Assembly: GCA_036273515.1 (NCBI GenBank)
Contig: DASUHM010000086.1
Coordinates: 1-33,902, forward strand
Length of the DNA stretch: 33,902 nucleotides
From: Gaiellales bacterium
GTDB taxonomy: Bacteria > Actinomycetota > Thermoleophilia > Gaiellales > JAICJC01
Reading direction: 5' to 3'
This document shows positions 1-33,902 of this stretch, one piece after another; position 1 is the stretch's first letter; each line of letters begins with the position of its first letter. The notes below the pieces were generated by a model. That model ran no database searches. It worked only from the letters and a program-made list of their open reading frames with translations, and was not told the origin of the DNA. The translations under genes and the position numbers were made by a program.

Positions 1-59
1 ATCGCCTTCGCGCGCCCCGATGTCGCCCTGGCGAGGCTCGATGGGTCAGTCCGAAGCTC

Positions 60-112
60 GCCGCACCAGAAGGGGTCTGACCCCGTTTGGTGCGTCTCCC
101 CGTTGGTGCGGC
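60..112. repeat. Palindromic intergenic repeat, copy R1
   Basis: The core is GGGGTC (72-77), T78, GACCCC (79-84). Outside 3-nt gaps lies a second perfect 7-bp stem, CGCACCA (62-68) with TGGTGCG (88-94). A longer 9-bp partner for 60-68 lies at 104-112 (TGGTGCGGC), so two alternative folds are possible. It lies just past the stop of the minus-strand gene at 112 and may end its transcript, though there is no T tract. Cores of the same design recur near 10.1 kb and 25.8 kb. Confidence 0.75.
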
Positions 113-447
113 TAGGCGTGGGTGCGGCGGGCGCCGCGGCGCAGGCCCGACCACCAGCGGCCGACGCCGGCCAGGTAGGCCTCGATGCCGACCGGGGCGA
201 AGGCGTCGCTCGCGGCCAGCGTCTCGCTGATCCAGAGCGTCTCGTCCTCGGGGTCGAGCGCCTCGACGTCCGACACGGGCACCTCGAGCACGCGGGTGCG
301 GAACTTCCCGGTCACCGCGAACAGCGCGTCCGGGTGGTCGTGGGCCGAGCCGTAGCGGACGTACTCCACCACCCCCACATGCCGATCGCCTGCGCGGATG
401 TCGAATCCCTCGCAGTGCCCGAGCCAGTAGTCGCGATTCTCGGCCAT
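112..447 (-). CDS. Small PRC-barrel-like protein
   Basis: 111-residue soluble protein, start ATG at 447 preceded by GGGAGG three bases upstream. The N-terminal half contains a GHCEGFD stretch, then GVVEYVRYG and a hydrophobic strand ending VLEVPVSDVEAL. This resembles the short beta-barrel PRC domain found in many small actinobacterial proteins. PRC barrels occur in RimM and photosynthetic reaction centre H subunits, but that does not give a function here. The C-terminus is basic (GLRRGARRTH). No signal peptide or membrane segment is seen. It is transcribed in the same direction as the deacetylase upstream but separated from it by 59 nt, with its own candidate -10. The gene is probably real; the domain call is moderate and rests on sequence pattern only. 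Confidence 0.6.
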   Translation of the reverse strand: MAENRDYWLGHCEGFDIRAGDRHVGVVEYVRYGSAHDHPDALFAVTGKFRTRVLEVPVSDVEALDPEDETLWISETLAASDAFAPVGIEAYLAGVGRWWSGLRRGARRTHA

Positions 448-481
448 GTGCCTCCCAGTCGCCCGGTGGGGTGCACGCCGA

Positions 482-487
482 ATCGTA
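482..487 (-). promoter_or_regulatory. Candidate -10 (TACGAT) for the PRC-like gene
   Basis: The minus strand reads TACGAT, matching TANNNT, 34 nt before the ATG at 447. Unlike the leaderless candidates elsewhere in the window, this would give a short leader that includes the GGGAGG site. No convincing -35 is visible. Confidence 0.3.
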
Positions 488-506
488 CCCCCACGCGGCC
501 GGTTGC

Positions 507-1577
507 CTATTCCTCCACGGTCACCAGACGCAGGCCCATGTGGCGGATGCCGCGGATGATCCGCGGGAGGGCCTGGATCGTGGCCGTGCGGTCGCCGCCG
601 CCGTCGTGCATGATCACGATCGAGCCCGGCTCGACGTGCGAGAGCACGGAGTGGACGATGCCCTTGGCGGTGCGCCCCGGCGCCCAGTCGCGTGGGTCGA
701 CCGACCACAGGACGACGCGGCAGTCGAGGCTCGACGCGATCGCGACCACCTGATCCGACCAGCCCCCGCCCGGCGGCCGGAACAGGGTCGGCTGCACGCC
801 CTCGGAGATGAGCGTCTGGCGGGCCTTTTCGATCTGCGCCCGCACCACCCCGGGGCGCTGCTCGCCGAACGGCGGCGTCAGCGGGTGGCTCCACGAGTGG
901 TCCTCGACGATCACGCCGCGCTGGCGGTCCTCGGCCCTGACGATGCCGGGATAGTGCGCGGCCAGGTCGCCGACGGTGAAGAACGTCGCCCGCGCGTGGA
1001 ACCGGCGCAGGATCGCCAGGATCCGCATGGTCTGCGTTCCCCACGGCCCGTCGTCGAAGGTGAGCGCGACCGCCTGCGGCACCTGCGGCGGGCCGGTCGG
1101 ACGGAACGCCGTCGACGCCACCTTGCCGGAGATGTTCCCGCGCACGGTGACCTCCTCGCCGGGCACCCGTCCGAGGGTGTACTCGGGATCGGCCGGCTCG
1201 CCTCCGGGCACGGGGACGCGCTGCGTCGTCACAGGCTCGGTGTGGTCCGGGCCGGGCACGAGCCGCAGGCTCTCCCCCGAGCGCAGCGGCTGCCCGCCGG
1301 GCAAGCGCGCGCCGTTCACGAGCACGTGGCCGGGGTACCGGCCGGCCGCGATCGTTACCCCGGCGACGTCGACCAGGTCGCCGGGCCGCGGCTTCAGGCC
1401 GAGGTCGCGGATCGCGTCGGCGAGCGTCGAGCCGGCCACTGCCTGCCGCAGCGTGCCGTCGACGCGCAGCTCGAGCGGCGCCGGCTGGTCGACGACCCCG
1501 GAGGCGCGCCATCCCGCGGCCACCAGCACGACGAAGACCAGCGCGACGCGCGATCCGATGCGCCCCATCCGTGCCAT
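507..1577 (-). CDS. Secreted or membrane-anchored polysaccharide deacetylase (NodB domain)
   Basis: 356 residues. An N-terminal hydrophobic segment (about 9-22) acts as signal or anchor. Residues about 35-108 look like a beta-grasp DUF348-type module (VDGTLRQAV, then STLADAIRDLGL). The NodB deacetylase domain follows from about 168 to 353. All NodB motifs are present: TFDDGP (173-178, catalytic and metal Asp), HSWSH (227-231, two metal His), RPPGG (267-271), WSVDPRDW (291-298) and HDGGG (324-328, catalytic His). The family removes N- or O-acetyl groups from peptidoglycan or other glycans outside the membrane. It lies 57 nt downstream of the DUF58 gene and may be the last gene of that envelope operon. 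A second ATG eight bases further upstream (1585) is out of frame. The substrate cannot be told from sequence. Confidence 0.9.
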   Translation of the reverse strand: MARMGRIGSRVALVFVVLVAAGWRASGVVDQPAPLELRVDGTLRQAVAGSTLADAIRDLGLKPRPGDLVDVAGVTIAAGRYPGHVLVNGARLPGGQPLRSGESLRLVPGPDHTEPVTTQRVPVPGGEPADPEYTLGRVPGEEVTVRGNISGKVASTAFRPTGPPQVPQAVALTFDDGPWGTQTMRILAILRRFHARATFFTVGDLAAHYPGIVRAEDRQRGVIVEDHSWSHPLTPPFGEQRPGVVRAQIEKARQTLISEGVQPTLFRPPGGGWSDQVVAIASSLDCRVVLWSVDPRDWAPGRTAKGIVHSVLSHVEPGSIVIMHDGGGDRTATIQALPRIIRGIRHMGLRLVTVEE

Positions 1578-1634
1578 ATCTGCATGGTGCCTACCTGGCC
1601 CGGGCGGATCTGCGTCCGTCGTGTAAAAGGTCTG

Positions 1635-2936
1635 TCACGGCGCGCCGGCGGCCCGCAGCGCCCGGAACCGCTCCGTGACCGCCTCGGTGAGCCGTTCCGG
1701 GCTCGAGTCGACCGTGTGGGCGCCGCGGCGGCGGATCCCGGTCAGGGCCGCTCCGCGGTCGTCGATCACCTGCGCCGCCACGCCGCGCTCGTAGAGCGTC
1801 TCGGCGTCGACGACGGGCTGGGCGGCGAGCTCGGTCAGCTCGGCGTCGCGAATCGACGCGAACACGACGGTGTGGCGGCGCGCGAGGGTGCCGAGCAGCC
1901 CGGCCAGGCGGTCGTCGGACTGCGCGTAGAGCGCGTCGGAGAAGACGACGACCACGGCCCGGCGGCGCGACATGCGCATGAGGGCGGTGAGGCAGGTGCG
2001 CCAGTCCGGCTCGACCAGGTCGGGCTCGATCGGCGCCACCGCGTCGACCACCCGGCGCAGCTGCCCGGGCCGCGCCGACGGCGCCAGCGTCGCCAGCGGC
2101 CGGTGTGAGAAGGCGACCAGACCCACGGCGTCGCCGAACTCGCGGGCGACGGCGGCGAGCATCACCGAGGCGTTCACGGCCCGGTCGATCTTCCCCAGCC
2201 CCGCACCGCCCGCGCCGTGCATGAGCCGGCCCGCCTCGAGGGCGAGGATCAGCGTCTGCCCCCGCTCCGGCTGGTGCAGGGCCACGACCGGGCGGCCGCG
2301 GCGGGCGGTCGCCTTCCAGGCGATGCGGCGGTACTCGTCGCCGCGGACGTACTCGCGCAGGCTCTCGAACTCGCGCGCCGCCGCCTCGCCGCGGATCAGC
2401 CGCTCGCCGTGCGGCCGCTTTCCGGGCGGGAGCAGCGTCGCATCGCGCAGCTGGAGCACGTCGGGCCATGCGACCGCCTCCACGGCGGTTGCCGGGTGGC
2501 TGCGCTCCCGGAACGCGACGCCGAGCGGCCCGAAGACGCGCACGTCGGCGGCCGCGAAGCGCACCGGGCCGCGCCGGCGGGGCACCGCGTGCACCGCAAG
2601 CTCGCGCGCCGCCCCCGCACCCAGGTCGAGGTCGATTCGGACCGACTCGAGGAGCAGGCCCTCGGGCGCGGCGTCGGCGACCGTCACCCGCCGCGCCGGC
2701 CCCGCGTTTCGGACGACGAACGGCACCGGATTCTCGCGGCCGATCGAGAGCGGCGGCGGCGCGTCGCGCTCGAGCGCGATCGGGCCGGGATCGGCGGCCA
2801 GCCAGTCGGCGATCACGACCCCGGCTGCGAGCGCGTTCGCGATGACGAAGCCGAGCACCGCCTGGCCCGCGAGCGCCGCGAGCAGGGTCGCCGCCCCGGC
2901 GAGCGCGAACAACCCCAGGCCGCGGTGCGTGATCAC
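1635..2936 (-). CDS. DUF58 family protein
   Basis: 433 residues with GTG start at 2936, which overlaps the moxR stop (GTGA). Two close hydrophobic segments near residues 6-40 place it in the membrane, leaving the rest as a soluble domain. The DUF58 signature is clear: RGDEYRRIAWKATARRG near the middle, followed by a von Willebrand A-like region (TLILALEAGR, later VVVVFSDAL). DUF58 proteins are routinely encoded next to MoxR ATPases, and the VWA-like fold suggests a metal-dependent client or partner site worked by the ATPase. The role is inferred from this pairing; direct biochemical data for the family are sparse. The C-terminus (about 390-433) is a helical tail ending FRALRAAGAP. Confidence 0.88.
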   Translation of the reverse strand: MITHRGLGLFALAGAATLLAALAGQAVLGFVIANALAAGVVIADWLAADPGPIALERDAPPPLSIGRENPVPFVVRNAGPARRVTVADAAPEGLLLESVRIDLDLGAGAARELAVHAVPRRRGPVRFAAADVRVFGPLGVAFRERSHPATAVEAVAWPDVLQLRDATLLPPGKRPHGERLIRGEAAAREFESLREYVRGDEYRRIAWKATARRGRPVVALHQPERGQTLILALEAGRLMHGAGGAGLGKIDRAVNASVMLAAVAREFGDAVGLVAFSHRPLATLAPSARPGQLRRVVDAVAPIEPDLVEPDWRTCLTALMRMSRRRAVVVVFSDALYAQSDDRLAGLLGTLARRHTVVFASIRDAELTELAAQPVVDAETLYERGVAAQVIDDRGAALTGIRRRGAHTVDSSPERLTEAVTERFRALRAAGAP

Positions 2937-3886
2937 CGCGGCACGGGCACCGCGGCCAGCGCGGTTGCGATGACCGCGTCGGGCGACCGGCCGCCGAGCT
3001 CGGCGTCGGCCGAGAGCACGATCCGGTGACGCAGCACCGCGGGTGCCAGCGACTGCAGGTCGTCCGGCGTGACGAAGTCGGCCTCGCGGGCGGCGGCCAT
3101 CACCTTGGCGGCGAGCACGAGCGCGATCGCGCCGCGCGGGCTCGGGCCGACGATCACGTCGGGGGATGCCCGCAGCCACGCCGAGACCTCGGCGACGTAG
3201 CCGAGCACGTCGTCGTGGACGACCACGGCGGCCGCCTCCTCCTGCATGGCGAGCGCCTCGGCGGCCGACACGATCGGCTCGACGCCGCCGAGGGCGCGGT
3301 CGAGCTCGCGCGGCCGGAAGCCCGCCTGGTAGCGGCGCAGGATTTCGGTCTCGGCGGCCGGATGGGGGTAGTCGAGCAGCAGCTTCAGCAGGAAGCGGTC
3401 GAGCTGCGCCTCGGGCAGCTGGTAGGTGCCCTCGAACTCGATCGGGTTCTGGGTCGCGCAGACGACGAACGGGCGCGGCAGGTCGAGTGTCTCGCCCTCG
3501 ATCGTCACCCGCCCCTCCTCCATCGCCTCGAGCAGCGCCGCCTGCGTCTTCGGCGGCGTGCGGTTGATCTCGTCGGCGAGGATCAGCGAGGCGAACACCG
3601 GCCCGCGGCGCAGCTCGAACGAGCCGTCCAACGGCCGGTAGACGAGCGTGCCGGTGAGGTCGGCCGGCATCAGGTCGGGTGTGAACTGGATGCGGGCGAA
3701 GTCGAGCCCGGCGATGCGGGCCAGGGTGCGCGCGAGCAGCGTCTTGGCCGTGCCCGGCGGGCCCTCGAGCAGGACGTGGCCCTCGAGCACGAGCGCCACG
3801 AGCAGGCCGTCGATCGTCTCGTCGTTGCCGACGACGACGCGGTGCAGCGCGTCCCTGCCGCGCCCGAAGAAGTCAGCGATCGCCAC
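2933..3886 (-). CDS. MoxR family AAA+ ATPase
   Basis: 317 residues, GTG start at 3886 chosen because a strong Shine-Dalgarno (GAGGAGGG) ends six bases before it. AAA+ motifs are complete: Walker A GPPGTAKT (42-49), Walker B LILADE (101-106) followed by INRTPPKTQAALLEAMEE, sensor 1 ATQNP (about 144-148), and an arginine-finger region EAQLDRF (159-165). The C-terminal lid domain includes SPRGAIAL. MoxR ATPases act as chaperone-like machines, often with VWA-domain partners, helping assemble or activate proteins at the membrane. It overlaps the DUF4350 gene by 14 nt upstream and the DUF58 gene by 4 nt downstream, so translation of the three is likely coupled. Identification is firm; the client is unknown. 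Confidence 0.95.
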   Translation of the reverse strand: MAIADFFGRGRDALHRVVVGNDETIDGLLVALVLEGHVLLEGPPGTAKTLLARTLARIAGLDFARIQFTPDLMPADLTGTLVYRPLDGSFELRRGPVFASLILADEINRTPPKTQAALLEAMEEGRVTIEGETLDLPRPFVVCATQNPIEFEGTYQLPEAQLDRFLLKLLLDYPHPAAETEILRRYQAGFRPRELDRALGGVEPIVSAAEALAMQEEAAAVVVHDDVLGYVAEVSAWLRASPDVIVGPSPRGAIALVLAAKVMAAAREADFVTPDDLQSLAPAVLRHRIVLSADAELGGRSPDAVIATALAAVPVPR

Positions 3887-4904
3887 CGGTCACCCTCCTC
3901 GTGATCTCCTCGATGCGGACGCATGCTCGCACGGCGACCCCCGGGGACGCCGCGGACTCGAGCTGGGCGAGGTCGTCCTCGGCCGGCCCGGACAGCCCGC
4001 CGAGCCGTGCCCGGTAGGCCTGGCCGAGCGGCACGGTCGCGGCCGTGAGGCGCCCGGCCGAGCGGTGCATGCTCGCCAGCGACCGGACGAGCTCGACGGT
4101 GGTGCGGGTCGTGCCGCCCTGCGCCGGCGCGATGGGGCCGAGCCGCCGGGCGGCGGCGATGGCGGCCAGGATCGCGATCAGCGCGATCTCCACGGTGAGG
4201 AGCTGCACCCACTGCGGCAGGAAGGCCAGCGACCCGAGCGTCGGCGAGCCGCCCTGGTGGAAGGCGTCGATGCCGACCGGGCCGCCTCCCGCCGCCTCGG
4301 CGAGCGGGAGCGCGATCGCGAGGCCGTCGCGGGCGATGCCGGCGTTCGTCAGAAGTCGCGGCTGGGAGACCGCGAAGACGCTTCCCCGCCCCAGCGGCAC
4401 GACCGCGACGGCGGCGGCGCCACGGCCGCCGATCAGCGGGACGGCCCCCCCGGGCAGCCGGGAGAACGTGGTCGGCGCGACGCGGCCGTCGGCCGCGAGG
4501 CCGGGGAACGCGTGCGCCCCGGCGGCGGTCGGGTGGGTGTCGGCGGGCCCGCCGAAGCGCAGGCCGAGCGCTTCGGTTAGCGGGTTTCGGTGGTCGCTCG
4601 CCAGCAGCAGCACGGCGCCGGCGCGGATCGACCTGATCCATGCCGTCGCCTCGTCGTGGCTGAACGCGCGCGGCTCGACCGAGACGATCAGCCCGTGGTC
4701 GGGAATCGTCGGTGAGACCCGCTCGTCGACCCCGAAACCGGCGTCGCGCAGGCCGGCGCCGAGGCCGGAGAGGCCCAGCGGCCCGCGGCCGGCGAGGCGG
4801 TAGGGCGGCCCGGGGGTGTTCGGCGACTGCACGAGCAGTCCGATGCCGGCGGCCGCGATCGCGAGCAGCGCCGCCCCGATCCAGACGTCGCGCGAGCGCC
4901 TCAC
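3873..4904 (-). CDS. DUF4350 domain membrane protein
   Basis: 343 residues, GTG start at 4904 overlapping the upstream DUF4129 stop (GTGA). One membrane segment lies near 9-25, a long extracytoplasmic or soluble domain follows (about 30-225), and a second membrane segment near 228-250 precedes a cytoplasmic helical tail. The DUF4350 pattern is seen in PNTPGPPYRLAGRGPLG and in the stretch LIVSVEPRAFSHDEATAWI, which resembles a GATase-like fold segment. The function of DUF4350 is not established. Its constant neighbourhood with MoxR, DUF58, DUF4129 and RDD proteins in actinobacteria suggests it belongs to one membrane complex with them. Confidence 0.8.
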   Translation of the reverse strand: MRRSRDVWIGAALLAIAAAGIGLLVQSPNTPGPPYRLAGRGPLGLSGLGAGLRDAGFGVDERVSPTIPDHGLIVSVEPRAFSHDEATAWIRSIRAGAVLLLASDHRNPLTEALGLRFGGPADTHPTAAGAHAFPGLAADGRVAPTTFSRLPGGAVPLIGGRGAAAVAVVPLGRGSVFAVSQPRLLTNAGIARDGLAIALPLAEAAGGGPVGIDAFHQGGSPTLGSLAFLPQWVQLLTVEIALIAILAAIAAARRLGPIAPAQGGTTRTTVELVRSLASMHRSAGRLTAATVPLGQAYRARLGGLSGPAEDDLAQLESAASPGVAVRACVRIEEITRRVTGGDR

Positions 4905-5515
4905 GCGAGCATCTCGTCGGCCAGCGCGTCGGCGCGGCGGACGTCGTCGGCCGCGACCGGCTCATCGCCGTAGACGGCGCCCTCGAAGAGCCGGGTGCAG
5001 TCGGCCAGAGCGCCGGCCTGGGTCGAGGCGGGGCCGAGCGCGCGGACGAAGCCCCAGTTCGTGCGGCCGGGCCGGTGGCGCCAGCCGCGCCGGCGGCCGA
5101 GCTCGCCGAGCGCGGCCGAGTAGAGCAGCCGCAGCGCGGCCCGAGGGTCGTCGTCGGCCAGCCGCAGCGCCTCTTCCCGGGCGGCGGCGTAGCCCGCGAC
5201 GGCCGGCTCGGACGTCGTCGCGACCTTCGCGCCCCGTCTGCGCCGAGGGAAGAACCGCACCACCAGCGCGACGGCGCCGGCGATCAGAAGCGCCAGCGCC
5301 CCCAGCCGGATCAGGCCGGCGACGGACGAGCCGTGCACGTCGAGGCCGCTGCCGAGGTGATCGAAGATCCAGCTCAGGAAGCGGCCGAGCAGGCTCTGAC
5401 CGCCCTGCGAGGGGCGGTAGAACGTCGCCCGGGCGGCCGCGCGGGCATGGTCGAGGTCCGGCCCGACGCGGTCGGCGGCCGCCCCGACCCGCGCGACCTC
5501 GGCCGCCGCCGTCAG
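4901..5515 (-). CDS. DUF4129 domain membrane protein (apparent CTG start)
   Basis: 204 residues if started at CTG 5515, where CTGA overlaps the upstream stop at 5514-5512. No ATG, GTG or TTG occurs in frame between there and a GTG at about 5342, which would remove the conserved N-terminal helix (residues up to about 55). One membrane segment lies near 65-83, followed by a basic RRRRG stop-transfer. The C-terminal DUF4129 domain (about 95-200) contains AREEALRLADDDPRAALRLLY, then GWRHRPGRTNWGF and FEGAVYGDEP. DUF4129 domains often follow transglutaminase domains or MoxR/DUF58 pairs; the function is unknown. Start position is the main doubt; the domain itself is clear. Confidence 0.78.
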   Translation of the reverse strand: MTAAAEVARVGAAADRVGPDLDHARAAARATFYRPSQGGQSLLGRFLSWIFDHLGSGLDVHGSSVAGLIRLGALALLIAGAVALVVRFFPRRRRGAKVATTSEPAVAGYAAAREEALRLADDDPRAALRLLYSAALGELGRRRGWRHRPGRTNWGFVRALGPASTQAGALADCTRLFEGAVYGDEPVAADDVRRADALADEMLA

Positions 5516-6267
5516 CGAGGCGCCCCGGCGACGGGGGCGGCGGGGAGCGCGTCGAGCATCGCGGCGATGTCGGATCCGTCGTGGCGCATGCGCAGGTCGA
5601 AGTAGAGCAGGGCCATCAGCAGCGCGCCCACCGGGGCCACCAGGACGCGGGCCGCGATCGTGAGCGCATCGCCGATCGCGGTGGTCGTCGCGACGTGGAC
5701 GCCGAACTGGGCGGCGGCCGCGGTCGGGGCGGCGGCCAGGATGCCGGTGGCGGCGCCGGTGATGAGCGAGCTCAGGATCAGGTAGCCGAAGACGCGCCAG
5801 TACGAGCCCTGCACGAGGCCGCGGCTGCGTCCCATCGCGTCCATGAACGTGAGCCGCTCGACCACGACGACCTCGCCGACCAGCTGCCACCACACGACCA
5901 GCAGCAGGAACGGCACGACGAGCAGGAAGATCGAGAGCAGCGCGACCACGTACGCGATGCCGACGGTCAGGACGAGCCCGGCGAGCATCGGCGCGAGCCG
6001 CCGCCAGACCGTGCTCACCGTTGGCTCGACCCCCGCGCGTACGTCGGCGACGATCAGGGTTGCGACGCCCGGGGTTATCCCGGCGAGGACGATTGTCTGC
6101 AGGATCACGCCGATCAGCCCCCAGGGCCGCGGCGTCAGGGCGAGCAGGCCGAGCGGGACGACGGCGATCGCCATCGCCAGGACCAGGGCGACGAAGTGGC
6201 GGCGATAGATCAGGAGGGCGAGGTCGAGGCCCCGGCCGACGTCCAGCGGGCGTGGCGCGGCGTTCAT
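5512..6267 (-). CDS. Polytopic membrane protein, GDPD-membrane-domain-like
   Basis: 251 residues, ATG at 6267 overlapping the RDD stop (ATGA). About six hydrophobic segments can be seen, near residues 24-45, 50-72, 93-112, 114-134, 160-182 and 205-228. The stretch LLYFDLRMRHDGSDI near the C-terminus is typical of the membrane domain found beside, or fused to, glycerophosphodiester phosphodiesterases and of YciC-like proteins. No phosphodiesterase catalytic domain is present, so it is not an enzyme of that kind. It sits inside the MoxR/DUF58 operon with 4-nt overlaps on both sides. The role is unknown; a structural or transport part of the same envelope complex is the likely reading. Confidence 0.72.
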   Translation of the reverse strand: MNAAPRPLDVGRGLDLALLIYRRHFVALVLAMAIAVVPLGLLALTPRPWGLIGVILQTIVLAGITPGVATLIVADVRAGVEPTVSTVWRRLAPMLAGLVLTVGIAYVVALLSIFLLVVPFLLLVVWWQLVGEVVVVERLTFMDAMGRSRGLVQGSYWRVFGYLILSSLITGAATGILAAAPTAAAAQFGVHVATTTAIGDALTIAARVLVAPVGALLMALLYFDLRMRHDGSDIAAMLDALPAAPVAGAPR

Positions 6268-6983
6268 CCCTTCGCCTGCCCGGGCAGGGTCTGGGTGGCG
6301 GCGCGGATCACGTACTCCTCCTCGCCCATCCCCTCGGGGCGGGGCCAGAACGGCTCGATCCGCGCGCAGATCCGCCCGGCCAGCGCGGCGCGCGGCTCGG
6401 CGTCGATCTGGGCGGCACGGCGGCGGTAGGCGACGGCCACGGCCATCAGCTCGGCCGGGATCGGGTCGCGCTCGGCCTCGGCGACCGCGGCGGCAAACGT
6501 GCTCGAGAAGCCCGCCGCCGGGACGCCCTCGGCGAGGCGCACGACGATCGTGCCGGCGGCCATGTCGCCCAGGCGCCGGCCGTCTCGCGACACCATTGCC
6601 ACGACGCCTCCGAGCACGTAGGCGACCGGCAGGAAGTCGATGATCCGCACGAAGTTGCGCACCGCCGACTCGTGTAGGCCGACGGGCTCGCCGGTCGCAC
6701 AGATGACCCGCAGGCGCAGCGCCCGCTTTCCCGGCGTCGATCCGCGCCGCAGCCACTCGATCAGCAGGAAGTAGCAGACCGGCGTCAGCGTGGCGCCACC
6801 AATCGCGACCGCGAGCACGAGCGGCCCCGAGATCGCGCCCGCAGCGGTGAAGAGGCCGAACAGGATCCCCGTGATGATCAGCGCGTCGATCACCTGGGCC
6901 AGCATGCGGCTGCCCACGCCCGCCAGCTCGTACGCGACGGCCACGCGCTCGGGGGTGGGGATCTCGATCCGGTGGTCCAGCAT
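6264..6983 (-). CDS. RDD family membrane protein
   Basis: 239 residues, ATG at 6983. The RDD signature appears at SRMLAQVIDALIITGIL (about 27-43), then TPGKRALRLRVI and VRNFVRIIDFLPVAYVLGG, followed by the characteristic RDGRRLGDMAAGTIVV. Three hydrophobic segments are seen, then a soluble helical tail of about 90 residues rich in Arg and Ala. RDD proteins are small integral membrane proteins; some have been linked to ion exchange, but most have no assigned role. It is the first gene of the minus-strand envelope operon and divergent from the SpoIIM gene across only 31 nt, an arrangement often seen in actinobacteria. Confidence 0.9.
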   Translation of the reverse strand: MLDHRIEIPTPERVAVAYELAGVGSRMLAQVIDALIITGILFGLFTAAGAISGPLVLAVAIGGATLTPVCYFLLIEWLRRGSTPGKRALRLRVICATGEPVGLHESAVRNFVRIIDFLPVAYVLGGVVAMVSRDGRRLGDMAAGTIVVRLAEGVPAAGFSSTFAAAVAEAERDPIPAELMAVAVAYRRRAAQIDAEPRAALAGRICARIEPFWPRPEGMGEEEYVIRAATQTLPGQAKG

Positions 6984-6999
6984 TGCCCTTGGCGTCCGA

Positions 7000-7005
7000 T
7001 ACCCT
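7000..7005 (+). promoter_or_regulatory. Candidate -10 (TACCCT) before the SpoIIM gene
   Basis: TACCCT fits TANNNT and ends nine bases before ATG 7015, which would leave a leader of two or three bases. The divergent region is only 31 bp, so promoter elements for the two operons must overlap each other or the genes. Confidence 0.35.
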
Positions 7006-7014
7006 CGAGTGACG

Positions 7015-8010
7015 ATGGTCTCGAACTCTCGCTCGATGATATCGGCGGATCCCGAGCAGACCTGGAGCGCCGCGCGTGCCCCGCAGTGGGACGAGCTGGC
7101 GGGCCTGGTCGCGCGCGCCGGCCGAAACCAGCGCGAGCTCTCGGCCGACGAGGTGAGCCTGCTCGCGCGCCGCTACCAGCAGGCAGCGGCAGACCTGGCG
7201 CGGCTGCGGGCCGAGCAGCCGGGCTCGCCGGTGCTGCCGCGCCTGAACGACCTCGTCGCCCAGGCCCACGCCGTGCTCTACCGCCCGGCCCGGGCGCCGC
7301 TTCGGGCGATCGGCCGGTTCCTCTGGATCGGGTACCCGCGGGCGGTCTGGGAGATGCGCCGGCTCATCCTCGCCGCCGCGATCTTCCAGATCGTGATCGC
7401 CGTCGGCGGCTTCGTGTGGGCGATCGCCGACCCGGCCACGGCGGGCAGCTTCCTGCCGCCCGATCTGCGCGACGCGGGTCACCGCGCCCACCACGCCATC
7501 CCCGCAGGCGTGATGGTGCCGACGTCGGTCGCCATCTGGTCGCACAACATCGTCGTCAGCTTCTTCGACTACGCCGGCGGCATCCTGTTCGGGATCGGCA
7601 CGATCTACAGCCTCTACGTGAACTCGATGCTGCTCGGCGTGCTCTCCGGCGTCGAGAACCAGCACGGCGCGAACGGGCTCTACTGGTCGCTGATCGTGCC
7701 CCACGGCGTGATCGAGCTGACCGCCTTCACGATCGCCGCCGCCGCGGGCCTGTCGCTGGCCGACGCGCTCGTGCGCGCCCGCCCACGCCCGCGCGCCCAG
7801 GTGCTGCGGGAGCACGGCCGCCGGTCGGTGGCCGTCGTCCTGGGAACGATCCCGCTGCTCGTCGTCGCCGGGACGATCGAGGGCTTCGTGACGCCGTCGT
7901 CGGCGCCCATCCCGGTCAAGCTGGCCGTCGCCCCGATCTCGGGGGCGCTGCTCGCCGCCTACCTGCTGCGAGGCCGCCCGGGGGCTGCGGATGGCCGATT
8001 CGGCAAGTAG
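7015..8010 (+). CDS. SpoIIM-like (DUF95) membrane protein
   Basis: 331 residues, ATG 7015; an in-frame ATG at 7036 is an alternative. The N-terminal third is soluble and helical (DELAGLVARAGRN, LARRYQQAAADLARLR), as usual in the actinobacterial branch of this family. Membrane segments follow from about residue 118, and the SpoIIM core is at SVAIWSHNIVVSFFDYAGG, then GTIYSLYVNSMLLGVLSG. In Bacillus, SpoIIM works with SpoIID and SpoIIP in peptidoglycan remodelling at engulfment. In actinobacteria these relatives sit beside RDD/MoxR/DUF58 genes and need not imply sporulation; no spore gene is seen here. The role is probably envelope-related and is inferred from context. Confidence 0.85.
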   Translation: MVSNSRSMISADPEQTWSAARAPQWDELAGLVARAGRNQRELSADEVSLLARRYQQAAADLARLRAEQPGSPVLPRLNDLVAQAHAVLYRPARAPLRAIGRFLWIGYPRAVWEMRRLILAAAIFQIVIAVGGFVWAIADPATAGSFLPPDLRDAGHRAHHAIPAGVMVPTSVAIWSHNIVVSFFDYAGGILFGIGTIYSLYVNSMLLGVLSGVENQHGANGLYWSLIVPHGVIELTAFTIAAAAGLSLADALVRARPRPRAQVLREHGRRSVAVVLGTIPLLVVAGTIEGFVTPSSAPIPVKLAVAPISGALLAAYLLRGRPGAADGRFGK

Positions 8011-8013
8011 AAT
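8008..8013 (+). promoter_or_regulatory. Candidate -10 (TAGAAT) for corA
   Basis: TAGAAT, one of the best TANNNT matches in the window, overlaps the SpoIIM stop codon. Transcription would start near 8020, giving corA a leader of about 31 nt. Exactly seven bases downstream is a GTG (8021) that opens a 40-codon frame overlapping corA. Confidence 0.4.
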
Positions 8014-8051
8014 GGCCGACGTGGATGCCCTGCCCGCGAATGTGAGCTGCG

Positions 8052-9050
8052 ATGCCGAACCTGCCCCGGATCCCGAGGACAGTACGGCGGCGAGACCGCA
8101 CCCCTCAGCACCCGGCGGAGCGTTCCGAGCCGCAGGTCGCTGAGATCTCTGCCGCCGGCCTGCGCTGGCTGAACATCGAGGCGCCGACCGCCGTCGAGAC
8201 GGCGTGGCTCGCCCAGCACTTCGACTTCCACGAGCTCGACCTCGAGGACGTCCTTTCGACCCGGCAGCGGCCCAAGATCGACGAGTACGAGGAGTACCTC
8301 TTCATCGTGCTCCACGTCCCCCACTTCAACAAGGTGCGCGGCCGGCTCGACGCCGCCGAGCTGAACGTGTTCGTCGGCAACGGCTACGTCGTCACGCTCC
8401 CGAACGTCGCCCTGAAGCCGGTCGGGCGGCTGTTCTCGCAGCTCGAGGCCAACAGCGAGCGGCGGGAGCAGTACTTCTCGAAGGGCTCGGGCTACGTCCT
8501 CTACGAGATCCTCTCGGAGCTCTTCGACTACTGCTTCCCGATCCTCGACAAGATCGGCTTCAAGCTCGACCGGCTGACCGAGGCGATCTTCACCGAGCGC
8601 CGCTCCGAGGAGGTCGTCCGCGACATCTCCGACGTGAAGCAGGAGATCGTCGCGTACCGCAAGGTGATCAAGCCCGAGCGCTCCACCCTGCGCCTGCTGG
8701 AGCGGGCGCGGACGCGCTACCTGCCGGAAGACCTCGAGGTCTACTTCGACGATGTCGTCGACAAGGCCGAGCGCATCTGGGACCAGCTCGACAACTACAA
8801 GGAGGTCGTCGAGGCGCTCGAGACGACCAACGAGTCGGTCATCGCCCACAAGCAGAACGACATCCTGCGGGTGCTGACGATCTTCTCAGTGGTGCTCCTG
8901 CCGCTGACCCTGATCACCGGGATCTTCGGCATGAACTTCGGCCACATCCCGTTCAGCCGGGACTACCACGGGTTCATCGCGACGGTGACGATCATGCTCT
9001 CCATCGCGACGGTGATGCTCGGCTACTTCCGCTGGAAGCGCTGGATATGA
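8052..9050 (+). CDS. corA: CorA family magnesium/cobalt transporter
   Basis: 332 residues, ATG 8052, the only usual start before the conserved region. The cytoplasmic funnel domain spans about 30-265 and includes LEDVLSTRQRPKI and a long charged helix. Two C-terminal membrane segments lie near 277-292 and 308-326, joined by the signature GMN (about 293-295) in GIFGMNFGHIP, the selectivity loop of CorA pentamers. The protein takes up Mg2+ and possibly Co2+ or Ni2+ down the membrane potential. The first 30 residues are Arg-rich and poorly conserved in type, so the exact start is less sure. It is followed by the HIT gene with an ATGA overlap, so the two are translationally coupled. Confidence 0.93.
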   Translation: MPNLPRIPRTVRRRDRTPQHPAERSEPQVAEISAAGLRWLNIEAPTAVETAWLAQHFDFHELDLEDVLSTRQRPKIDEYEEYLFIVLHVPHFNKVRGRLDAAELNVFVGNGYVVTLPNVALKPVGRLFSQLEANSERREQYFSKGSGYVLYEILSELFDYCFPILDKIGFKLDRLTEAIFTERRSEEVVRDISDVKQEIVAYRKVIKPERSTLRLLERARTRYLPEDLEVYFDDVVDKAERIWDQLDNYKEVVEALETTNESVIAHKQNDILRVLTIFSVVLLPLTLITGIFGMNFGHIPFSRDYHGFIATVTIMLSIATVMLGYFRWKRWI

Positions 9051-9526
9051 CCGACCCGTTATGGGCGCCCTGGCGGCTCGAGTACGTCCAGGGCGGCGCA
9101 GACACGGACGAGTGCATCTTCTGCGCGGCGGCGGCCGACGAGGGGCACGACCTGGTCGTCCGGCGGGGCGAGCGCGCCTACGCCATCATGAACCTCTACC
9201 CGTACTCGAACGGGCACCTGATGGTGGCGCCGTACCGCCACCTGGCCGGGCCGGGCGAGCTGGACGAGGCGGAGCGGGCCGAGATGTGGCGGCTGATGGA
9301 CGAGGCGGTGCGGGCGCTGAGCGACGCGATGTCGCCGCACGGGTTCAACGCCGGGATCAACATCGGCCGGGTGGCCGGCGCGGGCGTCGAGGGCCACATC
9401 CACCTGCATGTCGTCCCGCGCTGGAACGGCGACACGAACTTCATGCCGGTGCTCGCAGACGTCAAGGTGATGCCGGAGCACATCACCCGCACGGCCGACA
9501 AGCTGCGGGCGTCCTGGCCGGCGTGA
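9047..9526 (+). CDS. HIT family nucleotide hydrolase/phosphorylase (Ap4A phosphorylase-like)
   Basis: 159 residues, ATG 9047 overlapping the corA stop. The histidine triad HIHLHVVPRW is at about 117-126, with the catalytic His in the middle of the HxHxH. An N-terminal CIFC pair (Cys23, Cys26) could bind zinc. The opening DPLWAPWRLEYV and the NLYPYSNGHLMV stretch match the actinobacterial branch that includes the mycobacterial Rv2613c diadenosine tetraphosphate phosphorylase. HIT enzymes act on nucleotide-phosphate bonds through a covalent His intermediate. I infer Ap4A or a related dinucleotide as substrate from family resemblance only. Confidence 0.9.
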   Translation: MTDPLWAPWRLEYVQGGADTDECIFCAAAADEGHDLVVRRGERAYAIMNLYPYSNGHLMVAPYRHLAGPGELDEAERAEMWRLMDEAVRALSDAMSPHGFNAGINIGRVAGAGVEGHIHLHVVPRWNGDTNFMPVLADVKVMPEHITRTADKLRASWPA

Positions 9527-9530
9527 CCCG

Positions 9531-10055
9531 GTGGCTGACGACGGCTCACAGCTGATCTTCTGGGCTGCGCCCGACGGCGCCAGCTCGGTCGAGATCACCT
9601 GGATCCTGCCCGACGCGGGTCGCCTGGGCCGCGACAAGCGCGTGCCCCGGGCCGAGGCGACCCACGCCCGGGTGCGCCGCTGGGGCGGCCACGGCCCGGG
9701 CGAGCAGGTGATGAGCGTGGCAGACGCCGACCGGCTCGTGCAGGAGCTCGAGCTCTTCCAGGCCCAGCAGGCGGTGATCGGGATCGAGCAGGCACGCCGC
9801 CGCCAGGCCCGGCTGGCGTCGCTGGCCTCGCGCTGCCCGCACTGCGACGTCGCCCGCACCTACATGGGCCTCGAGCAGCTGCTCGAAGGATCGCGGTCGC
9901 ACGTCGCCCTGCTCGGCGACGTGTGGGGAACCTCGAACGTCGACGTGCACATGTACCAGTGCGCCTACTGCGGCTCGATCGAGCTCTTCCGCGCCGGCGG
10001 CCCGATCGACCACCCGCTGCACGGCAACGCGGAACCGGGGCCCGGCCCCACGTAG
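9531..10055 (+). CDS. Unrecognised protein with two CxxC pairs
   Basis: 174 residues, GTG start at 9531, four bases after the HIT stop, so in the same operon. The N-terminal 60 residues are mixed beta-like with several Trp (LIFWAAPDG, ITWILPDAG). A helix rich in Gln, Leu and Arg spans about 64-99. Two pairs, CPHC (102-105) and CAYC (144-147), lie about 40 residues apart and could form one zinc ribbon with a long insertion. The tail is Gly/Pro-rich. No catalytic motif is seen and I do not recognise the family. A zinc-stabilised nucleic-acid or protein-binding role is possible but is only inference from the Cys spacing. Confidence 0.75.
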   Translation: MADDGSQLIFWAAPDGASSVEITWILPDAGRLGRDKRVPRAEATHARVRRWGGHGPGEQVMSVADADRLVQELELFQAQQAVIGIEQARRRQARLASLASRCPHCDVARTYMGLEQLLEGSRSHVALLGDVWGTSNVDVHMYQCAYCGSIELFRAGGPIDHPLHGNAEPGPGPT

Positions 10056-10081
10056 AACCCGTCACAGCGGTGTCACGCGAT

Positions 10082-10101
10082 CCGTTCGGGGTCTGACCCC
10101 G
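10082..10101. repeat. Palindromic repeat core, copy R2
   Basis: The 20 bases CCGTTCGGGGTCTGACCCCG contain the core GGGGTC-T-GACCCC. The same 20-mer occurs exactly at 25783-25802 and, reversed, at 25738-25757. The outer stem is weak here (TCCG 10081-10084 with CGGA 10106-10109). It lies in the convergent gap between the double-CxxC gene and the GNAT gene. Confidence 0.75.
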
Positions 10102-10109
10102 CTTGCGGA

Positions 10110-10142
10110 CCCGCCAGACGGGGTCCGACCCCTATTGGCGGG
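10110..10142. repeat. Palindromic repeat, copy R3
   Basis: Outer arms CCCGCCA (10110-10116) and TGGCGGG (10136-10142) pair perfectly, with 3-nt gaps, then GGGGTC (10120-10125), C, GACCCC (10127-10132). The design is the same as R1 at 60-112: seven pairs, a 3-nt internal loop, six pairs, a 1-nt loop. The right arm overlaps the last codons and stop of the GNAT gene. It may serve as a bidirectional terminator, though no T tract follows. Confidence 0.75.
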
Positions 10143-10659
10143 TGTCCTCGATCGTGCGGGCGAACAGCAGGTGGTCGCGCCAGGCGCCGTTGATGTAGAG
10201 GTAGTTCGGGGAGCGGCCGATCTCCAGGAAGCCGTTGCGGCGCAGGGCGGTCTGGGAGCCGATGTTGTCGACCAGCGTGGCCGCCTCCAGGCGGTGAAGG
10301 CCCGCCGTTCCGAAGCCCCACTCGCACGCGCGGCCGATCGCGGCGGTGGCGACGCCGCGGCCGTTCAGCTCCTCCGCCACCCAGTAGCCGAGGCCGCCGT
10401 TCTGGAACGGGCCGCGGGTGATGCGCGACACCGAGATCGCGCCTGCCGGCTCGCCGTCGGCCTCGATCAGGAAGCGATAGAGACGGTCGTTGGCCCGCTC
10501 CCGCTCGAGCAGCTCCAGCTCGAGCCGCTGGCCCTCGAGCGAGTAGAACGAGTCCGGCCGGGGCGGGTCGAACGGCGCCAGGAACGCCTGCTGGGCGGCG
10601 TACAGCCGGGCCAGGAGCGGCGCGTCCCGGGTCTCGAGCGGCCGCAGGCTGACGTCCAT
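10132..10659 (-). CDS. GNAT N-acetyltransferase (RimJ/RimL type)
   Basis: 175 residues, ATG 10657-10659. The GNAT fold spans the whole protein: opening SLRPLETRDAPLLARLY, beta strands at AGAISVSRI and GLGYWVAEELNGRGVATAA, where GRGVAT is the acetyl-CoA pyrophosphate loop (motif A). Motif B follows at LEAATLVDNIGSQTALRRNGF. The C-terminal GAWRDHLLFAR is typical of the RimJ/RimL group, which acetylates protein N-termini, but relatives modify antibiotics and other amines, so the substrate is open. The gene faces away from manB with only 42 bp between. Its final codons and stop are made by the right arm of repeat R3, so the C-terminus may have been altered by repeat insertion. Confidence 0.9.
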   Translation of the reverse strand: MDVSLRPLETRDAPLLARLYAAQQAFLAPFDPPRPDSFYSLEGQRLELELLERERANDRLYRFLIEADGEPAGAISVSRITRGPFQNGGLGYWVAEELNGRGVATAAIGRACEWGFGTAGLHRLEAATLVDNIGSQTALRRNGFLEIGRSPNYLYINGAWRDHLLFARTIEDTRQ

Positions 10660-10665
10660 CTGCCC

Positions 10666-10671
10666 AGTATC
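10666..10671 (-). promoter_or_regulatory. Candidate leaderless -10 (GATACT) for the GNAT gene
   Basis: On the minus strand GATACT ends six bases before the ATG at 10659. This matches the spacing seen at rel, recJ and the methyltransferase, though the first base departs from TANNNT. No Shine-Dalgarno is present. Confidence 0.35.
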
Positions 10672-10686
10672 GCGGATGGGGGCCGG

Positions 10687-10692
10687 TAGACT
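10687..10692 (+). promoter_or_regulatory. Candidate -10 (TAGACT) for manB
   Basis: TAGACT fits TANNNT and ends nine bases before ATG 10702, which would give a leader of only two or three bases. The bases between (GCCCGCCCG) contain no Shine-Dalgarno. Confidence 0.4.
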
Positions 10693-10701
10693 GCCCGCCC
10701 G

Positions 10702-12048
10702 ATGCTCTCGCCCGCCGCCTTCAAGGCCTACGACGTGCGCGGCATCGTGCCGGACGAGCTTGACGCCGACGGCGCCTATGCCCTCGCGCGCGGCTACGTG
10801 AGCGCGTTCGAGCCGCGCGTGATGGCGATCGGCCGCGACATGCGCCTCTCCTCGCCCGACCTGGCCGCGGCAGCCGTGCGCGGCGCCAGCGACGCCGGCG
10901 CGAACGTCGTCGACCTGGGCCAGATCGGCACGGAGATGCTCTACTTCGCCGTCGGCGAGTACGGCTACGAAGGCGGCCTCCAGGTGACGGCGTCGCACAA
11001 CCCGGCCGCCTACAACGGGATGAAGATCGTCCGCCGCGGCGCCCTCCCGGTCGGCTCGGACACCGGCCTCGACAAGATCAAGGATGCGGCGCTCGGCGAC
11101 CTCGCGCAGCCGTCCGGCGACGCCGGCGACGTGAGCCGGCGCGACGTCTACGGCGGCTTCCACGACCGGGTCGCAAGCTTCGTCGACGCCTCCGCCGTAC
11201 GGCCGCTGAACCTCGTGCTCGACGGCTGCAACGGCATGGCCGGGCCGATGATCGCGCCCGTGCTCGACCGGCTGCCCGTCCAGGTCTCGGCCCACAACTT
11301 CGAGCCCGACGGCAACTTCCCCACCCACGAGCCGAACCCGCTCCTCGAGGAGAACCGCCGGTTCATCATCGAGCGCGTGCGGGCGGAGGGCGCCGATCTC
11401 GGCATCGCCTGGGACGGCGACGGCGACCGCTGCTTCTTCATCGACGACACCGGCGAGTTCGTGCCCGGCGACCTGATCACCGCGCTGATCGCGCAGACGA
11501 TGCTCGAGCGCCACCCCGGCGCGACGATCGTGTACGACCTGCGCGCGTCGTGGGCCGTCCGCGACGTCGTCCGCGAGGGCGGCGGCACGGCCCTCGAGAA
11601 CCGGGTCGGCCACGCCTTCATCAAGGCCCGGATCCGCAAGGAGGATGCGGTCTTCGCCGGCGAGGTCTCGGGCCACTACTACTTCAAGGACTTCTACTAC
11701 TGCGACACGGGCGTCGTCCCCGCGCTCGTCATGCTCGAGATCGTGTCGCGGTCGGGCAAGCCGCTCTCGGAGCTCCTGCGCCCGTTCCGCGAGCACTACT
11801 TCATCTCCGGCGAGATCAACTCGACCGTCTCGGACGTGCCGGTCAAGCTGCAGCAGCTGAAGGAGCGCTACGGCCCGGAGGCGGAGCGCGTGTCGCACAT
11901 GGACGGCATCTCGTTCGAGTTCGCCGACTGGCACTTCAACGTGCGCCCGTCGAACACGGAGCCGCTCCTGCGCCTGAACCTCGAGGCGCTCGACGCGGCC
12001 ACGATGGAGGAGCGCCGCGACGAGGTGCTCGAGCTCATCAGGGGTTGA
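10702..12048 (+). CDS. manB: Phosphomannomutase/phosphoglucomutase
   Basis: 448 residues, ATG 10702. This is an alpha-D-phosphohexomutase with all signatures: active-site TASHNP (96-101, phosphoserine Ser98), Mg-binding DGDGDR (238-243), sugar-binding GEVSGHYYF (about 320) and phosphate-binding RPSNTEPLLRL near residue 415. The opening FKAYDVRGIVPDEL is typical. It interconverts hexose 6- and 1-phosphates; with mannose this leads to GDP-mannose and surface glycans. Phosphoglucose may also be a substrate, as in dual-specificity relatives. It heads a plus-strand run with the thioesterase 4 nt downstream. The symbol is given for the family; specificity is not resolved. Confidence 0.93.
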   Translation: MLSPAAFKAYDVRGIVPDELDADGAYALARGYVSAFEPRVMAIGRDMRLSSPDLAAAAVRGASDAGANVVDLGQIGTEMLYFAVGEYGYEGGLQVTASHNPAAYNGMKIVRRGALPVGSDTGLDKIKDAALGDLAQPSGDAGDVSRRDVYGGFHDRVASFVDASAVRPLNLVLDGCNGMAGPMIAPVLDRLPVQVSAHNFEPDGNFPTHEPNPLLEENRRFIIERVRAEGADLGIAWDGDGDRCFFIDDTGEFVPGDLITALIAQTMLERHPGATIVYDLRASWAVRDVVREGGGTALENRVGHAFIKARIRKEDAVFAGEVSGHYYFKDFYYCDTGVVPALVMLEIVSRSGKPLSELLRPFREHYFISGEINSTVSDVPVKLQQLKERYGPEAERVSHMDGISFEFADWHFNVRPSNTEPLLRLNLEALDAATMEERRDEVLELIRG

Positions 12049-12052
12049 CGGC

Positions 12053-12487
12053 ATGGCCGACCGTCAGCAGTACCGCTTCTCCCACTGCATCCGGGTCGGA
12101 TTCGACGAGACGGACGCCCAGGGCGTCGTCTACTACGGTCGCTACATGCCCTACTTCGACCGTGCCCGGGTCGAGTACCTGCGCCGGATCGGCCAGCTGA
12201 CCCACGTGCCCGGCGCGCCCGAGTTCGTCATGCGCGCCCAGCACGTCGAGTACCACGCCCCCGCCCGCTTCGACGACGAGGTCGAGGTGTTCGTGCGGGT
12301 CAAGGAGCTCGGGCGCACGAGCGTCACGTGGGCGTTCGACGCCTACCGGGCCGACACCGGCGAGCATCTCGTGAGCGCGAACCAGGTGGCGGTGTTCATC
12401 GACACGGGTGCCCGCCGCCCGGTCGCGGTGCCGGACGTCTTCCGCCGCGAGGTGGCCCGCTTCGAGGAGCAGGAGGTCGAGGCGTGA
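12053..12487 (+). CDS. Acyl-CoA thioesterase, 4HBT/YbgC family
   Basis: 144 residues, ATG 12053, four bases after the manB stop. The hotdog-fold signature is clear: VGFDETDAQGVVYYGRYMPYF (the Asp of DAQGVVYYG is the usual catalytic acid), followed by the long central helix FDRARVEYLRRIG. The strands HVEYHAPARFDDEVEVFVRV and TWAFDAYRADTGEHLVSANQVAVFID complete the hotdog. Family members hydrolyse acyl-CoA or acyl-ACP thioesters in the cytoplasm. The chain-length preference is unknown. The downstream GAF gene starts on its stop (GTGA). Confidence 0.88.
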   Translation: MADRQQYRFSHCIRVGFDETDAQGVVYYGRYMPYFDRARVEYLRRIGQLTHVPGAPEFVMRAQHVEYHAPARFDDEVEVFVRVKELGRTSVTWAFDAYRADTGEHLVSANQVAVFIDTGARRPVAVPDVFRREVARFEEQEVEA

Positions 12488-13002
12488 GCCCGTCCGCCGC
12501 AGACTACGACGCCGTCGCCGCCGACATCGAGCAGCTGGCCGCGACCGAGGAGGACTCCGACGCCATCGTGCGCGGCGCCGTAGAGGCGATCCACGACCGC
12601 CTCGACACGTACTCCTGGGTCGGGATCTACTTCGTCGAGGCCGAGGAGCTCGTCCTCGGCCCCTGGAAGGGGCCGAGCGCGACCGATCACGTCCGCATCC
12701 CCATCGGCCAGGGGGTCTGCGGTGCCGCGGCCGCGAGCGGCGTCACCGAGATCGTCGACGACGTGAACGCCGATCCCCGCTACCTCGCCTGCTTCCCGTC
12801 CACCCGCTCCGAGATCGTCGTCCCCGTCCTCTACGAGGGCTCGGTCGTCGCCGAGATCGACGTCGACTCGGACGCGCCCGCCGCGTTCGGGGAGGCCGAT
12901 CGCGTCTTCCTCGAGCGGATCGCGAGCGCCATCTCGGCCGCGTGCCTGGTGGGCTGGGACACGGGCGGAATGGACTGGGACGCCCCCGAGAATTGGGCGT
13001 GA
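12484..13002 (+). CDS. GAF domain protein, free methionine-(R)-sulfoxide reductase-like
   Basis: 172 residues, GTG 12484 overlapping the thioesterase stop. One GAF domain spans about 20-155. The stretch HVRIPIGQGVCGAAAASG and then ACFPSTRSEIVVPV match the fRMsr branch, which reduces free Met-R-sulfoxide with thioredoxin. As I recall the E. coli enzyme (Cys84, Cys94, Cys118), the Cys79 and Cys103 here align with 94 and 118, while the position of Cys84 is His69. The two remaining Cys still allow a disulfide cycle, since 118 is the catalytic one. The C-terminal tail is acidic with WDTGGMDWD. A sensor role instead of an enzyme cannot be excluded. Confidence 0.82.
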   Translation: MSPSAADYDAVAADIEQLAATEEDSDAIVRGAVEAIHDRLDTYSWVGIYFVEAEELVLGPWKGPSATDHVRIPIGQGVCGAAAASGVTEIVDDVNADPRYLACFPSTRSEIVVPVLYEGSVVAEIDVDSDAPAAFGEADRVFLERIASAISAACLVGWDTGGMDWDAPENWA

Positions 13003-13012
13003 AACACCTCTC

Positions 13013-13042
13013 TTGAGGCCCGTCCGCGGGGCGTGGTATACC
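13013..13042 (+). promoter_or_regulatory. Candidate sigma-70-type promoter for the permease gene
   Basis: TTGAGG (13013-13018) and TATACC (13037-13042) are separated by 18 bp, each with four of six consensus bases. Transcription would start near 13050 and give a leader of about 50 nt containing the AGGGGAAAGGTGAG ribosome-binding site. Confidence 0.35.
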
Positions 13043-13098
13043 TGCGCGGTATCAGCGTGGGTCACGGGTGCCCGCGCGCATGAGGGGAAAGGTGAGAC

Positions 13099-14826
13099 AT
13101 GGCGGAAATGGCCGAGTCCGGGACCGGAAAACGGCTCTTCGTCCGGCAGTCGTCGGGTCTTGTCCGTGACGTCAGCGTCACGAACGCGCTGTTCTTCAAC
13201 ATCGCCGCGTTCGTCGGCGTCGGGCTGACGCTCTATCCGGCGTTCTATTCGCTCGCGTTCGTCCCCGTATGGCGCTTCGGGCCGTTCTCCGAGTACGGCT
13301 GGGCGGCGATCATCACGGGCATCTTCTGCGTCATCCTGGCGCTGATCTTCGCGTCGCTCACCTCGGTGATGCCCCGCTCGGGCGGCGACTACGTCTTCAC
13401 GACACGCATCGTCGGGCCCTTCCTGGGCTGGCTCGAGTCGTGGACGCTCGTGATCGCCTCGATCGCGATCATGGCGTTCGAGGTGCCGCTCGTCCTGCGG
13501 AACATCCAGATCACCGGCCGGATCATCGGCATCGGGGCCGGCGGCCACTTCTTCAAGAACGCGAACAACTGGTTCACGAACTCGTCCGGCGAGATCACCG
13601 GCTGGAACGGCCTGATCTGGTCGCTCGTCGTGCTCGCCGTGATCCTCGGCATCGTGCTCCTGCCGACGCGGCGCTTCCACAAGGTCGTCACGATCATGGC
13701 CGGCATCGGCGTGGCGAGCTTCGTCCTGATGTTCGTCTTCGGTCTCCTGGCCACACACCCGTCCGACTTCCAGCACAACCTGCCGAAGTACACGAACGGC
13801 GTGACGGCCGACCAGATCGCGAAGTCCGGCAGCGCGATTCTGCCGGGCCACACGAACAGCTTCTTCAGCGACATCTTCTCGCGCACGGTCTTCCCGTTCA
13901 TGCTCGGGATCGTGTTCCTGCAGTTCATCGGCTTCCAGTACTCGGCCTACATCTCCGGCGAGGTGCGCGGGAACGTGAAGCGCGGCGTCTCGATCGCCCT
14001 GCTCGGCGCGCTCCTCGTCGGCGTGATCGCGAACTCGGTCTACGTCGACCTGTTCTCGAACCACATCGGCTTCAACACGACGACGGCATGGGGCTACAAC
14101 TACTGGGGCGGCGTCACCAACATCGCGCTGCCACTCGGCCAGCCGCCGTCGATGCCGCTGGTGGCGGTCATCGCGAACAAGACGCTGTGGCCGCTGTGGG
14201 CGCTGATCAGCCTGGCGGGCGCGATGTTCCCGCTGCTGCTCTGCCCCGTCTACGTGAACTTCATCAGCCGCATGGGGCTCGCCTGGAGCCTCGACCGGCA
14301 GCTGCCGGAGTGGTTCGGCGAGGTCAACGAGCGCATGGCCGCGCCGCTGAACGCGATCCTCGCGACCATCGGCCTGTGCGCCGTCTTCCTGTGGTGGCAG
14401 AACTTCGCCGTCCTGCCCAAGTCGATCGCGCCGCCGGACGGCAAGCTGAACCTGGTCGCGACGCTCTGGTTCTCGATCTTCATGGCCGCCCTGACCTGGA
14501 TCATGCCGGGGGTGAACGCGATCCTGATCCGCTTCCGCAGGCCCGACCTGATCCGCAACGCCCCGTACAAGCGGTGGCTGTGGGTGCTCGGGGTCGGCTG
14601 GCTCGTTTTCCCGCTCTGGATCTACTGGTTCGCGGCCGTGAAGCCCATCTACGACAACCTCACGAACAGCGGCAGCGGCCGGCTCGACTACCTGAACAAC
14701 AGCGGCATCACGGGCACGCTCGTGTTCACGGCCGCCGGGCTCGTGATCTGGGGGATCATGAAGATCGTTCAGCGCAGCAGGGGCGTCGACACCAGCATGC
14801 TGTTCGCCGAGATCCCGCCGGACTAG
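13099..14826 (+). CDS. APC superfamily amino acid/amine permease
   Basis: 575 residues, ATG 13099 with a purine-rich Shine-Dalgarno (AGGGGAAAGGTGAG) just upstream. About twelve to thirteen hydrophobic segments run from residue 30 to the end. The first (ALFFNIAAFVGVGLTLYPAFY) and the SVMPRSGGDYVFTTRIVGP stretch are hallmarks of the APC fold; the unwound helix 1 carries the substrate. A large hydrophilic loop near 145-175 (FFKNANNWFTNSSGEITGW) is longer than in most relatives. The C-terminus continues with a short cytoplasmic tail (QRSRGVDTSMLF). The substrate is unknown; proton- or sodium-coupled uptake of an amino acid or amine is the family norm. Confidence 0.9.
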   Translation: MAEMAESGTGKRLFVRQSSGLVRDVSVTNALFFNIAAFVGVGLTLYPAFYSLAFVPVWRFGPFSEYGWAAIITGIFCVILALIFASLTSVMPRSGGDYVFTTRIVGPFLGWLESWTLVIASIAIMAFEVPLVLRNIQITGRIIGIGAGGHFFKNANNWFTNSSGEITGWNGLIWSLVVLAVILGIVLLPTRRFHKVVTIMAGIGVASFVLMFVFGLLATHPSDFQHNLPKYTNGVTADQIAKSGSAILPGHTNSFFSDIFSRTVFPFMLGIVFLQFIGFQYSAYISGEVRGNVKRGVSIALLGALLVGVIANSVYVDLFSNHIGFNTTTAWGYNYWGGVTNIALPLGQPPSMPLVAVIANKTLWPLWALISLAGAMFPLLLCPVYVNFISRMGLAWSLDRQLPEWFGEVNERMAAPLNAILATIGLCAVFLWWQNFAVLPKSIAPPDGKLNLVATLWFSIFMAALTWIMPGVNAILIRFRRPDLIRNAPYKRWLWVLGVGWLVFPLWIYWFAAVKPIYDNLTNSGSGRLDYLNNSGITGTLVFTAAGLVIWGIMKIVQRSRGVDTSMLFAEIPPD

Positions 14827-14843
14827 TGGGCTCTCGCTAGGCA

Positions 14844-15806
14844 ATGGCGAAGACGATCCGGATCTACCTCGCGAGCGACTTCCACGCGGCCGAGAAGGCG
14901 TGGCGGAAGTACCTCAACGCGATCAAGCTGAACGTCTACAAGGCGGACATCGCGCTCGTCGCCGGCGACTTCACCGGCAAGGCGATCGTCCCGATCGTCG
15001 AGAACGGCGGCTCCTACTCGGCCGAGCTGTTCGGCGTCCACCGCCGGGCCGGCTCGGCCGAGGAGCTCGCCGTCCTCGAGCGTGACATCGCCGACGTCGG
15101 TTACTACTCGGCCGTCATGAACGCGGAGGAGACCGACCGGCTCGCCTCCGACCCCGCCGCCCGCGACGAGCTGCTGCACCGGCTCATGAACGCCCGGATG
15201 GAGGAATGGATGGCGCTCGCCACCGACCGGCTCGGCGACGGGGGCGTGCCGCTCTACGTGATCCCGGGGAACGACGACGACTTCGGGATCGACCCGATCA
15301 TCGACAACCCCGCCTACTTCCCCCAGAACGCCGACGGCAAGGTGCTCGACATGCCCGGCGACCTGCAGCTGCTCGCCTACGGCTGGTCGAACAACACGCC
15401 CTGGGACACGCCCCGCGAGGTGACCGAGGACGAGCTCTTCGAGCGGCTCGACACCCTCGCGGCGCAGGTGCGCGACCCGCGCCGGGCCGTGTTCATGATC
15501 CACGTCCCTCCGCACGACTCCGGGCTCGACACGGCACCGATCCTCGACGCGAACCTCCGCCCGACGATCTCGGCCGGCGACGTGCTGCGCGGCCCGGTCG
15601 GCTCGACGGCGGTGCGGCGCCTGATCGAGAAGTACCAGCCGCTGCTGGCCGTCCACGGGCACATCCACGAGTCGGGCGGCGAGCGCCGCATCGGCCAGAC
15701 GCTCTGCATCAACCCCGGCAGCGAGGCCAACCACGGCATCCTGCGCGGCTACCTCGTCGACATCGGCCCGAAGGGGATCGAGCGCGCGCTCCGCGTCGAA
15801 GGCTGA
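14844..15806 (+). CDS. Calcineurin-like metallophosphoesterase
   Basis: 320 residues, ATG 14844, 17 nt after the permease stop. Motifs in order: SDFH (Asp12, His14), AGDF (Asp42), PGNDDD (Asn143), HVPPH (His220) and HGHIH (271-275), which together make a two-metal site. The third motif reads GNDD where most relatives have GNHD or GNHE, so the usual catalytic His is an Asp. An insertion of about 60 residues between motifs II and III (about 75-135) holds a long helical region (LLHRLMNARMEEWMALA). No signal peptide is seen, so it acts in the cytoplasm. The substrate is unknown. Confidence 0.88.
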   Translation: MAKTIRIYLASDFHAAEKAWRKYLNAIKLNVYKADIALVAGDFTGKAIVPIVENGGSYSAELFGVHRRAGSAEELAVLERDIADVGYYSAVMNAEETDRLASDPAARDELLHRLMNARMEEWMALATDRLGDGGVPLYVIPGNDDDFGIDPIIDNPAYFPQNADGKVLDMPGDLQLLAYGWSNNTPWDTPREVTEDELFERLDTLAAQVRDPRRAVFMIHVPPHDSGLDTAPILDANLRPTISAGDVLRGPVGSTAVRRLIEKYQPLLAVHGHIHESGGERRIGQTLCINPGSEANHGILRGYLVDIGPKGIERALRVEG

Positions 15807-15834
15807 CGCGGCCGCGCCCGATCCCCTCGAGGGT

Positions 15835-16821
15835 TCAGAACCCGAACGCCGAGCGCATCCCCTTCGTCGCGGCGTCGTGGGCATGCCCGATGAAGGTCTT
15901 GATCCCGAGCATCCGCTCCGTCGTCTGCAGCAGCGAGTAGTGGTCGAAGTAGACCGAGCTGCGCTTGCCCTTGCTGATCCAGGGCGAGAGCAGGACCGTC
16001 GCCACGTGACAGCCGCGGTCGTTGCGATTGGCCGCCGCCTGGCAGTTCTCGCCGTTTCCGCCGGTGCCGCCCTGACCCTCGTCGAACGTGATGAAGATGG
16101 CGGTATGCCCGGTGCGGTAGCCCTTCGTCCGCAGCAGCTTTGGCACCCAGGCCTTCAGCCAGTTGTCGCCAGTCGTGATCGAGTTCGAGCCGCTCGTGCA
16201 GGCGATCTCCATGTCCTTGCACTGGTCGGGAGCGATGAACGCGAAGGTCGGGAGCCCCGTGGTGAGGTCGTGCGTCAGGCCGTTCATGCCCGTGTCCCAG
16301 CGCGGGCAGTCGGCCGCGAGCCCCGTGTAGGCGACGCCGGGGTTGTGCTGCGGCTTGTACGGGAACGACGAGCGGCGCAGGCAGTTGGACGGCATCGAGC
16401 CCTGGTAGACCCGCCAGGTGCCGCCGGCGTTCTTCACCTGCTGGAAGATGTTCGGCGCCGTGATGCTGGTCGCGTCGGTCGCCACACCCCCGGTGATCGC
16501 CATGTAATTGGGGTGGCTGGGGTGCGTGGCGCTGTGGTAGTTGGTCGCCAGGCCGCAGGCGGTCGCCAGCTGGTTCAGGTACGGCGCCGCCTGCCGGGGG
16601 GCCGAGCCCGCGCCGCCGATCACGTCCGGGAGGCTCTTGTTCTCCTCCATGATCATGATGACGTGCTTGTACTTGGCCGGCGCGGCGCCGGCCCGCGTCC
16701 CGCACAGGGTCGGCGCCGTCACGGCGCCGGCCGTGGACGTCGCGCCGAGGAGCGCGATCCCTGCCAACACGAGCGCTGCCGCAGCAGGCGGCATGAAGCC
16801 CCCACTCGTCCCACCTCGCAT
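15835..16821 (-). CDS. Secreted phosphoesterase (phospholipase C/acid phosphatase-like)
   Basis: 328 residues from ATG 16821, chosen over an ATG at 16851 because a strong Shine-Dalgarno (AGGAGG) ends seven bases upstream. A signal peptide covers about 1-33 with a hydrophobic core and cleavage near ATSTAGA. The phosphoesterase-family domain follows: VIMIMEENKS (about 54-63) holds the first metal ligands and replaces the usual ENRSFD; THPSHPNYMAITGG carries the nucleophile region; FITFDEGQGGTG and a later SPWISKGKRSS with FDHYSLLQTTERMLG are standard. The predicted product is an exported phosphatase or phosphodiesterase that scavenges phosphate or acts on lipids. It runs tail to tail with the metallophosphoesterase, 28 nt apart. 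Confidence 0.88.
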   Translation of the reverse strand: MRGGTSGGFMPPAAAALVLAGIALLGATSTAGAVTAPTLCGTRAGAAPAKYKHVIMIMEENKSLPDVIGGAGSAPRQAAPYLNQLATACGLATNYHSATHPSHPNYMAITGGVATDATSITAPNIFQQVKNAGGTWRVYQGSMPSNCLRRSSFPYKPQHNPGVAYTGLAADCPRWDTGMNGLTHDLTTGLPTFAFIAPDQCKDMEIACTSGSNSITTGDNWLKAWVPKLLRTKGYRTGHTAIFITFDEGQGGTGGNGENCQAAANRNDRGCHVATVLLSPWISKGKRSSVYFDHYSLLQTTERMLGIKTFIGHAHDAATKGMRSAFGF

Positions 16822-16834
16822 GTATTGCCTCCTG
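16812..16834 (-). promoter_or_regulatory. Strong ribosome-binding site deciding the phosphoesterase start
   Basis: The minus strand shows GGCAGGAGGCAATAC directly before ATG 16821. The spacing of seven bases is ideal. This contrasts with the leaderless pattern of several neighbours. Confidence 0.7.
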
Positions 16835-16926
16835 CCTTGGGTGTCGTGCATGCGCGGCCGGGGCCTGGACTACTCGGCCGCGCGGGTGACCTTAACGCAC
16901 GGCAGGGGCGCGGGACGGCACGTGCG

Positions 16927-17283
16927 TCACGTCCACGCGGCCTCGCGCGTGCTCTCCGGGGCCCGCAGCCAGTAGCTCTCGCGCAGCCACTCGAGGGCGG
17001 CCTCGAGGCAGTCGGCGTCCTCGATGCGGGCGGTGACCCAGCCGTAGCGGCCGACGTACTTGGCCTCGGAGGCGAACGGGAGCGTCAGCGCGATCTCGCG
17101 CTCCTCCTTCGTCAGCTTCATGGTCACCGTGACCGGCGGGCCGTCGTGCAGGATGGCGAACATGCGGCTGCCGCCGCCGACCTTGAAGACGTGCGATTCC
17201 GGCCCGAAGGGGTGGTCCTCGCGGGCGTCCGGGAAGGACAGCGCGAGGTCGCGGATGGCGGAGGCGTCAGCGCCGGCCCTCAT
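16927..17283 (-). CDS. MmcQ/YjbR family protein
   Basis: 118 residues, ATG 17283, 7 nt after the PH-domain gene. The CyaY-like fold pattern is clear: LALSFPDAREDHPFG near residue 13-27, HVFKVGGGSRMFAIL, then VTVTMKLTKEEREIAL and a C-terminal helix ADCLEAALEWLRESYWL. The family is described as DNA-binding on structural grounds, with little known of its role. It probably shares a transcript with the PH-domain gene. Confidence 0.88.
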   Translation of the reverse strand: MRAGADASAIRDLALSFPDAREDHPFGPESHVFKVGGGSRMFAILHDGPPVTVTMKLTKEEREIALTLPFASEAKYVGRYGWVTARIEDADCLEAALEWLRESYWLRAPESTREAAWT

Positions 17284-17290
17284 CGTTCCG

Positions 17291-17815
17291 TCAGGTCGCC
17301 GGCGGAGGAGGAACCGCGGGCTGCCCGGTCGGCTCGCGCATCGCCTCGAGGCGGAACCGGTCGGCCAGCCGGACGAGCGCGCTCGGGTCGTCGATGCCCC
17401 GGAACGTGAAGTCGGACTCGGGCGCGTCGGTGCCCGCGGTGTCCCAGTCGACGTCGCCGATGCCGAGGATGCGCTGGAAGAGGGTCTGGGTCAGATTGAC
17501 GTTCTGGACGCGATCGATGTGCGTCGTGCGCTCGCGCCGGGTCGCGATGCCCGTGCGGATCTGGATGCGCCGGTCGGTGACCAGGTAGCGGGTCGTGACC
17601 CGCCGCACCCAACCGATCGCGTAGACCAGGATCAGGAGGACGATCGTCGCGGTGCCGTACCAGGTCGCCGAGAAGCTCTGGCCGGCCACGCCGAGCACGA
17701 CCCAGACCGCGACCGGGATGAGCGCGAACAGCGTCCACTTCACGTAGAAGAGCAGCATGGCCTTCCAGCTCGGGTGCCCCTGCCACACCGTCGTCTCGCC
17801 GTCGTACCCGCTCAC
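17291..17815 (-). CDS. PH-domain (bPH2/DUF304) membrane protein
   Basis: 174 residues, GTG 17815. Two hydrophobic segments near 21-43 and 49-68 form a hairpin, and the bacterial PH domain follows from about 72 to 150. The family pattern is RYLVTDRRIQIRTGI, then RRERTTHIDRVQNVNLTQTLFQRILGIGDV, and FTFRGIDDP. The C-terminal tail ends in Pro-rich PAVPPPPAT. These proteins are membrane-anchored with a cytoplasmic PH fold; the ligand is unknown. A TAGACT hexamer seven bases before GTG suggests its own leaderless promoter, separate from rel 20 nt upstream. Confidence 0.88.
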   Translation of the reverse strand: MSGYDGETTVWQGHPSWKAMLLFYVKWTLFALIPVAVWVVLGVAGQSFSATWYGTATIVLLILVYAIGWVRRVTTRYLVTDRRIQIRTGIATRRERTTHIDRVQNVNLTQTLFQRILGIGDVDWDTAGTDAPESDFTFRGIDDPSALVRLADRFRLEAMREPTGQPAVPPPPAT

Positions 17816-17822
17816 GCGCGCA

Positions 17823-17828
17823 AGTCTA
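17823..17828 (-). promoter_or_regulatory. Candidate leaderless -10 (TAGACT) for the PH-domain gene
   Basis: On the minus strand TAGACT ends seven bases before GTG 17815. No Shine-Dalgarno lies in between (TGCGCGC). It sits in the 20-nt gap after the rel stop codon. Confidence 0.45.
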
Positions 17829-17835
17829 TCGGCGC

Positions 17836-20052
17836 TCAGCCGCCCGGCGTGACGCGATACGCGTCGAAGACGGCGTCGATGTTGCGAAGGGCGGTGAGAA
17901 GGCTGCGCAGCTCCTTCACGTCCCCCACCTCGACCGTGTACCAGTTGCGGGCCATCTGGTCGGCGACGTGGCCGCCGTACTCCACGATGTTCGCGCCGTG
18001 CTCCGCGAAGGTGCGGGCGACATCCTCGAGCAGGCGGGGGCGGTCCCACGACTGGAGGGCGATCGTGACCCGGAACGAGCTGGTGGCGGCCGCGTCCGAG
18101 TCGTCCCAGTGCACGGGCGTGAAGCGCTCCGGCGTGCGTCGCAGCGCGCGCACGTTGGGGCAGTCGTCGCGATGGATCGTGATGCCGCGGCCGAGCGAGA
18201 TGTAGCCGCAGATCTCGTCGCCGGGCACCGGGGTGCAGCACTTGGCCATGCGGACGAGCACGTCGGGGTCGCCGGCGTCGTCGACCACGATGCCGTACTC
18301 CGAGCTCGCGACCGGCCGCTTCTGCGGCCGCCGGGCCGGCATGAACTGCTGGTCGGGCGAGACCACCTCGACCGTCTTCAGCCGTCCGATCAGCTTCGTC
18401 ACGACCTGGCCGACCTGGATCTTCCCGGCGCCGATGGCGACGTAGAAGTCGTCGGCCTTCTTGAAGCCCATCTCGCGGATGATCCCGGGCAGGAGCGGCG
18501 ACGAGGACACCTTCTGCTGCGGCAGCCCGTGCGACTTGAGCGCCTGCTGGAGCGACTCGCGGCCGCGCTGCTCGAGGTCCTCGCGCGCCTGCTGGGTGAA
18601 GAACTGGCGGATCTTGTTGCGGGCGCGCGACGACTTCACGAGGTTCAGCCAGTCACGCGACGGCCCCCGCTCCTGCTTCGACGTCAGCACCTCGACGAAC
18701 TCGCCGGACTGGAGCGTGTAGTGCAGCGGGACGATGCGCCCGTTCACCTTCGCGCCGACGCAGCGGTGGCCGACGTCGGTGTGCACGGCATACGCGAAGT
18801 CGAGCGGCGTCGAGCCCACCGGCAGGCTCTTCACCTCGCCCTTGGGCGTGAACACGTACACCTCGTCGGAGAAGAGGTCGACGCGCAGCGTGTCCATGAA
18901 CTCCTTGGGATCGCGCGCGTCGCCCTGCCAGTCGGCCAGCTGGGCCACCCAGGCGTTGGCCTGGGCCTTGCCGGACGCGGACGGCTGCTTGTAGAGCCAG
19001 TGCGCGGCGATGCCGTACTCGGCCGTCTGGTGCATCTCGTGCGTGCGCACCTGGATCTCGAGCGGCTTGCCCTGCGTCCCGATCACGGTCGTGTGCAGGG
19101 ACTGGTACATGTTGAACTTGGGCATGGCCACGTAGTCCTTGAAGCGTCCCGGCATCGGCTTCCACAGCGAGTGGATCACGCCGATCGCGCCGTAGCAGTC
19201 CTTGACCGAGTCGACCAGCACGCGGATCGCCGTCAGGTCGTAGATCTCGTTGAACTCCTTGCCGCCCTGCGCCATCTTGGTGTAGATCGAGTACAGGTGC
19301 TTGGCCCGGCCGGCGATGTCGGCCGTGATGCCGGCCTCCTCGAGCTCGTGCAGCAGGATCGTGCTCGCCTCGCCGGCGAACTTCTCGCGGTCGGCCCGGG
19401 TCTGGTTCACCATCGCCCCGATCTCGGCGTAGCGGCGCGGGTGCAGGCAGGCGAAGGCCAGGTCCTCGAGCTCCCACTTGATCGAATGGATACCGAGGCG
19501 GTGCGCGAGGGGCGCGTAGATCTCGAGCGTCTCCCGGGCCGTCTGCACCTGCTTCTGCTTGCCGAGCGCCGAGATCGTGCGCATGTTGTGCAGGCGGTCG
19601 GCCAGCTTGATCAGCACGACGCGCAGGTCGTGGGCCATCGCCACGATCATCTTGCGGTAGTTCTCGACCTGGGCCTGCTCGCGGCTGGCGAAGCTGATCC
19701 GGGTCAGCTTGGTGACGCCGTCGACCAGCAGCGCGACGTCCTCGCCGAAGCGGCCGCGGACGTCGTCGAGCTCGGCCTCGGTGTCCTCGACCGTGTCGTG
19801 CAGCAGGGCCGCCGTGATCGTCGCGGAGTCGAGCTTGAGCTCGGCGCAGATCTCGGCGACGGCGGCCGGGTGGACGATGAACGCCTCGCCGCTCTTGCGC
19901 GCCTGGCCGGCGTGGTGATCGCAGGCATAGTCGAACGCCGCGCGAATCGTCTCCGCGTCGAGGTTCGGGTTGTACGCCGCGATGCGGCCGAGCAGCTCCT
20001 GCAGAAGAGGGTCGTGCCGTTCGGCCTCGGCGCTTCTCGGCACCGTTGCCAT
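17836..20052 (-). CDS. rel: Bifunctional (p)ppGpp synthetase/hydrolase Rel
   Basis: 738 residues, ATG 20052. Domains in order: HD hydrolase (about 40-200) with HP (61-62), HDTVED (85-90) and KLADRLHNMRTI; synthetase (about 240-360) with RFKDYVAMPKFNMYQSLHTTV and EIQVRT; TGS (about 400-465, VFTPKGEVKSLPVGSTPLDFAY); a helical and zinc-finger-like region with CCTPVPGDEI; and an ACT/RRM domain at the C-terminus. The RFKD motif in the synthetase, and the intact HD site, mark a bifunctional Rel/SpoT type, unlike E. coli RelA with EFDD. It makes and degrades the stringent-response alarmone, triggered by uncharged tRNA at the ribosome. The gene follows recJ with 34 nt between and appears to have a leaderless promoter. 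Confidence 0.96.
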   Translation of the reverse strand: MATVPRSAEAERHDPLLQELLGRIAAYNPNLDAETIRAAFDYACDHHAGQARKSGEAFIVHPAAVAEICAELKLDSATITAALLHDTVEDTEAELDDVRGRFGEDVALLVDGVTKLTRISFASREQAQVENYRKMIVAMAHDLRVVLIKLADRLHNMRTISALGKQKQVQTARETLEIYAPLAHRLGIHSIKWELEDLAFACLHPRRYAEIGAMVNQTRADREKFAGEASTILLHELEEAGITADIAGRAKHLYSIYTKMAQGGKEFNEIYDLTAIRVLVDSVKDCYGAIGVIHSLWKPMPGRFKDYVAMPKFNMYQSLHTTVIGTQGKPLEIQVRTHEMHQTAEYGIAAHWLYKQPSASGKAQANAWVAQLADWQGDARDPKEFMDTLRVDLFSDEVYVFTPKGEVKSLPVGSTPLDFAYAVHTDVGHRCVGAKVNGRIVPLHYTLQSGEFVEVLTSKQERGPSRDWLNLVKSSRARNKIRQFFTQQAREDLEQRGRESLQQALKSHGLPQQKVSSSPLLPGIIREMGFKKADDFYVAIGAGKIQVGQVVTKLIGRLKTVEVVSPDQQFMPARRPQKRPVASSEYGIVVDDAGDPDVLVRMAKCCTPVPGDEICGYISLGRGITIHRDDCPNVRALRRTPERFTPVHWDDSDAAATSSFRVTIALQSWDRPRLLEDVARTFAEHGANIVEYGGHVADQMARNWYTVEVGDVKELRSLLTALRNIDAVFDAYRVTPGG

Positions 20053-20058
20053 GGTCGT

Positions 20059-20064
20059 ATGGTA
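20059..20064 (-). promoter_or_regulatory. Candidate leaderless -10 (TACCAT) for rel
   Basis: On the minus strand TACCAT ends exactly six bases (ACGACC) before ATG 20052, with no purine tract. Transcription from this element would begin at or next to the A of the start codon. Confidence 0.5.
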
Positions 20065-20086
20065 GTTGAGGGGTGGCGAGAGTCCC

Positions 20087-22429
20087 TCACCCGGCCTGCG
20101 ACTGCAGGAAGCGGAGCGAGTCCTCCACCCGCTCGAGGGCAGCGCGGTAGGTGGGCGAGGCGTTCAGGTCGATGCGCGCGGACCCGCCGTTCGCCGGGTC
20201 GAGACCGACCTCGTTCAGCACGGTCCGGCAGCGGGCGACGGTGTCGGCGGCGAGCGGGATCTTCTGGTCGCCCTTGCGCAGCGCCTGCCAGACGAGGACG
20301 AGCGCGGGCCGCAGCGGCTCACGCGCCTCGAGCACGCGGCGGGCGAACTCGACCTCGGCGGCGCCCCACACGAGGTGGACGGGCATGCGCGACCCGAGCT
20401 CCGCCAGCAGCTCTCCACCGGCCTTGTCGCAGGGCGGGTCGAGCGCGACGGCCGCGCCGAACCGCCGCTCGGGCTCACCGATCAGCGCGGTCTCTGCGTA
20501 GTCGGCGAGCACGATCGAGCCGGAGCCGAGCCGGGCCGGCTCGAGCGGGCCGCCCAGCATACGCCGCCGCCGGTCGGTGTCGGCGACGAGCAGGAGCACC
20601 CGCTCGCCGGCGGCCACGAGCCGGGCGATGGTCGCGATCTGGACGCCGCGGCCGCGCATGTCCTCGACGGCGGCGTGGCGGGGCTCGCAGTCGGCGGCGG
20701 TGGCCGCGGCGAGGAGGGGCTCGGGCGTCGGCCCGTCGGGGGCGGCGCCGACCGCGCGGACGAGCATCTGCACCGATGCCGCGCCGTTCCACTCGTTGCG
20801 CGCGAGCCGGTAGGCGACGTCGTGCCGCCCGCCGACGCGCAGGCCGTCGGCGGCGGCGCCCTGCCCGAACCAGACCGCCCGGCAGCGGAACCCGCCCAGT
20901 TCCACCGCCATGCGCAGGTGACGGCCGTCGCCCATGCGCTCGACGCCATGCACGGAGGCGGCCGGGGCCAGCAGCGTCACGCCCGGGTTGCCGAGCCCGA
21001 ACGGCTCGAGGCGGGCGAGCTCGTCGGCCAGCTCGAGCGATGCGTCGGCCGGCGCCAGAACGGCGTCGATGCGCTGGCGCGGCACGAGGTCGGCATCGGT
21101 GAGCGCGGCGGCGGCGTGCGCGGCCAGGGCGTCGGCGAACGCCTCGACGTCCTCCGGGGCGAGCGTCACGCCGGCGGCGACGCGGTGGCCGCCGTACTTG
21201 CGCAGGTGCTCGCGGCAGGCGGTGAGCCCGGCGTGCAGGTCGTAGGCCGGGATGCTGCGGCCCGAGCCCTTGGCCTCGTCGACGCGCTCGGCGATCAGGA
21301 CGACCGGCCGGCTGTAGCGCTCGACGAGCCGGGAGGCGACGATCCCGACCACGCCCTCGTGCCAGTGGGGTGAGGAGAGCACGTAGGCCTTGCGCGCCCG
21401 GAACTCGGCGCCGCGCGCCTCCAGCTGCTCGATCGCGTCGCGGAGCATCGTGTCCTCGACCGTCTGCCGCTCGCGGTTCAGGCCCTCGAGCCTGGTGGCG
21501 AGTGCCCGCGCGCGCGACTCGTCGGTCGTCAGCAGGAGCTCCAGCGCCTCGCCGGGGTGGCACAGGCGCCCGGCCGCATTGATGCGGGGGGCGAGCCGGA
21601 AGCCGACGTCGGAGGCGCCGACGCGGGCACGGTCGACCCGGGCTGCTGCCATCAGCGCCCGCAGGCCCGGGCGTGTCGTCCGCGCCAGGCGGCGCAGCCC
21701 GGCCCGGACGAGGCCGCGGTTCTCGTCGACGAGCGGGACGACGTCGGCGATGGTCGCCAGCGCCACCAGGTCGAGGTGGGCGTCGAGCGCCGCCGGGTCG
21801 CGGCCGGCCCGGGCGAACAGCGCCTGGGCGAGCTTGAAGACGACGCCGGTACCGGAGAGCTCCGGAAACGGGTAGTCCGACGGCCGCGTGCAGACGAGCG
21901 GGCAGTCTGGCAGCACGTCGCCGGGGCGGTGGTGGTCGCTGACGATCACGTCCATCCCGAGCGCCGCGGCCCGCGCGACCTGGTCGGCGGCGGTGATCCC
22001 GCAGTCGACCGTCACGAGCAGGCGCACGCCGTCGGCGGCCAGCCGCTCGACCGTCTCGGCGGCCAGGCCGTAGCCCTCGTCGAACCTGCTCGGGACATGC
22101 CAGTCGACGTCGGCGCCGAGCTCGCGCAGGGCCGCTACGGCGAGCGCGGTGGCGCAGATGCCGTCGGCGTCGTAGTCGCCGTGGACGCACACCCGCTCGC
22201 CGCCCGCGATCGCCCGGCCGATCCGCTCGCAGGCCGCGGCCATGTCGCCGAGCAGCATCGGGTCGTGGAGCGGCCCGTCGAGCTCCAGGAACGCGCGGGC
22301 GGCCTCCGGCGAGGTGTGGCCGCGGCGGACGAGCACCTCGGCCGTCGTGCGCTGCACGCCCAGGCCCGCGGCGAGGTCGTCGGCGACGCCCGGCGGGCAG
22401 GGATCGATCAGCCAGCGCGGCGCATCCAT
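20087..22429 (-). CDS. recJ: Single-stranded-DNA-specific exonuclease RecJ
   Basis: 780 residues, ATG 22429. The DHH-family site is intact: GDYDADGICATALAV (motif I), VTVDCGI (motif II) and VIVSDHHRPGD (motif III), followed by PLVCTRPSDYPFPELSGTGVVFKLAQAL. DHHA1 and OB-like domains follow, with GSGRSIPAYDLHAGL and KYGGHRVAAG, the nucleotide-binding glycine motif. The last roughly 200 residues form an extension with VLLLVADTDRRRRMLGG and VHLVWGAAEVEFARRVLEA, making the protein longer than E. coli RecJ (577) and close to Bacillus RecJ. It degrades single-stranded DNA 5' to 3' in recombination and repair. A leaderless-type promoter precedes it; rel follows directly. Confidence 0.95.
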   Translation of the reverse strand: MDAPRWLIDPCPPGVADDLAAGLGVQRTTAEVLVRRGHTSPEAARAFLELDGPLHDPMLLGDMAAACERIGRAIAGGERVCVHGDYDADGICATALAVAALRELGADVDWHVPSRFDEGYGLAAETVERLAADGVRLLVTVDCGITAADQVARAAALGMDVIVSDHHRPGDVLPDCPLVCTRPSDYPFPELSGTGVVFKLAQALFARAGRDPAALDAHLDLVALATIADVVPLVDENRGLVRAGLRRLARTTRPGLRALMAAARVDRARVGASDVGFRLAPRINAAGRLCHPGEALELLLTTDESRARALATRLEGLNRERQTVEDTMLRDAIEQLEARGAEFRARKAYVLSSPHWHEGVVGIVASRLVERYSRPVVLIAERVDEAKGSGRSIPAYDLHAGLTACREHLRKYGGHRVAAGVTLAPEDVEAFADALAAHAAAALTDADLVPRQRIDAVLAPADASLELADELARLEPFGLGNPGVTLLAPAASVHGVERMGDGRHLRMAVELGGFRCRAVWFGQGAAADGLRVGGRHDVAYRLARNEWNGAASVQMLVRAVGAAPDGPTPEPLLAAATAADCEPRHAAVEDMRGRGVQIATIARLVAAGERVLLLVADTDRRRRMLGGPLEPARLGSGSIVLADYAETALIGEPERRFGAAVALDPPCDKAGGELLAELGSRMPVHLVWGAAEVEFARRVLEAREPLRPALVLVWQALRKGDQKIPLAADTVARCRTVLNEVGLDPANGGSARIDLNASPTYRAALERVEDSLRFLQSQAG

Positions 22430-22435
22430 GCACCC

Positions 22436-22441
22436 ATGCTA
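22436..22441 (-). promoter_or_regulatory. Candidate leaderless -10 (TAGCAT) for recJ
   Basis: On the minus strand TAGCAT ends six bases (GGGTGC) before ATG 22429. Neither a Shine-Dalgarno nor a leader is available at this spacing. Confidence 0.5.
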
Positions 22442-22450
22442 CGGAGGGGT

Positions 22451-22470
22451 GCGGACGTGATCGGGTCCGC
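22451..22470. promoter_or_regulatory. Inverted repeat in the divergent recJ/hydrolase region, possible operator
   Basis: GCGGAC (22451-22456) and GTCCGC (22465-22470) form a 6-bp inverted repeat with an 8-bp spacer. It lies midway between the -10 candidates of the two divergent genes, where a regulator could affect both. A chance occurrence is quite possible at this GC content. Confidence 0.3.
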
Positions 22471-22476
22471 CCGTGC

Positions 22477-22482
22477 TTCAAT
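22477..22482 (+). promoter_or_regulatory. Candidate leaderless -10 (TTCAAT) for the hydrolase gene
   Basis: TTCAAT ends six bases before ATG 22489, the same spacing as recJ on the other strand. It has four of six TATAAT bases but lacks the A at position two. Confidence 0.3.
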
Positions 22483-22496
22483 CCGGGCATGCCCGG
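22483..22496. promoter_or_regulatory. 14-bp perfect palindrome over the hydrolase start codon
   Basis: CCGGGCATGCCCGG is fully self-complementary and centred on the ATG at 22489. It could be an operator half-site pair or simply a codon coincidence (Met-Pro). Confidence 0.25.
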
Positions 22497-23286
22497 CCTG
22501 CATGTCGACGTCACCGGGTCCGGCACCCCGGCCGTGCTCGTGCATGGCAGCTTCAGCTTCGGCGCGCTCGCCTTCTCGGAGCAGCGGCCGCTGGCCGACG
22601 AGTTCGAGCTGCACGTCGTCGACCGGCGCGGGTTCGGCCGCAGCCCCGACGGCGCCGGGCCGGTCGACTTCGAGACGGAGGCGCCGGAGATCGCCGCGCT
22701 GCTCGAGCCTCCCGCTCACCTCCTCGGCCACTCCTACGGCGCGATCGTCTGCATGTTCGCGGCGGCGCTCCGGCCCGAGGCGGTGCGCTCGCTCACCGTG
22801 GTCGAGCCGCCCGCGTTCGGGCTCGTCCACGGCGACCCGGCGGTCGACCGCCTGGTCGAGCGGCTGCGGGCGCACAAGCGCGACGGCGCCGGGCTCGCCG
22901 AGGAGGACTACCTGAAAGGCTTCCTGGACGCGTGGGGCTTCGACCTCGGTCCGCCTCCGCGCCTGAACGACACCGCCCGCCGGTCGGTGCGCCGGTCCGT
23001 GGGCGAGCGCTCGCCGCACGAGGCCGAGATCCCGTTTGCGGCGCTTGCCGGGGCCCGGTTCCCGGTGCTCGTCGCGCGCGGCGGCTGGGACGCCGTCCCT
23101 CCGCCGGCGCGGGAGCTTGGCGGCCATGCCTTCATCGCCGTCTGCGACGTCGTCGCCGCGAACCTCGGCGCCGAGGTGGCGGACTTCCCCGGGGCGGCGC
23201 ACCAGCCCCAGCTCTCGGGCGAGCCGTTCAACCGACGGGTGGCCGAGTTCTGGCGGAGCGCGGATCGAGGTTTCGCGGGCGGCTGA
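22489..23286 (+). CDS. Alpha/beta hydrolase
   Basis: 265 residues, ATG 22489. Alpha/beta hydrolase fold with oxyanion-hole VLVHGSFSFG (about 16-25), VDRRGFGRSPDG, nucleophile elbow GHSYG (Ser at about 82), and the catalytic His likely in AAHQPQ near residue 240; the acid is probably Asp of GWDAV near 202. No signal peptide. Members act as esterases, lipases, haloalkane dehalogenases and others, so no substrate can be assigned. It is followed 19 nt later by a reductase-like gene in the same direction. The start codon sits in a 14-bp perfect palindrome (22483-22496). Confidence 0.88.
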   Translation: MPGLHVDVTGSGTPAVLVHGSFSFGALAFSEQRPLADEFELHVVDRRGFGRSPDGAGPVDFETEAPEIAALLEPPAHLLGHSYGAIVCMFAAALRPEAVRSLTVVEPPAFGLVHGDPAVDRLVERLRAHKRDGAGLAEEDYLKGFLDAWGFDLGPPPRLNDTARRSVRRSVGERSPHEAEIPFAALAGARFPVLVARGGWDAVPPPARELGGHAFIAVCDVVAANLGAEVADFPGAAHQPQLSGEPFNRRVAEFWRSADRGFAGG

Positions 23287-23305
23287 TGCGTGTACCCAGG
23301 GGCCG

Positions 23306-24064
23306 ATGAGGGTCGCCGTCATTGGCGCGTCCGGCCTGGTCGGCCGGGCGGTACTCGGAAGTCTGGAGCGGGAGGGTCATACGGGCGTGGCCGTGTCGCG
23401 CTCGACGGGCGTGGACGTGCTCACCGGAGACGGCGACCTCGAGGCGGCCCTGGCCGGCTGCCACGCCGTCATCGATGTGCTGAACACCTCGGACAACGAG
23501 GGCGACGGCCCGCGCCGGTTCTTCACGGCGGCGACCAACAGCCTGCTGGTGGCCGAGCGGGAGGCGGGCGTGTCCCATCACGTCGTCCTCTCCATCGTCG
23601 GCGTCGACCGTATTCGTCATAACCCGCACTACATCGGGAAGCAGCACCAGGAGCGGCTGGCGCGATCCGGGCCGATCCCGGCGACGATCGTCCGGGCGAC
23701 GCAGTTCCACGACTTCGCCGGCATGGTTGCCTCGTGGACGCGAGACGGCGATTCGGCGTTCGTGCCGCCCCTGCTCGTCCAGCCGCTGGACGTCGGCGAT
23801 CTCGCCGAGATCCTGGTCGAGGTCGCATCGGGACCCGCCCGTGAGGACGGTCCGCTCGAGGTCGCGGGACCCGACTGCCAGGCGCTCGTCGACATGGCCC
23901 GGCGCACGCTGGCGGCTCGCGGCGAGGGCGTCCGGCTCACCACCGGCTGGCGGGAGCCGTTCGGCGTCGAGATGGCCGGCGACGTCCTCCTCCCCGGCCC
24001 GGATGCGCGCATCGCCTCGACGACGTTCGACGACTGGCTCGAGCGCCAGTCCCTGGCCGTCTAG
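23306..24064 (+). CDS. NAD(P)-binding reductase, atypical SDR/NmrA-like
   Basis: 252 residues, ATG 23306 with AGGGG three bases upstream. The Rossmann motif VIGASGLVGRAV (about 5-16) is of the GxxGxxG type used by NmrA-like and atypical SDR proteins. VLSIVGVDR and the later YIGKQHQERL supply the usual Tyr/Lys region seen in these families. ATIVRATQFHDF is characteristic of NmrA-like folds. The protein may be a redox sensor or a reductase; the substrate is not shown. It converges with the ABC1-kinase gene: their stop codons share the four bases CTAG at 24061-24064. Confidence 0.85.
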   Translation: MRVAVIGASGLVGRAVLGSLEREGHTGVAVSRSTGVDVLTGDGDLEAALAGCHAVIDVLNTSDNEGDGPRRFFTAATNSLLVAEREAGVSHHVVLSIVGVDRIRHNPHYIGKQHQERLARSGPIPATIVRATQFHDFAGMVASWTRDGDSAFVPPLLVQPLDVGDLAEILVEVASGPAREDGPLEVAGPDCQALVDMARRTLAARGEGVRLTTGWREPFGVEMAGDVLLPGPDARIASTTFDDWLERQSLAV

Positions 24065-25713
24065 AGCCGGCCGCTGCGCACGATCGAGAGCACGAGCACG
24101 AACCCGAGCGCGCTCGCCGTCAGGAAGCCGGCCAGCGCGAGCACGTGGATGCCGAACACGTGCCAGCCGCCCTGCGCGGAGATCCCGATCAGCGAGGAGC
24201 CGATCAGGAGCGCCGCCATGACGACGGCGATGACGAGCCGGTTGGCGACGACGTCCGCCTGACGGGTGAGCTCGTCGAGGCCCTTGTGGCGGAACTGCAC
24301 CTCGACCTCGCCGTCGCGCAGCTGCTCCAGCGTGTCGTGCACCTGGTAGGGCAGCTCCATCAGCAGGCCGCCGTAGCTCTCGAGCTCCTCGCGCGACCGG
24401 TCGAGCAGGCGCCGCGGCGAGTAGCGCCGGGCCACCAGCTCGGCGGCGTACGGCTCGGCCACCTCGAACACGTTGAAGTCGGGGTAGAGCTCGGTGCCGA
24501 CGCTGCCGAGCGTGGCAAGCGCCTTGTCGAGCAGGGCGAAGCGGGTCGGCAGCCGCAGGTGCATGCGCGAGACGAGCACGAACGCCTCCCGGATCACCTG
24601 GAGCGGGTCGATCTGCCCCATCGACGCCCCGTAGTAGCGGTAGTAGACCTCGCGCAGCTCGATCCGCAGCTCGTCCTCCTGCTCCTTCGAGAAGCGCACG
24701 CCGAGGTCGTAGAGCCGCCGCGGCAGGGCGTCGACGTTCTCGTTCACGGCGTCCAGCAGGAGGCGCGTCAGCCGGCGCATGTCGGCCTCGCTGAGCGACC
24801 CGGTCATGCCGAAGTCGACGAGGCCGAGGCGGCCGTCGCGCAGCACCATGATGTTCGCCGGATGCGGGTCGCCGTGGAAGACGCCGTGACGGAAGATCAT
24901 CTCGAGCCACGCCTCCGCGATCAGGATGGCCAGCCGGCGGCGCTCGTCCATCGGCGTCATCTCGAGGTCGAGGTCGCCGAGCTGCACGCCCTCCAGCCGC
25001 TCGAGCGTCAGCACCCGCTCGCTGGAGTACGTGCCGTAGACGCGCGGGATGGCGACGCGCGGCTCGTCGGCGAAGTTGCGCCGGAAGATCTCGGCGTTGC
25101 GGGCCTCGATGCGGTAGTCGAGCTCGCGCCGGATCGAGCGGGCGAACTCGTCGACGACCGCAACCGGATCGATGAACGACAGGCGATCGACCCGGCGGCG
25201 GACGATGCGGGCGACCTGGTAGAGCAGGCTGAGGTCGGACTCGACCCGGCGGGCCGCGTTCGGCCGCTGCACCTTCACGGCGACCAGGCGTCCGTTGGCG
25301 AGCTCGGCGAAGTGCACCTGCCCGATCGAGGCGGCGGCGACGGGGACGGGGTCGAAGTCGACGAAGAGGCGCTCGATCGGCGAGCGCAGCTCCGCGGCGA
25401 TCACCTGCTCGATGTCGGTGTAGGGCACCGGCGAGACGGAGTCCTGGAGCAGCCGCAGCTCGGACAGGATCTCCGGCGGGACGATGTCGGGACGGGTCGA
25501 GAGCAGCTGGCCGAACTTGACGAACGTGGGCCCCAGCTCGTCCAGCATCTCACGCAAGTGGCGGCCGAGGGCAGGCAGGTTCTGGGTCTCGATGACCTGT
25601 GAGCGGCGCAGCGTGCGTCGTTCGAACACGAACCCGAACCCGTGCTTCGTGGCGACCTGGGCGATCTCGCGCAGGCGGCCCATCGTCCGCCGCCTGTCCG
25701 CGAGCGTGGCCAT
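24061..25713 (-). CDS. UbiB/ABC1 (ADCK) atypical kinase-like protein
   Basis: 550 residues, ATG 25713. The family signatures are present: FVKFGQLLSTRPDIVPPEIL (the KxGQ motif, about 65-84), AASIGQVHFAEL (the Ala-rich nucleotide loop), VAVKVQRP (catalytic Lys), HGDPHPANIMV (catalytic Asp and Asn) and LVDFGMTG (Mg-binding Asp). Two hydrophobic segments at the C-terminus (about 497-515 and 520-545) anchor it in the membrane. Relatives support ubiquinone or other isoprenoid-lipid synthesis and act as ATPases more than as protein kinases. No quinone genes are nearby, so the pathway is not indicated here. Confidence 0.93.
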   Translation of the reverse strand: MATLADRRRTMGRLREIAQVATKHGFGFVFERRTLRRSQVIETQNLPALGRHLREMLDELGPTFVKFGQLLSTRPDIVPPEILSELRLLQDSVSPVPYTDIEQVIAAELRSPIERLFVDFDPVPVAAASIGQVHFAELANGRLVAVKVQRPNAARRVESDLSLLYQVARIVRRRVDRLSFIDPVAVVDEFARSIRRELDYRIEARNAEIFRRNFADEPRVAIPRVYGTYSSERVLTLERLEGVQLGDLDLEMTPMDERRRLAILIAEAWLEMIFRHGVFHGDPHPANIMVLRDGRLGLVDFGMTGSLSEADMRRLTRLLLDAVNENVDALPRRLYDLGVRFSKEQEDELRIELREVYYRYYGASMGQIDPLQVIREAFVLVSRMHLRLPTRFALLDKALATLGSVGTELYPDFNVFEVAEPYAAELVARRYSPRRLLDRSREELESYGGLLMELPYQVHDTLEQLRDGEVEVQFRHKGLDELTRQADVVANRLVIAVVMAALLIGSSLIGISAQGGWHVFGIHVLALAGFLTASALGFVLVLSIVRSGRL

Positions 25714-25720
25714 CGCGGCA

Positions 25721-25726
25721 ATGTTA
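25721..25726 (-). promoter_or_regulatory. Candidate leaderless -10 (TAACAT) for the ABC1-kinase gene
   Basis: On the minus strand TAACAT ends seven bases (TGCCGCG) before ATG 25713. It is directly downstream of repeat R4. Confidence 0.45.
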
Positions 25727-25737
25727 GGCGTTCAGAC

Positions 25738-25802
25738 CGGGGTCAGACCCCGAACGGAACTGCAACGGAAGTGCAACGGTCGCCGTTCGGGGTCTGACCC
25801 CG
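25738..25802. repeat. Paired palindromic repeats R4/R5 as a 20-bp inverted repeat
   Basis: Arms 25738-25757 and 25783-25802 are exact reverse complements over 20 bases, each itself holding GGGGTC-N-GACCCC. The 25-nt spacer, with the last bases of the first arm, contains two tandem 11-mers, GGAACTGCAAC (25756-25766) and GGAAGTGCAAC (25767-25777). The element fills the gap between the NUDIX stop and the ABC1-kinase promoter and could form a very stable cruciform or terminator hairpin. The right arm is identical to R2 at 10082-10101. Confidence 0.85.
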
Positions 25803-25805
25803 ATT

Positions 25806-26387
25806 TCAGGTCGACGCGAGGGCGCGGAGCGTTCGCTCGCCGTGGTCGAGATGCCACTCGATCGCGGGGTCGGCCGGGTCGCGCCAGGCGAGCTCGAGCG
25901 ACTCGTGGCTCTTGCGCAGGTCGCCGTCCAGGATGCGGCACACGTAGACCAGGCCGACCTGGCCGTGCGGCGCCGCCGGGAGCGAGGCCGCCCGGAACTC
26001 GACGGAGCCGAGCCGCACCACCTCGACGGCGAGGCCCGTCTCCTCGGCCACCTCGCGGACCACCCCCTCGGTCGGCGACTCGTTCGACCCCAGCCAGCCG
26101 CCGGGTAGCCCCCAGCGGCCGTCGTCGGCGCGGCGGTCGAGCAGCACCCGGCCGGCCCCGTCGGGGATCACCGCCGTCGCCCCCACCTTCGGCGTCGGCG
26201 TGCCCAGGTCGCGGGCGAAACGCTCCCCCACCTCGGCCGCCGGCAGCCCCGCCAGCTCGGCGTAGAACTCATCCACGATCTGGCACATCCGCCGGTAGCG
26301 GGCCTGGTCGAACTCGCTCTCGGCGTAGGCCCGGCCCTCGTAGGCCAGGGTGCGCAGCTCGTCCAGCAGCGCGGCCGGGTCGATCAG
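25806..26387 (-). CDS. NUDIX hydrolase with N-terminal NUDIX-associated domain (apparent CTG start)
   Basis: 193 residues if begun at CTG 26387, which overlaps the upstream stop as CTGA, with GGAG six bases before it. The first Met in frame (26288) lies 33 codons in and would cut through an N-terminal helical domain recognisable as the NUDIX_N type (LLDELRTLAYEGRAYAES, then FDQARYRR). No ATG, GTG or TTG lies in between. The NUDIX box GGWLGSNESPTEGVVREVAEETGL fits GX5EX7REUXEEXGU and holds the metal-binding Glu residues. Such proteins hydrolyse nucleoside diphosphates linked to another moiety, for example ADP-ribose or nucleotide sugars. The third gene of the minus arm of the glycan-like cluster. 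Confidence 0.85.
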   Translation of the reverse strand: MIDPAALLDELRTLAYEGRAYAESEFDQARYRRMCQIVDEFYAELAGLPAAEVGERFARDLGTPTPKVGATAVIPDGAGRVLLDRRADDGRWGLPGGWLGSNESPTEGVVREVAEETGLAVEVVRLGSVEFRAASLPAAPHGQVGLVYVCRILDGDLRKSHESLELAWRDPADPAIEWHLDHGERTLRALAST

Positions 26388-27766
26388 ACGAGGCTCCGGC
26401 CCTGCATGTCCGCGGGCACGGGCAGGCCGAGCGCGGTCAGCACCGTGGGCGCGATGTCGAACAGGCGCGCGTCGGCCGGCACCGCCGCGGGCATCCCCGG
26501 GCCGGCGAAGATCGAGATGCCGAACTTGGCGTGGTTGGCGTCGTCCGGCCCGGTGTCGTTCTCGCGCACGTGGACGCGGCCGTCACCGACCGAGCCGATC
26601 GAGCGCCAGCCCAGGTTGCCGAAGTAGGCGATCAGGTCGGGCGCGACGTTGTTCACCTCGTGGTAGAGGTCCTCGGGCCGGAAGACGCGGGTGCCGATCG
26701 AATTTCCGTCCTCGTCGCCCAGCGCCTCGAGCTTCCCGATCAGCTCGTCGCGGAGCGCTTCGTAGTCGGCCGGGTCGACGGTGCCGTCGGGCTCGCGGCC
26801 GTTCACGTTCAGGAAGATGCGCGAGTAGTAGCCGCCGTCGGCCCACACCCGCGTCCGCGGCCAGTCGATCGTGCAGCGGCCGATCGGCGTCTGCTCGGAG
26901 GGCGGGTCGACGAGCGTCAGGTAGCCGTTCTGCATCAGCCACTCGTTGATCTGGATGCCTCCGAACATCGCCTGGGCGCCGTGGTCGGAGACGACCATGA
27001 GCGCCGTGTCGTCGCCGAGGCCCTCGATCAGCGACCCCACCTCGGAGTCGAGGTAGCGGTAGTAGTCGCGGAAGGCGGCCTCGAGTGACGTCCCCGGCAC
27101 GTAGTCGGGGTGGTTCGGGTCGTAGAACCGCCACAGCGCGTGATGCAGGCGGTCGGGGCCCATCTCGACCAGCATGAAGAAGTCCCACGGCCGCGTGTCG
27201 CGCAGGTGGCGGGCGAGCGCGAAGCGGCGCTCGGTCATCGTGTGGATGTCGCGCACGACCCGCTCGCGGTCGTCCGTGCGGTAGTCCGGCACGTCGACCA
27301 TGTAGTCGCCGACGACCTCGCGGATCTCCTCCTTCAGCGCTTCGGGATAGGTGTAGCGGCTGTCCGTCGAGGGGGTGAGAAAGCAGCTCACCATCTCGCC
27401 GTTCACCTGCCGGGGCGGGAACGTCTGCGGCACCCCGAGCGCGACGACGTGCTTGCCGGCCCGCGAGAGGATGTCCCAGAGCCGGTCGGCGCGCACCTTC
27501 TCCGACGTGGCGAACGCCATCCCGTCGTAGGAGTGGTCCTTGCGGTTGCGGAAGCCGTAGAAGCCGAGCGTGCCCGGGTCCTTCGACGACATCATGCACG
27601 ACCAGGCCGGCACGGTGATGGGCGGGTCGCACGACTCGAGCTTGCCCCACGCCCCCCGCTCCATCAGCCCGGACAGCACGGGCAGCTCGTCGCGCATGTC
27701 GTCGAACACGATCTCGGGCGCGACGCAGTCGAGCCCCACGATCATCAGCCGCCGCGGACGCGCCAT
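26384..27766 (-). CDS. AlkP-superfamily phosphodiesterase/nucleotide pyrophosphatase-like, minus arm
   Basis: 460 residues, ATG 27766 with GGGGAG six bases upstream, two bases after the methyltransferase stop. The alkaline-phosphatase superfamily metal site can be followed: MIVGLDCV (Asp13), PPITVPAWSCMM (nucleophile Thr about 51), MGPDRLHH (Asp and His about 204 and 208), VVSDHGA (about 258-264) and NHAKFG (His about 411). It fits the type I phosphodiesterase/pyrophosphatase branch, which cleaves phosphodiester or pyrophosphate bonds. No signal peptide is seen, so a cytoplasmic substrate such as a nucleotide-activated or lipid-linked intermediate is possible. The function is not fixed by sequence. 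Confidence 0.88.
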   Translation of the reverse strand: MARPRRLMIVGLDCVAPEIVFDDMRDELPVLSGLMERGAWGKLESCDPPITVPAWSCMMSSKDPGTLGFYGFRNRKDHSYDGMAFATSEKVRADRLWDILSRAGKHVVALGVPQTFPPRQVNGEMVSCFLTPSTDSRYTYPEALKEEIREVVGDYMVDVPDYRTDDRERVVRDIHTMTERRFALARHLRDTRPWDFFMLVEMGPDRLHHALWRFYDPNHPDYVPGTSLEAAFRDYYRYLDSEVGSLIEGLGDDTALMVVSDHGAQAMFGGIQINEWLMQNGYLTLVDPPSEQTPIGRCTIDWPRTRVWADGGYYSRIFLNVNGREPDGTVDPADYEALRDELIGKLEALGDEDGNSIGTRVFRPEDLYHEVNNVAPDLIAYFGNLGWRSIGSVGDGRVHVRENDTGPDDANHAKFGISIFAGPGMPAAVPADARLFDIAPTVLTALGLPVPADMQGRSLV

Positions 27767-27768
27767 GC

Positions 27769-28557
27769 CTACTCCCCGCGGTGGGTGAAGCAGAGCATCT
27801 TCTGGTTGCGCGGGTTGTCCCAGCCACCCATGTACTCGACCTTGAGCCCCGTGCCCTCGCAGAGCCACTCGAACACGCTCAGGTGGTAGTGGAAGAAGTC
27901 GCGGTCGAGGTGGGTGACGAGGCCCGGCTTCTGCTGGACGTCCGTGATCTCGCGCGGGCCGCGGGTGTCCTCGTAGAACGTCGCGAAGAACTTGCCGGCC
28001 GGGGCGAGCGCCCGGTCCATCTCGACCAGGCAGCGCATGATCTCGTTGATCGAGAGGTGCGTGAACACCGACTGGGCGAGCGCGAAGTCGAACGCTCGGT
28101 GGAGCGTGCCGAACTCGAAGTGGTGCAGCTCGCGCAGCACCGGCTGCTTGGCGATCAGGCCGCGCGGGCGCAGGTCGAAGTCGCGGCCGGCCTCGATCAG
28201 GTCGAAGCGGCGGTCGATGCCGTAGTAGTGCCCGGTCTCGAGGTACTCGATGAAGCGCCAGCCGCCGCGCAGCGGGCCGCAGCCGACGTCGAGCAGGTAG
28301 TGCTCCGGCTGGAGGCCGTGGTCGACCAGGTACTGGAACTGGAGCGTCCCGAGCTCCTCCCACATGCCGCCGATGCCGCGCCGGTGCCAGCCCGGATCGA
28401 CGTACTTGTAGACCTGGCGCGGCAGCGCCTTTCGCACGCGCCGCTTGACGGGGACGGGCACGATCGGCTCGATCGTCCCGAACGCGCGCTGGAGGGCCTT
28501 CTGGGTGGCGAGGCGGGCCTCGCCCGTGATTCCGCTGGGGCTCTGGGTCGCGGGCAT
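27769..28557 (-). CDS. Class I SAM-dependent methyltransferase
   Basis: 262 residues, ATG 28557. SAM-binding motif I is LLDVGCGPLRGG (88-99), then YYGIDRR (motif II acidic residue) and FALAQSVFTHL (motif IV). A basic N-terminal 50 residues (VKRRVRKALPRQVYK) may contact membrane or phosphate. The region GGMWEELGTLQFQYLVDHG before motif I is typical of methyltransferases found in glycan clusters. It heads the minus arm, divergent from the first ATP-grasp gene by 43 nt, with an apparent leaderless promoter. The methyl acceptor is unknown; a sugar hydroxyl or carboxyl is a plausible inference from context. Confidence 0.87.
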   Translation of the reverse strand: MPATQSPSGITGEARLATQKALQRAFGTIEPIVPVPVKRRVRKALPRQVYKYVDPGWHRRGIGGMWEELGTLQFQYLVDHGLQPEHYLLDVGCGPLRGGWRFIEYLETGHYYGIDRRFDLIEAGRDFDLRPRGLIAKQPVLRELHHFEFGTLHRAFDFALAQSVFTHLSINEIMRCLVEMDRALAPAGKFFATFYEDTRGPREITDVQQKPGLVTHLDRDFFHYHLSVFEWLCEGTGLKVEYMGGWDNPRNQKMLCFTHRGE

Positions 28558-28563
28558 CGCAGG

Positions 28564-28569
28564 ACATTA
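28564..28569 (-). promoter_or_regulatory. Candidate leaderless -10 (TAATGT) for the methyltransferase operon
   Basis: On the minus strand TAATGT ends six bases (CCTGCG) before ATG 28557. This is the same geometry as rel and recJ. Confidence 0.5.
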
Positions 28570-28600
28570 GCGCGTGACGGTGTGCCAGACTGGAGGCACC

Positions 28601-29611
28601 GTGGCCACCGTTCTCGTCACCGCCGCCGGGGCGCCCGGCTGCCCGCGCCTGATCCGGGCGCTGCGCGAGGCCGGGCACACGGTCGTCGGCACCGACGCGA
28701 ACCCGCGCTCGGCCGGCTCGCGCCTGTGCGACCGCTTCGCCGTCGTCCCCCGCGGCGACGACCCCGGCTTCATTCCGGCGATGCGGGCGGCCGCGGCCGA
28801 GCTCGGCGCGGACGTCGTCTTCCCCACGTCGTCGTCCGAGATCGTGGCCTGGTCGCGCGCCCGCGCCGACTTCGGGCTGCCCGTGCTGGCCGGGCCGGCC
28901 GCGGGCGTCGAGGCGGCCTCGGACAAGGCCGAGACGTTCCGGCTGGCCGACCGCGCCGGCGTCCCCCACCCGCGCACCATCGAGGTGGACGATCCCGACG
29001 CCTTCGCCGCCGCCGTGCGCGAGCTCGGCTACCCGGAGCGGCGGGTCGTCATGAAGCCGACCCAGGCCAAGGGCTCGCGCGGCTTCCGCATCCTCGACCC
29101 GACGGCCGACCGGCGCCGCTGGCTGCTCGAGTCGCGGCCCGGCGAGGCGGCGCCGGAGCGGCTGGAGGATGTGCTCGAGCTGCTCGGCCAGGGCTCGTTC
29201 CCGGCCTACATCGTCCAGGAGTTCCTCGACGGGCCCGAGGAGACCGTCGATGCGATCTGCCTCGGCGGCGAGATGCTCCTGCCCATGACCCGCACCCGTG
29301 AGGCGCTGCGGGCGGGCCTCGCGATGGACTTCACGCTGCTCGACCGTCCGCACGAGGAGGCGCACTCCTCCCGGCTCTCCGAGGTGCTGGCCGCGGACTA
29401 CTTCCTCTCGGTGCAGTTCAAGGGCGGCAAGCTGATGGAGATCAACCCGCGGGTCTCGACGATCGTCTACACGCCCGACATCAACCCGCCGGCGCTCGCC
29501 GTCGGCCTCGCGCTCGGCACGACGGATCCGCAGGAGCTTCGCCGGCTGCGCCCGCGGGTGCCAGTTGGCAGACGCGCGATCCGCTATTTCGACCAGGTTG
29601 AGTTCGCGTAG
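28601..29611 (+). CDS. ATP-grasp ligase 1 (CarB-like fold)
   Basis: 336 residues from GTG 28601, preferred over GTG 28574 because GGAGG lies five bases before it and the Rossmann strand ATVLVTAAGAPG begins there. Pre-ATP-grasp domain about 1-110; ATP-binding region VVMKPTQAKGSRGF (about 149-162), linker YIVQEFLDGPEETVDAI (about 203-219), and metal/ATP motif LMEINPRVST near 280. ATP-grasp enzymes join a carboxylate to an amine through an acyl-phosphate. The substrates are not predictable. The pairing with a second ATP-grasp gene 57 nt downstream suggests two successive ligations. Confidence 0.87.
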   Translation: MATVLVTAAGAPGCPRLIRALREAGHTVVGTDANPRSAGSRLCDRFAVVPRGDDPGFIPAMRAAAAELGADVVFPTSSSEIVAWSRARADFGLPVLAGPAAGVEAASDKAETFRLADRAGVPHPRTIEVDDPDAFAAAVRELGYPERRVVMKPTQAKGSRGFRILDPTADRRRWLLESRPGEAAPERLEDVLELLGQGSFPAYIVQEFLDGPEETVDAICLGGEMLLPMTRTREALRAGLAMDFTLLDRPHEEAHSSRLSEVLAADYFLSVQFKGGKLMEINPRVSTIVYTPDINPPALAVGLALGTTDPQELRRLRPRVPVGRRAIRYFDQVEFA

Positions 29612-29651
29612 CGACGCGGTTCAAGCGGGCAGGCGCGACGAGCCCGGCCGG

Positions 29652-29657
29652 TAGAAT
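29652..29657 (+). promoter_or_regulatory. Candidate -10 (TAGAAT) for ATP-grasp gene 2
   Basis: TAGAAT lies 11 bases before ATG 29669, implying a leader of about four or five bases. No Shine-Dalgarno is visible. This would start the second half of the plus arm independently. Confidence 0.45.
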
Positions 29658-29668
29658 CGCCCGCTGTC

Positions 29669-30865
29669 ATGAGCGCATCCGCACCCACGAGGCCCGCCGC
29701 CGTCGTCGCCAACGTCGGCTGGGTGAACGGCCTCGCCGCCATCCGCTCGCTGGGCCGAAACGGCGTGAGGGCGCTCGCGGTCGACCACCGCCCCTGGGCG
29801 CTCGGATTCCGGTCGCGCTACGCGACGCCCGTGTCGGCGCCCGACCCGGTCGCCGACGAGGAGGGCTTCGTGGCGGCGCTCGCCCGGCTGGGCGAGACGC
29901 TGGACGGCCCCGTGCCCGCGTTGGCCACCCATGACGAGCACATCAACGTGCTCGCCCGCCGCAGCGCCGACATCGGCGCCGTCTTCCGGCCGTGCACGCC
30001 CGAGTGGGACGTGCTCGAGGCGATCCAGCGCAAGCGCCACCAGCTCGACGTCGCCGCGGAGGCGGGCGTGCCGGTGCCGGCAACCCGCCATCCCCGCTCC
30101 ACCGCGGAGGCCCGGGCCGCGGCCGAGGAGATCGGCTACCCGGTGCTGGTGAAGCCCTCCGATCCGGTCGGCTTCAAGCGAATTCACGGCCGGCAGGCGT
30201 TCCGGTGCGAGTCCGCCGCCGAGGTCGAGACGGCCTATGCCCAGGCCGAGCCGTTCGAGCCGATGGTGCAGGAGTACATCCCCGGCGGCGACGAGGAGCT
30301 CTACACGCTCGGCAGCTATCTGACGGCCGACGGCGAGGCGCTCGGGATCTTCACCGGCCGCAAGCTGCGCCAGACCCGCCAGCACATGGGCGTCTGCCGG
30401 GTGGCCGAGGCGGTGTGGGTGCCCGAAGTGGCCGAGCACGGCCTCGCCCTCCTGCGGGCGCTGCGGTTCCGCGGCATCTCGCAGGTCGAGTTCAAGCGCG
30501 ACCCGCGCACCGGCGAGCACAAGCTGATCGAGGTGAACCCGCGGCTGTGGCAGTGGCACGGGCTCGCCACCGCCTGCGGCGTCGACCTGACGCACATCGC
30601 CTATCTCGACCTCGTCGGCCGGCGGCCGGCGCCGGCGCGGATGACGAACGAGGGCCGGCGCTGGGCGATCACGTTCATGACCGGCGCCCGGCACGCCATC
30701 CAGAAGCCGCCATACACCGACGCGCTGCTCGCCCGCGACGACCCGAAGCCCGCGATCGTCCAGCTCGGCAGGGTCGCCCGCGGCGGGGTCCGCGCCGCCC
30801 GCGGTCGGGCCGCCGCGAGCATGGCGGTCGCGAAGCTCACCCGGCGGGTGGAGCGGCATGGCTAG
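29669..30865 (+). CDS. ATP-grasp ligase 2 (D-aspartate ligase/carboxylate-amine ligase-like)
   Basis: 398 residues, ATG 29669. N-terminal domain with VVANVGWVNGLAAIRSLGRNGV and VDHRPWALGFRSRYA, the usual start of the predicted ATP-grasp group related to D-aspartate ligases. ATP-binding region YPVLVKPSDPVGFKRI near 156-171, MVQEYIPGGDEELYTLGSYL near 200-219, and LIEVNPRLWQWHG near 288-300 with the metal-binding Glu and Asn. The basic C-terminal tail (about 370-398) is rich in Arg and may contact membrane. Overlaps the glycosyltransferase gene by 8 nt. It probably amidates or aminoacylates a glycan or peptide precursor; substrate unknown. Confidence 0.88.
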   Translation: MSASAPTRPAAVVANVGWVNGLAAIRSLGRNGVRALAVDHRPWALGFRSRYATPVSAPDPVADEEGFVAALARLGETLDGPVPALATHDEHINVLARRSADIGAVFRPCTPEWDVLEAIQRKRHQLDVAAEAGVPVPATRHPRSTAEARAAAEEIGYPVLVKPSDPVGFKRIHGRQAFRCESAAEVETAYAQAEPFEPMVQEYIPGGDEELYTLGSYLTADGEALGIFTGRKLRQTRQHMGVCRVAEAVWVPEVAEHGLALLRALRFRGISQVEFKRDPRTGEHKLIEVNPRLWQWHGLATACGVDLTHIAYLDLVGRRPAPARMTNEGRRWAITFMTGARHAIQKPPYTDALLARDDPKPAIVQLGRVARGGVRAARGRAAASMAVAKLTRRVERHG

Positions 30866-31988
30866 CGGCAACGGCGACCGCCCCCTGCGCGTCCTCGGCG
30901 TCGGCAACGGCCGCTCGATCATCTTCCTGCGCTGGGCGTGGCGGGTGGCCGAGCTCGGCCACGACGTCCACATCGTCTCCGACACGTTCACCGACCGGGC
31001 CGAGGAGCTCGAGGGGATCACCGCCCACCGCGTCCAGGAGCTCGAGCTCGCCACCCGGCTGAAGGGCGTGCGCCGGATGCGGTTCGCGCCGGCCATCCGC
31101 AACCTGGCCCGCCGGCTCGACGTCGACCTCGTCCACGCCCACTACCTGCTCCCGTACGGCTACTGGGCGGCCGAGGCGGGCATCCACCCGCTCGTCATGA
31201 GCCCCTGGAACACCGACATCTTCACGTACGGGCGCGACAACCCCCGGGGCCGCAAGCGCGTCCGCGCGGCGGTGGCCGCCGGCGACGACTACGTCGTGAG
31301 CTCGATCGGGAACGCCGACGAGACCGTCCGCCTCGGCGCCGACCCCGACCGCGTCCACCGGATCGTCTGGTACGTCGACCTGCGCCCGTTCGGCCCGGAG
31401 CACCGCACGCCGGGCCTGGCCGCCCGCCACGGCTGGCCGGACGACTCGCTGGTCATCCTCTCCCTGCGCAACTACCGCCCGAACACGAACCTCGACGTGC
31501 TCCTGCGCGCGTTCGACCGGGTGTCGAAGGAGGAGCCGCGGGTGCGCCTCATCATGGCCGCCCGGGGCGGCTGGATCCGCGACGAGATCGAGGCCGTCCT
31601 GGACGAGCTCGAGCTGCGCGACCGGGTCGCCCAGATGTTCGCGGCCCCGGACGAGCTGGCCGAGCTCTGCGCCTCGTCGGACATCGGCATCTCGATCGCC
31701 TCGACCGATGCCACGCCCGCCTCGATGATCGAGTCGATGGCCTCGGGGCTGCCGATGGTGATGGGCGACGCGATCACGATCGACGAGTGGATCACGCCCG
31801 GCGAGGGCGGCGAGGTGGTCGACTGCCGCGACGAGGACGCCGTCACCGAGGCCCTCCTGAAGCTCGTGCGCGATCCCGACCTGCGGGCCCGCTACGGCGA
31901 GCGCAACATCCGCGTGACCCGGGAGCGGCTGGCACCACCCGGGCCGGCGCTGGTCGACCTCTACCGCGACATGCTCGCCCGCCGATGA
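30858..31988 (+). CDS. GT4 family glycosyltransferase
   Basis: 376 residues, ATG 30858 inside the end of the ATP-grasp gene. GT-B fold: N-terminal half with VLGVGNGRSIIFLRWAWRV, VDLVHAHYLLPYG and SPWNTDIFTYGRD; C-terminal half with VILSLRNYRPNTNLDVLLRAF and the donor-binding region ATPASMIESMASGLPMVMGD (EX7E-like with Glu), then the closing helix. It transfers a sugar from a nucleotide donor to an acceptor, with retention as the family norm. Donor and acceptor are not known. The ATGA overlap with the next gene implies coupling to the AlkP-like enzyme. Confidence 0.9.
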   Translation: MASGNGDRPLRVLGVGNGRSIIFLRWAWRVAELGHDVHIVSDTFTDRAEELEGITAHRVQELELATRLKGVRRMRFAPAIRNLARRLDVDLVHAHYLLPYGYWAAEAGIHPLVMSPWNTDIFTYGRDNPRGRKRVRAAVAAGDDYVVSSIGNADETVRLGADPDRVHRIVWYVDLRPFGPEHRTPGLAARHGWPDDSLVILSLRNYRPNTNLDVLLRAFDRVSKEEPRVRLIMAARGGWIRDEIEAVLDELELRDRVAQMFAAPDELAELCASSDIGISIASTDATPASMIESMASGLPMVMGDAITIDEWITPGEGGEVVDCRDEDAVTEALLKLVRDPDLRARYGERNIRVTRERLAPPGPALVDLYRDMLARR

Positions 31989-33604
31989 GGGTGCTCTGCC
32001 TGGGCATGGACGGCGCCGACTACGGCCTCGTCGGCGAGCTGCTCGAGCAGGACCGCCTGCCCACGCTCAGGGGGATCATCCGCGACGGCGCCTACGGGCC
32101 GCTGCGCTCGACCGTGCCCGCCGCGACGCCGACGGCCTGGTCGTCGTTCCTGACCGGCCTGAACCCCGCCCGGCACGGCATCTTCAACTTCTCGACGAAC
32201 GCCAACCGGGCGCCCTCGCGCCTGGAGAGCGCGCGCAGCCGCTCCGGCGTGCCGCTGTGGCGCACGCTCGGCGCGGCCGGCGTGCGCTCCGCCTTCGTCA
32301 CGGTGCCGTTCACCTACCCGGCCGAGGAGGTGGACGGGATCATCGTGTCCGGGTACGGGGGCCCGCCCGAGCCCCAGATCGTGCCCGCCTCGGCGGCGGC
32401 CGCGATCCACGCCCGCCACCCCGGCCTCGTCACCGCCCACCACCCGATGCGTGAGCGCTGGTGGGAGGACTTCGACCGCTACGCGCGGCTGCTGGTCGAC
32501 CACGTCGGCGAGATCGAGTCGGTGTGCGAGCAGTGCTTCGAGCTCGAGCCCGACCTGGGCGTGCTCGTCGTCGACTTCATGAGCACCGACTTCGCCGGGC
32601 ATCTCGGCTACGCCCGGCTCGACCCAAAGCACCCGGCCCACGACGCCGCCGACGCGGGCGACGAGCTCGTCCAGGTGTACGAGGCGGTCGACGCCGCCTG
32701 CGGGCGCCTGATCGACGCGGCCCGGGAGCGGTTCGGCGAGGAGCCGACCGTGCTCATGATGTCCGACCACGGCATGAAGCCGATGTACTGGGTCTTCCAC
32801 CTCAACCGCTGGCTCGAGGAGCACGGCTACCTGCGCTACCGCGCGCGCTCGCTGCAGCGGACGAAGGGCACGCGCCTGCGCTCGCTGGCGGGCGTCGACC
32901 AGCGCCTGGCCCGCACGTCGGGGCTCTACACCCGGATCGCCGACGCGAACCCGCTCGTCCCGCGGACGGCCGCCGACCGCGCCTTCGCCGACATCGACTT
33001 CCCCCGCACCCGCGCCTACTCGTTCGCGACCGGCGGCCAGGTGTACCTGGGCGAGTCGAGCGGCGCGTCCGCCGATCCGGCGCTGGCCGAGCGGATCGCG
33101 ACCGAGCTCGAGGCCGAGCGCCATCCCGAGACCGGCGAGCAGCTCCTGCGCGTCCTGCGCAAGCCCGACATCTACCACGGCCCCCACCTCGACCGCGCCC
33201 CCGACCTGATCGTGCTCTCGATCGACGAGCGCATCCACGTCGACTCCCTGCGCCGCAGCGGCACTCCCGCGATCGAGGTGCACGACACGCTCGACCCCGA
33301 GAACGCCTACGGCTACTCGGGCCACCACGGCATCGACGGCATCCTGGGCGCGCGCGGCCCCGGGATCCGCCCCGGCAGCGTGCCGGAGGGGTCGGGGATC
33401 GTCCAGATGGCCGCCACGATTCTGCGCCTGCACGGCATCGAGGCCGACGGCCTCGACGGCGCCCCGATCGACGCGATCCTGGCCCGGGAGGGCGACGCCG
33501 TGCACGTCGCCGCCCAGGCGACGGACGGGAGCGACGAGGGCGTCTACAGCGCCGACGAGGAGGCCGGGATCCTCGAGCGGCTGCGCGACCTCGGCTACGA
33601 GTGA
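31985..33604 (+). CDS. AlkP-superfamily phosphodiesterase-like, plus arm
   Basis: 539 residues, ATG 31985 overlapping the glycosyltransferase stop (ATGA). AlkP metal ligands are seen in LGMDGAD (Asp9), AATPTAWSSFLTG (nucleophile Thr about 48), VDFMSTDFAGH (Asp and His), MMSDHGMKP and GYSGHHGIDGIL (His). The tail, with YSADEEAGILERLRDLGYE, is seen in many bacterial members of this branch. It is about 80 residues longer than the minus-arm relative at 26384-27766 and only distantly similar to it, so a recent tandem duplication is unlikely. No signal peptide is evident. The substrate is unknown; phosphate-linked glycan or lipid intermediates are plausible. Confidence 0.88.
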   Translation: MRVLCLGMDGADYGLVGELLEQDRLPTLRGIIRDGAYGPLRSTVPAATPTAWSSFLTGLNPARHGIFNFSTNANRAPSRLESARSRSGVPLWRTLGAAGVRSAFVTVPFTYPAEEVDGIIVSGYGGPPEPQIVPASAAAAIHARHPGLVTAHHPMRERWWEDFDRYARLLVDHVGEIESVCEQCFELEPDLGVLVVDFMSTDFAGHLGYARLDPKHPAHDAADAGDELVQVYEAVDAACGRLIDAARERFGEEPTVLMMSDHGMKPMYWVFHLNRWLEEHGYLRYRARSLQRTKGTRLRSLAGVDQRLARTSGLYTRIADANPLVPRTAADRAFADIDFPRTRAYSFATGGQVYLGESSGASADPALAERIATELEAERHPETGEQLLRVLRKPDIYHGPHLDRAPDLIVLSIDERIHVDSLRRSGTPAIEVHDTLDPENAYGYSGHHGIDGILGARGPGIRPGSVPEGSGIVQMAATILRLHGIEADGLDGAPIDAILAREGDAVHVAAQATDGSDEGVYSADEEAGILERLRDLGYE

Positions 33605-33902
33605 CCGGGCCGCGGCTCGAGCTGGACGTCCCCGATGGGTTCGCCGCCGAGGCCCGTTGGACGCTCGAGACGCTGCTCGGCGCGTGCGCGGCGCCGACGG
33701 CTGAGACCGTCCGCTACGGCGGGTCGAGTGGCCTGGACGTGTCGGAGCGGGCCTGGCAGCTATTCGCGGAGGGCGAGGCGTTCAGGCCGGCCCTGGGCGA
33801 CGCCGGCATGCTCGACTTCGGCGACGGCGCCCGCGACCTGGTGGCGAGCGCGTTCTGGCATCTGTCGCGCTGCGAGGAGCGCGGCGGCGCCCGCGACGAG
33901 CA
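33601..33902 (+). CDS. DUF7033/polysaccharide-deacetylase-like protein, 5' part only
   Basis: The reading frame opens with GTG 33601 on the previous stop (GTGA) and stays open to the end of the window, about 100 codons. It contains a Gly-Ser region (RYGGSSGLDVSERAW) and then LDFGDGARDLVASAFWHLSRCEE. The pattern of Asp, aliphatic, Ala-Ser then aromatic, LSR and EE is typical of DUF7033, which precedes polysaccharide-deacetylase-like domains. The catalytic part lies outside the window. The operon context fits a glycan-modifying enzyme. The call is moderate. Confidence 0.6.
   Translation, partial: MTGPRLELDVPDGFAAEARWTLETLLGACAAPTAETVRYGGSSGLDVSERAWQLFAEGEAFRPALGDAGMLDFGDGARDLVASAFWHLSRCEERGGARDE

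Follow-up and report, generated by a model that had tools for sequence, protein, structure and literature searches.

What is made by a cluster that combines two ATP-grasp ligases, two AlkP-superfamily enzymes, a GT4 glycosyltransferase and a methyltransferase, and where does such a cluster begin and end? The question was raised by a locus in a soil-type actinobacterium (Gaiellales) with a 4.07-Mb draft genome. Among the named genomes of the species collection, the closest to it is JAICJC010000046.1, a Thermoleophilia MAG from the same genus. The window, that is, the whole stretch of DNA analyzed, is the entire contig C86 of 33,902 bases. A first-pass annotation had read the locus as two divergent arms of overlapping genes that together could make an amidated surface glycan, and all of the families named in it (two AlkP, two ATP-grasp, GT4, methyltransferase and NUDIX) were recovered by Pfam. 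The features needed for the argument are as follows.

24061-25713, minus strand: UbiB-like kinase, the left boundary of the island and the same boundary in five genomes (G000-G004)
25806-26288, minus strand: NUDIX hydrolase, in the flank, outside the island
26384-27766, minus strand: AlkP1, 460 aa, AlkP-superfamily phosphodiesterase (PF01663, Pfam E 1.5e-43)
27769-28557, minus strand: MT, 262 aa, class I SAM methyltransferase (Pfam Methyltransf_11/12)
28558-28600: divergent intergenic region, 43 bp
28601-29611, plus strand: ATP-grasp 1, 336 aa (Pfam PylC-like_N / ATPgrasp_Ter)
29669-30865, plus strand: ATP-grasp 2, 398 aa (Pfam CPSase_L_D2), candidate amino-acid ligase
30858-31988, plus strand: GT4 glycosyltransferase, 376 aa (Pfam)
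31985-33604, plus strand: AlkP2, 539 aa, predicted NPP fold (PF01663, Pfam E 1.3e-35)
33601-33902, plus strand: start of the gene for a DUF7033 (PF23019) / VimE-like putative sugar deacetylase, cut at the contig end

The 43-bp divergent region was confirmed, and a promoter scan found no sigma-70-like promoter within it. The overlaps that had been described inside each arm held for three plus-arm junctions, ATP-grasp 2/GT4 (8 bp), GT4/AlkP2 (4 bp) and AlkP2/DUF7033 (4 bp), and nowhere else: ATP-grasp 1 and ATP-grasp 2 are separated by a 57-bp gap, and the minus arm has no overlaps because AlkP1 and MT are 2 bp and NUDIX and AlkP1 95 bp apart. The left flank of the island consists of NUDIX, UbiB, RecJ and RelA. 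The NUDIX gene, previously counted in the minus arm, was considered as an island member and rejected, as it stays with the UbiB-RecJ-RelA block in the sister genome, where an extra gene lies between NUDIX and AlkP1. Elsewhere in the window (507-1577, minus strand), a polysaccharide-deacetylase-like (NodB-type) protein was recognized by eye from its translation only.

The end of the window is the end of the contig, and C86 holds just the first 100 codons of the DUF7033 gene. When the sequence was traced past position 33902, the 3' part of this gene was located on another contig of this genome, C19, encoding 288 aa with 86% identity to the sister-species orthologue, against which about 119 bp were judged to be absent between the two contigs. 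Beyond it on C19 lie convergent secDF, tgt and queA, followed by ruvB, ruvA, ruvC and yebC; secDF and tgt were matched to the sister genome, and the other housekeeping genes were named by eye from their translations. Since housekeeping genes stand on both sides, the locus is a closed seven-gene island in the order AlkP1, MT, then divergently ATP-grasp 1, ATP-grasp 2, GT4, AlkP2 and DUF7033. Its neighbors are thus housekeeping genes and not part of an unrelated pathway, and its gene order is partly conserved across the taxonomic order, so that neither of the two outcomes named beforehand as refuting the first-pass interpretation was observed.

The site of the island was identical in all five sampled family genomes, with UbiB on one side and SecDF-Tgt on the other, and the interior differed. 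These flanks enclose still other contents in G001, G003 and G004 (the ends in G004 lie on separate contigs), and the interiors of G003 and G004 hold a Wzx flippase and sulfotransferases. In the sister species, AlkP1, ATP-grasp 2, GT4, AlkP2 and DUF7033 are 83-95% identical to those of the island, and the places of ATP-grasp 1 and MT are taken by a different methyltransferase, a sulfotransferase (PF13469) and a WbqC protein (PF08889). Another family of the order shows, at three loci, AlkP1-DUF7033 diverging from Wzx-ATP-grasp 2-(MT)-GT4-AlkP2. Related clusters with the same genes also hold Wzx (PF01943), Wzy_C, GT4, DegT, epimerase, sulfotransferase and WbqC genes, and MT orthologues (51-53%) adjoin GT4 in other families. 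We concluded that this is a fixed-site island with variable contents, and that the association of its genes is not due to chance. The proposal of an amidated surface glycan was partly supported by this context of Wzx, Wzy-like, glycosyltransferase, sulfotransferase and WbqC genes in the relatives, and by the VimE-type homologue, which would offer the ATP-grasp enzymes a plausible amine.

No Wzx, Wzy or initiating phosphoglycosyl transferase was found in the island of this genome, and the sister copy likewise lacks them, so the product of either copy may be no more than a decoration or a soluble compound. The one Wzx-like flippase gene recovered from this genome lies on contig C35, surrounded by TCA-cycle genes; because it is unlinked, the island may make a decoration or special sugar for a polysaccharide assembled elsewhere. 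On C35 (L182:9011-13154), the Wzx-like gene follows mdh, has rsgA and a sulfatase-type AlkP gene nearby, and is distant from every other glycan gene, with a comparable arrangement in G001 and G002.

The gene cut by the contig end proved to be a genuine DUF7033-like gene, as had been suggested, with PF23019 found by Pfam in the complete sister orthologue. The VimE model NF053580 (NCBIfam; UDP-2,3-diacetamido-glucuronate deacetylase) matched 15 of 15 DUF7033 homologues; the best match was the sister orthologue, at 136 bits and E 1.4e-39, below the curated cut-off of 440, and the alignment was near full-length (residues 79-412 of member 1 onto 89-429 of 431). The match to PF01522 was weak (E 0.014 at best), and residues D144, D146 and H255, compared with the CE4 / NodB-type Asp/His motif, were invariant in the homologues. 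The protein had no sequence match in the PDB, and a full-text literature search returned no mention of DUF7033. For Porphyromonas, the published proposal is that VimE takes off the C-2 acetyl group, after which VimA attaches Ser or Gly, and the VimE activity itself is termed putative (PMC7468200). The VimA/FemAB-type model TIGR03019 found no protein in this genome at E 1e-3 and none in G002, G066 and G069; no match rose above the cut-off in nine genomes, with sub-cut-off matches in G001, G003, G004, G012 and G051. In 25 of the 28 genomes having both, the genes for DUF7033 and ATP-grasp 2 lie no more than 12 kb apart, where about 0.27 would be expected by chance. Given that no VimA/FemAB-type protein was found here and that the VimE-like gene has ATP-grasp 2 as a linked partner, aminoacylation by an ATP-grasp enzyme is the natural hypothesis.

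ATP-grasp 2 is an ATP-grasp ligase judging by its ATP/Mg residues and modeled fold: K122, K162, E202, E274, E288, N290 and R292 were invariant in an alignment of orthologues, and the predicted structure matched the biotin-carboxylase-type ATP-grasp fold. A deacetylated sugar amine and an amino acid would be plausible substrates. ATP-grasp 1 orthologues occurred in 62 of 101 relatives, and the two ATP-grasp genes shared one cluster in 15 of the 26 genomes having both. The many roles of ATP-grasp enzymes count against the aminoacylation of a surface sugar. In the most probable alternative, an ordinary Wzx/Wzy-type locus, the ATP-grasp enzymes may amidate a carboxyl group or modify it with a peptide, for example on a uronic acid, independently of the deacetylase. 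The glycan-locus context in relatives agrees with this, as do the varied ATP-grasp genes that abound in these loci (one of them ending in an L-amino acid ligase domain), and three full-length UDP-sugar dehydrogenases, found by a WbpA-type search and unlinked to the island, could supply uronic acids. In contrast, no dehydrogenase lies inside the island, and the tight linkage between ATP-grasp 2 and DUF7033 hints that the two act in concert on an amine. We consider carboxyl modification unlikely.

The coupling of GT4 and AlkP2 was similarly persistent, with GT4 directly upstream of AlkP2 in 11 of the 12 genomes where this could be judged and a 4-bp overlap in eight. AlkP2 orthologues were present in 11 of 101 relatives, all among the 21 with AlkP1 (Fisher p 2e-9, uncorrected for relatedness). 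The link between AlkP1 and AlkP2 is not only physical, because the two genes are on separate contigs in G051, G060, G061 and G093, which are draft assemblies where nearby placement is possible. AlkP1 may be a general enzyme, as in G009 and G033 it was found outside glycan loci, beside aspartate kinase. Its seven predicted metal/nucleophile residues were invariant in 14 orthologues; in AlkP2, D9, D202, H206, D261, H262 and H448 were invariant in 10 orthologues and T48 was kept in nine of the 10, and of 24 sequences, 23 have Thr or Ser at the predicted nucleophile position 48. T50 was dropped as the AlkP2 nucleophile in favor of T48 after alignment with AlkP1 and distant homologues. Single-sequence PDB searches of AlkP1 and AlkP2 gave nothing, and profile searches gave matches; the AlphaFold model of AlkP2 (mean pLDDT 89.9) had ENPP1 and Xac NPP as top PDB matches (E about 1e-15), with ENPP3 bound to UDP-GlcNAc also among them. 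AlkP1 and AlkP2 look like cytosolic NPP-type phosphodiesterases, not secreted phosphate transferases.

Several side observations concern these enzymes. In G001 (L069:7198-8811), codon 48 of AlkP2 is Met (ATG), the sole such case in the 24 sequences, and this is also the sole AlkP2 gene without an adjacent GT4; a dead or freed gene copy, or an error in sequencing, could account for this. The C-terminus of AlkP2 (33575-33604 in the window) carries an RLRDLGYE tail that was invariant in 10 of 10 orthologues, with LGY kept in most distant homologues. Genes for distant AlkP homologues in Chloroflexi, Planctomycetes and others (six loci: L118, L120, L129, L154, L158 and L159) are often tandem pairs, with up to four AlkP genes in tandem at L129.

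A glycosyltransferase, a nucleotide pyrophosphatase, a deacetylase and a ligase could also serve a small soluble or secreted glycoconjugate, following a tunicamycin-like or thiol-cofactor-like logic. The tunicamycin cluster has the same trio, namely the transferase TunD, the N-deacetylase TunE and the nucleotide pyrophosphatase TunH (about 510 aa), and all three are essential (PMC6105854, PMC6965331). Also in favor of this reading, no flippase gene lies in the island, and GT4 bears a weak likeness to BshA and MshA. However, GT4 scored far under the BshA cut-off (94.6 of 273.7), Wzx lies inside the cluster in relatives, and sulfotransferases and WbqC point to a surface glycan, so that a small glycoconjugate seems very unlikely. 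The MshC model, used as a mycothiol test, was uninformative because it matched 14 of 14 control genomes too.

The weakest alternative, in which AlkP1 and AlkP2 would transfer phosphoglycerol or phosphoethanolamine to build a phosphoglycan, a product that the first-pass annotation had named, has in its favor that the AlkP superfamily includes such transferases, and we consider it highly improbable: those known to us are membrane-bound and act outside, AlkP1 and AlkP2 have no hydrophobic segment above KD 1.2, AlkP2 models as an NPP, and membrane-bound transferases are disfavored because no membrane or signal segment was found in any island protein.

Considering these results together, the reading that we prefer, and hold to be evenly balanced between right and wrong, is that of a fixed-site surface-glycan island in which VimE-like deacetylation would be followed by ATP-grasp aminoacylation, with cytosolic NPP-fold phosphodiesterases taking part. 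The pairing of the genes comes from the sequence; we infer the substrates, the order of the steps, the amino acid and the roles of the AlkP enzymes. All steps would occur in the cytosol. The VimE-like DUF7033 enzyme would take the N-acetyl group off a sugar, probably nucleotide- or lipid-linked, and ATP-grasp 2, perhaps together with ATP-grasp 1, would use ATP to attach an amino acid, or a carboxylate like it, to the amine so exposed, performing the step given to VimA in Porphyromonas. GT4 would then transfer a sugar, and the translationally coupled AlkP2 would cut a phosphodiester or pyrophosphate bond, either in that intermediate or in the used carrier, with AlkP1 carrying out a related, less specialized cleavage. 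The methyltransferase may cap or decorate the product, where relatives would use sulfotransferases, and a flippase, linked in relatives and on contig C35 here, would export it.

It is possible, though rather doubtful, that actinobacteria of this order produce a surface sugar with an amide-linked amino acid through an undescribed route, in which VimE-like deacetylation is combined with an ATP-grasp enzyme in place of VimA and with a GT4-coupled cytosolic NPP-fold enzyme as an obligate step, in islands that swap their tailoring genes. A full-text literature search returned no paper combining nucleotide pyrophosphatase, ATP-grasp, polysaccharide biosynthesis and gene cluster, and only one, irrelevant paper for COG3379. 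The locus is now a bounded, conserved island with testable chemistry and not a loose list of enzyme families. If the preferred reading is true, amino-acid-tagged surface sugars extend beyond the Bacteroidota, and ATP-grasp ligases can stand in for VimA. Furthermore, the coupling to GT4 offers a function to test for the widespread, uncharacterized cytosolic AlkP phosphodiesterases.

Compared with known systems, AlkP2 shares the fold and the seven metal/nucleophile positions of the NPP / PF01663 enzymes (ENPP1, ENPP3 and Xac NPP), and differs from them in its predicted cytosolic location, its length of about 540 aa, an extra middle region, the ERLRDLGYE tail and an identity of 13-18% to the solved enzymes. 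The trio shared with tunicamycin biosynthesis is a likeness in logic: the seven island proteins belong to other Pfam families than TunA, TunB and TunC, and housekeeping genes close the island, so that membership in that pathway fails because these other essential genes are absent from it; the putative island deacetylase, moreover, is of the VimE/DUF7033 type. Wzx/Wzy capsule and exopolysaccharide loci resemble the island in their fixed site, variable interior, GT4 and modifying enzymes, with a flippase and a Wzy-like gene in the related loci, whereas here the flippase is unlinked and the island has neither polymerase nor initiating transferase. The Wbp/Vim route to a linking sugar in Porphyromonas gingivalis and Tannerella forsythia (PMC7468200) differs in having the VimA acyltransferase where the island has ATP-grasp enzymes, while the island adds an AlkP pair, contains no Wbp genes and has an actinobacterial host, and protein anchoring is not part of our reading. 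In common with that pathway, a VimE-type homologue is proposed to act before the joining of an amino acid, and in relatives its gene is located with glycan genes and Wzx.
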